IMG/VR virus record: IMGVR_UViG_3300031576_000072 | Location: 1 to 49,201 of that record | Source: a virus | Strand: one strand, 5' to 3' | DNA length: 49,201 bases | Made by a program: the position numbers and the translations under genes | The notes under the pieces: generated by a model | What the model was told of the DNA's origin: nothing | What the model saw: the letters and a program-made list of their open reading frames with translations, nothing else | The model's database searches: none | In this document: one piece after another, positions 1 through 49,201 of the stretch | Layout: every line of letters begins with the position of its first letter | How positions within the stretch are numbered: position 1 is the first letter of the stretch

Positions 1-127
1 GATCTAAAAAATTCGTTTTAACGAACGGTCTTTTGCCGCGTTTCGATAATTTTGAAACTTTGACCGCGCGTAAAAATATTTTTTCTTTTAATGTCCTTAA
101 AACACAAATCTCTTCCGCAAATCCATC
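1..127. repeat. Terminal direct repeat, left copy (circular junction)
   Basis: The first 127 bases, starting gatctaaaaa and ending aaatccatc, recur exactly at 49075-49201. The portal reading frame runs across the joined ends, so this is the overlap left by assembling a circular or circularly permuted genome. The 127-base length equals a common maximum k-mer of short-read assemblers, so it is more likely an assembly overlap than a biological terminal repeat. Confidence 0.95.
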
Positions 128-1087
128 GCCATTTAAATCATAGGGCCCGTACCACACGATGACTTCTACAGGATGCGCCCTACGCTTAGCATTCGCATCC
201 GCGATCTTTTCGGCTTTTTCCAGCTCCTCTCCGAATTTTTGTTTCAAATAAGAATCCACTTCATTTTTTAATTTATCTGTCACATTCTGCATCAGTCCCG
301 CCGCCTGCATACCTTCTAATTCATGATAATAAAATTCTTCCACTTTAATCAGCGGCTCCTTTTGAATATCGGTGCATCCCGGCTGCGTGTATACACGAGT
401 AATCGGAATAATTTTTAGCGCCGGCTTCTCATCCACACGTAATAAACGGCTTTCAATCGTCAACGGCTTTCCGTCCTCTCCGACAATCGGTTGCCCATCC
501 TCGCCCATGACCGGTAAATCTTGTGTTTCATCCAAATCTTTTTTACTCTCGCTCCAATAAGTTTCGACCCACACCGTTCCCAACATAATCGCCGCGCGTG
601 CGAACAACATGACAGACTTGTCCATCTTCATCCACGTACGTATAACCCATTTCATTAATTTATTAATTTGCCCGACAGTGACCTTATCAGTGGCTTCGAC
701 CGGTTTCCACCGAACTGAATTCTCATTCCAAATCGCCGGATACAACCGCGCCACTAACAGTTCTACGATAGATTGCGCTATCTTTAATGACCGCCCACAC
801 ATCCACTTTTCCGGCCGAACTTCATCCTCTCCTTCATAAAGCGCGATCAAATTCGCATACTTGGTGTCAAAATCAATGCCCTTACCATATTTATCCGTGC
901 CCCAATCCGTCTTCTTACGCGCTTCCTCCGCGTTGTCGAAATCTTGTTGAATGATAGAAACCAGTTCTTCCTGTTGTTCTTTCGTGACCGGTAATAAAAG
1001 AGGATTTAACGGAGTAACTTGCGCAGCACCCTCCTCTTGCGCAGAGGAGGATGCTTGCGTTTCGTATTTGAGCGGACGATTGACCAT
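1..1087 (-). CDS. Portal protein, N-terminal part (continues at the 3' end of the window)
   Basis: Encodes the first 362 codons of the portal, the dodecameric head vertex channel through which DNA is packaged and ejected. The frame is open to base 1 and continues without a stop from 49074 down to 47921, giving 746 residues. The start ATG at 1087 shares its A with the stop of a 19-codon ORF that has a strong GGAGGGG ribosome site, so translation is probably coupled. The identification rests on position (TerL, portal, scaffold, capsid order), length, and the acidic, helix-rich N-terminal half typical of podovirus portals; I see no single diagnostic motif. The gene is whole in the circular genome and split only by linearisation. 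Confidence 0.85.
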   Translation of the reverse strand, partial: MVNRPLKYETQASSSAQEEGAAQVTPLNPLLLPVTKEQQEELVSIIQQDFDNAEEARKKTDWGTDKYGKGIDFDTKYANLIALYEGEDEVRPEKWMCGRSLKIAQSIVELLVARLYPAIWNENSVRWKPVEATDKVTVGQINKLMKWVIRTWMKMDKSVMLFARAAIMLGTVWVETYWSESKKDLDETQDLPVMGEDGQPIVGEDGKPLTIESRLLRVDEKPALKIIPITRVYTQPGCTDIQKEPLIKVEEFYYHELEGMQAAGLMQNVTDKLKNEVDSYLKQKFGEELEKAEKIADANAKRRAHPVEVIVWYGPYDLNGDGFAEEICVLRTLKEKIFLRAVKVSKLSKRGKRPFVKTNFLD

Positions 1088-1146
1088 CAATAACCTTTTT
1101 TCTTTTTACGTTGCCCCTTGCGGGATTTCATTACACTTCCGGACAT
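1087..1146 (-). CDS. 19-residue basic micro-ORF ahead of the portal
   Basis: A short ORF starts at ATG 1146-1144, 8 bases after a strong GGAGGGG site, and its TGA overlaps the portal ATG. The product is a Lys/Arg-rich peptide ending KGQRKKKKGY. The portal ATG has no clear ribosome site of its own, so this ORF probably serves translational coupling. Whether the peptide has a function, for instance binding nucleic acid, cannot be told from sequence. Confidence 0.5.
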   Translation of the reverse strand: MSGSVMKSRKGQRKKKKGY

Positions 1147-1156
1147 AAGCCCCTCC

Positions 1157-1516
1157 TTATTCGGCGTCGCCGCCGAACAACCCTTTAATTTTATCCCAAA
1201 GATTTAATCGCACTACACCATAAAGTGCGTGTGTTTCATTATCCATAGCATAACGATATTCAGCTACCACTTCATCAACAAGGGCGTCTTCATCCTCGTT
1301 CGCCCACAACACCACATCTGTCCCAACGCCTACTTCATTCTGCGGTTCACCGATCGTATCAGTATCAGTGTCCGTATCTGTGTCGGTATAACAATGCGCG
1401 TGATACCACGTTGTTCCTGTCACACTTTCTCCATCTTCACAACTTAATTCCTGCGTCGCCTGCACTGGCGCAGCACAAAAAACTAAAACACATAATATAA
1501 ACCAAAAAATTCTCAT
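1157..1516 (-). CDS. Small secreted or membrane-anchored protein with Thr-Asp repeat
   Basis: A 119-residue product. The ATG at 1516 lies behind GGGAGAG, and the N-terminus MRIFWFILCVLVFCAAPVQA is a typical signal peptide with an Ala-x-Ala cleavage site. The mature part has two early cysteines, a Thr-Asp run (five or more TD dipeptides, about residues 43-53) encoded by a degenerate hexamer repeat, an acidic middle and an amphipathic C-terminal segment (DKIKGLFGG). A longer in-frame ORF reaches 1642 but would overlap terL and lacks a ribosome site. It sits between TerL and the portal, an odd place for an exported protein. Function unknown. Confidence 0.7.
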   Translation of the reverse strand: MRIFWFILCVLVFCAAPVQATQELSCEDGESVTGTTWYHAHCYTDTDTDTDTDTIGEPQNEVGVGTDVVLWANEDEDALVDEVVAEYRYAMDNETHALYGVVRLNLWDKIKGLFGGDAE

Positions 1517-1529
1517 TGTTCTCTCCCTT

Positions 1530-2945
1530 TTAATAGTACGCCATGTCCGCCGCGCGAAATGGCGCCGTTCGTCTTCGAAACACTTTTGACGCTGACCCGC
1601 GTTTACAACCGTGTACCGCGATAGCCAGCGCGTCCGATTCATCAGGACTCTTCAAACCGCGTTCTTTCATTTTATCTTTCGTTTCGATTTGAATATATCC
1701 TTTAAGCGGATCGATTTTATATTTAATGGAACTTAACTGATTAATAAGCGCGTCATTCGGCGGAATGGCGATTTCATCCGCTCTGAACAACTCCCGCAAG
1801 TTCCAGTACATTTCCGATCGGATGTCCCGAAAGTGCATTTGATCCATCGGCCGCTGCGTGAAATTCACCGGCAGCACCGGATACCCCAAAGCGCGTAAAT
1901 GATCTGTCGCACCCGCGCCTAACCCGGTATCATCCGTCGTTACTTGAATTAATTTCGAACCCGCGCTGACCGCCGACTGCACTACCAGATTCACTGTTTC
2001 CGTCAAATCCTTACCTTGTATCGTCTTAATATCAATGACCCGGTGCGGTTGATAAACCACCAAACACGTCTTGTTGCTCCCGTAGCGCGCCACGTCCAGC
2101 CCGTAATAATAATGTTCCGATACGATGCACTGCTTCTTATCCTTCTCATAACGCTTGAGCGCGCGATCACACCAGTTAAGCGGTATGAGGGTGTCCTCGC
2201 CTTCTGTTGGAAATTGCCCCAGCACACGTGAAATGAACATCGGCGACGTCGGCCCCCATTCCACCAACCGATCATCGATCCATTTCTGTGACGTGAGTCT
2301 GGGATATTTTAAAGGTTCCGTTATTCCCGGCGACTCGTAAGCCGAAATGTGGAATTTCGTCCACCGATCATTTTTAAAGTAATCAAAGAACGGCCCCGAC
2401 GGGGATGTTGGGTTGCCGATAAGCAGCGTCTTGCTGTGCTCCGACGTCAAGATGCCCTGCGCCGCCTCGTATATAGGCGGCTCTATACCAGGCGCTTCAT
2501 CCATGATAAGAAGCATGTGTTCCGCGTGCTGTCCCTGAAACTTGTCCGGGTCATCCGTGCTGAGCCCCAACGCGAACCATGACGGAGATAATGTCAATGA
2601 TGTTTTCAGAAGTTCTCCACCGAGCGAAACACGCGCCTTGCGGTACAGCGTCGCGATTTCCGCCCACAAGATATGCACGACCTGACGATAGGTCGGCGCG
2701 GTCGTAATCACACGGGAATCCTTATTACAATATAAGAACCATAACGCCGCGCACGCCGCGAGGAACGTCTTACCACACCCGTGCGCCGACGCGGCAATCG
2801 TGTTATCATTGACCGCTATCGAACGGATGATCTGTTTTTGTTTTTCCCAAAGTTCTACACCGAGGATCTCACTGCAAAAAAAGACCGGATCTTTCCTGCA
2901 CTTGTCAAAAACCACCTGCGCGTCGGCTGAATTAATGCCTGGCAT
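1530..2945 (-). CDS. terL: Terminase large subunit (TerL)
   Basis: A 471-residue packaging motor with an N-terminal ATPase and a C-terminal RNase H-like nuclease. Visible motifs: Walker A SAHGCGKT (residues 53-60), Walker B LLIMDE (145-150), coupling motif LLIGNPT (174-180), and the nuclease acids in GLDVARYGSNKT (D284), VTTDDTG (D338/D339) and SPDESDALA (D435/D438). Length and motif order match full-length TerL, so the enzyme looks active. It uses ATP to drive DNA into proheads at the portal and cuts concatemers. Its start overlaps the TerS gene by 14 bases. Confidence 0.97.
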   Translation of the reverse strand: MPGINSADAQVVFDKCRKDPVFFCSEILGVELWEKQKQIIRSIAVNDNTIAASAHGCGKTFLAACAALWFLYCNKDSRVITTAPTYRQVVHILWAEIATLYRKARVSLGGELLKTSLTLSPSWFALGLSTDDPDKFQGQHAEHMLLIMDEAPGIEPPIYEAAQGILTSEHSKTLLIGNPTSPSGPFFDYFKNDRWTKFHISAYESPGITEPLKYPRLTSQKWIDDRLVEWGPTSPMFISRVLGQFPTEGEDTLIPLNWCDRALKRYEKDKKQCIVSEHYYYGLDVARYGSNKTCLVVYQPHRVIDIKTIQGKDLTETVNLVVQSAVSAGSKLIQVTTDDTGLGAGATDHLRALGYPVLPVNFTQRPMDQMHFRDIRSEMYWNLRELFRADEIAIPPNDALINQLSSIKYKIDPLKGYIQIETKDKMKERGLKSPDESDALAIAVHGCKRGSASKVFRRRTAPFRAADMAYY

Positions 2946-3288
2946 GCCTGGCTATATCGGCGAAATTCACAATGGTCGTGTTCTTAATAATTGTTTCCGC
3001 CGCCTTTTCGCTCCACCCGTCAAATCTTTTATACCATAATTCCGCTGCTTTGGTATCACCGTCAAGCGCTTTGTTGTAAAGTGCCTGATCGATTTTCGCC
3101 GTGCGCTCGGAATATTTCGTCCGTCGTCCTTCGAGGGCAAGCTTCGCCCACGACGGATGCTCCGCTTTATACGCTCTTAAAATATCAAGGGGTACGCCAT
3201 ATTGCGAGCAGAAATACATGTCGTGGCGTTCCTCATTGTCCGGATTGGATCGGAACGATACATATAAGTCATGGACAGATGCGGACAT
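2932..3288 (-). CDS. terS: Terminase small subunit (TerS)
   Basis: A 118-residue protein directly upstream of and overlapping TerL. The middle resembles a helix-turn-helix (SQYGVPLDILRAYKAEHPSW), followed by a helical stretch with KALDGDTKAAELWYKRFDGW, a pattern known from small terminase and related phage HTH proteins. It should bind the packaging site and hand DNA to TerL. I chose ATG 3288 (MSASVHDL), about 10 bases after GAGGTG; a TTG-started extension to 3342 has no ribosome site and overlaps a promoter-like sequence. Confidence 0.8.
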   Translation of the reverse strand: MSASVHDLYVSFRSNPDNEERHDMYFCSQYGVPLDILRAYKAEHPSWAKLALEGRRTKYSERTAKIDQALYNKALDGDTKAAELWYKRFDGWSEKAAETIIKNTTIVNFADIARHARH

Positions 3289-3330
3289 AGTAGAACAACA
3301 CCTCATGGCGCCTTTAAGGCACCTAATAGA

Positions 3331-3359
3331 AGAGTATTCCAAATCCCATATTATGTCAA
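3331..3359 (-). promoter_or_regulatory. Candidate promoter ahead of the terminase genes
   Basis: On the minus strand a perfect TTGACA (3359-3354) is followed after 17 bases by TACTCT (3336-3331), which keeps the key first, second and last bases of a -10 box. A small hairpin (GGTGCC, TTAAA, GGCGCC) lies just downstream. It would start transcription about 40 bases ahead of TerS. Moderate support: the -35 and spacing are ideal, the -10 is weak. Confidence 0.4.
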
Positions 3360-3360
3360 T

Positions 3361-3834
3361 TTAATTTACGGATTTTTTCACCCGCAGAAATTTACGGCAG
3401 ACCATATAAATACGTTCTAACGCTTTAACCGTTTGGTGCTCACGCTTGAGGAACCAATCATTCGTATAAGTCGGCGGATCCTCCAGCACCCGTTCCAATT
3501 CCATCCGTTCCTCTACCGTAAACCCGCACTGAGCTAAGAACAGATAATTATCGTCCCCCACCTCTTCCCATTCCTCCCCGGACACCTCTTCCACCGGGAA
3601 GACGTACGCGCCTTCCGCCTGCTGTACCGCTGCGGCCATATGGTCGCGCAGCCGTATCACTGGAAATTCCGCGCCGGCAGGCGCCGGCCGCACGCGTATC
3701 GCGCGCAGACACGGTTCCGGAGCTTCCGGAGCCGGCCGCATCGCGTCGCGCGCCTGTTTATGGGCCATGGCCTCCACGAAATACCGAGATTCCCGCGCGC
3801 ACATCTCTTTAAGCAGTTTCTGATCCGTTTTCAT
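3361..3834 (-). CDS. Hypothetical protein between DNA-binding protein and TerS
   Basis: A 157-residue protein of unknown function. The N-terminal third is basic and Ala/Pro/Arg-rich with low-complexity PAPE and RPAPAGA stretches; the middle is acidic (VEEVSGEEWEEVGDDN); the C-terminal third is predicted helical with several Lys and Arg. It overlaps the upstream gene by 26 bases, so the two are probably co-translated. The position ahead of TerS suggests a late-gene or packaging accessory, but nothing proves this. Confidence 0.7.
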   Translation of the reverse strand: MKTDQKLLKEMCARESRYFVEAMAHKQARDAMRPAPEAPEPCLRAIRVRPAPAGAEFPVIRLRDHMAAAVQQAEGAYVFPVEEVSGEEWEEVGDDNYLFLAQCGFTVEERMELERVLEDPPTYTNDWFLKREHQTVKALERIYMVCRKFLRVKKSVN

Positions 3835-4201
3835 TCAGTCCTTCCTTTTTGATCATGTCTTCCGGGCTGATATAGCCATTCCACTGGAATTTGCCCCCCT
3901 GATAATTATCCGGTTCCGGCTTCTTTTCCTCTTCTTCCGCTTCCTCTATAATAGGCGCGTCCTTTGGTTTTGGCGGCCGGCCGCGTTTAACAGGCATGCT
4001 GCCGTGCTTTACGTCTATCGCGTCCCACGTTTTAGATCTGTGTTCCTCAATAGCTTTATCAATTAAATACAAAACCATTTGAATCATCGAACGTCGCTCA
4101 GCCCGCGCCAACTCCCCAAGCCAATTGTGCTGCTCCACATTCAGTTCACATTGAAATATCCACTTCCAATTAACCTTGCCGTTTTTGTCGACGTATTGCA
4201 T
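3809..4201 (-). CDS. Putative DNA-binding protein with AT-hook, first gene of the leftward unit
   Basis: A 130-residue protein. Residues about 18-55 (a short beta-like segment, then LARAERRSMIQMVLYLIDKAIEEH) look like a ribbon-helix-helix fold, and KRGRPPKPK is an AT-hook-type minor-groove binder. The C-terminal half is acidic (EEAEEEEKK). ATG 4201 is preferred because it lies 7 bases after AGGAG; the alternative GTG at 4207 is too close to that site. As the first leftward gene beside an AT-rich control region, it may autoregulate or control late transcription. That role is inference. Confidence 0.7.
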   Translation of the reverse strand: MQYVDKNGKVNWKWIFQCELNVEQHNWLGELARAERRSMIQMVLYLIDKAIEEHRSKTWDAIDVKHGSMPVKRGRPPKPKDAPIIEEAEEEEKKPEPDNYQGGKFQWNGYISPEDMIKKEGLNENGSETA

Positions 4202-4294
4202 AATCACTCTCCTTTTAAATAAAAAATGATTTTAATGATTTATCCTTCTATCGAAGTACCTGTAAGTTTAACTGCCAGTGTGCCTGTAAAGTAT

Positions 4295-4318
4295 ACATAT
4301 TGTTTAACATATTGTTTC
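4295..4318. repeat. 12-bp tandem repeat ACATATTGTTT(A/C)
   Basis: ACATATTGTTTA (4295-4306) is followed directly by ACATATTGTTTC (4307-4318). Two CCTGTAA words lie just left and one just right, the last inside an inverted repeat TACCT-11 nt-AGGTA (4350-4370). The set sits 100-170 bases ahead of the first leftward gene and looks like an operator or activator array for that promoter. Confidence 0.5.
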
Positions 4319-4682
4319 ACAGTCAAAGTGCGAGAGGGGTCTGCCATTCTACCTGTAACTTTGATAGGTACATATAACAACATACCACACAGAATGAGAT
4401 TTGTCAAGAAATAACACAAATGAATAAGGTAAGCTATTGGAGCGTAGCGCGTTGCGCGAAACGACATTAAGAATGATCCTCACTAACACGCACTCTTGGG
4501 GGGCGTATATACAATCTAATAGGTGGGGGGTATATGTAGTTAACATAATATATATTATAAGAAGTACGACACGCAACTCACGCCACGCCAACAGGTTACG
4601 GTGTTTTTGGCCACCAAAAGACAAGTATAAACCATGATTCTGAAACGTATATATTGAATAAGTACAAATATACAAATTAAAT

Positions 4683-4716
4683 AAATAAATAATTAAATCA
4701 CCAACATTATTTATTT
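4683..4716. repeat. AT-rich inverted repeat, possible DNA unwinding element
   Basis: AAATAAATAAT (4683-4693) and ATTATTTATTT (4706-4716) are perfect inverted repeats around a 12-base spacer, within about 100 bases that are almost pure A/T. A low-melting segment beside clustered palindromes is typical of origins; an AT-rich promoter region is an alternative. Confidence 0.45.
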
Positions 4717-4836
4717 AAATATTTAATTTTTTAAAGTGAGTAAGAGTGATTCCGCCGTTACAAATATTGAACTTTGTTCTTGTTTTTCGTGTTGTTCCGA
4801 TTTCCTCGTTCGCGCAATTATAGCAACGCCAGCGGT

Positions 4837-4948
4837 TTGCAATTTGCCGCAACGCGCGTTGTCGCAACCCGTTGCAAACAATGCGTTTTGCAACTTTTTG
4901 CTTGACAAGCCATTTTTTCGCAAATCGTGGCTTTTCAACGAGTTGCAA
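4837..4948. repeat. Cluster of four TTGCAA palindromes
   Basis: TTGCAA occurs at 4837-4842, 4872-4877, 4888-4893 and 4943-4948, with related TTGCCGCAA and TTGTCGCAA words between the first two. They may be iteron-like initiator sites or operators for the early promoter. Spacing is irregular (35, 16, 55 bases), which fits operators at least as well as iterons. Confidence 0.5.
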
Positions 4949-4974
4949 ATCGTCCTCGACGGGCGCGAAAAAAT

Positions 4975-4982
4975 GTTATGCT
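4975..4982 (+). promoter_or_regulatory. Candidate extended -10 of the early rightward promoter
   Basis: TGTTATGCT (TG-N-TATGCT, 4974-4982) is an extended -10 element about 90 bases ahead of the first rightward ATG. No good -35 lies 16-18 bases upstream, which extended -10 promoters tolerate. The TTGCAA cluster ends 26 bases upstream, so binding there could control it. Confidence 0.35.
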
Positions 4983-5068
4983 TTTGGCAGGTCAAAACGG
5001 TTCTGGGCATGGCAAGGCACGTCAGTCAAGAATCTAATTTAATCATGTGCCGACAAGGGGGACGTAAC

Positions 5069-5296
5069 ATGGACTTTGTAACTGCATTAGGCATCAAGAA
5101 GTCAAGTACCAACAGGGCGGTCAGTCATACGGCAACGTGGGACACCGAGAAGGGCGTCCTAAAACTTGAGATTAATTTACTTGCGCTCAAGGACGCCGAA
5201 CCGAACGAGAAAGGCAACAAAGTCTTGAACGTGTACGATAAACTTAATGGCTATCCGATTAAGTTTTCAGGTAATGTCATTATGGCAACCAAGTAA
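5069..5296 (+). CDS. Small hypothetical protein, first gene of the rightward unit
   Basis: A 75-residue protein starting at ATG 5069, 7 bases after AAGGGGG. It looks beta-rich (TATWDTEKGVLKLEINLLAL, then KVLNVYDKLNGYPIKFSGNVIMATK) with no Cys. I do not recognise it. An upstream in-frame extension to GTG 4736 is rejected because it runs through the repeat-rich control region and has no ribosome site. As the first early gene it may act on the host, or be a small beta-fold partner of the modification cassette downstream; neither is shown. Confidence 0.75.
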   Translation: MDFVTALGIKKSSTNRAVSHTATWDTEKGVLKLEINLLALKDAEPNEKGNKVLNVYDKLNGYPIKFSGNVIMATK

Positions 5297-5310
5297 CGCA
5301 CAGCGCAAGG

Positions 5311-5330
5311 CGCAGGGCTTCGGCTCTGCG
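5311..5330 (+). promoter_or_regulatory. Stable mRNA hairpin with UUCG tetraloop
   Basis: CGCAGGGC-TTCG-GCTCTGCG forms an 8-bp stem (one G-U) closed by the extra-stable C(UUCG)G tetraloop, in the 68-base gap after the first early gene. No T-tract follows, so it is not a normal terminator; protection or processing of the mRNA is more likely. Confidence 0.6.
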
Positions 5331-5364
5331 TCTATAGCGCATAGCCTCTGGAAAGGACGTTTCT

Positions 5365-5577
5365 ATGCCTTATAAAGTTAAGTATCATGTGCGGTACACG
5401 GATATACACGCCGAGGTAGAGTTGGACACGGCGCGCGATGCGTATGACTTCAGACGGGGGATACGTTACCTATGCTCACACACCGAGGTCAAACGGTTTG
5501 AGCCGAGGAAAGCGATAGACCTAACAACACCGACGGGGAAATTCTTTGAGAGTTTACTCAATGACAAGGGGGAATGA
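5365..5577 (+). CDS. Hypothetical early protein, 70 residues
   Basis: Starts at ATG 5365 behind GGAAAGGA. The product begins with an alternating beta pattern (YKVKYHVRYTDIHAEVELD), then a helix and a second strand (EVKRFEPRK). It resembles small alpha/beta early proteins of phages generally but no family is recognised. Its stop overlaps an ATG of the next reading frame. Confidence 0.7.
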   Translation: MPYKVKYHVRYTDIHAEVELDTARDAYDFRRGIRYLCSHTEVKRFEPRKAIDLTTPTGKFFESLLNDKGE

Positions 5578-5579
5578 CC

Positions 5580-5771
5580 ATGAACATAGCACCGAGCATA
5601 CGGAAGGACTTGGAACTGTTGATGTGGATTGAAGCGGTATTGAGCAATGATGAGGTCAGCACCGATGAAGAACTCATAGAGTTATTCGTGACCGAAGGCG
5701 GAATGAGCCTTATGGACGCTACGCTATGGGTGGAGCAACGCGGGGATTATGTTAAGGACAGAACGCCATGA
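5580..5771 (+). CDS. Hypothetical acidic early protein, 63 residues
   Basis: An acidic, probably all-helical protein (DLELLMWIEAVLSNDEVSTD, later MDATLWVEQRGDYV). ATG 5580 has better spacing (7 bases) from GGGGG than the in-frame ATG 5574, which overlaps the previous stop. Its stop overlaps the next ATG (ATGA). Function unknown. Confidence 0.65.
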   Translation: MNIAPSIRKDLELLMWIEAVLSNDEVSTDEELIELFVTEGGMSLMDATLWVEQRGDYVKDRTP

Positions 5772-6103
5772 TCTTACTCACGTCGAATCAGGCTAAACGG
5801 ATAATCAAGTCCGTTGTAAAGTGTATTACCAGCGGTGATATGCGCCACTTGACCAAAGCGGCGTACAATTATATCAATCTCTGCGCGGGCTTCATAGCGC
5901 ATTATGACAGGGGCGGCTTTCAGGCGTATTACAGCGAGAACAGCCTAAAGGCGGATTTGGTACGGCAACAAGCGATGAATCAGTGGGAGAACTTCAGCCC
6001 GAAGGACAAGGACTATGACTACTACATGCAGAAGAAACGGATATATAATGACATTATAGCGCAGATAGGCGTGGAAGAACAACTGGAGTTTGATTTTAAA
6101 TAA
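5768..6103 (+). CDS. Hypothetical protein ending in a QLEFDF motif
   Basis: A 111-residue helical protein, basic at its N-terminus. The last residues are EEQLEFDFK, close to the hexapeptide by which bacterial proteins bind the DNA sliding clamp (Q-L-x-L/F-x-F/L types). The large internal virion protein carries QLEFDF and QLLFDF as well. If the motif works, this early protein could bind the host clamp; that is inference from one short motif. It is joined to the upstream gene by ATGA. Confidence 0.7.
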   Translation: MILLTSNQAKRIIKSVVKCITSGDMRHLTKAAYNYINLCAGFIAHYDRGGFQAYYSENSLKADLVRQQAMNQWENFSPKDKDYDYYMQKKRIYNDIIAQIGVEEQLEFDFK

Positions 6104-6117
6104 CAAAGGGGGATAAA

Positions 6118-6429
6118 ATGACATGGAACACTCATGACAGGTTCGGGTTGTTTGACAAGCCTGACACAGCACCGTCAAAGGTTTGGGTCGTTGTGATTTA
6201 CCGTCAGCTGACGGGCGAATCAGATGTGGTGGGGGTGTATTACTCCAAAGCGTCGGCGCAACGCGCGTATGAGAAAGTGTTAGGTGAGTACGCGAATGAA
6301 TTACAGCAAGCGCAAGAGGCAAGCGATGATTGTTGGAGTCAATCAGACGAACATTTATGGATTTCGGGCGGATATGTGTGGCTTGAGAATGACGTTTACA
6401 TCACATACTTTCAGCGAAATATTGAATGA
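6118..6429 (+). CDS. Hypothetical early protein, 103 residues
   Basis: Starts at ATG 6118 after AAAGGGGGATAAA. The core (KVWVVVIYRQ, then VVGVYYSKASAQRAYEKVL) suggests a small alpha/beta fold with two strands before a helix; the end is aromatic (GYVWLENDVYITYFQ). Not recognised. It is the last gene before the ubiquitin-like cassette, separated from it by a hairpin. Confidence 0.7.
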   Translation: MTWNTHDRFGLFDKPDTAPSKVWVVVIYRQLTGESDVVGVYYSKASAQRAYEKVLGEYANELQQAQEASDDCWSQSDEHLWISGGYVWLENDVYITYFQRNIE

Positions 6430-6449
6430 AGTCGCCAGTGGGGTGACTT
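6429..6449 (+). promoter_or_regulatory. mRNA hairpin in the leader of the ubiquitin-like cassette
   Basis: AAGTCGCC-AGTGG-GGTGACTT gives an 8-bp stem (one G-U) at the start of an 87-base gap ahead of the candidate ubiquitin-like gene. The rest of the gap is G/C-rich with further self-complementary words (CCGTACGG). No T-tract, so not a standard terminator. Confidence 0.5.
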
Positions 6450-6516
6450 ACGCGTAGGTAAACCGTACGGCGCGCGATAGCGGGACGTACAAACCAAAAA
6501 CGAAAGGGGCAACACA

Positions 6517-6720
6517 ATGGCATGGAGTGCAGAAGTAACCGAAGTAAGCAGAGCAGAAGCGCAACGGCTTATCGTTGCACAGGCGAAGGACGAAGGGATC
6601 AATGGCGCGTTCAAGGTGTTTTACGACAATAATCTTGTCGCTAACCCTGCGGACTTGCCCGAAACGGTGGATATGCGCAAGGTGCGCGTGTCAGCCGTAC
6701 TTGACCAGGCAGGACGCTAA
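6517..6720 (+). CDS. Candidate ubiquitin-like modifier (PRTRC protein C-like)
   Basis: A 67-residue protein starting at ATG 6517, 8 bases after AAAGGGG. The second half (AFKVFYDNNLVANPADLPE, then RKVRVSAVLDQAGR) looks like paired beta strands; the first half is a helix. It sits immediately before E2-like, E1-like and JAMM genes, the place held by the ubiquitin-like protein C in PRTRC cassettes, whose FK-x-NG-x-x-x-x-DP stretch it loosely resembles. It ends Gly-Arg rather than Gly-Gly; removing one residue would expose a C-terminal Gly. The family call leans on context and is weaker than for its neighbours. It could instead be an unrelated small protein, with the true modifier elsewhere. Confidence 0.45.
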   Translation: MAWSAEVTEVSRAEAQRLIVAQAKDEGINGAFKVFYDNNLVANPADLPETVDMRKVRVSAVLDQAGR

Positions 6721-6731
6721 ACGTGTTCGCG

Positions 6732-6758
6732 GGGGCGGTAGTGCTACGCTATCGCCCC
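6732..6758 (+). promoter_or_regulatory. Strong mRNA hairpin between the modifier and E2-like genes
   Basis: GGGGCGGTAG-TGCTACG-CTATCGCCCC forms a 10-bp stem with one G-U and a 7-base loop. It lies 12 bases after the upstream stop and 28 before the next start, without a T-tract. It could stabilise the upstream mRNA 3' end or partly attenuate transcription, giving more of the short protein than of the enzymes. Confidence 0.65.
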
Positions 6759-6786
6759 ACAACACTCCATAAGAAAGGACGAACGT

Positions 6787-7539
6787 ATGACCACACCGAA
6801 AAAGCCCCGTATCGCTTTGCCTGAAACGGATTTCGTTAAGATCGGCGAACGGTTTTATACACTGACAAAAATTCATAACGCCAAGCTGGATATAGTTAAA
6901 GAACTGCATGAATATTACCAGAAACAACTGGACGCGCATGTGGTTGCTGTTCAGGAAGCGGCGGTCAAGACCAGCATGGAAGAATGGGACACACAATTAG
7001 AACATTTGAAGGGCAAGCAGACGCGCAATATGGTAGAAATCCCAGCGGCTTTATATGAGCACCCTGTTATGTGGCACAATAAGACGCTTTTGGAACTGCG
7101 CGCGGTGCGCTACGCTCCCGTAAGCATAATCGGTTCCCGCGCATGGTTCGTGGAATACGGCGTAACGGGCTTTCCCACAGAAGGATTACCGCACGACCAG
7201 TGGGAATTAACGCTCAAGCACGATTACCGACAAATCATTTGGTACGGCTTTCACGCGCAAAGCGACACGCTGTACACGCTGAACGCCACGACATATCACA
7301 CGATGAACGGCGGCAACGTGTGTACTGGCAACCATAAAGCGAGCGACTTTTGGAAAGCCGACAACTTTGGTGAACTGGTTAATCGTATCAATGGGTTTTC
7401 TTTAGCGTCGCAGACGTGGCGCAGTCAAGACGGAAAGATACATGTACATATACGGGATTTACTGCACGACGCGACCATTATAAACCGAACATTAATAACG
7501 CGCGAAGGCGCAAGGGGGTCGGCATGGATAACGACATAA
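6787..7539 (+). CDS. E2-like ubiquitin-conjugating protein (PRTRC protein B / Prok-E2_D-like)
   Basis: A 250-residue protein. The C-terminal half carries SDTLYTLNATTYHTMN (about 159-174) followed by GGNVCTGN (175-182), closely matching the LYxAPxxNVxxxGxVCxG signature of PRTRC protein B, which has been assigned to a prokaryotic E2-like family. Cys179 is the only cysteine in the protein, which singles it out as the thioester residue. Residues 30-80 form a helical, coiled-coil-prone extension. It is followed with a 16-base overlap by the E1-like gene. Expected role: take an activated modifier from the E1-like protein and pass it to a target. Substrate unknown. Confidence 0.75.
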   Translation: MTTPKKPRIALPETDFVKIGERFYTLTKIHNAKLDIVKELHEYYQKQLDAHVVAVQEAAVKTSMEEWDTQLEHLKGKQTRNMVEIPAALYEHPVMWHNKTLLELRAVRYAPVSIIGSRAWFVEYGVTGFPTEGLPHDQWELTLKHDYRQIIWYGFHAQSDTLYTLNATTYHTMNGGNVCTGNHKASDFWKADNFGELVNRINGFSLASQTWRSQDGKIHVHIRDLLHDATIINRTLITREGARGSAWITT

Positions 7540-8231
7540 ATTTGGTTGATTACTCACGGCAAGCGGAGTTTGACGGCGAAATTCAACAAGTGTTACTCGA
7601 TAAACAACGCAACCATCACGTCATTATCGGTTGTGGCGGTGTGGGCTTTTGGCTTGGGCTTATGTTAGCCATGCAGGGATATGACCGTTTTACGCTGATT
7701 GACGGCGATAAAATAGACAACAGCAACCTCAATCGCTTGCCTGTGCCTCAAACATGGATTGGTACGAATAAAGCCGTCGCGCTTCGTAAGATGATACGCT
7801 TCCTTCGTCCGACGACTATAATTACAGCGTTAGCGGCGCATATAACGCCTGAAACTATCACCTTGCTAAACACACTGACCGAAAAACAAATGGAAGATTA
7901 CAGTATAAATGCCGTTCGCTTTTGGGATACGACAGATGACGCGCGCATACAGCAACGCATTAAGACGATGGTGGAAGAACTCATAAAAGCGCGCGGCGCG
8001 CAACGCGTCATGTACCGTAAGATCGGTTATGAAGGCTGGAAAGTAGGCAATTACGCCGATTATAATGTGTGGCTGGATGAAGCGACGTATCGTCCAGGCT
8101 ATCGCACAGCGCGCGCGAACGCCATAACATCCGCCGTAAGCGCGAGTTTAGGGTTTTTAGGCATGGCGTTTAACAGCCCTGATATAGACATTGACCTTAA
8201 AAAATTACTAACAAAGGGGAAGAAAAAATGA
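7524..8231 (+). CDS. ThiF/E1-like adenylating enzyme
   Basis: A 235-residue Rossmann-fold protein, starting at ATG 7524 behind AAGGGGG. Motifs of the E1/ThiF/MoeB family are clear: nucleotide loop IIGCGGVG (34-41), LIDGDKIDNSNLNR (58-71) with the Asp, Asn and Arg that bind ATP and Mg, Lys83 in GTNKA, and DTTDD (135-139). It should adenylate the C-terminus of a ubiquitin-like protein. The only cysteine is Cys37 inside the glycine loop, so there is no conventional E1 catalytic cysteine; the adenylate may pass straight to Cys179 of the E2-like partner. Its stop overlaps the JAMM start (ATGA). Confidence 0.85.
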   Translation: MDNDINLVDYSRQAEFDGEIQQVLLDKQRNHHVIIGCGGVGFWLGLMLAMQGYDRFTLIDGDKIDNSNLNRLPVPQTWIGTNKAVALRKMIRFLRPTTIITALAAHITPETITLLNTLTEKQMEDYSINAVRFWDTTDDARIQQRIKTMVEELIKARGAQRVMYRKIGYEGWKVGNYADYNVWLDEATYRPGYRTARANAITSAVSASLGFLGMAFNSPDIDIDLKKLLTKGKKK

Positions 8232-8884
8232 ACGGGTTTACGACTATGGCTTCATGGGATGCGCCAGAAAACGATTGGGACACAGGCACATCCGCGAAAG
8301 AAGCGAAAGATTGCAGTTTTTGCGGCGAGCGTAAAGTAACCATCCAGCTTACGCCTAAAGTCTTGGGCGTCGTGCGAAAATTATGCGAGGACATTAAGGT
8401 TGAATGGCAGATGTTACTGCGTGGCACGGTTACGGATGATTTAGTTTTAGTCAATGATTATTACATCCCGCATCAGGAAGTTGGCTCGGCGAGCGTGACG
8501 AATCTGGATTGCATTGATAAGACACGCATTGACGAACTTGGCATTGTGGCGACCATTCACAGCCACGCGGAAATGGGCGTGTTCTTCAGCTCGACGGATG
8601 AGCAATATACGAACAGCAGTTTGATTAAATATCACATCGTATGTAATAACGCGGGAGAGTTTAAAGCGACAGGACGTATTAACTTACCATGCGGCATGAT
8701 GAAATATCTTGATGCGCGCGTCACGCCGTCTTATACGATGGCGCAGAAGGTTAAGGGCTTTGAGAAAATAAAGAAGCAGGAACCGTATGTTTACCAATAC
8801 AGTCTACCAGCGTACTACAATCGGCAAGACGATTCGTTGTGGGGCTTTGGTAAACACGCGTACAAGGGAGAGGAAACGATATGA
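8228..8884 (+). CDS. JAB/JAMM-domain metalloisopeptidase (deubiquitinase-like)
   Basis: A 218-residue protein with a complete JAMM zinc site: Glu59, then HSHAEMGVFFSSTD (111-124), which fits H-x-H-x7-S-x2-D exactly. JAMM enzymes next to E1 and ubiquitin-like genes trim modifiers to expose the terminal Gly or remove them from targets. The N-terminus has a CSFC pair (29-32) that could bind a second metal; residues 160-218 are an aromatic, Lys-rich tail without match. Together with the two upstream genes it forms a tightly overlapping operon. All catalytic residues are present. Confidence 0.88.
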   Translation: MNGFTTMASWDAPENDWDTGTSAKEAKDCSFCGERKVTIQLTPKVLGVVRKLCEDIKVEWQMLLRGTVTDDLVLVNDYYIPHQEVGSASVTNLDCIDKTRIDELGIVATIHSHAEMGVFFSSTDEQYTNSSLIKYHIVCNNAGEFKATGRINLPCGMMKYLDARVTPSYTMAQKVKGFEKIKKQEPYVYQYSLPAYYNRQDDSLWGFGKHAYKGEETI

Positions 8885-9357
8885 TGCACCATTCTTACGC
8901 CAGTCATTTGGAACATCGTGTTATTTTACGTAATTGGGTCACATTTAGTATACAGTGCAAAAGTATGCGCTTTACAGCATTTTTGGAGAACAACGTTTGC
9001 GCGGGCATGGAAATGCGATTCGCGTACCGTTCGTCACTTTGGTTTATTCGTTCGTATGACGACGGCACAGTATTATTTCGCCAAAATCTTTTACGACAAG
9101 AATTTCACAGACATTATCCGTGTTATCGACGTGTCGTGGATGTGATTGATAAATACTATACGTTAGTTGAAGAAGTTGATGACACGATGATGTCCGTCGA
9201 TGATGCCCTGTATTGCCGTTCACACTACGGCGGATGGGGTGAGAAAATAGTCATTTATCGCCGTAGAGCGATTAACCCGATGTTAACGCCGCCGCACGCA
9301 CAAACTTTCAGCAGTTTCTTATCCCTAAAATATAATAAACAAGAGGTGCTTGCATGA
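8881..9357 (+). CDS. Hypothetical protein coupled to the JAMM gene
   Basis: A 158-residue protein whose ATG overlaps the JAMM stop (ATGATG). It is rich in His, Arg and aromatic residues with four cysteines (two near the middle, two later). A strand-rich N-terminal half (VTFSIQCKSMRFTAFLE) precedes a helical stretch (RRVVDVIDKYYTLVEEVDD). I do not recognise it. Coupling to the modification genes makes it a candidate substrate, adaptor or E3-like factor; there is no motif evidence for any of these. Confidence 0.7.
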   Translation: MMHHSYASHLEHRVILRNWVTFSIQCKSMRFTAFLENNVCAGMEMRFAYRSSLWFIRSYDDGTVLFRQNLLRQEFHRHYPCYRRVVDVIDKYYTLVEEVDDTMMSVDDALYCRSHYGGWGEKIVIYRRRAINPMLTPPHAQTFSSFLSLKYNKQEVLA

Positions 9358-9599
9358 TTCAATATCGTATCATCTACAGCGAAACGCTTATGTATGACGA
9401 ACTCATTGACGCGGACAATGAGCGCGCCGCTAAAAGCGAATTTGCTGACTTGCTGAATACAGACACTATTTTACCAAGTGAAAGTAAAATCAACCAGTTA
9501 ACCGTTACCAAAATAGGAGATGTAAAAAATGGAAACAACAGTAAAAAGAAATGCGCACCAAAAATTGGGGCAACGCCGCATAGCGCAACCAGTATTTAA
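9354..9599 (+). CDS. Small hypothetical protein, 81 residues
   Basis: Starts by ATGA overlap after AGAGGTG. A beta strand (MIQYRIIYSE), a helix (ADNERAAKSEFADLL) and a strand (INQLTVTKIGDV) form a compact alpha/beta pattern over the first 56 residues, then a Lys/Asn-rich tail. The last 71 bases overlap the next gene in another frame. The strand-helix-strand pattern makes it a weak alternative candidate for the beta-grasp modifier. Confidence 0.6.
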   Translation: MIQYRIIYSETLMYDELIDADNERAAKSEFADLLNTDTILPSESKINQLTVTKIGDVKNGNNSKKKCAPKIGATPHSATSI

Positions 9600-10116
9600 G
9601 GATCAGACGCAGCATTGCATTGACGCCTACTTATTGGATGAGGTGTTGGCCGCTATACCGCAGAACGTGCATATTTTGCGTTTATACGCGACCATAGGAA
9701 GTACGTTGCACACACGCAAAGCACCCGTATCCAATAAACTACGTCGCTTGGGCGTGACTTCTATGCAGGTACCCAGATTAGTGACCAGCAAGCGTGTCAC
9801 AGTGTTGTTTGAAGGCGCGAGTCGTAACACAATAAAGAATAATTGTGTTAAAATTGCTAAAGAGATAGGTTGTACCGCAGATGAGGTGTGGGTAGATAAT
9901 TGTTTATTGTCCTATGATAATGTGAACGCGCTTTTTCAACGGACAACAAAAGAATTACGTCCCGATGACACTGACCAACGCAAAAAACTTAAAGTGTTGG
10001 GCTTAAAACACGTGAATGGCGATACGAAGGAATTGTTACGCGTGTTAAGCGCGACATCTTATAAATGCGACATTCAAGTTGTGCCTGTAAGGACAATGAT
10101 ATGTTCTAAGAGGTAA
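9529..10116 (+). CDS. Hypothetical basic protein, 195 residues
   Basis: Starts at ATG 9529 behind AGGAG. Basic throughout, with two similar halves of strand-helix character: KRVTVLFEGASRNTIKNNCV and a later KVLGLKHVNGDTKELLRVLS. The first resembles a small nucleic-acid-binding or nucleotide-binding alpha/beta unit, but no family is recognised. It ends the run of genes adjoining the modification cassette. Confidence 0.65.
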   Translation: METTVKRNAHQKLGQRRIAQPVFKDQTQHCIDAYLLDEVLAAIPQNVHILRLYATIGSTLHTRKAPVSNKLRRLGVTSMQVPRLVTSKRVTVLFEGASRNTIKNNCVKIAKEIGCTADEVWVDNCLLSYDNVNALFQRTTKELRPDDTDQRKKLKVLGLKHVNGDTKELLRVLSATSYKCDIQVVPVRTMICSKR

Positions 10117-10119
10117 ACG

Positions 10120-10263
10120 ATGACAACCAAAATGATAATGTGGACGCCGGCGCGACTACGGCAGTTTAAAAAACATTATGCGCAATGGATTGATAAGCCG
10201 CGTGCTGTATTTAAATTTGACGGGAACGAATATGTGGTAGGATACGCGAAATATCTTATTTAA
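10120..10263 (+). CDS. Small basic hypothetical protein, 47 residues
   Basis: ATG 10120 lies 6 bases after AAGAGG. The product has a Trp/Arg/Lys-rich helix (TPARLRQFKKHYAQWIDK) followed by a beta hairpin (AVFKFDGNEYVVGYAKYLI). The compact design and good ribosome site support a real gene; function unknown. Confidence 0.6.
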   Translation: MTTKMIMWTPARLRQFKKHYAQWIDKPRAVFKFDGNEYVVGYAKYLI

Positions 10264-10309
10264 TATCTGGAAAGTGAATTTAAACGAAGGGGTACTTAAA
10301 GGAGAAAAA

Positions 10310-10498
10310 ATGAAAATGTACGCTATAATCTATTGGGGCGAAGAAAAGGACGTCTTGCGTTATGTGACGACCGTTTTGGGCAATATTAAATGGTTCGATA
10401 CGCTGATACAAGCGGAAGAATACGCCGACGATTTCGAACAAACGTTCGCCGTATCTACCCGTATTGTAAGTTTGGAAGGAGTAAAAGATGAGTGCTGA
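10310..10498 (+). CDS. Small acidic hypothetical protein, 62 residues
   Basis: ATG 10310 is chosen because it follows AAAGGAGAAAAA; an in-frame ATG 36 bases upstream lacks a site. Strand MKMYAIIYWGEE, a middle strand and an acidic helix (FDTLIQAEEYADDFEQ). It overlaps the following gene by 11 bases. Not recognised. Confidence 0.65.
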   Translation: MKMYAIIYWGEEKDVLRYVTTVLGNIKWFDTLIQAEEYADDFEQTFAVSTRIVSLEGVKDEC

Positions 10499-10775
10499 CT
10501 GGATGAAACAAATCGTAAATTTAATTCAAGAGTACCACAATATGAACGGCGTAACGCCGGATGAGATCATTATACTTAAAGATCCTATTGTCTTAAAAGG
10601 CAAAGACGCGCTGGCCTTTCGTATAGCTAAACTCATGCACCAAGTCCGACGCGACGCGCATGACGCTTCCATTAACGAATTATTCAGCGTGTTATTGGCG
10701 CAAGGAGCGTTTACTTTAATGGATAAATTTAATCGGTTTATGACCGAAACAACTCAGGGAGAACAACATGAATGA
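10488..10775 (+). CDS. Hypothetical helical protein, 95 residues
   Basis: Behind GGAG at 5-7 bases. Mostly helical, with MNGVTPDEIIILKDPIVL in the middle and a Lys/Arg/His-rich helix (AFRIAKLMHQVRRDAHD). It overlaps the MerR-like gene by 8 bases. Function unknown. Confidence 0.65.
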   Translation: MSADWMKQIVNLIQEYHNMNGVTPDEIIILKDPIVLKGKDALAFRIAKLMHQVRRDAHDASINELFSVLLAQGAFTLMDKFNRFMTETTQGEQHE

Positions 10776-10953
10776 TACTTATACAATAACGGACGTGGCA
10801 CGCGTGGCCGACACTACGCCACGCACAATCATTCGTTGGGAAGCGCGGGGCAAGATCCCTAAAGCGGCACGTGATTATCGCGGTTATCGGCGCTATACTC
10901 AAAGGGATGTGGAAGTCATCTTAAAATTCAAGAACAGCAAGCGTGTCCCTTAA
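10768..10953 (+). CDS. MerR-type helix-turn-helix protein, excisionase-like
   Basis: A 61-residue protein consisting of one winged helix domain: YTITDVARVADTTPRTIIRW is the HTH, and EARGKIPKAARDYRGYRRYT is the wing, as in MerR N-terminal domains, Xis and BldC-like proteins. It lacks an effector or dimerisation tail. A DNA-binding regulator of early genes is likely; no integrase is present, so an excision role is unlikely. Confidence 0.85.
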   Translation: MNDTYTITDVARVADTTPRTIIRWEARGKIPKAARDYRGYRRYTQRDVEVILKFKNSKRVP

Positions 10954-10968
10954 TGGGGAGAAACGGTT

Positions 10969-11012
10969 GTGTGGTTAGCCACGCGCTTTGCGCACAACGC
11001 GGGTAGTTACCC
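10969..11012 (+). promoter_or_regulatory. Serial hairpins in a structured leader
   Basis: Three short hairpins lie in a row: GTGTGG-TTAG-CCACGC (10969-10984), GCGC-TTT-GCGC (10983-10993, competing with the first) and GGGT-AGTT-ACCC (11001-11012). The 108-base gap from the MerR-like gene to GTG 11062 therefore looks like a structured leader and not coding sequence, although an ORF can be read from GTG 10969. Confidence 0.45.
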
Positions 11013-11061
11013 CCTTGTGAATCCCGCCACGCTTGCCTTATATAAGAGAAAGGATAAGGAC

Positions 11062-11331
11062 GTGAGTAAAAAAACGCCCATCATCACATTACACCAATAT
11101 CATCTTTTACCGGACAATAAAATTTTTATCGCCGACTATGGACGCATTCCGCATCAAGTTAAATTTGTCGCGTTCAAATCCGGCGGCAAATGGAGTTTGC
11201 ATGTAAGCGATAAGAATTTGACGTGGCGTGAAATTTTAGCGCGCGTCGTGAAAGTCACAGATGTGGCGGTGATCCGTGAATTGGTGGCGGCGGAGGATGA
11301 AGTGTATCAATTTTATGCGGGTGCCGCATGA
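11062..11331 (+). CDS. Hypothetical protein, 89 residues
   Basis: GTG 11062 follows AAAGGATAAGGA and starts a beta-rich protein (KIFIADYGRIPHQVKFVAF, then KWSLHVSDKNLTWREI) with an acidic helix at the end. An alternative GTG at 10969 would add 31 residues translated from self-complementary sequence and is less likely. Its stop overlaps the next start (ATGA). Confidence 0.6.
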   Translation: MSKKTPIITLHQYHLLPDNKIFIADYGRIPHQVKFVAFKSGGKWSLHVSDKNLTWREILARVVKVTDVAVIRELVAAEDEVYQFYAGAA

Positions 11332-11347
11332 AAGGCGGGGTGTGGTG
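11328..11347 (+). repeat. Short direct repeat, copy 1 (start of a gene cassette)
   Basis: ATGAAAGGCGGGGTGTGGTG here and ATGAAAGGAAGGGTGTGGTG at 11479-11498 match at 18 of 20 bases. Together they bracket the 57-residue zinc-motif gene, as expected if the gene was gained or shuffled by recombination at short homologies. Confidence 0.6.
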
Positions 11348-11501
11348 CAAAAAACATATTTTAACCGACAAACATGGATATTATATTTTTGCCAATACCG
11401 AGTACGCATTTTTGACGATACCTACGTGGTGGAAATACTGCCCTATTTGCGGAAAGCCAAGACCAAAGGGGTCAGAAAATGAAAGGAAGGGTGTGGTGTG
11501 A
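11328..11501 (+). CDS. Small zinc-motif protein, 57 residues
   Basis: Starts by ATGA overlap. Contains CKKH near the N-terminus and YCPICGKPRPKG near the C-terminus, so four ligands (C7, H10, C38, C41) could bind one zinc. Similar small CPxCG proteins are common in phage early regions; role unknown. It begins the AT-rich block of small genes. Confidence 0.6.
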   Translation: MKGGVWCKKHILTDKHGYYIFANTEYAFLTIPTWWKYCPICGKPRPKGSENERKGVV

Positions 11502-11737
11502 TCAATCATAAAAGAATAATAGAATTGCAAAAATATATAAAAAAACATCATCCATTTTGTGCCAGGAACTATATTGAAGCTAAGTTGAATGGATTGGAAT
11601 GGATATGTATGTGTCCATTTCTGAATAAATATGATATTTGGAATCGCTTACCTTGCCCAAAAGAATCCTGGGAGCTACAAGCATGTCAAGAAACACAAGA
11701 AATTATTTTGAAAACACCAAATGGGCCAAAACGATGA
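11498..11737 (+). CDS. Hypothetical cysteine-containing protein, 79 residues
   Basis: Starts at GTG 11498, which overlaps the previous stop and follows AAAGGAAGGG. Lys-rich N-terminus, then CARNYIEAKLNGLEWICMCP with three cysteines, PCPKESW and a final Cys. Possibly metal-binding. Codon use (AAA, ATA, AGG) is more A/T-rich than in flanking operons. Confidence 0.55.
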   Translation: MINHKRIIELQKYIKKHHPFCARNYIEAKLNGLEWICMCPFLNKYDIWNRLPCPKESWELQACQETQEIILKTPNGPKR

Positions 11738-11919
11738 AAAAGAGTGATAAATTATTCTGGGCTGGATTAGCAAAAATGATTTTGTGGGCGGTTTCTATGA
11801 ATCGCACGGACATTATGTTCAATGTTTGTCACGATTTGCAAGGGTATCAATCAAAGGACAAATTTTTTAGCCCTCGTTCAACGAGATTTCAGAAGCTAAG
11901 CGATGAAACAAAGGGTTAA
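11734..11919 (+). CDS. Hypothetical protein, 61 residues
   Basis: ATG 11734 overlaps the preceding stop (ATGA), which favours it over in-frame ATGs up to 11638. A hydrophobic amphipathic segment (KLFWAGLAKMILWAVSMN) could be a membrane-associated helix. Weak ribosome site, so coupling is assumed. Not recognised. Confidence 0.45.
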   Translation: MKKSDKLFWAGLAKMILWAVSMNRTDIMFNVCHDLQGYQSKDKFFSPRSTRFQKLSDETKG

Positions 11920-12019
11920 ACGCAAGAAGGTACAACATAGTGCAAATCACGCCAGTTTTATTTGGCAGTCTGAAGAACATGATCATAACTGCAAGCTAAA
12001 GCGGAAGGGGAGGAAATGA
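11903..12019 (+). CDS. Small basic protein, 38 residues
   Basis: Starts inside the end of the previous gene and ends with KRKGRK and a stop overlapping the next ATG. His, Lys and Arg make up much of it. No ribosome site is obvious; real but low-confidence. Confidence 0.4.
   Translation: MKQRVKRKKVQHSANHASFIWQSEEHDHNCKLKRKGRK
11998..12019 (+). repeat. Gene-end/ribosome-site repeat, copy 1
   Basis: This 22-base stretch recurs at 12192-12213 with one mismatch. Each copy encodes the C-terminal KRKGRK of one gene, carries GGGGAGG as ribosome site for the next, and contains the ATGA junction. Such portable junctions allow small genes to be swapped by homologous recombination. Confidence 0.65.
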
Positions 12020-12213
12020 AACAGAAAATCTGTTGGGTAGCAAAACATTATCAAATAGGTTGGCGGTTGGGATTCGCAGTTGGCAACGCACCAATACAAT
12101 GGATTCCAAAGATTTTGTTTATACGCAAAGAGGACATTGACAGAGCATTAAAAGCAAATTGTGTTTTTGTGTTCATGGCAAGCGACATACCAAAGCGAAA
12201 GGGGAGGAAATGA
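12016..12213 (+). CDS. Hypothetical basic protein, 65 residues
   Basis: ATGA start behind GGGGAGG. Contains CWVAKHYQIGWRLGFAVGNA and a helix (KEDIDRALKANCVFVFM), ending PKRKGRK like the gene before it. Not recognised. Its last 22 bases are the second copy of the junction repeat. Confidence 0.6.
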   Translation: MKQKICWVAKHYQIGWRLGFAVGNAPIQWIPKILFIRKEDIDRALKANCVFVFMASDIPKRKGRK

Positions 12214-12380
12214 GGAAGGTTAATAAAGGATTTGTATGTCCGTATTGCAAGAAGGAACATCTTAATGTTTCGGTATTTTGTAAGAAATATCCAAAGTTTG
12301 GTATAACACAAAGAAAATCGAGGAGAACCCTACGCCATGACAGAGCATATAGAGTTGCTTCCATGCCCGTTTTGTGGTAA
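12210..12380 (+). CDS. Small zinc-finger-like protein, 56 residues
   Basis: ATGA start behind GGGGAGG. CPYCKKEH followed by a later Cys (FCKK) gives a possible Cys3His zinc knuckle; the rest is basic. The last 44 bases overlap the next gene, so the C-terminal 14 residues may be dispensable. Confidence 0.5.
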   Translation: MRKVNKGFVCPYCKKEHLNVSVFCKKYPKFGITQRKSRRTLRHDRAYRVASMPVLW

Positions 12381-12837
12381 CAGACCAAATTATTCTGCAA
12401 GTATTCAGGATAAATATGGCGGATATTGTTCTATCTATTGCAGAATTTGTGGAGCAGGAGTATCTGGATATGATACTAAAAATAGTGTTTTAAAGGCATG
12501 GAACACCCGTTCCAGCCCCGTCCTTGAGCCGTTGAGCGATGAATTATTAGAGCAACTATCCGCAGAAACACACAAAATTTATTGTGAACAATATAAGAAG
12601 AATTTTGGCAAAGAATACCATACTGGAGGCAATTATTCCAAGCTCGATGAGCCGACAAAAGATTATGACAGGGCGTTTGTACGATGGGCTTATGCCAAGT
12701 TCGGCAAGCCCAAGCTGAGGTTGCCGGAGAGGAAAGAAATAAAATCAGATTTGGATAAAGGCTCTGAAGAATACGAACATGGCTGGAACGCCTGCCTCGA
12801 CGCCATGTCTGAGATGAACAAAGAGGAGAGGAGATGA
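12337..12837 (+). CDS. Lar-like restriction alleviation zinc protein
   Basis: A 166-residue protein. The N-terminus LLPCPFCGNRP, then YCRICG and the WNTR ending of the domain (about residues 7-58) match the Lar family zinc ribbon of phages and prophages; Rac Lar relieves type I restriction. The remaining 100 residues are a charged helical extension (YDRAFVRWAYAKFGKPKL, later HGWNACLDAM) longer than the classic Lar. Likely role: anti-restriction or another host-interaction function. Starts behind GAGGAG. Confidence 0.8.
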   Translation: MTEHIELLPCPFCGNRPNYSASIQDKYGGYCSIYCRICGAGVSGYDTKNSVLKAWNTRSSPVLEPLSDELLEQLSAETHKIYCEQYKKNFGKEYHTGGNYSKLDEPTKDYDRAFVRWAYAKFGKPKLRLPERKEIKSDLDKGSEEYEHGWNACLDAMSEMNKEERR

Positions 12838-13052
12838 ACGACCGATTGATTATTCTTGTCTTTTTTATTTTTGGTCTCATTGTTGGGCTCAACATTGGCA
12901 TGGCCGATTTTAGTAAGTTTCAACACAAGGAAATAAATGATGACGACATGCGGTTTTTGTGGGCAATTACGGACAAAGGTCAGGAAGATAGGGGCGAGAG
13001 AATACAGACGTATAAAGAATATCGGGATGAAATTCTAAAGGAGGTGGAATGA
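12834..13052 (+). CDS. Small membrane-anchored protein, 72 residues
   Basis: ATGA start behind GAGGAGAGG. One N-terminal transmembrane helix (LIILVFFIFGLIVGLNIGMA) and a charged soluble tail rich in Asp, Glu and Lys. Probably inserted in the inner membrane with the tail outside or inside, not determinable here. Function unknown. Confidence 0.65.
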   Translation: MNDRLIILVFFIFGLIVGLNIGMADFSKFQHKEINDDDMRFLWAITDKGQEDRGERIQTYKEYRDEILKEVE

Positions 13053-13135
13053 GAACTCTTACTGTGATACTGGTTTTACTTGTAACCGCCGTCATGTTGC
13101 CGTTCTTGGTGATGTGGGAAAAGGAGCCGAAATGA
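13049..13135 (+). CDS. 28-residue single-helix membrane peptide
   Basis: ATG 13049 follows AAAGGAGGTGG and overlaps the previous stop. The product is almost entirely one hydrophobic helix (TLTVILVLLVTAVMLPFLVM) with a charged end. Strong ribosome site and ATGA junctions on both sides support translation. Confidence 0.55.
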   Translation: MRTLTVILVLLVTAVMLPFLVMWEKEPK

Positions 13136-13302
13136 TGTATTCACAACGCGTGTTGGTTAAATTGGAAGATGCCCGATTACAAGAGATATATGAGAAGCTT
13201 TACGATCAAATTTACGAAGACGTGCCGCTGCATTGGCTTGAAGCGTTTGAAAGTGTCATCTATGAAATGGCGAATCGCGGGATGCGAAAATTGTCCGAAT
13301 AG
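13132..13302 (+). CDS. Hypothetical helical protein, 56 residues
   Basis: Starts at ATG 13132 (or 13135) after AAAAGGAG. Acidic, helical (ARLQEIYEKLYDQIYEDVPLH). It ends the block of small A/T-rich genes, and a promoter begins 4 bases after its stop. Confidence 0.6.
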   Translation: MMYSQRVLVKLEDARLQEIYEKLYDQIYEDVPLHWLEAFESVIYEMANRGMRKLSE

Positions 13303-13305
13303 CCC

Positions 13306-13333
13306 TTGACATTTATTTTAGACGTGGTAAAGT
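13306..13333 (+). promoter_or_regulatory. Strong-looking sigma70-type promoter
   Basis: Perfect TTGACA at 13306-13311, 16-base spacer, TAAAGT at 13328-13333 (four of six, with the key T, A and final T). It lies just after a stop codon in the only sizeable gap of the rightward unit, so it should start a new transcript near 13340. Confidence 0.6.
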
Positions 13334-13339
13334 TAAAGA

Positions 13340-13430
13340 AATTAGAAACTAAAAATTAGGGGCAAACCAGCGTGGCGTTTCATATCAAGCACATTTAACT
13401 CCGAATCTTAATTGAATCGGAGTTTTTTAT
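13340..13430 (+). ncRNA. Candidate small RNA or attenuated leader
   Basis: Transcription from the promoter above would reach a clear terminator after about 90 bases. The segment has no good ORF and contains a second hairpin (AAACCA, GCG, TGGCGTTT with a 2-base bulge, about 13366-13382). Either a discrete phage small RNA, or a leader whose terminator controls the replication genes downstream. I recognise no known RNA family. Confidence 0.4.
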
Positions 13431-13434
13431 TTTC
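13397..13434 (+). terminator. Rho-independent terminator
   Basis: AACTCCGA (13397-13404) and TCGGAGTT (13417-13424) form an 8-bp perfect stem, possibly extended by TC/GA inside the loop, followed directly by TTTTATTTT. It lies only about 65 bases downstream of the -10 box at 13328, so it ends or attenuates that transcript. Confidence 0.75.
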
Positions 13435-13458
13435 TAAACCCGCTACAAGGAGGATAAA

Positions 13459-13641
13459 ATGCTCAAATATCGCATCGTTCACAAACAGGACGCGGATTAC
13501 GTCGGCACAATGGCCGCTTTAAGACAAGGGCTGTTATCCGGATGGGGCGTGGATGATTATCTCATCGTGGCGCGATACGGTGTCAACGCCGGCGCGAAGT
13601 CACAATTACGAAAAATTTTAAAGAAACACATGGATTTATAA
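13459..13641 (+). CDS. Hypothetical protein, 60 residues
   Basis: Starts behind AAGGAGGATAAA, a strong site. Small, basic, with strand LKYRIVHKQDADYV and a helix in the second half (KSQLRKILKKHM). First gene after the attenuator. Not recognised. Confidence 0.65.
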   Translation: MLKYRIVHKQDADYVGTMAALRQGLLSGWGVDDYLIVARYGVNAGAKSQLRKILKKHMDL

Positions 13642-13652
13642 AGGAGGATCTT

Positions 13653-13799
13653 ATGCCGAAGGGGACGCGCGTCCACAACTGCGTGGACAGATTAAAACAT
13701 AAACGCGGTATCGGTTCAGCCATCGCTATTTGCCAATCAAGTACACATCAAGGATATGCTTCAGGAAAACCGCTTCCTAATAAGAAAGGCAAGAAATGA
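13653..13799 (+). CDS. Small conserved-type basic phage protein, 48 residues
   Basis: ATG 13653 follows AAAGGAGGATCTT. The pattern VHNCVDRLKHKRGIGSAIAI, then CQSSTHQGYASGK, resembles a short protein seen in many phage genomes, with a Cys near each end of a helical core and a Lys-rich tail. Its function is not known to me. The stop overlaps the next ATG. Confidence 0.7.
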   Translation: MPKGTRVHNCVDRLKHKRGIGSAIAICQSSTHQGYASGKPLPNKKGKK

Positions 13800-14143
13800 T
13801 CCGCCCGTGTCTCATCCGTATACACGAGGAATTCTGGCTTAACTTGTCGTCCGTCGCGACGTTCGTAGTGGAATACGGCATCGAACAACCTGTCTTAAAG
13901 GATGAAATTCGCGTGTTATTAGATGCCGGCACTTTGGGGCGCCCCTTGCAAACGGATGATTACGTGAGCGGCATCGCGCATGATCAAATATCTATCTTCT
14001 ACGAATCAGGTAAAGGGCTGGTTTTTAAGCGCGGCGTTGACATAAATGACGCTGATTTTGATCGTGTTGTGGCCACTTTAAAATATCTCGAATTCAAATA
14101 TGACCGAAAGCCAGCTGTACCCGAAATTCCTCAAGGAACTTAA
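13796..14143 (+). CDS. Hypothetical protein, 115 residues
   Basis: ATGA start. Acidic mixed alpha/beta protein (RIHEEFWLNLSSVATFVVEY, later DDYVSGIAHDQISIFYESGK). It overlaps the nuclease gene by 44 bases, implying linked expression. Not recognised. Confidence 0.65.
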   Translation: MIRPCLIRIHEEFWLNLSSVATFVVEYGIEQPVLKDEIRVLLDAGTLGRPLQTDDYVSGIAHDQISIFYESGKGLVFKRGVDINDADFDRVVATLKYLEFKYDRKPAVPEIPQGT

Positions 14144-14480
14144 CAAACATGGGTGGTTTTATCACGCGGCGGATAAATTTCAGGCCGGAGTCCCGGATAT
14201 TTTAGGTCATTACAACGGTATTTTTATAGCATTAGAATTAAAGATAATACCGAATACACTGACCAATTTGCAGTTATACGTCGCGCAGCAAATCATAACG
14301 ACGCATGGTTTGTTTTTTTCTTGTACATTTAAGCCGCAAACACGTACTAATTTAACTCGATATATCGGTTATTGTTTTAATAATGATACGCGCTACGAAA
14401 CACAAGATATAAAGGCCGTAACCGCATGGGTATTATCTCAAAGCCTTTTATTCATCAACAAGACGTCTTCGAACGTATAA
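14100..14480 (+). CDS. VRR-NUC family nuclease
   Basis: A 126-residue single-domain nuclease. GVPDILGHYNGIFIALELK (residues 30-48) supplies the PD...ExK core (Asp33, Glu46, Lys48) of VRR-NUC enzymes, which cut branched DNA. It directly precedes an SNF2 helicase, the pairing usual for this nuclease in phages, where the two probably process recombination or replication intermediates. Overlaps the helicase gene by 55 bases. Confidence 0.85.
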   Translation: MTESQLYPKFLKELNKHGWFYHAADKFQAGVPDILGHYNGIFIALELKIIPNTLTNLQLYVAQQIITTHGLFFSCTFKPQTRTNLTRYIGYCFNNDTRYETQDIKAVTAWVLSQSLLFINKTSSNV

Positions 14481-15778
14481 GAAACAAAGATTTCCAGGCC
14501 TTATTGATGGATTGCGGCACTGGCAAGTCGCTTATTTGTTGCATGAAGATCGACCACCATCTTCAAACAAATCCGGAATATAAAGCGCTGTGGATCTGTC
14601 CGAATACAGTGGTGGAATCGATCGGACAAGATATCGCGGCACATACGAATTTGTCACATACGCTGCTTTTAGGAACGAAGAAAAAACGCCTTCAATTGCT
14701 GGCCGAATCGCCGGTGGCCATCTTCATTATTAATTACGAATCGGCGCGGATTTTGACGAACGAACTCATCGCCAAAAAATTTAACATGTTGATTTGCGAC
14801 GAATCTCAAGCGCTTGGCAATCCGCGCTCCCTTCAATCCAAAGCCTGCTTCGCCCTTTCCTACCACATCCCGCACAGACTTATTCTTACCGGCACACCTA
14901 TCACCAATAATCCGCTCAATATTTTCGGGCAATATCGTATCCTTAATCCCGTCATTTTCGGCACGAACTACTACAAATTCCGTTATCATTACGCCATTAT
15001 GGGCGGGTATATGAATAAGATGGTCATCAAATGGATTAATATGGACGACTTCAAGCGTAAGGTTCACGCGTGCGCGGTGCGCGTGACGAAAGACGAAGTG
15101 CTTGATCTGCCGGAGAAGCTCTACCAAACGATATACTTGGATATGCCAGTGGAACAAGCGAAGATATATAAACAGCTCAAGCAAGAATTTATAGCTGATT
15201 ACAATACGAATATTATTACAGCGGCTAATGTGCTGACGCGGCTTATGCGATTCAGTCAGATCACCGCCGGCTTTACGAAAGACGTCGATGATAAAGAACA
15301 TGGTTTTACGTCAAATCCTAAAGCCGACTGGATCGTGGATTTTGCCATGAATATGGCGGAAGGCGCGAAGTGCGTAATCTACTGCCGGTTTCGCCATGAG
15401 ATAGCGGATCTCGAAACGCGCTTGGAGAAACTCGGCATCGGGTACGTGTCCATTCATGGTGATGTAACTAACCGCATGGACTTAATCAATCAATTTAATA
15501 CTGACCCGCAGATTAAAGTTTTTATCGGACAGATTCAGGTGACTCAATCTGGAATTAATTTAACAGCAGGACAATATGTTATTTTTATGACAAATTCGTA
15601 TAATTATGGGGAAAGATTACAGGCAGAATCACGCCTTCATCGAATTGGGCAGAGTAAAAATGTCGTTTATATTGATTTGATTATGAGGAACACTATAGAT
15701 ACGCATATTGTAGCAGCATTAAAAGATAAGAAAAATTTGTCTGATTTTATACTAAACGATTTCATACAAGTAGTATAA
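14426..15778 (+). CDS. SNF2-family DNA helicase/translocase
   Basis: A 450-residue superfamily 2 ATPase. Motifs: Walker A DCGTGKS (29-35), DESQ at 125-128 in place of DEAH, LTGTP (154-158), and motif VI QAESRLHRIGQ (399-409) with the arginine finger. Both RecA lobes are complete and there is no extra domain. Likely partner of the adjacent VRR-NUC nuclease. From about 15490 to the stop, base and codon use become clearly more A/T-rich (AGA and AGG codons appear), next to a homing endonuclease gene. Confidence 0.93.
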   Translation: MGIISKPFIHQQDVFERIRNKDFQALLMDCGTGKSLICCMKIDHHLQTNPEYKALWICPNTVVESIGQDIAAHTNLSHTLLLGTKKKRLQLLAESPVAIFIINYESARILTNELIAKKFNMLICDESQALGNPRSLQSKACFALSYHIPHRLILTGTPITNNPLNIFGQYRILNPVIFGTNYYKFRYHYAIMGGYMNKMVIKWINMDDFKRKVHACAVRVTKDEVLDLPEKLYQTIYLDMPVEQAKIYKQLKQEFIADYNTNIITAANVLTRLMRFSQITAGFTKDVDDKEHGFTSNPKADWIVDFAMNMAEGAKCVIYCRFRHEIADLETRLEKLGIGYVSIHGDVTNRMDLINQFNTDPQIKVFIGQIQVTQSGINLTAGQYVIFMTNSYNYGERLQAESRLHRIGQSKNVVYIDLIMRNTIDTHIVAALKDKKNLSDFILNDFIQVV

Positions 15779-15783
15779 ATACT

Positions 15784-16302
15784 ATGGCATATTGGAAATC
15801 AATTTCAAATTTTAAAGGCTATTACAGTATTTCCAACACTGGAAATGTGCGACGTGATGTCGGATGGAAAGGGCGATGTAAAAAAGGACGTATATTAAAA
15901 CCATTCTTTCATAGAAAAGGCTACGCTTATGTCACTTTACATCGTCCCGGAATTAGAAAAGATGTTACAGTACACAGTTTAGTAGCAAAAGCTTTTATTG
16001 GAAAAAGACCATATAAAAAACAAATTAACCATAAAGACAGTGTCAAAAATAATAATACTGTTTGTAATTTGGAGTATGTAACAGCACTTCAAAATATACG
16101 ACATTCATTTAAGAATGGCACGCATCGTATACAATACGGGTCAGAAAGCCCTAATGCTAAACTTACTGAAGCGCAAGTATTAAAGATAAAGAAAATGTAT
16201 CGTAGTGGAATTTTCCAAAATAAAATAGCGATAAAATTTAAAGTGTGCCCCTCAACAATTAATTGGATTATTAAAAATAATACGTGGAAACACGTAAAAT
16301 GA
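15784..16302 (+). CDS. HNH homing endonuclease (NUMOD4 + HNH + HTH)
   Basis: A 172-residue free-standing endonuclease. NUMOD4-like W-x-x-I-x-x-F-x-GYYxISNxGxVRR at the N-terminus, HNH core around VHSLVAKAFIG and INHKD...NLEYVT (about 65-103), and a C-terminal helix-turn-helix for target binding (KLTEAQVLKIKKMYRSGI). Strongly A/T-rich compared with host-phage genes, so a recent mobile arrival. No ribosome site is visible; it starts 6 bases after the helicase stop. Confidence 0.9.
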   Translation: MAYWKSISNFKGYYSISNTGNVRRDVGWKGRCKKGRILKPFFHRKGYAYVTLHRPGIRKDVTVHSLVAKAFIGKRPYKKQINHKDSVKNNNTVCNLEYVTALQNIRHSFKNGTHRIQYGSESPNAKLTEAQVLKIKKMYRSGIFQNKIAIKFKVCPSTINWIIKNNTWKHVK

Positions 16303-16505
16303 CCAACACCGACGCTGTAATCCTCATTGAATGGATTCAACAGACCACATATAAACCGAATGAATGGGAAGCGGATTTTTTAACTTCCATCCTGGAACAA
16401 CTCGCGAATGGTCGCGATTTAAGCCCGAAGCAAAGTGCGGTATTACAGGGCATATATGAGAAAAGCGCGGACAATAAACAATGGCAACGACGTGAAATTA
16501 TTTAA
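16299..16505 (+). CDS. Hypothetical protein, 68 residues
   Basis: ATG 16299 overlaps the HNH stop (ATGA); in-frame codons up to 16284 belong to the HNH gene's end. Acidic helical protein (VILIEWIQQTTYKPNEWEAD, then a Lys/Arg-rich end). The HNH gene seems inserted exactly at its start. Confidence 0.6.
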   Translation: MTNTDAVILIEWIQQTTYKPNEWEADFLTSILEQLANGRDLSPKQSAVLQGIYEKSADNKQWQRREII

Positions 16506-16521
16506 ACGAAAGGGGCACAAC

Positions 16522-16767
16522 ATGCCTACGACAGACACAACAGTAACGCTCGGTACAACACCGATATTATATCCCACCAATTTAAATCCTCCGCCATCAC
16601 AACCACCCACATTAACACAAGAGCGCATCCTCGAATTGACCCGTTTGGCTTATGAAACGATTAAATTTTTAGATAAGCACGGCGTTAAGAAGTACGAGCG
16701 TTGCCAATTCGGCACTCTTATCCGTAATCTAATGGAATTCCCATCGAAAGACGAGTTGAAAAAATGA
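16522..16767 (+). CDS. Hypothetical protein, 81 residues
   Basis: ATG 16522 lies behind AAAGGGG; an in-frame extension upstream overlaps the previous gene without a site. Thr/Pro-rich first 35 residues (likely flexible), then a helical domain (RILELTRLAYETIKFLDKHG). Not recognised. Confidence 0.65.
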   Translation: MPTTDTTVTLGTTPILYPTNLNPPPSQPPTLTQERILELTRLAYETIKFLDKHGVKKYERCQFGTLIRNLMEFPSKDELKK

Positions 16768-17078
16768 GCAAAGTATATGTAGTAAATTATGCTGAACATA
16801 ACATGGAAGCCGCTAAAAAATACGGCGAGCTTATTTATGTATCGGAAGGACGCTACACGAAAATTTTCCATCCTTCGGATATTGTGGTGGATTTTAAATC
16901 GCGATTAAAGGACATTCAGATCGAAGATCATCTCCTTTTATCCGGTTCACCGATACTGAACTGCATCGCTTTTATGATCGCTGTCTGTAAGAACGAAGAA
17001 GTACGCGTGTTGCTGTTCGACGCGCGCGAACGAAACTACGTATCCCGTACCATAAAAGGAAAGGAGCTTGTATGTTAG
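16764..17078 (+). CDS. Hypothetical protein, 104 residues
   Basis: ATGA start. Alpha/beta pattern: KVYVVNYAEHNMEAAKKYGE, a middle region, then SGSPILNCIAFMIAVCKNEE and VRVLLFDARERNY. The alternation suggests a small Rossmann-like or P-loop-free fold found in phage proteins that sense or bind nucleotides; no active-site motif is visible. Confidence 0.65.
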   Translation: MSKVYVVNYAEHNMEAAKKYGELIYVSEGRYTKIFHPSDIVVDFKSRLKDIQIEDHLLLSGSPILNCIAFMIAVCKNEEVRVLLFDARERNYVSRTIKGKELVC

Positions 17079-17467
17079 TGACTTACGACGAATTAACACC
17101 ACAGTTAGAAAAGCTGCGCCAGCTTCGGGATGAGAAGGAAGAATTGAATAACCGCATCAAAGGCGTTGACGAAGCATTGGACAAGATTAACACAGAACTC
17201 GTGGTAGAATTTGAACGGCTTAATTTGCAACAGCTCAAGATCGACGGCCTCGGCATGTTCTATCTCGAACACAAAACATTACCGAACATCGAAGATCCTG
17301 AAGCATGTAAAGCGTGGTTACGTGCGCGCGGTGATCTGGACATGCTGCTCACATTTAATCAAATGAAATTCAAAGCGTATTACCGTGAAAAACTTGAATT
17401 AAACGAATCTCTGCCTGATGGAGTAAGTCAATATGTCGCCACACACATTAGAGTACGTAAAGTTTAA
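17072..17467 (+). CDS. Coiled-coil hypothetical protein of the replication module
   Basis: A 131-residue protein: residues 8-50 are a charged coiled coil (EKLRQLRDEKEELNNRIKGV), followed by a small alpha/beta domain (LKIDGLGMFYLEHKTLPNIE, then ACKAWLRARGDLD). Proteins of this plan, sometimes compared with Gam-like host nuclease inhibitors, commonly stand next to phage SSB and recombination genes. The Gam link is weak here. Overlaps the HNH gene by 35 bases. Confidence 0.65.
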   Translation: MLVTYDELTPQLEKLRQLRDEKEELNNRIKGVDEALDKINTELVVEFERLNLQQLKIDGLGMFYLEHKTLPNIEDPEACKAWLRARGDLDMLLTFNQMKFKAYYREKLELNESLPDGVSQYVATHIRVRKV

Positions 17468-18023
17468 ACAATCAGGAAAATGCGTGACATGTGGGCACCA
17501 GAACGACAGAATATCAAAAGTCGTATGTTCAAAATGTGCTAAACGAAGTTATATTAACGGTAAAAAATGGCGCCGTGCACATCTTGAACACTGTCGTAAA
17601 GTAAGACGAAAATGGTTCAAACGAAATCCAACTAAAGCCGCGTTTTACAGACAAAGAGCAAAAATTAAAAATCCAGATTATAATAATCAATATTATCATA
17701 AAAATAAAACACACATTTTATATAGAAGCGCTGTGTATGTAAAAAAATATCAACGGACGAAACGTTATAAAGAATTAGCTAAAAAATATAAATTAAATTA
17801 TAGAAAAAAGCACAGGCTTATTTTTTTAAAACAAAGAAAAGCACAAGGTATTTTAAGCTACGCAAAAAAACTCCATAAAATTAAAATAAAAGCGTGTCGA
17901 AGATGTGGTACTTTTAAAAATATTCAGGCGCACCATCCGAATTATGACAAACCACTCAAAGTTATTTGGTTATGTTCTAAACATCATATACAACTACACA
18001 TTAAAGAAAGGAATAAAAAATGA
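17433..18023 (+). CDS. HNH endonuclease with two zinc motifs
   Basis: A 196-residue, very Lys/Arg/Tyr-rich protein. N-terminal CVTCGHQ...CSKCAKR zinc knuckle, a long basic middle, and a C-terminal HNH core CRRCGTFKNIQAHHPNYDKP with WLCSKHH. The core matches the HNH protein at 44158-44694 (C-x2-CG...I-x-AHH-x-x-Y-x-K-x-L-x-V-x-WLC-x-x-HH), so the two are relatives. The start overlaps the previous gene; GGAG lies 9 bases upstream. A/T-rich. Confidence 0.88.
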   Translation: MSPHTLEYVKFKQSGKCVTCGHQNDRISKVVCSKCAKRSYINGKKWRRAHLEHCRKVRRKWFKRNPTKAAFYRQRAKIKNPDYNNQYYHKNKTHILYRSAVYVKKYQRTKRYKELAKKYKLNYRKKHRLIFLKQRKAQGILSYAKKLHKIKIKACRRCGTFKNIQAHHPNYDKPLKVIWLCSKHHIQLHIKERNKK

Positions 18024-18727
18024 CAAAAGAAATCGCCCCCAAAACCGCCATTAACACACCTGCCGTCGCCGGCGCCGTTGGCCGAGGATTCAGCAGCAAT
18101 TTAAGCGCGAAGGACTTCCTCATCCCGCGTATTGAATTAACCCACCCGCTTACGCCGTGTGTTATCGCCGGACAAGCGAAGGCCGGAACGTTCATTAACT
18201 CTGTTACGAAAGAATTAATCACTATCACCAACGTTATTCCAGTGCGCTTTGAGAAGAATTTTATTCGCTGGTTTCCACGTGAACACGGCGGGGGGATCAT
18301 GTATCGCACGCTTAACGCTGAAGATCCGCGCGTTAAGGATGACATCAAATGGGCGAATAACGAGAAGCCGCTCTGTACGGAATACATCAATGTCCTGTGT
18401 CTACTGGAAAGCGATTTGGACATGCCTATCGTAGCCCCGTTTTCACGCACATCCTACCAAGCTGGACGTAAATTCTATACCCTCGCCATTCAACAATTCG
18501 GTCAAGACGTATGGATAAGCAAGTATAAACTTACCCCCGCGCTTAAAACGAACAAATTCAGCACATTCTACGTCTTCGAAGTCAATAAGATCGGCCCGTC
18601 GACCGAGGAAGAACGCGCTAAAGCTGAACAGATGTATCAAACTTTCACTCGCTTTGAAGAACTGCAAGTGGAATATGAAAGCGAATCAGAAGAGCCCAAA
18701 CCGGCCACGAATAAAGCTGAATTCTAA
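18020..18727 (+). CDS. Predicted single-stranded DNA-binding-like protein
   Basis: A 235-residue protein. Beta-rich core (TNVIPVRFEKNFIRWFPREH, later RKFYTLAIQQFGQDVWISKY) and a C-terminal acidic, disordered tail (YESESEEPKPATNKAEF), the design of phage SSB proteins such as gp2.5-type ones. It stands directly before primase and helicase genes. The fold assignment is by pattern and context; no decisive motif exists for this class. Confidence 0.6.
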   Translation: MTKEIAPKTAINTPAVAGAVGRGFSSNLSAKDFLIPRIELTHPLTPCVIAGQAKAGTFINSVTKELITITNVIPVRFEKNFIRWFPREHGGGIMYRTLNAEDPRVKDDIKWANNEKPLCTEYINVLCLLESDLDMPIVAPFSRTSYQAGRKFYTLAIQQFGQDVWISKYKLTPALKTNKFSTFYVFEVNKIGPSTEEERAKAEQMYQTFTRFEELQVEYESESEEPKPATNKAEF

Positions 18728-18736
18728 GAGGGCGGT

Positions 18737-20296
18737 ATGGATATTAAAGCGTGGTATTCCTCCTATTTCGCGCATGGGGATGGTAGCGTATCATCTGACG
18801 GCAAGCAATGGAATCTGCGTTGCCCTTTCCATACCGATACAAAACCGTCATTCAGCATCAGTTTGGAAACTGGTGCATGGAAATGCCACGTTCCGTCATG
18901 TCCACAACACGCCGGCGGGGGCTTAGCGGAATTTTACGCGCTTAAAGAAGGCGGTTCAATTGAAGACGCGCGTCAACAACTGCCTGAAGAACTCGCCGGC
19001 GCGGCGCGCGGCGATAAGAAAAAGAAACGCGGGCGTCCCGCGCATGACGATCCCGGTAACTGCCCCGTATCTTACCTGGAAATCCTTACGCATCATCAGA
19101 CCTTATTAGGTAATCCCACCGCGCTTAAATCCTTTCAAGATGTGACCGGTTACACGTTGGATACGATCATGCGCTTCAATCTCGGTTGGAACGGCAATGC
19201 GTTCACCTTCCCTATATTAGAAGGCGAAACCGTAATGAATTTGCGATTCTACCGTCCGCACGGAGATCCTAAATATAGCGGCATTCCGGGGTTTAACAGC
19301 GCCGTTCTATGGCCAATGAAGAGCTTTGAGCAGAGTACCGTGTATCTGATGGAAGGTGAAAAAGATTGCGTGTTGGCGCACCAAATCGGTCTAAACGCAA
19401 TTACTGTTACCGGCGGTGCTGGAACGTGGAAATCGGAATGGAATGAATATTTTCGGGATAAAAACGTCGTTATTTGTTACGACATAGATAAGGCCGGACG
19501 TGAAGGAGCGCGCAAAGTAGTGAATGAATTGACGGGATACGTCAAAGAATTAAAGGACATTCTCCTGCCTATTACAGAACCGCCCAATGGTGATTTTACC
19601 GACTACATTCATCAAGGATATACGCTTGAACAATTTCTGACACTGGTTGAAACCGCTAAACTTTTAAAGTTTACACCCCCCTGTTTGGTTGAAATTCCGG
19701 ATGAAGTTTATGATAGCGACCTTTATAACGCTTCATACAAGCATGAGCTTTTTTATCGCCGTGTACGGATGAAAGTACGCGTCATCGGTAAAGACTTGAG
19801 CCCATACATCATTCCGCGCCATGTCCGCGTCACGTGCCGCATGAATAACGGTCGTAAGTGTGATCATTGCGTATTAAAGAAATTCAACGGCACACACGAC
19901 CTTGTGATAGATGAAAAGAAGCCGGATCTTTTAGGATTGTTAGGTTGTGAACAGAGCAAGCAACTTAGCGCGGTGCGCGACATCGTGGGCATCGCGGAAG
20001 GCTGCACGCGCAACGATATATTTTTTGAAGGCGCGCAATACGTGGAAGAAATGAAAGTTATTCCGATGATCAACCATCAGAACGAGGGACGTTATGTCAT
20101 GCGCTCGGTCTTCGCGTTGAACAAACATATGTCGGTGAATGCGGACTATGACATTCTTGCTGTTACTGCCCCCAATTCACACACCCAGGAAGCGGTGCAT
20201 TTGATCTACGATACCGAACCAATGGAATCATCTCTGGATAATTTTATTTTAACGCCTGAAATTATCAAGCAATTGCTGGTGTTTCAATGTCTTTAG
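18737..20296 (+). CDS. Primase with CHC2 zinc finger and TOPRIM, plus MCM-N-like tail
   Basis: A 519-residue protein. A CHC2-type zinc ribbon uses C29, H32, C50 and C55 (RCPFHTDTKPSFS, KCHVPSC). A basic linker KKKKRGRP follows, then TOPRIM with YLMEGEKD (Glu207) and CYDIDKAG (Asp249, Asp251), the catalytic metal-binding acids of DnaG-type primases. The last 170 residues (about 345-519) are unlike DnaG: an OB-like stretch RVRMKVRVIGKDLSPYIIPR and a zinc motif CRMNNGRKCDHC resemble the N-terminal part of MCM helicases. The AAA+ part follows in the next gene with a 10-base overlap. Confidence 0.88.
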   Translation: MDIKAWYSSYFAHGDGSVSSDGKQWNLRCPFHTDTKPSFSISLETGAWKCHVPSCPQHAGGGLAEFYALKEGGSIEDARQQLPEELAGAARGDKKKKRGRPAHDDPGNCPVSYLEILTHHQTLLGNPTALKSFQDVTGYTLDTIMRFNLGWNGNAFTFPILEGETVMNLRFYRPHGDPKYSGIPGFNSAVLWPMKSFEQSTVYLMEGEKDCVLAHQIGLNAITVTGGAGTWKSEWNEYFRDKNVVICYDIDKAGREGARKVVNELTGYVKELKDILLPITEPPNGDFTDYIHQGYTLEQFLTLVETAKLLKFTPPCLVEIPDEVYDSDLYNASYKHELFYRRVRMKVRVIGKDLSPYIIPRHVRVTCRMNNGRKCDHCVLKKFNGTHDLVIDEKKPDLLGLLGCEQSKQLSAVRDIVGIAEGCTRNDIFFEGAQYVEEMKVIPMINHQNEGRYVMRSVFALNKHMSVNADYDILAVTAPNSHTQEAVHLIYDTEPMESSLDNFILTPEIIKQLLVFQCL

Positions 20297-21570
20297 AAAC
20301 GTTAACCGCTAAGCTTGAACACATCTATCAGGATTTGTCCGTAAATGTGACCAAGATATACGGACGGCAAAATCTGCATTTAGCCATTGACCTGTCCTTT
20401 CACAGCGTATTAGAATTTAAAGTAGGAGGACGACATGTTAAAAAAGGATACGTGGAATCCCTCATTGTGGGGGACACACGTTGCGGTAAGACTGAAACTG
20501 CCCAACGGCTGGTGGAACATTACCAACTCGGAACTGTTTCTGGTGGTGAGAATAGCTCGTTCGCTGGGCTCGTGGGAGGGCTGCAACAGATACGAGATCG
20601 TTGGCAAATTACTTGGGGAAAAATTCCTATTAACGACCGACGACTTCTCATTATTGATGAAGTTTCTGGAATTGAGCCGGATGAGATCGCTCAAATGTCC
20701 GGAGTGCGAAGTTCCGGAGTGGCTGAAATCACTAAGATACACACTGAGAAAACAAGCGCGCGTACCCGTTTGGTTTGGATGTCGAATCCACGGAAACCTA
20801 TTTCAATTAATCATTTCAACAATGGAATTGAATTAATCAAAGATGTTATCGGTAAACCGGAGGACATAGCGCGCTTTGACTTCGCCATAATTCTGGAATT
20901 GAATGACGTTGATTTTGACCTGATCAATTCCCTCTCCACAGCGCGCTTGCCTCATATTTATACGTCGGAACTTTGCCGAAATCTTATCTTATGGGCGTGG
21001 AGTCGTAAAGCGAATGAAATTTATTTTGACAACGCGGCGCTCGACGCGCTATACGCCTGCTCCAAACAGCTCTACGATAAATATTCCCCGGAATTTCCCC
21101 TCGTTAATCCAAGTGAACAGAAACTCAAAATAGCGCGCCTCGCCGTAGCCTTAGCGTGCCGCGTCTTCAGCACGCCGGACGGCATTCGCGTGCTTGTCCT
21201 GCCGGAACACGTGGAATATATCACTAACTTTCTTAATGATCAGTATGACAGCAAATTCTTCGGGCTTGATATGTGGAGCAAGAACCGGCGTGAAGAATCT
21301 GACATTAAAAATGAAGACGTTGTCCGGACAGAATTGGGGATCTTTACGAATAACATGCTGACGCAATTCCTCGACATGACGCAATTCAATGTGCGTGATC
21401 TGGAAGATCTGCTGGGATGCGACATCGGGCAGGCCAAGAACTTCATGCACCTGCTCATAAAAAATAATGCCGTCAAGAAATTTTATAGAAATTATATCAA
21501 AACCCCCGCGCTCATCCGTATCTTGCGGGAAGAGATCGGCGCGAACAAACAAAGAAAGGCGGAATTCTAA
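20287..21570 (+). CDS. MCM-like AAA+ replicative helicase
   Basis: A 427-residue protein. Walker A GDTRCGKT (62-69), Walker B LLIIDE (120-125), sensor WMSNPR (165-169), arginine finger in IARFDFA (194-200). The order GDxxxGKT, then G-x-x-SS-x-AGL, then W-x-x-x-x-GK, then IIDE is that of MCM helicases and not of DnaB. The C-terminus looks like a winged helix. It probably unwinds the phage fork with the upstream primase, which seems to supply the MCM N-terminal domain. No clear ribosome site precedes ATG 20287, so coupling or frameshifting is likely. Confidence 0.82.
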   Translation: MSLETLTAKLEHIYQDLSVNVTKIYGRQNLHLAIDLSFHSVLEFKVGGRHVKKGYVESLIVGDTRCGKTETAQRLVEHYQLGTVSGGENSSFAGLVGGLQQIRDRWQITWGKIPINDRRLLIIDEVSGIEPDEIAQMSGVRSSGVAEITKIHTEKTSARTRLVWMSNPRKPISINHFNNGIELIKDVIGKPEDIARFDFAIILELNDVDFDLINSLSTARLPHIYTSELCRNLILWAWSRKANEIYFDNAALDALYACSKQLYDKYSPEFPLVNPSEQKLKIARLAVALACRVFSTPDGIRVLVLPEHVEYITNFLNDQYDSKFFGLDMWSKNRREESDIKNEDVVRTELGIFTNNMLTQFLDMTQFNVRDLEDLLGCDIGQAKNFMHLLIKNNAVKKFYRNYIKTPALIRILREEIGANKQRKAEF

Positions 21571-21830
21571 TGCGCATGCTTAATCAAACAGTCTTGCTTA
21601 TACCGGAAAAAGAAATCAGCCAGTATATAACTAAATTTGTCATTCCATCCATTGCGCCTAAAAATAATTGGTACGGCATTGTGACAGCGGTGGCGGATAA
21701 TGTTCCTGATGTGGATATTGGGGACATGGTAGTTTACGATCCGCACGGTAAAACCGAAGTGACACTTCAAGGAATTAAACATATTGTTGTTACGATAAAC
21801 GATATTCTTGCTGTGGAAAGGAATAAGTGA
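21570..21830 (+). CDS. GroES-like co-chaperonin
   Basis: An 86-residue beta-barrel-type protein: NQTVLLIPEKE, then GIVTAVADNVPDVDIGDMVV and a C-terminal IVVTINDILAVERN, matching the GroES pattern (G-x-V-x-AV, V-x-x-GD-x-V-x-Y, DILA). The mobile loop region is short (about residues 18-34). Phage co-chaperonins such as T4 gp31 replace host GroES for capsid folding. Its ATG overlaps the helicase stop (TAATG), an unusual place for a morphogenesis helper. Confidence 0.75.
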   Translation: MRMLNQTVLLIPEKEISQYITKFVIPSIAPKNNWYGIVTAVADNVPDVDIGDMVVYDPHGKTEVTLQGIKHIVVTINDILAVERNK

Positions 21831-22246
21831 TGTCTTGTACAGGATTATCTAAACTTAAATACAAATGTCGAAAATGCACGTCGCGCTTCTCATCCCAGCG
21901 GCTGCTCAACGCGCATAATACGGAAGCGTGTGGACGAAGTGAAATCCCCGGCTACTCATCGATGAAAGGAGAACAAAGTGCTATTAACCATCGTTTTGAT
22001 CTTATCGATCCTGATGCTCTACTGGCACTTGCTCAAGTGCTTTATGAGGGCAGCCAGAAATACTCCGATACCAACTGGCGATATATCAACACACAGGGCC
22101 ATGTTGCTCATGGCGTACGGCACCTCTTTCTTTATCTTAAACGGGATAATAGCGAGCATCATCTGGCACATGCTTTTTGCCGCATCATGTTCGCTTTAGC
22201 CACGCATCTGCGCCCGCGCTACCGTGGCGGCAGGCAACGTCCCTAA
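21830..22246 (+). CDS. Zinc finger fused to dATP/dGTP diphosphohydrolase-like domain
   Basis: A 138-residue protein. Residues about 10-35 form a C2H2/C-type finger (YKCRKCTSRFSSQRLLNAHN, then TEAC). Residues 54-130 match the DUF5664/dATP-dGTP diphosphohydrolase N-terminal type: RFDLIDPDALLALAQVLYEG, KYSDTNWR, HGVRHLFLYLK and HLAHAFCRIMFAL, an all-helical MazG-like fold. It may cut dNTPs, or act as a nucleotide-pool sensor. ATG 21830 has AAGGA 7 bases upstream. No purZ or other base-modification gene was found. Confidence 0.72.
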   Translation: MSCTGLSKLKYKCRKCTSRFSSQRLLNAHNTEACGRSEIPGYSSMKGEQSAINHRFDLIDPDALLALAQVLYEGSQKYSDTNWRYINTQGHVAHGVRHLFLYLKRDNSEHHLAHAFCRIMFALATHLRPRYRGGRQRP

Positions 22247-22283
22247 ATTCAGCCAAGTTCAGGTTATTCAAAAGGAGGAAAAC

Positions 22284-22790
22284 ATGCGTGAAATTTGGAA
22301 ACCGATCCCAATTAAAAAATATTTAAATTGTTATGAAGTGTCAAATCGTGGGCGTATTCGCAGAGGAACACCAGCAAGCCGTATACGGAAATACAAACAC
22401 TTAATAAAATCACGTGTTGATTCGAGATATGGTTACGCACTCGTAGATCTTTGGAGCCAGCATAAAGCAAAAAGATTCTTTGTGCATAAATTAGTATTGT
22501 TGGCTTTTAAAGGCCCCGCACTTAAAAATCAAGAAACACTACATAAGAACCATTGCCGCTCCGATAATCGTTTAGAAAATTTACGATGGGGAACGCGCTC
22601 ACAGAATATGAGAGATATGTTAAAACACCATATTAATGGTCGTAGAAAATTAAGCGTGGTAGATGTTAGAAAAATTCGTGTGTTATTAAAACAAGGTGTG
22701 TCTTGTCAAACAATATCGAAAAATTTTAATCTGGAGCATTCTACTCCATATAAAATTAAAAATTGTAAAATTTGGGGGTGGTTAAAATGA
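22284..22790 (+). CDS. HNH homing endonuclease (NUMOD4 + HNH + HTH)
   Basis: A 168-residue protein starting at ATG 22284 behind AAAAGGAGGAAAAC. NUMOD4-like WKPIPIKKYLNCYEVSNRGR, HNH core from FFVHKLVLLAFKG through HKNHCRSDNRLENLRWGT (about 66-105), and a C-terminal helix-turn-helix (KLSVVDVRKIRVLLKQGVSC). A/T-rich. It lies immediately ahead of and overlapping the DNA polymerase gene, a classic homing site. Confidence 0.9.
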   Translation: MREIWKPIPIKKYLNCYEVSNRGRIRRGTPASRIRKYKHLIKSRVDSRYGYALVDLWSQHKAKRFFVHKLVLLAFKGPALKNQETLHKNHCRSDNRLENLRWGTRSQNMRDMLKHHINGRRKLSVVDVRKIRVLLKQGVSCQTISKNFNLEHSTPYKIKNCKIWGWLK

Positions 22791-24478
22791 GTTATATGTG
22801 TGTTGATGTGGAAACAAACGGGTTGAACTCGTTCCTCGGCGCGCGTCCGTTTGTCATCACGACCTGCGATGAGAATGAATGGACGCGCTATCTACGTGTC
22901 GGACAAGATAACCTTATTCCTTTAGATATGGAATTGATGATCCCTTCGAACGAGATTATCGGGCACAACTTGAAGTTTGAAATTCTTATGTTAGCGACGT
23001 ACGGCATGAAGATAGGCGGCCCCATGCACGACACGCTTATCGCCGCGCACATATTCAATCCGACAGAACCAAGCAAGAAATTAAAAGATTTAGCCTTGAA
23101 ATATCTCGGCATTGAACCTAAAGAAGAAATGATTTTAAAAACATACATGAAACAACACAAGATCACGGACTATTCGCTTGTGCCTGAAGATATCATGCGT
23201 CCGTATACCATCAATGACGTGCTCATCACATGGCGCCTTTTTAATTTTTACCGTTCAAAAGGCGTATTGGAAGACCCTGTGTATAAAATGGAAATGCGGC
23301 TTCTGCCGGTTTTGGCGCGCATGCAGACACGCGGCATGCTTATTGACAAACCGTTCTGCATCGAACAGCAGCAACGCTGCGCCAAACGTCTGCAAGAGAT
23401 CGAAACCCATACCGCCATTGAATATCCTGACGTTGACCTCTTGAGTAATAGAAGCCTCGGTGAATTTTTGTTTCAAAAAGAAGGGCTGACATGCAAGAGT
23501 TTCTCCGAGAAAGGCAATCCGGAACTGGATGAATATCATTTAGATCAATATCAGCACGACATCATACCGTATGTTCTTGAATACCGCGAACTGACCAAAG
23601 CGAAAAGCACGTATCTCGATGCGCTCATTGAGCAGAGCGACGCGGACAACGTCATTCATTGTGATCTTTGGCAGACAGGCGCCGTTACCGGGCGCATGTC
23701 GTGCCGCTCGCCGAATTTGCAAAACGTCCCAAAAAATCTCAGCGTTGATTTGCGCAAAGCGTTCATTTGTCGCCCTAATTACAGCCTTGTTTATTATGAT
23801 TATTCACAGATCGAGCTTCGCCTCATGGCGCACTACGCGAAAGAAGAGAAGATGTTGGAAGAATTACGTAAACCGAACGGCGATTTGCATGCGTTGACCG
23901 CCAAAGCGTTATTCGACGACGTAGATCCGCAAAAACGGGATATCGCCAAGCGCCTTAATTTCGGGATCATCTATGGCATAGGCGCGGCTAAATTTGCCAT
24001 GACACTTAACCGGGAATATCCCGACAAAAATTACACCTACGCCGACGCCAGAGCATTCATCACGCGGTATTACAATACGTACCAGAAAGTTCGCACATTC
24101 ACGTGGAAGGTACAGCAAACTATTTTAGACAGAGGGCATGTCTTCGACGTGTTTGGACGGAAATACTACGCAGATAAAGATACGGCTTATAAAGCAGTTA
24201 ATTACATCGTCCAAGGTTGCGCGGCGGGCGTCATAAAACAGGCCATGATAAAAGTCGACAAAGCTCTGCAAGGTTGCCAGAGCCGCTTACTTCATTCTGT
24301 CCATGATGAATTAATAATTGAAGTACATAATACTGAAGAAAATCTAATAAGTGCGGTAAAGGAATTGATGGAAGACCACACAACATTTGCTGTTCCTGTC
24401 ACTGTAAACATTGCGAAAAGCGCGACTACCTGGGCGGAAAAACAGTCTCTTCCTGTTGTCGCGGACTCAATCCTTTAA
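22787..24478 (+). CDS. Family A DNA polymerase with 3'-5' exonuclease
   Basis: A 563-residue protein. Exonuclease motifs: DVETNG (Asp7, Glu9), HNLKFE (60-65, Glu in place of the usual Asp, as in some other phage enzymes) and YTIND (140-144). Polymerase motifs: A DYSQIELR (338-345), B RDIAKRLNFGIIYG (384-397, with Phe392 at the ddNTP-selectivity position), C HDE (505-507). No 5' nuclease domain. It replicates the phage genome. ATG 22787 overlaps the HNH stop. Its end overlaps the convergent late gene by 53 bases. Confidence 0.96.
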   Translation: MSYMCVDVETNGLNSFLGARPFVITTCDENEWTRYLRVGQDNLIPLDMELMIPSNEIIGHNLKFEILMLATYGMKIGGPMHDTLIAAHIFNPTEPSKKLKDLALKYLGIEPKEEMILKTYMKQHKITDYSLVPEDIMRPYTINDVLITWRLFNFYRSKGVLEDPVYKMEMRLLPVLARMQTRGMLIDKPFCIEQQQRCAKRLQEIETHTAIEYPDVDLLSNRSLGEFLFQKEGLTCKSFSEKGNPELDEYHLDQYQHDIIPYVLEYRELTKAKSTYLDALIEQSDADNVIHCDLWQTGAVTGRMSCRSPNLQNVPKNLSVDLRKAFICRPNYSLVYYDYSQIELRLMAHYAKEEKMLEELRKPNGDLHALTAKALFDDVDPQKRDIAKRLNFGIIYGIGAAKFAMTLNREYPDKNYTYADARAFITRYYNTYQKVRTFTWKVQQTILDRGHVFDVFGRKYYADKDTAYKAVNYIVQGCAAGVIKQAMIKVDKALQGCQSRLLHSVHDELIIEVHNTEENLISAVKELMEDHTTFAVPVTVNIAKSATTWAEKQSLPVVADSIL

Positions 24479-27400
24479 AAAAGTAATATTCGACAGCTTT
24501 CCGCCCTTCATGTGTTTGTTTATACCGCGCTAATGCTCTAAAGAATCCTTCCGTGTACCCCACATTAGAAGCAGCTTTAATAAACGCACGCAGCGCTTTA
24601 TCACGTTGCACATCCGGCAAACTCGTGTATGCTTCAGATGTGACTACTTTTTCTAAAACAGAACGTAATCGGGGGCCATATTTCTTAGTCAAATCATCAC
24701 GCTCATCCTGCGTCAACGACACATTTTTAGCTGCCGGGCCGTATGGTTCGGGATAAAGTCTTAACCGATCCATTTCATTATCTAACACGTTAGTGGTTTG
24801 TTTGGTTATACGTAATGGCGCTCTCCCGAATGGGATCGGTAAAAAGCCCTCTTCTGATCGGCGCTGCTCACTACCATCCCAATTTAAACGCGGGCGTACA
24901 GTACGTGATAAACCGGGTAATGTGGCTTTGAATTCTTCACGAATATTTTGCGGATTGCGTACGGTCACATCACCTTCAAGCACGCCTGGAATACCGGCAC
25001 GCGTTGTTTTACGCAGCAGGCTGCTGAATGGCACAGAACCGCTCACCGCCCAACGATCGAAATAACGTGATATCGGCGTCGGCACTGACACCACATTTCC
25101 TTCATTGTCATAAATTGTTTTGGGTGTTTTTAAATCTTCGAATAAATTAACTAATTGCCGTGGCGTATCAAAATAACTTTCACTCAAAATACTTTTTGTG
25201 AACCGTCCAATCGTATCATTTATATTTTGTGGCGTAGGCATGCCGCGTTGTTTGGATTTTTCGAATTCTCCCAGTGCCGCCAAAGTCGCGAAGAAATATG
25301 ATGCCGGCGCGTTGTTAGTAAAGCTCACTGTCTTACCATCTTTAAATCTGATACTATTTTCCGGATAACCCTGCTTATTCCATGCTTCGCGCTGTGCTCG
25401 ATCTTTGGCCGAAGCACGAATATCAACATCATTGTTCTTCATCCATAAATATATACCGGCAGTACCGAGCGTGCCATTAACGACTTTCGCTAACTGCTTT
25501 AAATCAAGACCACCCGCTTTACGTGATTCGGCAATGACGTTGCCTATTCCCAATAAACTATGATCGACAAATAGTTTACCCAGATTAACCTGCGTGTTGA
25601 AGAACCGTATAAACAAACGCGACACTTTAAATTTGTTCATTAAATCTACAAACTGCTTGCCGGTGGGCCCAAGCTGTCGTAGTAACGTATATTCTAAGCG
25701 ATCCGCCTCGGCTTCCCGCAATTGCTCAGATGGTAATTTCTGCATTTCTTTCAATACCTGTCGATTGCTTGGGTGCTCCATTCCTTGTTTAAGCAGATTG
25801 CGTACCGCCAGTGCGGCGCGTGTAGAGTCACTGCTTAATAAACCAAAAAACTCGTCCCCGGCTTTGATTGGACGGTATGGTAAGCGGATAATTTTCCCAG
25901 CGATATCTACTGCTTTTTGCACGCCTTCTGACGCCCCTAATTTTTTAGCCAGTTCGCCGGTAATAGCTCGTGGACGCACAGTAATATCGTCAATTTTGGT
26001 TACATTTCTTTTGTTCAAAATATACGCTATATCACGATTTAATTCACGTAATTGACGCGCTCGCGCTTTCTTTTCGGCGGATAGAACAGGATGTGTTTGT
26101 TCTAATTTTTGTATACGCGCATTAAGATCTCGAAGCACGGTTAAATCATCTTCGTGGCGCAAATAGAAACCAGCATAGCGCGTCGCGCGACCGATTGTTG
26201 ATGAAAGCGACTTTATTTCTTCCACACCTTCACGTAAGAAAGATTCTTGCGCAAGGGGTATTTTAGCTTTGCCGCCCGACACCGCTCCCAACCCAACGTT
26301 CGCTGCTTGAAAAAGTTTTGTTAACGCGCCTTGCGTAAAGCGATTTATCGTTTTGAGTACCGATAGTTGCGCGTTACCAAAGAAGTTACGTAACATTGTA
26401 TCCGTAGAACTAAGTAAATTCGCGTTGGAATATTCTATAAGCACATCCCACATGTCCGCACTTTTAGGTTCTTTTTCCATTAACTCAATAAGATCAATGC
26501 CTTCTTGGAGACGCGCTTTTTCAGCGCCTTTCGCAGTTGCTAATTGTTCACGTAATATACCCAACGCTTCATTCAAATCCGGAGGCTTCTTGCGCGATTC
26601 CAAAATTCGTCCACCCAATGATCCGATGCGCTGATAACTGCGTAAATTTTTAATCACATCATCCATGACCGGAGCAATATCTTTGCCCCGCGCTTTGCTC
26701 ATCGCAAGAATTTGCTTCACAGCAATAATAGCATTATCACCGATAGCCGCGATTTCATCATCATTTAAACTTAAAATATCTGTGGTTAATTCATCCAGCT
26801 TCGCGCTCGGCACATTCGCCAATCGTTCTTTTCTTCCGATCACTGTTTTTGATTTTAATATCGAGGCGGTTTCCGCGGCTTTCTCAAACTGTGCTGATTC
26901 TTCCGGAAATTTACGCAACTGGATATTGCCTAATTTTTCCGTTGATGGTACCACACTTTGGATCACTGCGTCCGATATCAAGCGTTCACCAGCGTCATTT
27001 GTTAATGACTCTAAATATCCGCGCACCGACATTTTACGTTGGGCCGCGAGCTGTGTGAGCTTAGGAAGATTTGCACGAATAAACTCGATATCGTCTTCCG
27101 CGCCGCCTCCCAAACCAGTTTCAATCGAACCGCGCTCTTCACCTAAAATATTTCTCGGTTTTCCCTTACTTGGCTTGGCGCCAAAAATCTGCGCTTGAGT
27201 AAGTTCGTCTTCACGCGCCTTAAGCTGTTTAACTTCCTCTGATATCGCCTTTTTATTCGCACCGGTAAGCCCCGCTCTTTCACCGCGTTCCAGCAGCGCG
27301 CTGCGCTGTTTACGTACTGTGTTCAGTTCCGTTGAAATTTCGCCAGCCGTCATTTCTTCAACCGGACGCGTGGGCGTGGCTGCTTTCGGTTTAACCGGCG

Positions 27401-29597
27401 CGGGAAGTTCCGGCGCTTCCTGACCGGGTAACGTCGGTTTACCTTTGGCGGGTTTTAACTGCGCGAGATATTCTTCAAACGCCGCGTCTTCTTCACCGAC
27501 CGGTACGGCTTTAACTTTAGGTTTAGGCTTTGCTTTAGGCGCGGCTACGACTGTTTCCGGTGTACGTCCGCTTAATTTATCCAGTTCACGCACCATATTT
27601 TGATACGCTTTGCGCATGTCAGGCGGTAAATCTCCCGCTTGCAGACGGCGCACAGCGTCCGCGCGTTGCGCCACGATCTGTTCTTCATACGTATTACCTT
27701 GCTTTGCCGCGCGCTTACGAAGTTGATTCTCTAATTGCACACTTAATGGCGTTCGCTTCGGTTCAACTGTGATGCGCTGTTCGAAAGCCCCACTTTCGAT
27801 ATCAGCTTTTACCTGATCAAACGGTGATACTGCGGCAGGTAATAATGGTTTTGCTTCCGGCTCCGCGATGGGTAGCGTCGCTTTAAGCGCGGGCGGTTTG
27901 ATGGGAAGACTTGCCTTCAAACCTAATTTTTTATTAAACACTTCTATTATTTTTCCAGAATCTTCATCCACAACAGCAAAATCTTCTCCTATTATAGGAT
28001 CATGTAAAACAGTAATATTAGTGTCAGGTGATATTTCCGGATGTTTTTTTAAGAATTCATCATCATACTCTCCGGCTTTTTGGCTTATCCTTTCAAATGT
28101 ATCCTCGGTTACTTCTCCGTGCCTCTGTTTAATTTCTTGTTCAACTGATTCATATAAGTTTTTTACATTATTTTTTTCAAGTGCTGTAAGAAAACCCGCC
28201 TTTGCTTTAGGCGCTTTCTTAACTTTTATCTTTTCCGCTCCAACAACAATCGGCGGCTCTTTCGTCATTTGTTCCGCCGCCGCTACAAGCGGATTCTGTA
28301 TCGGCGCGACTTTAGGCGGCGTAACGGGCGCGACTTTAGGCGGCATAATGGGCGCGCGCGCTTTGCTCAACGCTTCATTAATAAATTGTTTTTGCCCCGT
28401 ACTAAAAGCATATCCTTCGCTATCCCGTTCTAATAAACGCAACAGATCCGCTTTCTCTTGCGCCAATACCGCTTGCTTTTCTAAGTCAGCAATAAGCTTG
28501 GGTTTATCACGCAAAGCTTCCCCATATATTTCCGCGTCTTTCGTGTTTTTAAATTGATATTTTTTACCTAATTGCTGATCAATTTGCGCTATACGCGCTT
28601 CCGCATTTACCACCGCAGCCAACGGCTTCGCTTCTTTTGCTGGATGCAGAGGTATCTGCTCCGCCGGCGACAGTAGGCGCGGCACGGGCTGATTGCCGAA
28701 TGGGCGCATTTGCCGCAACTTCGCTTGATACGCGGCGCTTTCATCTGGTAATGCGGGCTGTCCCGGTTGTGCGAAATCAAATAACAACTGTTCTTCTGGT
28801 TGTGGCACGGCAGGCTTAGTAAAATCAAATTCAAGCTGTTCTGGACGCGGACGTATCGTGGCGATATCCCGGCGTAATACCTCACGCATCGCGGCAGATG
28901 AAAGCGGTGCTGCTTTCGGTGCCGCGCGAAGTCGTGGACGCGGCATTCCTAAATAACTTATCGGATCGACACCGGTATCAATCGCTAAATTACGTATATC
29001 ATTCAAAAATAATAAAGCCTGTTTAGCTCCATATTCTAACGGCGTCGAAGCAGTCGGCTGCATCGCGCTTGACACTTCTGTACGATACGGCACATTACCC
29101 GGTGATGTTAAACCTTGCGTAAACGCGCTTCGCGGGCCGACATTAATAAACGGCTCTAAAGGAGAAACGGGCAGATTGCGTTGAAGGGATTCACCAAGCG
29201 CACCGACATCTTGCGCCAAGCCACGCCCAAAAAATTCTAACGGCGAACCAGCAGTAAATTGTGGAGTTTGTCGTGAAGTTTGAACATCACTGATAACGCG
29301 ATTAAGTACGTTGCGCAGCCCGGCTCCAGGACGCGCCACGGTACCATAAATCGTTGTTTCTGTCGGAGCGAATTTACCCGGCTCTTGGAGCCACGCGGGT
29401 ACCAGACGTTCACTTAAAGAAGGGCCGGCATATTTATTAATCGGAGCAGATTGCTCACCTAAAATAAGATCAAAAAATCCTTTCTGCTCCGGCGAAAAAT
29501 ACGTTTCATATGTTGGACTTGCACGTAAGCGCGCCACTTTCGACATTATAGTAGGACTCGAACGAATCAGTTCTAATCGCGCCAAATTAATAGCCAT
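24426..29597 (-). CDS. Giant internal virion / ejection protein candidate (1,723 residues)
   Basis: The last gene of the late unit. N-terminal third: SPxxYETYFSPEQKGFFD and loop-rich segments, with QLEFDF (254-259) and QLLFDF (270-275). Middle: Pro/Lys-rich linkers (PPKVAP, KPKPKVKAVP) around charged helical segments. C-terminal half (from about 1050): a long ordered region with amphipathic helices (LLSSTDTMLRNFFGNAQLSV; LPYRPIKAGDEFFGLLSSDS; VSRLFIRFFNTQVNLGK) and WDGSEQRR. Size, position and helices fit the multi-domain polyvalent or internal proteins ejected with DNA by podoviruses. No peptidase or lysozyme motif found. An A/T-rich part at 27930-28190 looks inserted. Confidence 0.7.
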   Translation of the reverse strand: MAINLARLELIRSSPTIMSKVARLRASPTYETYFSPEQKGFFDLILGEQSAPINKYAGPSLSERLVPAWLQEPGKFAPTETTIYGTVARPGAGLRNVLNRVISDVQTSRQTPQFTAGSPLEFFGRGLAQDVGALGESLQRNLPVSPLEPFINVGPRSAFTQGLTSPGNVPYRTEVSSAMQPTASTPLEYGAKQALLFLNDIRNLAIDTGVDPISYLGMPRPRLRAAPKAAPLSSAAMREVLRRDIATIRPRPEQLEFDFTKPAVPQPEEQLLFDFAQPGQPALPDESAAYQAKLRQMRPFGNQPVPRLLSPAEQIPLHPAKEAKPLAAVVNAEARIAQIDQQLGKKYQFKNTKDAEIYGEALRDKPKLIADLEKQAVLAQEKADLLRLLERDSEGYAFSTGQKQFINEALSKARAPIMPPKVAPVTPPKVAPIQNPLVAAAEQMTKEPPIVVGAEKIKVKKAPKAKAGFLTALEKNNVKNLYESVEQEIKQRHGEVTEDTFERISQKAGEYDDEFLKKHPEISPDTNITVLHDPIIGEDFAVVDEDSGKIIEVFNKKLGLKASLPIKPPALKATLPIAEPEAKPLLPAAVSPFDQVKADIESGAFEQRITVEPKRTPLSVQLENQLRKRAAKQGNTYEEQIVAQRADAVRRLQAGDLPPDMRKAYQNMVRELDKLSGRTPETVVAAPKAKPKPKVKAVPVGEEDAAFEEYLAQLKPAKGKPTLPGQEAPELPAPVKPKAATPTRPVEEMTAGEISTELNTVRKQRSALLERGERAGLTGANKKAISEEVKQLKAREDELTQAQIFGAKPSKGKPRNILGEERGSIETGLGGGAEDDIEFIRANLPKLTQLAAQRKMSVRGYLESLTNDAGERLISDAVIQSVVPSTEKLGNIQLRKFPEESAQFEKAAETASILKSKTVIGRKERLANVPSAKLDELTTDILSLNDDEIAAIGDNAIIAVKQILAMSKARGKDIAPVMDDVIKNLRSYQRIGSLGGRILESRKKPPDLNEALGILREQLATAKGAEKARLQEGIDLIELMEKEPKSADMWDVLIEYSNANLLSSTDTMLRNFFGNAQLSVLKTINRFTQGALTKLFQAANVGLGAVSGGKAKIPLAQESFLREGVEEIKSLSSTIGRATRYAGFYLRHEDDLTVLRDLNARIQKLEQTHPVLSAEKKARARQLRELNRDIAYILNKRNVTKIDDITVRPRAITGELAKKLGASEGVQKAVDIAGKIIRLPYRPIKAGDEFFGLLSSDSTRAALAVRNLLKQGMEHPSNRQVLKEMQKLPSEQLREAEADRLEYTLLRQLGPTGKQFVDLMNKFKVSRLFIRFFNTQVNLGKLFVDHSLLGIGNVIAESRKAGGLDLKQLAKVVNGTLGTAGIYLWMKNNDVDIRASAKDRAQREAWNKQGYPENSIRFKDGKTVSFTNNAPASYFFATLAALGEFEKSKQRGMPTPQNINDTIGRFTKSILSESYFDTPRQLVNLFEDLKTPKTIYDNEGNVVSVPTPISRYFDRWAVSGSVPFSSLLRKTTRAGIPGVLEGDVTVRNPQNIREEFKATLPGLSRTVRPRLNWDGSEQRRSEEGFLPIPFGRAPLRITKQTTNVLDNEMDRLRLYPEPYGPAAKNVSLTQDERDDLTKKYGPRLRSVLEKVVTSEAYTSLPDVQRDKALRAFIKAASNVGYTEGFFRALARYKQTHEGRKAVEYYFFKGLSPRQQEETVFPPR

Positions 29598-29598
29598 A

Positions 29599-30006
29599 TT
29601 ATTTTTGTTGTAATAATTCCATAAGTTTTTGTATAAGTGTAGGATCTTCTGATGTTATTTCCGGTGTCGCGTCAGTATTAAAAGCTGAACCGGCGAATAA
29701 ATCCATCAGACCGCCGGAAGGTGCTTTAATAATTTGCGCTTTACGAGGGATATCAAACGGCAATCGATACGGTTCACCTTTTGAAGGTACAAAATATGAA
29801 GGAACATTCTGATTTTCTAATTCCGATTTATATTTAGCTAAACCAAACGCAGGGCCATACTGCGCTTGTGTTTGAGCCTGAAGCAATCCACGCTTCTGCG
29901 CTTGATCAAGAACATTTCGAATAAATTGCCCCGGCCCGGTCGCCGGACTGCGCGCTTGTCCGAGTTGTTGTCCTACCTGAAAAAATTCTAAAGGGTTAAT
30001 AGCCAT
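29599..30006 (-). CDS. Hypothetical virion-associated protein, 135 residues
   Basis: Begins MAINPLEFFQVGQQLGQ, an amphipathic helix, then Gln-rich (LLQAQTQAQYGPAFG) and a C-terminal helical end (LIQKLMELLQQK). It shares the MAIN start with the giant protein that follows 1 base later, and its start overlaps the stop of the gene before it. Small, helical, Gln-rich proteins here are usual internal virion components. Function unknown. Confidence 0.65.
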   Translation of the reverse strand: MAINPLEFFQVGQQLGQARSPATGPGQFIRNVLDQAQKRGLLQAQTQAQYGPAFGLAKYKSELENQNVPSYFVPSKGEPYRLPFDIPRKAQIIKAPSGGLMDLFAGSAFNTDATPEITSEDPTLIQKLMELLQQK

Positions 30007-31208
30007 CAGACCGCCCCTCCATAAACATCTTTAAATGTTTGTCGATCTTTTTCATTTTGTTGTGTTTGATAAAGTAGGCTGCCAAGATTACCAAATAATT
30101 CTTTAACTTGCATCGCTTCTTGCGCGGTTAAACCGGCCTGAAGCATAATTTGCCCGATATCCAACTGTGCCAACTCGATGAGTTGTGACATTTGCGCCTG
30201 ATCGATATTTAACGCTTCCTGCATGGCCTGTACACGGCGCTGCAACTGCTCACGTTCAAACGCGAAACTGAGCTCATCCCGCGCCGCGGTACGCTGTTCG
30301 CGCGCGCGTTCAGTCAATCGGCCTTGTTCACGCAAATACGCGGAATTACCTTCAACATCCGCCGCCGGATTAACGGCTTTGAATTGTTGACGAAGATTCT
30401 TCAGATCATCTTCAAGCTGCCGATTGCTGTAAATATCACCTTGCGCAAAAGCCGCTTCTGGCGGCGTACCGACCGGTGTTGTAAGGATGCGCCGCAATTC
30501 ATCACCGCCTAAAGCGCGAAACTCATTACCGACAGGATTCGTAACTTGTTCGCGCAAACCTTGCGTAATGCCTGAAAAATCAGGCGCTTCGACTTTTGGC
30601 GCGAATAAATTTCCTAACATACTTACGGCCGCGCCGGGAAGGACGTCTTTAAAGGAATCAAAAATCCCTCCCATAGCGGAACGCTGCGCAGGCTGTTGCG
30701 CCGGCGTACCCAACTTTTGAAACGAAGGAATGTTCAATGTTGGCATTTTAAACTGTGGCGCACTTCCAGCAGCACCTGCTGTTAACGGCGAAGCGCGCGG
30801 CGATGTGAAACGCTGAAACACATTTTGAACGCCTTGGGGATATGTCGCGCCTTTAAAGATACTGAAATCGTTCGGCGCACCGGTTGTGCGAAACGGGCTG
30901 CTTAAAAAACTACCGACCTTTCCAACGCCTTGCGCTACTGGACGCGCCACACTCTTGGCGAAACGGCCGATATTACCAAAAAAACTACCCAGATCTAGAT
31001 AACGTATCCCGTCTTCTTCATGCGGCGATACCTTCGCTAATAATTCATCAAGTTCGTGCCCGATCGTAGACTTCGTAATATCGTTATACCCCGTATCCCG
31101 GATATACGCGACGTTACGCGCGGGATCCGCCAATCCCAACGACGTTTTCGCTTTCTTATACGGCAATTTGTTAAATTCTTCTTCACTTAATATTTTTACA
31201 GTATACAT
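30006..31208 (-). CDS. Virion protein with HELDEL motif, paralogue B
   Basis: A 400-residue protein. The first 70 residues are a compact domain: FNKLPYKKAKTSLGLADP, AYIRDTGY, then IGHELDELLAKVSPHEEDGI. HExxE with a later His resembles a zincin-type metal site but lacks the usual HExxH. Then hydrophobic, Gly/Ala/Pro-rich stretches and a long Gln/Arg-rich helical tail (residues 260-390). The first domain is shared with the 460-residue paralogue two genes upstream. Probably an internal or ejected virion protein. Confidence 0.7.
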   Translation of the reverse strand: MYTVKILSEEEFNKLPYKKAKTSLGLADPARNVAYIRDTGYNDITKSTIGHELDELLAKVSPHEEDGIRYLDLGSFFGNIGRFAKSVARPVAQGVGKVGSFLSSPFRTTGAPNDFSIFKGATYPQGVQNVFQRFTSPRASPLTAGAAGSAPQFKMPTLNIPSFQKLGTPAQQPAQRSAMGGIFDSFKDVLPGAAVSMLGNLFAPKVEAPDFSGITQGLREQVTNPVGNEFRALGGDELRRILTTPVGTPPEAAFAQGDIYSNRQLEDDLKNLRQQFKAVNPAADVEGNSAYLREQGRLTERAREQRTAARDELSFAFEREQLQRRVQAMQEALNIDQAQMSQLIELAQLDIGQIMLQAGLTAQEAMQVKELFGNLGSLLYQTQQNEKDRQTFKDVYGGAV

Positions 31209-31566
31209 GGCGTGTGGCTCCTTCTAATGTGTTATGTTTTCGAAATTGCGCCCCGACGCGTACCCACTTCGCGCGTTGAACTTGTGAATAATCGTGTTTC
31301 ACCGCGCGCATGACGCGATCCAATTCTCCCAATAACGTGCGATACGCCTGTTTATCGGTGATACACTGGTCGATATACATCGTCGTGCCTGACGGATCAT
31401 CGTCAATAATTTCCCACGGCACGCGGTGATGTAAATATTTTTCATCGTCGTCCCCCAATAAATACGTCACCAGTAAAGTCAACTTGCCTTGATGCTGAAT
31501 TAAAAATCCGCGATTATGTTCCAACATGTGCGCGTAGTACGCTTGTTTTTCATCCGTAAGGATCAC
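31183..31566 (-). CDS. Hypothetical protein between the two paralogues
   Basis: A 127-residue mixed alpha/beta protein (HNRGFLIQHQGKLTLLVTYL, VPWEIIDDDPSGTTMYIDQC, then RAKWVRVGAQFRKHN). Similar proteins recur beside internal virion genes of phages but I know no function. It overlaps both neighbours by a few bases, so the three genes are translated as a set. Confidence 0.65.
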   Translation of the reverse strand: MILTDEKQAYYAHMLEHNRGFLIQHQGKLTLLVTYLLGDDDEKYLHHRVPWEIIDDDPSGTTMYIDQCITDKQAYRTLLGELDRVMRAVKHDYSQVQRAKWVRVGAQFRKHNTLEGATRHVYCKNIK

Positions 31567-32942
31567 GCGAATGCCCCCAAACCCTCAAAGATACTTTTAA
31601 ATTCCGAAGGATTCATGCCTGTTTGCTGATAAATGTCATCATCGCCTTTTTGGGACAATTGAATAAACTCACGCATCTTAGCGTCAGATAAATTGTTAAG
31701 ACGTTTCAAAGAATTATATTTGGCTTTCACAACTTGTTGCCGGTTAGCTTCATCCGCTTCGCGCGTGAACGCGTCTTTCTCCGCGAACGTACTCCTCTCT
31801 AAATTAGCCAATGAACGTTGAAATGCGGTATTGCCTTCAACGGACTGGCCGCGGAATTGATCGAAAATATCACGATACCGTTTACGATAATTCGCGTCAA
31901 TAGCGCCGATGCCCTGATCATACCGCTCTTGATTAAAAATCGGATTTGTATCTTCCCCGGTATAATTCTGGAACTGATTATACGCTTCACCGCCAAAACG
32001 TTGAAGCGCGCCCTGACTTAAATCTAAACCTCCTGCAGCGTCGGCTGTAGCGAACGCTTGACTCGGCTGTGAACTTTGACCGAACCCTGACGTAATTAAA
32101 TTTTGAATCGTATTAGATGCTAAATTACGTCCCGCGGTACGAACGCCTTGTTGTAAATTACTTGTAAAAGACGGTTGAGGCTGGCCGACATTAAATAATT
32201 TATCATAAATACCACTTCGTGCCGCGTTGGATATTGTTCCAGAAACCCCACCTTTAGATAAATTCGCTAATGTCCCGGAAATTCCTCCCGCCCCGGATTT
32301 TGTCGCCGCGAAAGCCGTATCTAAATTAATAGGTGCGAATGTCCGTGCTTGCCCACCAAAATTAGAAATATTAGGTGATATGCCACCAGTCGCTGAAAGC
32401 GCGCCTTTAAGTCCTCCTGTACCCGCTGAAGCAGCGGCGGAAGGCAATCCGACCGCACCTTTAATAGCATTAGCGAAACTTCCGGTAGCTCCAGTAAATC
32501 CTTTAAGCGCTCCTAATGCTGGGCCAGCCAGACTAAGAATATCTGTTGGTTGAAATCCACGTGTAGCAATATCATGTCCAGTAAATCCAATATTAGCCGC
32601 AATCGCAAACGGTTGAATCGGAGACGGAATGATCGATGCGAGAGTCAAAAGGGTTTTTCCAAATTTTTTGAAATCTCCACTAATAAGATCACGAATAGGA
32701 GGATGAAGAACGATATCTTTAAAAAACTTTTTATATCGTATCCCATCCTCTTCATGCGGGGACACCTTCTGCATGAGCTCATCCAGCTCATGTTCAAGCG
32801 TGCCCTGATCAAAGCGACGATTGCCCGTCATACGCACATACGCGCGATTCGTCTTTGGATCCGCTAATCCATACGCTTCTTTCGCGTATTTGTACGGAAG
32901 CTGATCAAAATCTAAATCAGTTAAAATTTTTATTTCGTACAT
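31563..32942 (-). CDS. Virion protein with HELDEL motif, paralogue A
   Basis: A 459-residue protein whose N-terminus repeats the paralogue's domain: FDQLPYKYAKEAYGLADP, then LEHELDELMQKVSPHEEDGI and RYKK. Then amphipathic and hydrophobic segments (LASIIPSPIQPFAIAANIGF), a Gly/Ala/Ser-rich middle and a helical C-terminus. Hydrophobic internal segments suit a protein that enters or crosses the membrane after ejection. ATG 32942 (TGATG overlap with the previous stop) is preferred over TTG 32945. Confidence 0.72.
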   Translation of the reverse strand: MYEIKILTDLDFDQLPYKYAKEAYGLADPKTNRAYVRMTGNRRFDQGTLEHELDELMQKVSPHEEDGIRYKKFFKDIVLHPPIRDLISGDFKKFGKTLLTLASIIPSPIQPFAIAANIGFTGHDIATRGFQPTDILSLAGPALGALKGFTGATGSFANAIKGAVGLPSAAASAGTGGLKGALSATGGISPNISNFGGQARTFAPINLDTAFAATKSGAGGISGTLANLSKGGVSGTISNAARSGIYDKLFNVGQPQPSFTSNLQQGVRTAGRNLASNTIQNLITSGFGQSSQPSQAFATADAAGGLDLSQGALQRFGGEAYNQFQNYTGEDTNPIFNQERYDQGIGAIDANYRKRYRDIFDQFRGQSVEGNTAFQRSLANLERSTFAEKDAFTREADEANRQQVVKAKYNSLKRLNNLSDAKMREFIQLSQKGDDDIYQQTGMNPSEFKSIFEGLGAFA

Positions 32943-33160
32943 CAAACGCCCTCATCAATGATGGTGGGATTGCCGCAATAACCAGACGGTATGTCCTGCT
33001 CCGATGGCGGCACAATTTCCACATCGTTAACCAGTTCATTTCGCCTAATTAATTCAGTACAAATCTCTTTCAATTTTCGTTCCAATAGACGAATTTCACG
33101 TGAGCAATCAAACGCCATTGCCTTTAAATCAGTAGTCGAATATTCGTTCATAGGTTTCAT
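32942..33160 (-). CDS. Small coiled-coil protein, 72 residues
   Basis: ATGA start; AGGAG stands 13 bases upstream. A charged coiled coil (CSREIRLLERKLKEICTELI) is followed by a short acidic, Pro-rich tail. Probably an oligomeric structural helper; unrecognised. Confidence 0.65.
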   Translation of the reverse strand: MKPMNEYSTTDLKAMAFDCSREIRLLERKLKEICTELIRRNELVNDVEIVPPSEQDIPSGYCGNPTIIDEGV

Positions 33161-33837
33161 GGATTTGTGCTGTCTCCTTTATGCCGGGTAAACTGCCATT
33201 TTAACGAACCCATATTTAAACGTACCGCGTCAAAATATCCTATCTTCGTATTCCCATCAACCACCATCACTACGTCCAATTTCGTCGCCGTAGGCCCAAT
33301 AGTCGGACTGATGCTAAGTTCTTCCCATCCGGCTGTACCGGTATGATAACTGCTGTTGGTTACGGTAATCCCGTCATCCACCCGAATCCGGGCTACGCTC
33401 GCTTCTGTAGCGTATACCTGCGCCGTTAAGGTCACGACTTTACTACGCAGATACGCGTTTGCAGTCGCTGAAATCGTCGTCACTACCGTTTGTGTTGAAA
33501 AACTACCATCCGCGTCAGATGTTAATTTCATCGAATTCGCGCCGATACGCACAATGGTCGTTTCTTGCGCATGCGTACCGCCGCCGCCCGCCGTCCAATT
33601 GTCCGGATTCGCTCCAGTAAACGCATCCATTGCCCCGTTACGCACCCAATTCGCAGGATTTAAATTCTGCGACGACGCCAGCGCCAACAACGTCGCGCTG
33701 TAGGCCTGCACCGTCACGCTTAAATCTGACGTCTGTAAAACATTTGCTAAATCAAGCTGAATATTGCGCAGATCAATCGCGCGTAATATAGAGCCATCAT
33801 CACTTCCCGTCCAATTTTTAGTCCACGTAATCGCCAT
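33157..33837 (-). CDS. Tail appendage protein with shared fibre N-terminus
   Basis: A 226-residue protein. The first 26 residues (MAITWTKNWTGSDDGSILRA, then IDLRNIQ) match the N-terminus of the glycine-rich fibre at 37009-38214. After a linker, residues 60-215 form a jelly-roll-like beta domain: WVRNGAMDAFTGANPDNWTA, then alternating strands to GYFDAVRLNMG, the pattern of carbohydrate-binding modules. Likely a receptor- or glycan-binding appendage attached through the common N-terminus. Confidence 0.75.
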   Translation of the reverse strand: MAITWTKNWTGSDDGSILRAIDLRNIQLDLANVLQTSDLSVTVQAYSATLLALASSQNLNPANWVRNGAMDAFTGANPDNWTAGGGGTHAQETTIVRIGANSMKLTSDADGSFSTQTVVTTISATANAYLRSKVVTLTAQVYATEASVARIRVDDGITVTNSSYHTGTAGWEELSISPTIGPTATKLDVVMVVDGNTKIGYFDAVRLNMGSLKWQFTRHKGDSTNP

Positions 33838-33838
33838 A

Positions 33839-34075
33839 TTATAAAAGTGTTAAAGACGTATAATACCAACTGCCTAAATACGATATGTACAATCTGCGTT
33901 GCGCGCCAAAAACCGATAAAACTAAAACACTCTCCTGCGGCGCGTCAAAATCCGGGGAACTTGAATTCGTCGTTTGAACCTCATAATTTCCGTTATTCAA
34001 AATATTCGTCGTGTCTTCCGCAAACTCCTGAATGCCGAGCGATTCCTTACTTAAATCATTGTCTTGAACTTTCAT
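33839..34075 (-). CDS. Small tail-associated protein, 78 residues
   Basis: ATG 34075 overlaps the previous stop and follows GGAG. Helical acidic start (MKVQDNDLSKESLGIQEFAE), then beta strands (SVLVLSVFGAQRRLYISYLG). Position between nozzle and appendage suggests a tail-tip or joint protein. Unrecognised. Confidence 0.65.
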   Translation of the reverse strand: MKVQDNDLSKESLGIQEFAEDTTNILNNGNYEVQTTNSSSPDFDAPQESVLVLSVFGAQRRLYISYLGSWYYTSLTLL

Positions 34076-35889
34076 CGTAACGACTCCGCGCGACCAACTG
34101 TCAATGGTTGGCCGGACAACTCCACTTTGAGCAGCTCCCATCCTAAACCACACGCCGCGTGCCCCGTACGAAACACCTCATAACTTGCTCCGGTAAAATC
34201 ATTCGCGGGCGACGTTCCTTGCATCGTGCTCACCGTAGCAGATGTGGCTGACACATACGTAAAATTATATACATAATTAAGATGCGTTCCCGTCTTGACC
34301 CAAATCTTCCATCCATTTACAGATGTCATATCTGATGTCCACACCGTGCCAGTGCCTGTAACGGATGTTCCGCCGCCAGCACCCGCCACGGTTCCAGTAG
34401 TATATGAACACTGAAGGCCGGATGTGCCTCCGCTGCGCAAACGAAATCGATACACGTTCTGTGTTACAGGAATACGCACCGCGTGCCGTAAAACCTCAAC
34501 TTCACTGCCTAAATAAGCCGTGTTGCCCAACACATCACTAACACCGAGAAATCGATCTTTCACATCGCGCATCGGCAGCGTATCTCTGGATTTCCACGTC
34601 TTGTCAAAATCTGTGCGATCTTCCAGGATTAACTCATAATTCGCGACCGGATTAAAATACAATCCTAAATCCTGATTTTTATACACGCGTGATGCCCCGA
34701 ATATAATCGGCGCGCCTTCATAATTTTCAATAATAACCTCGCCATCATCGTGATTAGAATTAATAAACATTTTCATTAAATGTCCCGCATAATTAGCCCC
34801 GATGAGATATCGCCGACCGACATTATCCCGCGCGATTTCCGACGATAAAAACGTCATATTATCAAACGGATAATATGCTAACGTACGCGCATCGATATTT
34901 AACGCATAATTATTTAGCGTTTCACCTTTTTTCGTAATGCACAGCCTGTAAACCTGACGAATAGTATCGTACACAGCATGCGATTCTTCAATGTACGTAT
35001 CATCCAATAAATCTAACGCGATTGGGGTTTCATTATTCGCATAACGAAATTTCTCAGACACAACGCGAACAACAGATCCGTCAAAAAGATACAAATTCTT
35101 ATCGTATCCGAGAAATAAACACACTTCACCAAAATCATTCGTCACAATAACTCGCGCTGTGCGAGGCACCGCACCTGTCGTAGACACCACTTCTTTATCA
35201 TCAAACACTGCCGCGCCGCCAATAAAACTAATACGATGAATAGCCGTTTTAGTCGTAGCGTATAGTCGCCCATTAAGAATGAACCACCCTGTCATTGAAT
35301 CATCGCGCCCACCGGGCAACGTGAAAAAATCAGCGTACGCTCCGCCAATCATTGTGTTGATATCTTCATAGTAAATACGTAACCGCGAACTGCTGATACT
35401 TCCGCCCAATAAATAACCTTGAAATTCAATCGGATACTTAAATCCTGGAGCAGACGCGGATAACACGGCCATTGTAGACGAAGTTCCATCCCAATAATAT
35501 TCAGCGCTATAATTCTCATAACACTGGATTAAAGACGTTTTTACCTTTGCGCTATACGATTTGACCGCCGGCGCCGATGTGCGAATAGACGTTAAAGTAC
35601 CGTCTAAATTCGCCATTTTATACACCGCATCATCAAAATGCGCGACCAAAAGTCGCCCCGTTCCTTCAATGCCGAAATCAAACAACCCATATCCATAATC
35701 ATTCGTTCCAGCAGATGTAGCATTCAATTTTTCGTAACCCGTACGTTTATATACCGTTTCCCTATCAAACACCACATTAATAGCGTTAGGAGATTCATTC
35801 GGTTTCAATTCCGTAATATCAGGCCGATAATTACACCCGCCGGAAAATTCTTCTGCTTGAAACGTCGATAATTGTTTACCGATACCCAT
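34072..35889 (-). CDS. Tail nozzle-like protein (beta-propeller type)
   Basis: A 605-residue protein. The body consists of many short strands in repeated blade-like units (GYGLFDFGIEGTGRLLVAHF, GWFILNGRLYATTKTAIHRI, CLFLGYDKNLYLFDGSVVRV), as in podovirus tail nozzle/tubular B proteins. Residues about 505-585 are a module with TVTGTGTVWTSD-like strands also found twice in the upstream adaptor. It should form the DNA exit below the adaptor. ATG 35889 is 9 bases after GGAG and overlaps the upstream gene. Confidence 0.75.
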   Translation of the reverse strand: MGIGKQLSTFQAEEFSGGCNYRPDITELKPNESPNAINVVFDRETVYKRTGYEKLNATSAGTNDYGYGLFDFGIEGTGRLLVAHFDDAVYKMANLDGTLTSIRTSAPAVKSYSAKVKTSLIQCYENYSAEYYWDGTSSTMAVLSASAPGFKYPIEFQGYLLGGSISSSRLRIYYEDINTMIGGAYADFFTLPGGRDDSMTGWFILNGRLYATTKTAIHRISFIGGAAVFDDKEVVSTTGAVPRTARVIVTNDFGEVCLFLGYDKNLYLFDGSVVRVVSEKFRYANNETPIALDLLDDTYIEESHAVYDTIRQVYRLCITKKGETLNNYALNIDARTLAYYPFDNMTFLSSEIARDNVGRRYLIGANYAGHLMKMFINSNHDDGEVIIENYEGAPIIFGASRVYKNQDLGLYFNPVANYELILEDRTDFDKTWKSRDTLPMRDVKDRFLGVSDVLGNTAYLGSEVEVLRHAVRIPVTQNVYRFRLRSGGTSGLQCSYTTGTVAGAGGGTSVTGTGTVWTSDMTSVNGWKIWVKTGTHLNYVYNFTYVSATSATVSTMQGTSPANDFTGASYEVFRTGHAACGLGWELLKVELSGQPLTVGRAESLR

Positions 35890-36994
35890 CGTCATCCACT
35901 CCAAACTGCACATTCGTTCGGCGTGATTTATAATTCTTTTTTAAATCCAAAAGAATCTCATTGCGCCGCGCTATCGTTATTGTGGCGTTAGGATCACTTT
36001 GTTCCCCCGTCACCATTGACACGCCTTCATATAAAATAAATTCGTGGAATTCCGAAGGAAACGCTGTTGGGATTTTACTGATAGAATACGCCTCACCACT
36101 GGATGTCGCTTCACCAAAGTTTGTTTCTAAAGTCAATGATGTATTACTGCCCACCGCCGTAATCTTGTACCACTTCGATGAATCCCCAATGCCATTCGCG
36201 TCAATCCGGAAGTAATCCCCCACAGCGACATTCGCGCTCCAGGATGTGCTGGTTCCAGTGACCGTTGGACTCGCCGTCGTCACAGCTACAGTACCGGTAT
36301 TATATTCCGTTAATGGCGTGATCTTTTGAACATACTCATACGGATATACGTACGCTGTTTTAGGCGGTGGATTAACGCGCACTAAACGATAACCAGTCGT
36401 CGCGTGCGTACGCGTCAACATCACCCAACGAATCGGATCTTGCGCTTCCGGCACGAACTCTTCTTGGAATCGATCCTTCGGAAGCTCTTCAATAATGTCA
36501 TTGATCCGCCCGCCAGAATACACATATACCGATCCATTTTTCAAAAACCGGTCAAAATCTGACGTCAATTGGTATTCATCTTTAAAAATCGTATACGCCT
36601 GTCCAGTAATATTTGTAGCGCCTGACAACGCCGGCGAAATTATCGCTGATGTCGCCGACACATACGTAAAAGTGTATATGTTATCATTACCCGCGATCTT
36701 GATCTTATACCCATCCGTAGCCGTCATAGCAGATGTCCACGTAGTTCCAGTACCCGTAATCGTCGCGCTTCCTGCTGTGGCCGCTACAGTGCCGGTATTA
36801 TACATCGCTACCATTGTAATAAATGAGTCGACAGTAATAGGCCGCCAATCTTCAATGCGTGGTAATACACGAACATAAGCGTCATTAATTATGCCCTTAG
36901 CAAAATCTTCATTGTTTGGTGTATCAATTCGCGCCATTGTTAAAAGACGCTCGTAAAGTTCAGTAAACGGTATGGTTGCAGCAAGATTCCCCAT
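35876..36994 (-). CDS. Head-tail adaptor with two inserted beta modules
   Basis: A 372-residue protein. Helical N-terminus (IPFTELYERLLTMARIDTPN, then a helix with DAYVRVLPRIEDW) and helical C-terminus (SEFHEFILYEGVSMV, RRNEILLDLKKNYKSRR) fit a gp4/gp11-type ring adaptor under the portal. Two 70-80-residue beta modules are inserted (from YNTGTVAATAGSATITGTGT, and from YNTGTVAVTTASPTVTGTST), each ending in an AYTI/AYSI strand. They may decorate the outside of the tail. Next gene is the nozzle. Confidence 0.75.
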   Translation of the reverse strand: MGNLAATIPFTELYERLLTMARIDTPNNEDFAKGIINDAYVRVLPRIEDWRPITVDSFITMVAMYNTGTVAATAGSATITGTGTTWTSAMTATDGYKIKIAGNDNIYTFTYVSATSAIISPALSGATNITGQAYTIFKDEYQLTSDFDRFLKNGSVYVYSGGRINDIIEELPKDRFQEEFVPEAQDPIRWVMLTRTHATTGYRLVRVNPPPKTAYVYPYEYVQKITPLTEYNTGTVAVTTASPTVTGTSTSWSANVAVGDYFRIDANGIGDSSKWYKITAVGSNTSLTLETNFGEATSSGEAYSISKIPTAFPSEFHEFILYEGVSMVTGEQSDPNATITIARRNEILLDLKKNYKSRRTNVQFGVDDDGYR

Positions 36995-37008
36995 TTAAAC
37001 TCCTTTAT

Positions 37009-38214
37009 TTACCATTCTACGATAACAATACCATTACCCCCATTACCTGCCACGCCTTCCGTAGATGGCGCTCCACCACCTCCGCCGGTGCCATGAACAC
37101 CAGGAACATCGGTTGATCGTGTACCATCACTAATATTTCCCAATGAGCCGAGTGTTAAATATGTACTACCACCCGCTCCGCCAGGCCCGCCCCCACTTGG
37201 CGTGCCACCATTTCCTCCAGCATAAGCATACGGTGAACTTCGTGATGCGCCAGACGCATTAAGAGTCGTATTTCCCGCTGCGCCCGCCCCGCCGGCGCCT
37301 AATCCGGCTGCCGCACCACCACCGCCACTACCGCCCGCAGCGGTCACTGTATAATTTGTAGGTTTAGTATCCCCTGCGAAAGATGAAGATGTGCCGGCCG
37401 TACCATTACTTCCCGTAGGGCCGCTTGTTCCCGCTGTACCGCCAGTGCCGATCGTTACAGTATATGAATTTCCAGCAGTGACTTTAAACAGATGTCTATA
37501 AATAGTTGCCCCGGCGCCGCCGCCTCCCCCATAACCATTAGCGCCTTGATCTGAATCTCCGCCGCCTCCCCCACCTCCCGCGCCCACAACCGTCACTAAA
37601 ATTTTATCTACGCCGGATGGAGCGGCGTAAGATCCTGATGCTGTAAATACTTGAAAACCACTGGTCGCGCCACCCGTACTGGTACGTGAAATTTCATACC
37701 AATTTGTACCATCACTGGCTAAGAGTATGGCGGATTCGGCCGCTGTTAAAAAATTACCATTTAATTTTAAATTACTTCCATCTGTTAAAGTTAAAGCGCC
37801 GTCAAATTGAAACATCACGATTGTACCAGCAGTCTTCGCCGTAATGCTGGTGATTGTCGTTGTGCCTGTAATGTCAAAAAAATTACCATCGTCGCCTAAC
37901 GTCATGCTCGCCGTTGATGCGACATCCGCACCTTTTGACCACTTCATAATATTGCTGAACGTTTTAATACCGGCAACCGTCTGATTTGTAGTCGTATCAA
38001 CAACACTCTTATACGTAAATCGACTGTTCCCGTGATCATAATACAATACCTGCCCATCATTACCGACCAGTGGGGCGACAACAGCTTTCCCTTGAATAGA
38101 AGTAGCGTTGCCCACCCCATTGTCAATATCATCCTGGATATTACGGAGATCTAAGGCACGTAAAATCGTGCCGTCATCGCCGGCGACCCAATGTTTTGTC
38201 CACGTAATTGCCAT
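37009..38214 (-). CDS. Glycine-rich tail fibre / receptor-binding protein
   Basis: A 401-residue protein. N-terminal anchor MAITWTKHWVAGDDGTILRA shared with the appendage protein at 33157. A fibre shaft follows (to about 195), then from GSYAAPSGVDKILVTVVGAG a domain with long glycine runs (GGGGGGG, GYGGGGGAGA, GGSGGGGAAAG) that ends GNGGNGIVIVEW. Glycine-rich adhesin tips of this type in other phages pack as polyglycine helices and bind host receptors. Start by TAATG overlap. Confidence 0.8.
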   Translation of the reverse strand: MAITWTKHWVAGDDGTILRALDLRNIQDDIDNGVGNATSIQGKAVVAPLVGNDGQVLYYDHGNSRFTYKSVVDTTTNQTVAGIKTFSNIMKWSKGADVASTASMTLGDDGNFFDITGTTTITSITAKTAGTIVMFQFDGALTLTDGSNLKLNGNFLTAAESAILLASDGTNWYEISRTSTGGATSGFQVFTASGSYAAPSGVDKILVTVVGAGGGGGGGDSDQGANGYGGGGGAGATIYRHLFKVTAGNSYTVTIGTGGTAGTSGPTGSNGTAGTSSSFAGDTKPTNYTVTAAGGSGGGGAAAGLGAGGAGAAGNTTLNASGASRSSPYAYAGGNGGTPSGGGPGGAGGSTYLTLGSLGNISDGTRSTDVPGVHGTGGGGGAPSTEGVAGNGGNGIVIVEW

Positions 38215-38423
38215 TATTGCGGTCTTATCTGCTGAATTTTAGCTTGCATAATTTGTCGCACGTAATACTCATTCATACATTGATACTTTTCACCATCTTT
38301 TTCAACTTCGTAATACTCCGAATCATTATAATTAACCACTGTAACCGGTACTCTATTTGCGGTGCAACTTAGACCACATATGGTCAACAGACTTGCGAGT
38401 ATCAGAAGACTTCCAAGCTTCAT
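38214..38423 (-). CDS. Putative lipoprotein, outer spanin candidate
   Basis: 69 residues from ATG 38423 (alternative GTG 38447 behind AGAAGG). A hydrophobic signal (KLGSLLILASLLTICGLSC) ends in a cysteine that could be lipidated, although Gly at -3 makes an imperfect lipobox. A short hydrophilic domain follows. It overlaps the preceding membrane protein gene in another frame by about 70 bases, an arrangement typical of Rz/Rz1 spanins. If so, it joins the outer membrane, implying a Gram-negative host. Confidence 0.55.
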   Translation of the reverse strand: MKLGSLLILASLLTICGLSCTANRVPVTVVNYNDSEYYEVEKDGEKYQCMNEYYVRQIMQAKIQQIRPQ

Positions 38424-38535
38424 CTGCTTCAAGTGTGAGCTTTTCACGTTTGGCCTTCTCCTCTTCGTTCTGCTTTACGGCGCCTTTAATAAAAGTCCAC
38501 GCAATTTCCAGCAGAATCGTAATAAGCTTGATCAT
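38353..38535 (-). CDS. Membrane-anchored small protein, inner spanin candidate
   Basis: A 60-residue protein with an N-terminal hydrophobic helix (MIKLITILLEIAWTFIKGAV) and a charged helical tail (EEEKAKREKLTLEADEAW). That plan fits an inner-membrane spanin, although it is shorter than classic Rz. The lipoprotein gene overlaps its end. It follows the holin-like gene by TAATG. Confidence 0.5.
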   Translation of the reverse strand: MIKLITILLEIAWTFIKGAVKQNEEEKAKREKLTLEADEAWKSSDTRKSVDHMWSKLHRK

Positions 38536-38720
38536 TATTTATTTCCAATAGCGGATCTAACAGCTCCTAATCCTGCCGCTCCCAGCAACGCCCACACCCA
38601 TTCGGGAATAACAAACGCCGGATTCAGAGCCATGTACAATCCTATCCCACCAACTAAAATAGATACAATGTACGCTTTTTTTCCATCCAGAAAAGCCCCT
38701 ACTTTTGTTAAGATGTCCAT
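38535..38720 (-). CDS. Holin-like membrane protein
   Basis: A 61-residue protein with two hydrophobic helices (KAYIVSILVGGIGLYMALNP and WVWALLGAAGLGAVRSAI) joined by a short turn, basic at both ends. Size and topology fit a class II-type holin that permeabilises the inner membrane at lysis. Start behind AAAGGAGG. Confidence 0.65.
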   Translation of the reverse strand: MDILTKVGAFLDGKKAYIVSILVGGIGLYMALNPAFVIPEWVWALLGAAGLGAVRSAIGNK

Positions 38721-38733
38721 TTTAATCCTCCTT

Positions 38734-39015
38734 TTACATGCTGATCCAATGTATGATTAAAGCGACGGACATTAAACCATACGTCGCTACAATTGCCCAG
38801 AAAATTACCGGTTTATCCTTGTGCAGTTTTCCTAAATCTTGTGATATGCTGGCTTTTCGATATTTAACCGACAAAAATTCATATAAACCGAAACAAGCAT
38901 AAAATGTTACAAGAGTTAAAAAATAATACCAGCCGTATCCCGCTTTGCCCATCATAAAAGCTGGGATCAATGGTATAAGTAATGAACTAATAAATAAAAT
39001 TTCAGATTTTTTCAT
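38734..39015 (-). CDS. Multi-pass membrane protein, 93 residues
   Basis: ATG 39015 follows GAGG; an upstream in-frame extension is antisense-like and lacks a site. Three hydrophobic segments (EILFISSLLIPLIPAFMMG; YYFLTLVTFYACFGLYEFL; VIFWAIVATYGLMSVALIIH). A second holin or antiholin, or another membrane factor of the lysis cluster. ATGA junction with the upstream gene. Confidence 0.6.
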   Translation of the reverse strand: MKKSEILFISSLLIPLIPAFMMGKAGYGWYYFLTLVTFYACFGLYEFLSVKYRKASISQDLGKLHKDKPVIFWAIVATYGLMSVALIIHWISM

Positions 39016-39242
39016 TTTATAAACCTCAATATAAGTTCGACAGCAAATAATAATCCTGCTGCCGCCCATACAACACGTTCAATATTTTTAATTCGATTAT
39101 CCTGATTTATGAACGCTGTTTTATCTTCCAACACATGCGCTATAAATTTATCCATGAAATTTGTTAAATTTGTATCAATACGAATTAATAAATCATGATC
39201 AAGACAATCAGTTTTCCTACGTTCCGTGCCGTCCCAAGACAT
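39012..39242 (-). CDS. XhlA/holin-like protein with WDGTERRK start
   Basis: A 76-residue protein. N-terminus SWDGTERRKTDC, a helical coiled-coil middle (LIRIDTNLTNFMDKFIAHVL) and one C-terminal transmembrane helix (VVWAAAGLLFAVELILRFI). This plan matches haemolysin XhlA-like proteins beside phage holins. The giant internal protein carries the related WDGSEQRR. Starts by TAATG overlap. Confidence 0.65.
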   Translation of the reverse strand: MSWDGTERRKTDCLDHDLLIRIDTNLTNFMDKFIAHVLEDKTAFINQDNRIKNIERVVWAAAGLLFAVELILRFIK

Positions 39243-39505
39243 TAAATAGCCTCCAAAGATACCGACTTGGTTTTAAAATTACTCTCTTGCGCTTTTAGAA
39301 CCGCTATCGTTTCATCTTTTTGAATCGGAATCTGATCAATTCGTACGATAAATTCCACCCCATTAATATCAGTTATAAAAACTGTCCTTTGCAGAGCATA
39401 TGATGTTGTGTCCCCTGTATTTGGATCAGTAACAGGAGCGGCTAATTTAATAAAGATGTCTTCGATTCTGCTTTTAACATTTAATTGATTTAACGGCGGC
39501 ATCAT
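39242..39505 (-). CDS. Hypothetical protein, 87 residues
   Basis: ATG 39505 (or 39502) follows AAGGAG. Beta-rich (YALQRTVFITDINGVEFIVR, then IPIQKDETIAVLKAQES) with a helical start. Stands between the large fibre and the membrane genes; might be a fibre chaperone or tail component. Unrecognised. Confidence 0.65.
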   Translation of the reverse strand: MMPPLNQLNVKSRIEDIFIKLAAPVTDPNTGDTTSYALQRTVFITDINGVEFIVRIDQIPIQKDETIAVLKAQESNFKTKSVSLEAI

Positions 39506-39512
39506 TTTCTCC

Positions 39513-41450
39513 TTATATAACTTGATAAGTAAATGTGTAACTCCAAGTTTGGCTTGTAATATCACTCGCTACCCATTGGATTTTAGCTGTATCATTTACC
39601 ACAACTCCGATTATTTCAGCGCCCATACCAGCAATAGCTCCGCAAAATGCCACACCCGCCGCATCTTCTACCGCTCCAATATTAGATGCTACGGGTAATG
39701 TAATTTCAAAACTGGTGGCCGTTGCGGTCAATGTAGGATCAGCAGTAAATCTTCCGGAAACAGTTACTGTTGCTCCTACCCTCATAAATTGGGCTTCAGT
39801 CATAGTCACATTGGCGTCTAAATTCGTTTCAGCTGATCGGGTCGGAGTATAAGTTCCAGCCGTAATTTGAGTAAGTGTGGCCCCGCCACCGACAACCAGT
39901 TTAGTGACTGTTAATGTATCTGTCGCAAAAGTCATGTCAGAGTCATCCGTCAGTCTTCCATTCGTCGTAACAAATGGAACACGTCCAGATGTTAATGCGA
40001 TATCATTAAGCGTGATTATCTTTCTTGCCGCTCCAGTGGTTATCGTCCAATAAATATCGTCTGTTAGGAACTCAAAAGCTCCTACTTCTGAAGCCGTCAT
40101 TAAAGAACCAGAAGTTAATTTAATTGGAGCGGTAGAAGCGGCTGTCGTACCTGCGGCTATATGAATCTTGGCTGTTGGTAAAACTGTACCTCCAAAAACG
40201 GAGTTTCCATCTAAGCGGTTAAACCCAGCGTCAGACCAAATAGCATAATTGTTCGTAGCTTCTGTCGGTGCATTGACAACATATAAGCTAACTCCATTAA
40301 CCAAAGAACCGCCTGTAATAGAAATATTCGGCGGTTCAATTACCACTTGAGCCCTTGTTGTCCTTGCTCCGGAAGATATGACCATAGCAAAAGTATCTTT
40401 GATGTGGAGAAAGTAATAATTAGCGGCATTAAGGGTTAAGGAATAAGGCAGGTCAAAGCTCATAAATTCTAAAGTATTGTGTGTGCCTGCTCTCATAAAC
40501 TTGACGCCGTTTAAACTATACGTAATATCTTTGCCGGTGCTCCCAAACCCCGCAGAAGGATTCCCAACCGCTGTTGTAGAATTATCTAAATCTAAATCAA
40601 GCCCAACCGCTAATCCCGATTCAGATAAACTCCAAGAAATAGTTGGCGCAAATAATGATGCGTCCAATACTGTTGAAAATGCGACTACCCCAATAGAGCC
40701 GCCTATGTCTGAATTAATTTGGAGGCTGTTTCCGGGAGCCGCTCCAATAACATCACTTCCGCCTAAAGCAATGATCACATTATTTTGTCCGGTTGAACCG
40801 ACATCAACGTCATCAAACAACAAAGTGAAATTATTAACTATTGCGCCATCTGCCGCTACAGAACCGCCGCCAACATTAATAGTATAATTTGTACCTGCTC
40901 CAGTACCACGTGCGGTGGGGAAAGCTATGCCGACACCCCCATCATTATCTACAAATAATTCTCTATAACTTGATATTGAAGTGCCTAAATCATAAAGATT
41001 ATCTGTAACGGGCCGGACTGTCCCGGCAGTTAAAATATTCGTTGTTTTATTCCATGTAAAATCCGCATCCCCGCCAAAAACGCCGCCATCATTAAATTGG
41101 ACTTGAGTGTCGCTTCCGCCCGGCGTGCCGCTACCACTCCCTATGCTTAAACTACTTAAACTATTCCAGCCCCATAAGCGAAATGCTGCTCCGCCGGCTG
41201 TACTCTTAACATAAATTCCTGTACGTTGATCAATATGAATTTTGACGCTTTCTCCTGCTTTCACATCGCCGGCTAATGTGGCACCATCCCATGAAAATTG
41301 AATAGGATCTGTAGCATGATCATTTTTCAAACTGACTGTAGAAAGCAACCCGCCAAATGATTTAAGCGCATACAACGTTGTGGTTGTTGTGCTTAAATAA
41401 TAATCAGGATTCCCACCAACTTCTTTCGTTTGTATGACTTGATTAAACAC
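39513..41450 (-). CDS. Large tail fibre protein
   Basis: A 645-residue protein. Residues 1-95 (FNQVIQTKEVGGNPDYYLST...GGAAFRLWGW) repeat the standalone 98-residue protein encoded just upstream. Next a flexible Ser/Gly linker (SLSIGSGSGTPGGSD), the phage fibre signature TQVQFNDGGVFGGDADFTWN, repeated beta-shaft segments with LYDLGTSISSYRELFVDNDG, and a C-terminal head (from ITAGTYTPTRSAETNLDANV) ending in strands. It probably trimerises and binds the cell surface. GTG 41450 start behind GGGGGTGGG. Confidence 0.85.
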   Translation of the reverse strand: MFNQVIQTKEVGGNPDYYLSTTTTTLYALKSFGGLLSTVSLKNDHATDPIQFSWDGATLAGDVKAGESVKIHIDQRTGIYVKSTAGGAAFRLWGWNSLSSLSIGSGSGTPGGSDTQVQFNDGGVFGGDADFTWNKTTNILTAGTVRPVTDNLYDLGTSISSYRELFVDNDGGVGIAFPTARGTGAGTNYTINVGGGSVAADGAIVNNFTLLFDDVDVGSTGQNNVIIALGGSDVIGAAPGNSLQINSDIGGSIGVVAFSTVLDASLFAPTISWSLSESGLAVGLDLDLDNSTTAVGNPSAGFGSTGKDITYSLNGVKFMRAGTHNTLEFMSFDLPYSLTLNAANYYFLHIKDTFAMVISSGARTTRAQVVIEPPNISITGGSLVNGVSLYVVNAPTEATNNYAIWSDAGFNRLDGNSVFGGTVLPTAKIHIAAGTTAASTAPIKLTSGSLMTASEVGAFEFLTDDIYWTITTGAARKIITLNDIALTSGRVPFVTTNGRLTDDSDMTFATDTLTVTKLVVGGGATLTQITAGTYTPTRSAETNLDANVTMTEAQFMRVGATVTVSGRFTADPTLTATATSFEITLPVASNIGAVEDAAGVAFCGAIAGMGAEIIGVVVNDTAKIQWVASDITSQTWSYTFTYQVI

Positions 41451-41739
41451 CTACCCACCCCCAAATACGTACTAACCCGCCGCCGGTAGTCGCTTTAATA
41501 TAAATGCCAGTGCGTTGATCCGTTTTAATTTCTATCGTTTCGCTTGGTTTCACATCCCCGGCCAACGTCGCGCCATCCCAAGAAAATTGAACGGTATCCG
41601 TCGTCGAATCATTTTTAATACACAAACTGGAAATCAATCCGCTGAAACTTTTCAACACATACAACGTCGTTGTTGTTGGGTTTGAATAATAATCCGGATT
41701 CCCACCAACTTCTTTCGTTTGTATGACTTGCTGGAACAT
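41443..41739 (-). CDS. Standalone fibre-base domain, paralogue of the large fibre N-terminus
   Basis: A 98-residue beta-sandwich-like protein: FQQVIQTKEVGGNPDYYSNP, then TTTTLYVLKSFSGLIS, then VQFSWDGATLAGDVKPSET and RTGIYIKATTGG. It is nearly colinear with residues 1-95 of the large fibre. A recent tandem duplication is likely. It may make a ring or collar on which the fibre docks. Confidence 0.75.
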   Translation of the reverse strand: MFQQVIQTKEVGGNPDYYSNPTTTTLYVLKSFSGLISSLCIKNDSTTDTVQFSWDGATLAGDVKPSETIEIKTDQRTGIYIKATTGGGLVRIWGWVGV

Positions 41740-42242
41740 TAATCCACCTCATGCCCACATTTTTGGCACACGTACTTCGGTTTCACCAAATCCACTTCAC
41801 GACTGACAAATTTCGGACGCTCAATTGGAACATCCACAAAACGCGGTACCTCAATAATTTTCTCGACTTCAACATATTTTACAACCGGAATCTTAATGAT
41901 TTCTTCAACATATCGCGGTTTAATCACATCACGATAAACAACACGCTCTTCATCTTTAATTACGACGTTCGTAACTTCCACCGTTTTAAAATCAGGGCGC
42001 ATAACTTCCACATCTTTAAAAACAACCCGTGGAACTTCAATGACTTTTTCTTTCTCCACAACCCGAACATCTTCCACATATCGAACATTTGTTCTAAATA
42101 CCGGACGTTCAATTTCGACTTCTTTAAACACCGGCTTAGCAATAATCTGTTCGACATATTTCGGTTCATAAATAACCCGTTCTGTTTTTATAATCGTTTT
42201 TTTTTCTTGTCGTTCTTCCGACGGCCCTGACGCGAACCCCAT
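41739..42242 (-). CDS. Val/Pro/Glu-repeat protein (alveolin-like pattern) with zinc knuckle
   Basis: A 167-residue, highly repetitive protein. About ten imperfect units of 11-13 residues such as YVEQIIAKPVFKEVEIERP, VEKEKVIEVPRVVFKDVEV and YVEVEKIIEVPRFVDVPIER span residues 18-155. The alternation of Val/Ile with Glu/Lys and a Pro every unit is the pattern of alveolin-type filament proteins. The end is YVCQKCGHEVD, half of a zinc knuckle. Likely an extended fibrous virion or scaffold element; function unknown. Confidence 0.7.
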   Translation of the reverse strand: MGFASGPSEERQEKKTIIKTERVIYEPKYVEQIIAKPVFKEVEIERPVFRTNVRYVEDVRVVEKEKVIEVPRVVFKDVEVMRPDFKTVEVTNVVIKDEERVVYRDVIKPRYVEEIIKIPVVKYVEVEKIIEVPRFVDVPIERPKFVSREVDLVKPKYVCQKCGHEVD

Positions 42243-42243
42243 A

Positions 42244-42594
42244 TTAATCCTCTTGAATAGCTAATTCAGCGGTAAGAGTTGCGATATTCGCACCACTATT
42301 GTTTGTCGCCCTAATCTTTATCCATTTTCCAAATTCCGGAGCAAAATCATGGATATCTGCTGCTCCGGCGCTTGCCTTAATTGTAACCGGACTTAGTGGG
42401 ACCACAAAAGTACCATCCCTACTATTACTTAACGAATACGTAAATGTCACATCCGGCGTAGTTCCCGTAAGAGCAGTCACATGTAGCGCTAATGCGGTGG
42501 CTTTTTCAATCGGAATAGCATCAGATGTTTCGGTAGAAGATATCGCGATGGCTTTCGCCGTCCATAATTTATAAACTCCTCCGTGACGTCCCAT
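42244..42594 (-). CDS. Virion beta-sandwich protein, 116 residues
   Basis: Starts behind AAGGAGGG. Alternating strands (ALALHVTALTGTTPDVTFTY, KWIKIRATNNSGANIATLTA) suggest an Ig-like or jelly-roll fold, as in phage surface proteins. Clustered with fibre-related genes. Function uncertain: head decoration or tail component. Confidence 0.65.
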   Translation of the reverse strand: MGRHGGVYKLWTAKAIAISSTETSDAIPIEKATALALHVTALTGTTPDVTFTYSLSNSRDGTFVVPLSPVTIKASAGAADIHDFAPEFGKWIKIRATNNSGANIATLTAELAIQED

Positions 42595-42595
42595 A

Positions 42596-43135
42596 TTAAA
42601 ACCCTCCTTTGATGCGGCTCACTTCACGCCATAGGGCGTCCGCCGAAGTATAAACCAGTGTTATCACATCAGTGTTCTTCAAGATCATAGACAAGCCAGA
42701 AAAAAGCAATAGGCCCGTGCCATCATCTAATTGAACAGTATTTGTATCGGATGTGCCTTTTAAAGTTAATACGGCGCCGTTAGTACCGGCTATGATTTGG
42801 GGATCGGCGGTAATATTGACAGGCCCTCCACTCCCGACGACCAACATGAAATACGTCGTCCGCGTTCCTTCGCGAGTGAAGGTCGTAGAATTGCTTAAAA
42901 CATTAACGCCACTTCCTGCTGTGATACTAAACGTCGTAGGAGAAGTGACCGCATCGACTGTTGTGCTATTACTTCTCGGTGAGCTGAACCGGGTCTTTAT
43001 TCTCGCTATACGGCGGATGTCATCAAAACAGTCATCTGAAAGGTGCATCCCTTGCTGATTCTTGAGATTATCCTTTCGATACGTAAACCCACAACGATCA
43101 CAGTCGCGTAGCTCTGATGGATGACTCTTAGCCAT
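42596..43135 (-). CDS. Virion protein with N-terminal zinc motif and fibre-like end
   Basis: A 179-residue protein. CDRCGFTYRKDNLKNQQGMH followed by DDCFD gives a Cys3/His zinc site near the N-terminus (residues 12-36). The C-terminal domain (NGAVLTLKGTSDTNTVQLDD, LSMILKNTDVITLVYTS, WREVSRIKG) is a beta-fold often at the end of phage fibre proteins. Probably structural. Confidence 0.68.
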   Translation of the reverse strand: MAKSHPSELRDCDRCGFTYRKDNLKNQQGMHLSDDCFDDIRRIARIKTRFSSPRSNSTTVDAVTSPTTFSITAGSGVNVLSNSTTFTREGTRTTYFMLVVGSGGPVNITADPQIIAGTNGAVLTLKGTSDTNTVQLDDGTGLLLFSGLSMILKNTDVITLVYTSADALWREVSRIKGGF

Positions 43136-43149
43136 GCACGACGCTCGTT

Positions 43150-43186
43150 GGTAAAAGAGGAGAGAGAAATTAATCCCTCTCCTCTA
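43150..43186 (-). terminator. Candidate Rho-independent terminator within the late unit
   Basis: On the minus strand AGAGGAGAG (43185-43177) pairs with CTCTCCTCT (43164-43156) over a 12-base loop, followed by a short T-run. It lies right after the beta-helix gene and would reduce read-through from capsid into fibre genes. The T-run is short (TTTT), so it may be leaky. Confidence 0.5.
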
Positions 43187-43190
43187 AATA

Positions 43191-44087
43191 TTAAGTGTCC
43201 GCAACGGGATCCAAGATACCGTTGGTATTAACCGTATTGCTCGCGTAATTCTCCGCGCCACCACAATCCGCTAAAGCAAAACTGCCTGCGAGAGCAGTTT
43301 TAGCAGGGGCAAACGATCGGTTACCCACAAAATAACCCGTACTTGCCGCCAGCATAATAACGGATGCCGCGTTAGCGCGTTGATAAAACGCGTTTCCTTT
43401 TACAAGCACATTCAATGATGCGGTAGTCGTTCCGCCTAAAACATGCGTGGAACCGTCCACATCAAAGAAATTGTCGATGAGACGTGCGCGATCAGCCCCG
43501 ACTAAATCGATCCATTTCGTCGCGCCTGCCGCCGCTTGTACGTGATGACAATTCTGAATTGTCAAATCGTCCCCGGCAGCAGTCGTGTTCAACCAAATTA
43601 AAGCTTGAACTGAAGCTGTTTCCACAAAATCAACACGATTCAGTGTACAGCCGGCGGCGGATACTGTGAACGCTACCACAAGACTGTCCACGCTTGTTTT
43701 CGTGATGATGTTTGAAATGGAAACATTAGCCGCAGTAACCAACCATGTTGTTGCTGTCGTGGAAAAGGTAAAGGTTGGACGCAGGGCACCTGAACCAAGA
43801 CCAACGATATTAATTCCGGCAATATCGCAAGTTACCGCGCCGGCACCCGCCAAAGTTTCAGCGTGCAACGGCATTACAACAATCGTGTCCCCTTTAGATG
43901 CTCGACAAAGACCAACGGCATAATCTAAAGTTGACAACGGATGGTTTGGATCCGTTCCTTTATACGTATTAGAACCTGTAACACTATCCACATAAAACAC
44001 TTGCCCTGTAGTCACAACAGAATTCGAAATCGGATTTCCACCGACTGCCAATCCATTTGGTGCTGTAATATTAGTAAGAGGTGACAT
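43191..44087 (-). CDS. Right-handed beta-helix protein, virion-associated
   Basis: A 298-residue protein starting at ATG 44087, 8 bases after AAGGAG. FYVDSVTGSNTYKGTDPNHP followed by DYAVGLCRASKGDTIVVMP begins a parallel beta-helix; later turns include VSISNIITKTSVDSL, CTLNRVDFVETASVQALIWL and DLTIQNCHHVQA. This fold occurs in pectate-lyase-like and tailspike proteins. No catalytic set is visible. Next to the capsid gene it may instead be a head fibre. Confidence 0.75.
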   Translation of the reverse strand: MSPLTNITAPNGLAVGGNPISNSVVTTGQVFYVDSVTGSNTYKGTDPNHPLSTLDYAVGLCRASKGDTIVVMPLHAETLAGAGAVTCDIAGINIVGLGSGALRPTFTFSTTATTWLVTAANVSISNIITKTSVDSLVVAFTVSAAGCTLNRVDFVETASVQALIWLNTTAAGDDLTIQNCHHVQAAAGATKWIDLVGADRARLIDNFFDVDGSTHVLGGTTTASLNVLVKGNAFYQRANAASVIMLAASTGYFVGNRSFAPAKTALAGSFALADCGGAENYASNTVNTNGILDPVADT

Positions 44088-44114
44088 TAACACAACTCCT
44101 TCTCTGTAGGACTC

Positions 44115-44156
44115 TCGATGTCTTTACATCGACAGCGTTGAGAATAGACACTCAAC
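44115..44156 (-). promoter_or_regulatory. Tandem hairpins ahead of the beta-helix gene
   Basis: On the minus strand GTTGAG-TGTCTATT-CTCAAC (44156-44137) is followed by TCGATGT-AAAG-ACATCGA (44132-44115), a 7-bp stem with a 4-base loop. They fill the gap between the HNH stop and the next ribosome site and have no T-tract; RNA processing or stability elements are likely. Confidence 0.5.
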
Positions 44157-44157
44157 T

Positions 44158-44694
44158 TTACCCGGTTAATATTTTAGCCCTTCCTTCAACGACTCTATGA
44201 TGATAAGCACACAACCATCGCACAATTAATTTTTTACGATAATCGTTATGGTGCGCCTCAATTTTTTCCATGCTCCCACAAATTTCACATGGTTTTTTAA
44301 TTAAACGACCACTTCGAACTGCTTGTGCTACGGCTGAACGCGCTTGATGTTGTAAAGGATGCTTAATACGATCCTTACGTGCTATTTCACAATGATTCTT
44401 CTTACCTATTTCCGTCTGCTTATATTTTCGACTATATTCGTGTTGTTTTTTCCAATTTTTTAAGTACCCATCGGCCTGATACGCTTTTACTTTTTCTTTA
44501 ACTTCGGGATAGTAGTTTTTCCAATACTTTTTATGATACGCTAAAATCTTATCGCGATTCTTTAAAGCGTATATTTTCATACGCCTCAAACGACTTTCTC
44601 GGTGTCGATAATAAGATTCTCTACTCAATTCCTTATGACGTTCACGTGTTCTTTTACGATACGCCAGAAAATCTTGCTTATATTTATACGGCAT
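44158..44694 (-). CDS. HNH endonuclease inserted after the capsid gene
   Basis: A 178-residue protein, very rich in Lys, Arg, Tyr and His, starting at ATG 44694 behind GTGGAGG. C-terminal core KPCEICGSMEKIEAHHNDYR with VRWLCAYHH is an HNH motif with a zinc-binding Cys set, closely similar to that of the protein at 17433-18023. It separates the capsid gene from the other virion genes. Its ribosome site can be sequestered by RNA structure upstream. Confidence 0.88.
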   Translation of the reverse strand: MPYKYKQDFLAYRKRTRERHKELSRESYYRHRESRLRRMKIYALKNRDKILAYHKKYWKNYYPEVKEKVKAYQADGYLKNWKKQHEYSRKYKQTEIGKKNHCEIARKDRIKHPLQHQARSAVAQAVRSGRLIKKPCEICGSMEKIEAHHNDYRKKLIVRWLCAYHHRVVEGRAKILTG

Positions 44695-44696
44695 TT

Positions 44697-44755
44697 CAAC
44701 CTCCACATGTCTATGGAAAGGGTTCAGCGCATGTGGTCGCCTCCCCCTTTCCATA
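44697..44755 (-). promoter_or_regulatory. Structured RNA leader controlling the HNH gene
   Basis: On the minus strand TATGGAAAGGG (44755-44745) pairs with CCCTTTCCATA (44722-44712), 11 bp. The loop contains CCACATG (44736-44730), which can pair with CATGTGG (44709-44703), covering part of the GTGGAGG ribosome site of the HNH gene. Only two bases separate the second arms, so both helices in full are sterically hard; mutually exclusive structures are more likely. The loop also holds a GGAGG site 7 bases before ATGCGCTGA, a two-codon ORF. Confidence 0.55.
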
Positions 44756-44775
44756 AAGTTAATAGTGCCAACTAC

Positions 44776-45666
44776 TTATACGCCCGCCGATTTGAAAATT
44801 CCAACCGGATAATTAACTTCTACAGACATACGAAACGATGATTTGAATAATGCGTCGCCTGTTTGAAAATCACCATCCTTGGCGAATTTAGTCGGACGAC
44901 GATTAAACATAATCACCGGATTTTTCTCCGCAATTAAGAAGAACGCATCCTCATCTGTCATATAATAATTTACTAACAATTGAAGATTGCGTGATTGTAA
45001 GGGGTTAACAGCATTGTTCGCCGATTCAGGATCATACGCGGAATTCAACAACTCACGCGCAGTCCATTCATTTGACGGATGAACCATCAAAATTTTCGGA
45101 CGAATTAATTGCTGTCGACTACGATCGTCGGTTGTGGTTTCCATATTTTGAATCATTTGCCGCAAAGACGATGCGGATAAATCCGCCGCCGGCGACAAAA
45201 GATTCGCGTATGTACCACCTCCTAATTTTGTGTGGGAAGCTGAAAAAATAGCCACACCATCACCCGCCGTTTTAGTCGTGCCATTATAAATGTCATTGAC
45301 TAAAACTTCCATTGTTTCACGTGCGGAACGCCCCAATTCCTCAGTAATTTGCGACATTTCAGTAGGAATATCAGGATACAAACTGTCATCGATCATTTCC
45401 TCTGTAATGCGAATTCCAAGAGAATTAGTTTTGTGTGTCCAGCGTTTTGTCGGCCCTTGAATAAAATCATCATACGCAATGGGCTCGCCTTCCGGCTTTT
45501 CAGGGAAAAGCCCTAACCCGGCATAGTAGGCAGATTCCTCGTATGCTCTCCTCGATGTTTTCATCGTAACAATCTTAGGATAGATTGCTTCGCGCTCTTG
45601 ATATGCGCTCGTCATAAAGGAGAACAAACCGGGAACTACCGATTTGTTAAATTGTGATCTGTTCAT
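44776..45666 (-). CDS. Major capsid protein (HK97 fold, Mu gpT-like)
   Basis: A 296-residue protein behind AAGGAG. Features of the Mu-like HK97 group: AYDDFIQGPTKRWTHKTNSL (E-loop and P-domain start), RSARETMEVLVNDIYNG, GDGVAIFSASHTKLGGG, and KILMVHPSNEWTARELLNS, a typical core segment. It forms the icosahedral shell around the scaffold. High expression is expected. Full length for the family. Confidence 0.9.
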   Translation of the reverse strand: MNRSQFNKSVVPGLFSFMTSAYQEREAIYPKIVTMKTSRRAYEESAYYAGLGLFPEKPEGEPIAYDDFIQGPTKRWTHKTNSLGIRITEEMIDDSLYPDIPTEMSQITEELGRSARETMEVLVNDIYNGTTKTAGDGVAIFSASHTKLGGGTYANLLSPAADLSASSLRQMIQNMETTTDDRSRQQLIRPKILMVHPSNEWTARELLNSAYDPESANNAVNPLQSRNLQLLVNYYMTDEDAFFLIAEKNPVIMFNRRPTKFAKDGDFQTGDALFKSSFRMSVEVNYPVGIFKSAGV

Positions 45667-45678
45667 GTAATTCTCCTT

Positions 45679-46233
45679 TTAGACGCCGACTCCGACAATT
45701 CCGGCATTGAGATAATGATTATTAATTTTCACAATCCAGTCCGCATTGGCCAAGGTAATATCATTGTCCACGGTATCGACCGGACGAATTAAACGAATTT
45801 GATCTCCTGCGGTCGCGCCCGGCGTGTTAGCGCCGTTCAATTCCCAACCGCTGAGATAATACACTGTGCTGCCTGTACCTGAAACAAGATTAACGTTTCC
45901 ATTAGCACCATTAATGCCGTAGGATGTTCCGTTATCTTCAATTACGAACCATTGGTCAGGATGATCCGCGACGACCACATACCCCACTCCAGTATGCCCG
46001 CTGTTCCAATATTGAAGCGGAACTTTATCCAAATCATAGACTGCAAGTATCGCGCCTAAAATTGGATTAGTTGTTCCCGCTGTCGCAATCGTAACATTGC
46101 GCCCTGTTCCTGTCGGCGCAACAGGATCCCCAATAAAAAGATCCTGCGCCAAACCGGAAGCTAAGGTATATTCAGTACGTCGAAGAATATCCCGATACGG
46201 ACGAAGTCCGCGAGGCCAGTTAACATTAGCCAT
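45679..46233 (-). CDS. Capsid decoration-like protein
   Basis: A 184-residue protein just upstream of the capsid gene, behind CAGGAGG. Begins ANVNWPRGLRPYRDILRRTE, then a beta-barrel-like domain with DLFIGDPVAP, LGAILAVYDLD and the motif DHPDQWFVIEDN, seen in proteins encoded next to HK97-type capsid genes that sit on or in the shell. Role as decoration protein is by similarity of pattern and position. Confidence 0.72.
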   Translation of the reverse strand: MANVNWPRGLRPYRDILRRTEYTLASGLAQDLFIGDPVAPTGTGRNVTIATAGTTNPILGAILAVYDLDKVPLQYWNSGHTGVGYVVVADHPDQWFVIEDNGTSYGINGANGNVNLVSGTGSTVYYLSGWELNGANTPGATAGDQIRLIRPVDTVDNDITLANADWIVKINNHYLNAGIVGVGV

Positions 46234-46258
46234 TGAATATTCCTCCTGAAATTAAAAG

Positions 46259-46843
46259 TTAAAAATCACGTCCTTCTTCTAAACCGGTGTCCTCACCCTT
46301 CTCATCTTCTTCTGAATCTGACGATTTAGGCCGGTAAAAACCTCTTCCCTCGTCGCGTGGGAGCTCTTCGGTGTAGTGTTTTACAAGCGCCGCACTTTTT
46401 CTGGCCGGTTCCAATTCTCGAATCCGCGCCGCTTTTTCTGTGGTGAAAGCCAATAACATGCCCGCTTGTTCCACCGCACCGTGTGATTTAAAACGATGAG
46501 GTTTGATGAAAGGACTATTCGCGCGCGTACACAACTGCCAAATTCCGCTGCGCAAACGTGCTTCCAAGTTCTTCGATTTCGCTAACCAGCGAAAACGATA
46601 CGCCTTGCCGTGTAACGGCAGACATTCTTCAGGCAGTGCTAACAAATCAAATTTAGTCCCGTCTTTCACAGCAAGCCGTTCCAATTCTTCAGGCTTACGC
46701 TGCTCGCGAACTAAATCTGATACCGCAGTATCCGTAGTGGATAAAACGGTTATTGGAGTTGCCGTGGCTCCAAGTTTTTCAATACTCTCGGTCATCACCG
46801 GTTTTTCAACTAAATCTGATTTTTTCGTTATGGACGCGTTCAT
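46259..46843 (-). CDS. Hypothetical head-associated protein, 194 residues
   Basis: ATGA start behind AGGAGG. A compact centre (AYRFRWLAKSKNLEARLRSG, WQLCTRAN, then AGMLLAFTTEKAARIRELEP) between a Ser/Thr-rich beginning and an acidic tail (SSDSEEDEKGEDTGLEEGRD). Located between scaffold and decoration genes, so probably a head accessory. Unrecognised. Confidence 0.65.
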   Translation of the reverse strand: MNASITKKSDLVEKPVMTESIEKLGATATPITVLSTTDTAVSDLVREQRKPEELERLAVKDGTKFDLLALPEECLPLHGKAYRFRWLAKSKNLEARLRSGIWQLCTRANSPFIKPHRFKSHGAVEQAGMLLAFTTEKAARIRELEPARKSAALVKHYTEELPRDEGRGFYRPKSSDSEEDEKGEDTGLEEGRDF

Positions 46844-47793
46844 ACTTGAATTCCTCCTGTGGTCTTAGACAGTTTTAATTTATTTTTAGCGTATTCTTTC
46901 GGATCAATGCCGTTAATCTTACAGAAATCAACCTCGTCCCTTGTAAGTGTTACTTGTCGTGGATTATCCACTCCGCCAGTACGCCCTTGTGTATTACTGA
47001 CCACAACACGATTGCGCCTATCTGCTTCCTCTTGCGCGCCTGCCGCCCGCGCCTTAACAATTTCTTCACGCTTGTAACCAAGCGTTTCTTCCATATATTC
47101 TTCCATATCTCGCATGGCATGTATCGGCCCGCGAGGATCGGTTAAATATTGTGGATTTTGTTCCAAAATATTCATGTACACACGTGACTTTTCAGAAGCA
47201 ACATCCGACAACTCCGGATGCCGCACTAAAACTTTTCTCTTTGCATCTTCCAAAACAACCGTGTGTTTTTCAGATTGACTGCGAGATTGCGTTACATTTC
47301 GCGCATTAATAATCGATCGTAAATCAACGGCGGTCTTCCAATCTTTCTTAACCAACGTATCCCATTCCTCTTCAGTTTGAGGAACAGGTGTTCCATTATA
47401 AAATTCCCGTTGCGTGCCAGCGGGCCCAACAGCCAAATTCTGCTGTGGAATTTGATGTGTCGCCGGCGCACCGGTAGATGCGGCGCGTAAACGCTGAATC
47501 TCCGCTTCCTGATCTTTAATTTTCTTTTCAGTAATGCGAAGTTTGCCGTTAGCAGAATCGTGTTTCTTTTTCAAAGAACGAATTTTATCCGGCGTCCACT
47601 CTTTTGATTCAAACTGCTCATCCGTCTCTTCATCCAAATCAATCGTAGCGCCGCCATCTTTATTTTTAGTTTCATCCTTTTCTTCTTCAGTGTCAATAAC
47701 AACTTCAGAATCTTTAGTCTCTTCAGCGCTTTCGATTTCTGGCTCCGTCAGCGCGTCCTCCAAAAGTTCATCTTGTGTTTTAGGTTTAGGCAT
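46840..47793 (-). CDS. Scaffold-like head assembly protein
   Basis: A 317-residue protein. First 70 residues are very acidic (EEEKDETKNKDGG, EETDEQFESKEW), next a coiled coil (SANGKLRITEKKIKDQEAEI), a Pro/Gly/Gln linker, and a helical C-terminus with Lys (DPKEYAKNKLKL) that may bind the capsid. Composition, coiled coil and position between portal and capsid are those of podovirus scaffolds. RBS GAGGAG. Confidence 0.78.
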   Translation of the reverse strand: MPKPKTQDELLEDALTEPEIESAEETKDSEVVIDTEEEKDETKNKDGGATIDLDEETDEQFESKEWTPDKIRSLKKKHDSANGKLRITEKKIKDQEAEIQRLRAASTGAPATHQIPQQNLAVGPAGTQREFYNGTPVPQTEEEWDTLVKKDWKTAVDLRSIINARNVTQSRSQSEKHTVVLEDAKRKVLVRHPELSDVASEKSRVYMNILEQNPQYLTDPRGPIHAMRDMEEYMEETLGYKREEIVKARAAGAQEEADRRNRVVVSNTQGRTGGVDNPRQVTLTRDEVDFCKINGIDPKEYAKNKLKLSKTTGGIQV

Positions 47794-47811
47794 TACAAAC
47801 TCCTCTCCACG

Positions 47812-48069
47812 TTAATATTTAATTTCGACTGTGGGCTTCTCTATCACTAAATCAGGATCAAACATACGTACCGCTTCTTCTAATGCGACAATTTGCTGCC
47901 CCACGGCATACGCCTTCTCCCTATCGTATTGCTGGTGTGCCGAGTGTTGTTCCTTGTATCTGGTTTTCAGCAGCCCCTGAAGCCGGGTTTGCATTCGAAG
48001 AAACAGGTAATTCTCCCGGAGCGCTTGAAGCGCCTCCCGCACCTTGAGTTTTTCCTCCTCGCTGGCCAA
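47812..48069 (-). CDS. Coiled-coil protein overlapping the portal 3' end
   Basis: An 85-residue protein encoded partly inside the portal gene: about 149 bases overlap in another frame. The consensus AGGAGGTGA lies inside portal codons, 5 bases before TTG 48069; GTG 48075 is also possible but has no spacing. The product is highly charged and helical (KLKVREALQALRENYLFLRM, then an AVGQQIVALEEAVRMF helix). Function unknown; co-expression with portal and scaffold suggests head assembly. Confidence 0.68.
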   Translation of the reverse strand: MASEEEKLKVREALQALRENYLFLRMQTRLQGLLKTRYKEQHSAHQQYDREKAYAVGQQIVALEEAVRMFDPDLVIEKPTVEIKY

Positions 48070-49201
48070 ACTCACCTCCTTTCTTTTGTGAATTTTGGAA
48101 ATTCATAACCATTTGCATTAATTGTTTGTGTTCTTCAATATGTTTGCGTAATAATTCAACCGCTTCAGGTGGCCATAACAATATATTCGGGCCATTTAAT
48201 TCACGCATATGGATCAAAATATGCTCTAAATGATTTTCCTGCGGTTCCGCATGAATGGCGCGCCCTTCCCGCATAATAGTGTGTTCCACCACAGGATCGT
48301 TTGTTTCTTTTGACGTTTGTGGTTTGCCTAACCAATCCGCCGGCTCTTCACCATAAGATTTCAAAACATTCGCGCTGGCGTACCACAAACGGTTGATGTC
48401 CCCCGTCACCAAAGGATTGCCCCCTAAAACGAACTTATCATAAAGAATGATGGATAATTCGCGCTGTACATCAATGTCGCCCTGATCCGCCGACGCCCCG
48501 ATATAAACGTCCATTTCTGTTAAAAACGCGTCCTGCATCGCTTCATAACTATCAAAAATCGGAGTTGAATCTTCACCTAAAATCCGCTTCTCTAATCCTT
48601 GCGGCATATTCATTGTGCATAATTCAAAAATATTCATCAAAATTTCAGCGAGCCCCAAACGTAAATTCGTTGCCGGCAGATTAAAACGAATATTTGCGGA
48701 AGATGAAATTTCCTGAACCCGTGTGGCCGTCCCCGATCCGCCGACAATTTCCGACTCTTTACCAAGCGCATAAGATGACGCGGCAGTTAAACGTTCAACA
48801 AATTCCAGAACTAAACGGATAGCATTTAATAATCTTTCAACAGGTATGCTTATATCAGGAAAGTAAACATTTTGCTGCGGGTTTGTTACAGGGTACATCG
48901 CGCGAGGTTTAGCGACGTGTTCGTCCGGATCATAATCTGAATTGGGATCGTAAAATCCCCAACGCATAATACTCAAAGTATTCGCATCCTGAAGTTGTCT
49001 AAAACACGCATCGATCTCTTCCGCTAAAGGACGTACTTGTTCCAGAACACCGATGCCTAAAAGTTTATGAATACGATCTAAAAAATTCGTTTTAACGAAC
49101 GGTCTTTTGCCGCGTTTCGATAATTTTGAAACTTTGACCGCGCGTAAAAATATTTTTTCTTTTAATGTCCTTAAAACACAAATCTCTTCCGCAAATCCAT
49201 C
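47921..49201 (-). CDS. Portal protein, C-terminal part (continues from 1-1087)
   Basis: The frame is open at 49201 and is the same as that of 1-1087 once the 127-base overlap is collapsed. It includes RPLAEEIDACFRQLQDANTL, the conserved core (FYDPNSDYDPDEHVAKPR) and YFPDISIPVERLLNAIRLV, followed by the helical barrel and a flexible tail of Gly, Ala, Ser, Gln and Asn (from about residue 700). The tail codes for the overlapping coiled-coil protein in another frame. Confidence 0.88.
   Translation of the reverse strand, partial: DGFAEEICVLRTLKEKIFLRAVKVSKLSKRGKRPFVKTNFLDRIHKLLGIGVLEQVRPLAEEIDACFRQLQDANTLSIMRWGFYDPNSDYDPDEHVAKPRAMYPVTNPQQNVYFPDISIPVERLLNAIRLVLEFVERLTAASSYALGKESEIVGGSGTATRVQEISSSANIRFNLPATNLRLGLAEILMNIFELCTMNMPQGLEKRILGEDSTPIFDSYEAMQDAFLTEMDVYIGASADQGDIDVQRELSIILYDKFVLGGNPLVTGDINRLWYASANVLKSYGEEPADWLGKPQTSKETNDPVVEHTIMREGRAIHAEPQENHLEHILIHMRELNGPNILLWPPEAVELLRKHIEEHKQLMQMVMNFQNSQKKGGEFGQRGGKTQGAGGASSAPGELPVSSNANPASGAAENQIQGTTLGTPAIR
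49075..49201. repeat. Terminal direct repeat, right copy (circular junction)
   Basis: Exact copy of bases 1-127. Removing one copy gives a 49,074-bp circle with an uninterrupted portal gene. Confidence 0.95.

Follow-up and report, generated by a model that had tools for sequence, protein, structure and literature searches.

A Ubl-E2-E1-JAMM gene cassette in a complete phage genome and its relatives, a candidate system for reversible protein tagging

Organization of the Locus

The window (the whole stretch of DNA that was analysed, 49,201 bases) is a complete phage genome of 49.2 kb. Between positions 6517 and 8884 its + strand carries four genes in the order Ubl, E2, E1, JAMM (Table 1). These four open reading frames lie where a first-pass annotation, made from the sequence alone, had placed them and contain the motifs that it named, and a purine-rich, Shine-Dalgarno-like stretch precedes each of them. 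They had also been described as one overlapping operon, which holds for the E2/E1, E1/JAMM and JAMM/next gene junctions but not for the Ubl gene, which is followed by a 66-nt gap before E2.

Table 1. Features of the cassette and its immediate surroundings in the window.
Feature	Position	Strand	Details
Ubl, modifier candidate	6517..6720	+	67 aa; C-terminus ...VLDQAGR; beta-grasp type fits relatives and AF2 model
Hairpin, 12 bp	6732..6758	+	In the Ubl-E2 gap; MFE -28.4 for the gap, z -3.9
E2-like conjugating enzyme	6787..7539	+	250 aa; H171 (7297-7299), catalytic Cys179 (7321-7323), N202, S205
E1-like adenylating enzyme, ThiF fold	7524..8231	+	235 aa from ATG 7524; Pfam ThiF
JAMM/JAB isopeptidase	8228..8884	+	218 aa; E59, H111, H113, S121, D124
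Fifth gene, conserved	8881..9357	+	158 aa; overlaps the JAMM stop by 4 nt

Both genome ends carry an exact direct repeat of 127 bp (window 1-127 and 49075-49201), on account of which the contig looks complete and circularly permuted, and the portal gene crosses the end junction. The + strand carries early genes, among them helicase, primase and DNA polymerase A, together with the cassette, while the terminase and structural genes occupy the opposite strand. We found no tyrosine integrase in the complete genome using a search that was positive in control genomes, which is consistent with the lytic lifestyle assumed in the first-pass annotation without proving it. The absence of ParB and of a cyclase, claimed at the same time, was borne out genome-wide, as neither ParB_N (controls positive 10/14) nor a SMODS (CD-NTase) cyclase (controls positive 3/14) was detected in the complete genome. 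Elsewhere, the minus strand encodes a protein of 1723 aa at positions 24426-29597. This size is unusual for a phage of 49 kb, and the protein may belong to the virion interior or act in DNA ejection.

Proteins Encoded by the Cassette

The E1-like protein contains the motifs GCGGVG, DGDKIDNSNLNR, TNKA and DTTDD and matches Pfam ThiF at 2.6e-16 over a single ThiF stretch. Its profile retrieved ThiF (1e-24) and the NEDD8 E1 (4e-22) from the PDB, with MoeB also among the best relatives, and the adenylation residues R12, GxGGxG, N68, K83 and D138 show little or no variation across 12 phage E1s. We could not find a catalytic thioester cysteine in the E1 of the window or of its relative L006, where the only cysteine is Cys37 within the GCGG nucleotide loop. 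Such a cysteine is not universal among E1-like enzymes; given its absence, we claim that this protein works like an E1, and not that it is a canonical one.

In the JAMM protein, the motif H111-S-H113-x7-S121-x2-D124 and the upstream E59 form an intact metal site (ExnHxHx7SxxD), whose catalytic residues are invariant in 10 phage sequences. The match to Pfam Prok-JAB (3.5e-5, 24.1 bits) falls just under the cut-off of 25; PDB matches of the profile include AMSH sst2 (6e-7), RPN11 (7e-5) and BilC (0.1), and there is a weak match to PRTRC_A (E 0.0064). L006 has a homolog of the fifth gene immediately behind its JAMM gene; the match has E 3e-8 and scores 36 bits, where 100 shuffles reached no more than 21. 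Homology could not be demonstrated in L115.

Searches of Pfam, NCBIfam, PHROGs and PADLOC gave no convincing match for the two remaining proteins, E2 and Ubl. The E2-like protein carries the previously named motif G-N-V-C179-T-G, and the label "PRTRC-B-like" given to it initially is not supported: a Pfam/NCBIfam search up to E 5 returned neither PRTRC_B nor Prok-E2_D. A genome search with TIGR03737 (PRTRC_B) was also without a match, but no control genome was positive either, so it carries little weight. Only C179, N202 and S205 are invariant among 12 window-type E2 sequences. The six best PDB sequence matches of the 12-member profile are all UBE2C, at marginal values (E 0.028-0.041), in an alignment that pairs the HPN histidine, the catalytic Cys, the Trp after the Cys and the PNxxSP motif. 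Marginal as the match is, the residues so aligned are nonetheless those that define the E2 active site, as judged from sequence. The E2s of the window subclade and those of the L032/L077 group align with an hhalign P of 2.7e-5 over 195 columns. The AlphaFold model of the window E2 is too poor for a fold search (pLDDT 52.6), and no E2 fold was present among its Foldseek and VIA structure matches; a UBC fold remains unproven for the 250-aa protein, and so poor a prediction weighs neither way.

The window Ubl appears to be of a truncated beta-grasp type that lacks the first beta-hairpin, and no start codon was found upstream of it. Its AF2 model (pLDDT 76.5) has the succession strand-helix-strand-strand-strand; Ubl-fold chains stand at the top of its Foldseek list, though with weak scores (E>0.6, Z about 3), and the list also contains ThiS and MoaD. 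Related Ubls are 70-97 aa long, with two N-terminal strands, a helix and further strands in the secondary structure read from their sequences, and most end in ...AG or ...RG, either bare or followed by one or two residues. From the helix through the later strands, the window/L006/L115 group aligns with these full-length Ubls (P 2.7e-6). The first hairpin is missing from the window and L006 proteins, which share 28 of 67 positions, because they begin too late; the L115 gene is cut by the contig end. Whereas the Ubls of L032, L179 and L110 end in Gly, the window Ubl ends in LDQAGR and neither of its two close relatives has a terminal Gly (L006 LDQASSFKA, L115 LNQA). Alanine can be the last residue of bacterial cGAS modifiers, and an Ala mutant accumulates thioester (PMC10097602); a mature ...QA end after trimming by the JAMM is possible for the window Ubl, an inference from analogy.

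A Hairpin at the Ubl-E2 Junction

The hairpin in the Ubl-E2 gap is the second strongest local hairpin in 19.8 kb. Hairpins at this junction are among the strongest of the locus in the window, L006, L115, L032, L077, L179 and L214, ranking first to fourth in the six close relatives. In the window, L006 and L115 they measure 12-15 bp, and the enzyme genes there overlap each other. A U-run follows the hairpin in L032 and L179. We considered and dropped the label "terminator" for the window hairpin, because a terminator scan of the window gave nothing beyond shuffles and no U-run follows the hairpin there; an attenuator or an mRNA-protecting element is likely. Hairpins of similar strength occur at other junctions of L179, and in a distant group (L056, L110, L131, L178) no outstanding junction hairpin was found. 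Because the hairpins of L179 and of this group do not single out the junction, a reading in which the tag is made in excess is confined mainly to the window subclade.

Distribution of the Cassette

Exact-peptide scans of viral contigs (E2, E1) and tblastn searches of phages (E2, JAMM) returned no window-type relative. A terminase search found L006, in which the terminase is 63% identical and the cassette has the same order, with amino acid identities of 42% (Ubl), 30% (E2), 52% (E1) and 44% (JAMM). In each of the cassette genes, divergence is greatest at codon position 3, a sequence pattern consistent with purifying selection on all four, and E2 Cys179 and the JAMM metal site are also kept. 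As L006 has all four genes in the same order with this pattern of divergence, the four reading frames are not due to chance.

A survey of related phages found the order Ubl-E2-E1-JAMM in at least 10 contigs other than the window (L006, L032, L056, L077, L110, L115, L131, L178, L179 and L214, and L203 with a split E2), and the cassette is thus not restricted to the window phage. Taken together, homology, conservation of catalytic residues and conserved gene order support the initial claim that a phage carries a complete cassette of this kind. The L203 E2 is split over two frames (L203:9311-10213), and L214:5482-5658 is a partial second E1 copy; either may reflect assembly errors or decay.

At least 120 viral contigs match a DNA pattern made for HSHxxMxxFFSxTD, the JAMM core, and at least 119 match a narrower pattern, the two sets overlapping. 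Across 84,980 genomes of bacteria and archaea the narrower pattern has 11 occurrences, at least one of them (L224) on a contig also recorded as viral (L124). Among the matches listed, 66 loci, selected by the JAMM motif alone, have flanks of 2.5 kb on both sides, and every one of them has an E1 within 3.5 kb of the JAMM. Two arrangements occur among the loci listed, JAB-E1 (170 loci) and E1-JAB (15 loci); a window-family E2 is present in 11 of the latter 15, and in 10 of these 11 a recognised Ubl precedes it. The motif C[ST]xK[QH]T is present in 91 of 149 E1 reading frames of the JAB-E1 order, and window-type E1s share no cysteine at this site, so that window-type cassettes combine the order Ubl-E2-E1-JAMM with an E1 lacking C[ST]xK[QH]T. 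The wider clade with the E1-JAMM order has no conserved E1 cysteine, yet it retains Ubls with a terminal Gly. A ThiF match in OR845565 was rejected as a relative, being part of an ordinary thiamine gene set.

Several other contigs deserve mention. On the 117-kb phage contig L143, a 140-aa reading frame (L143:3138-3557) consists of two identical tandem Ubl-like units of ~70 aa, each ending in RTGTKG, and precedes genes for an E2 that matches Prok-E2_D, a JAB and an E1; it is possibly a phage polyubiquitin-like precursor. Among contigs of the JAB-E1 order, L024, L025 and L035 contain E2-like motifs of the HPHxSxxxPCLG type, near the canonical HPN...C signature, and small upstream Ubl-like reading frames are found at L024:780-1016 and L035:1294-1497.

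Sister Cassettes in Crassvirales and Flavobacterium Phages

Crassvirales (Steigviridae) and Flavobacterium phages carry a Ubl-E2-JAB-E1 block beside primase or uracil-DNA glycosylase genes, with the E2-like protein in 74 records and the JAB in 74 records. In Crassvirales the block lies between the DNA primase and uracil-DNA glycosylase genes. Its proteins are annotated as "hypothetical", "metalloprotease" or "ThiF" and, as far as we found, the block (e.g., crAss001 gp79-gp76) has not been named as a system in the literature. The JAMM and E1 of the Crassvirales type are homologous to those of the window (hhalign prob 97), and they likewise stand with Ubl-like and HxHx6CxG E2-like proteins in one operon beside replication genes. 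The Crassvirales type differs in gene order, in the C[ST]xKQT motif of its E1, and in the long C-terminal extension of its Ubl after K-x-[IV]-[KR]-S-G. Comparison of the window-type E2 and Ubl with this type by hhalign gave nothing significant, and the Crassvirales/marine E2 profile had no match in the PDB.

The Ubl proteins of L018:3214-7624, L002 and L015-L023 have an N-terminal Ubl-like domain, the conserved K-x-[IV]-[KR]-S-G motif and the long extension, a layout that suggests that these phage Ubls may be processed after SG. In L022:1456-2659, an annotated HNH endonuclease gene stands between a 92-aa reading frame and a remainder without a Ubl domain, as if the Ubl gene had been split by a homing endonuclease.

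A Possible Phage-Owned Tagging System

We propose, with a probability of about 0.72, that the cassette is a phage-owned, reversible protein-tagging system whose targets are unknown. The JAMM would trim the Ubl C-terminus from AGR to AG or A, a step that is inferred, and the E1 would use ATP to adenylate the trimmed carboxylate. Because the E1 has no evident thioester cysteine, we infer that the activated Ubl would go directly from the adenylate to Cys179 of the E2. The E2 would then attach it to amines on proteins of the phage or the host, with no dedicated E3 visible, and the JAMM would take it off again; conjugation itself is an inference, since no conjugate has been seen. In the window subclade, the hairpin after the Ubl gene could plausibly allow an excess of tag over enzymes.

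Early expression is inferred from the location of the cassette on the same strand as the replication genes, and most likely the cassette tags host or phage proteins early in infection, a role that is untested. As the Crassvirales sister cassettes lie between replication-linked genes (primase and glycosylase), our leading guess, by analogy, is that the targets may be host or phage proteins of replication and takeover. The poor E2 model, the marginal UBE2C match, the E1 without a thioester cysteine and the hairpin-less Ubl count against tagging, as do the missing Pfam matches of E2 and Ubl, their lack of an hhalign link to the Crassvirales type and the Gly-less ends of the two closest Ubls. More tentative, and a little short of an even bet, is the wider proposal of a distinct, widespread phage lineage of Ubl conjugation, in which a cysteine-less E1 would deliver a minimal, adenylated tag ending in Ala or Ala-Gly directly to the E2 cysteine, and which phages would use to reprogram host or phage proteins during infection.

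One particular role within the tagging reading, its likelihood overlapping with that given above, would be counter-defence or inter-phage exclusion, with the tag attached to a protein of host defence, to a Ubl enzyme of the host or to a protein of a competing phage, the reverse of what Bil does to phage tail fibres. Known bacterial cassettes of the E1/E2/JAB kind act in phage conflict (PMC10097602) and the JAMM family is strongly phage-biased, but there are no data on a host defence partner, a target or exclusion, and the conserved site near replication genes in sister phages suits a core role equally well; we regard this role as possible, though on the improbable side.

The main biochemical rival to tagging is a sulfur-carrier relay, in which a ThiS/MoaD-like Ubl matured by the JAMM would be adenylated by the E1 and loaded with sulfur by a host sulfurtransferase for a modification such as tRNA or nucleotide thiolation. 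MoeB and MccB function with no Ubl thioester, so an E1 devoid of the phage E1 cysteine would fit such a relay, as would the presence of ThiF and MoeB among its best PDB relatives and of ThiS and MoaD in the Foldseek list of the Ubl. Every complete window-type cassette encodes an E2-like protein with the invariant Cys and PNxxSP, and sulfur transfer is disfavoured because this protein is conserved. The neighbouring genes that were scanned contained no recognisable rhodanese-like or acceptor gene either, which leaves the relay unlikely. We give very little credence to a decaying remnant, with function being lost in the window subclade as the truncated, Gly-less Ubl (hairpin lost; C-termini LDQAGR, LNQA and LDQASSFKA) and the cysteine-less E1 might suggest, because all four reading frames are uninterrupted in three diverged phages, the E2 and JAMM catalytic residues are invariant, and the wider E1-JAMM-order clade, likewise without a conserved E1 cysteine, keeps Gly-ended Ubls.

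Bacterial ubiquitin-like cassettes are known chiefly as anti-phage defence or plasmid genes. Sets similar to that of the window are widespread in phages, and no paper describing them was found in the open-access literature. Complete sets in phages, including culturable Crassvirales such as crAss001, mean that phages may tag proteins too, and phage-driven protein conjugation becomes directly testable in existing isolates. Under the tagging reading, a cysteine-less E1 working with a dedicated E2 would also inform how E1-E2 cascades arose.

Comparison With Known Systems

By the features tested, the cassette is not Bil, PRTRC, type II CBASS or 6A. With PRTRC loci and type 6d of Iyer 2006 (PMC1779556) it shares separate small Ubl, E2, E1 and JAB genes. 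It differs from them in having neither ParB nor a PRTRC B/C match, and in the histidine upstream of the E2 Cys, 6d E2s having been described without one (PMC1779556). The E2s of L223 and L143 match PF14460. The L223 cassette, cyanobacterial (Pleurocapsales) and PRTRC-like, shares the JAMM core of the phage cassettes and has a Prok-E2_D E2 (1.2e-21), a combination that ties the phage JAMM family to PRTRC.

The Bil system conjugates its tag to phage tail fibres. Like the window cassette, BilABCD comprises four genes for a Ubl, an E2, a DUB and an E1, and BilC matches the window JAMM profile (E 0.1). BilA has two Ubl domains, BilB a CEHH motif and BilD both an IAD and an AAD (PMC11354881), whereas the window Ubl is a single 67-aa domain, its E2 has no CEHH (the residues at +6, +8 and +13 from C179 are A, D and N), and its E1 is a single-domain protein of 235 aa in place of inactive and active adenylation domains.

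Type II CBASS (Cap2/Cap3) offers the same E1, E2 and JAB activities, as well as the alanine C-terminus of some cGAS modifiers (PMC10097602). The window differs in its dedicated Ubl and in the lack of a SMODS cyclase in the genome, and its E2 and E1 are separate overlapping genes, not fused as in type II CBASS and 6A.

For phage cassettes, our literature search, which was limited to open access and could miss subscription or preprint reports, found only the tail TAPI/TAPK of Iyer 2006. These are a phage Ubl and JAB pair of lambda/T1 tail assembly (PMC1779556). The window has the phage Ubl and JAB in common with them, but adds an E1 and an E2 and sits with early genes rather than tail genes.
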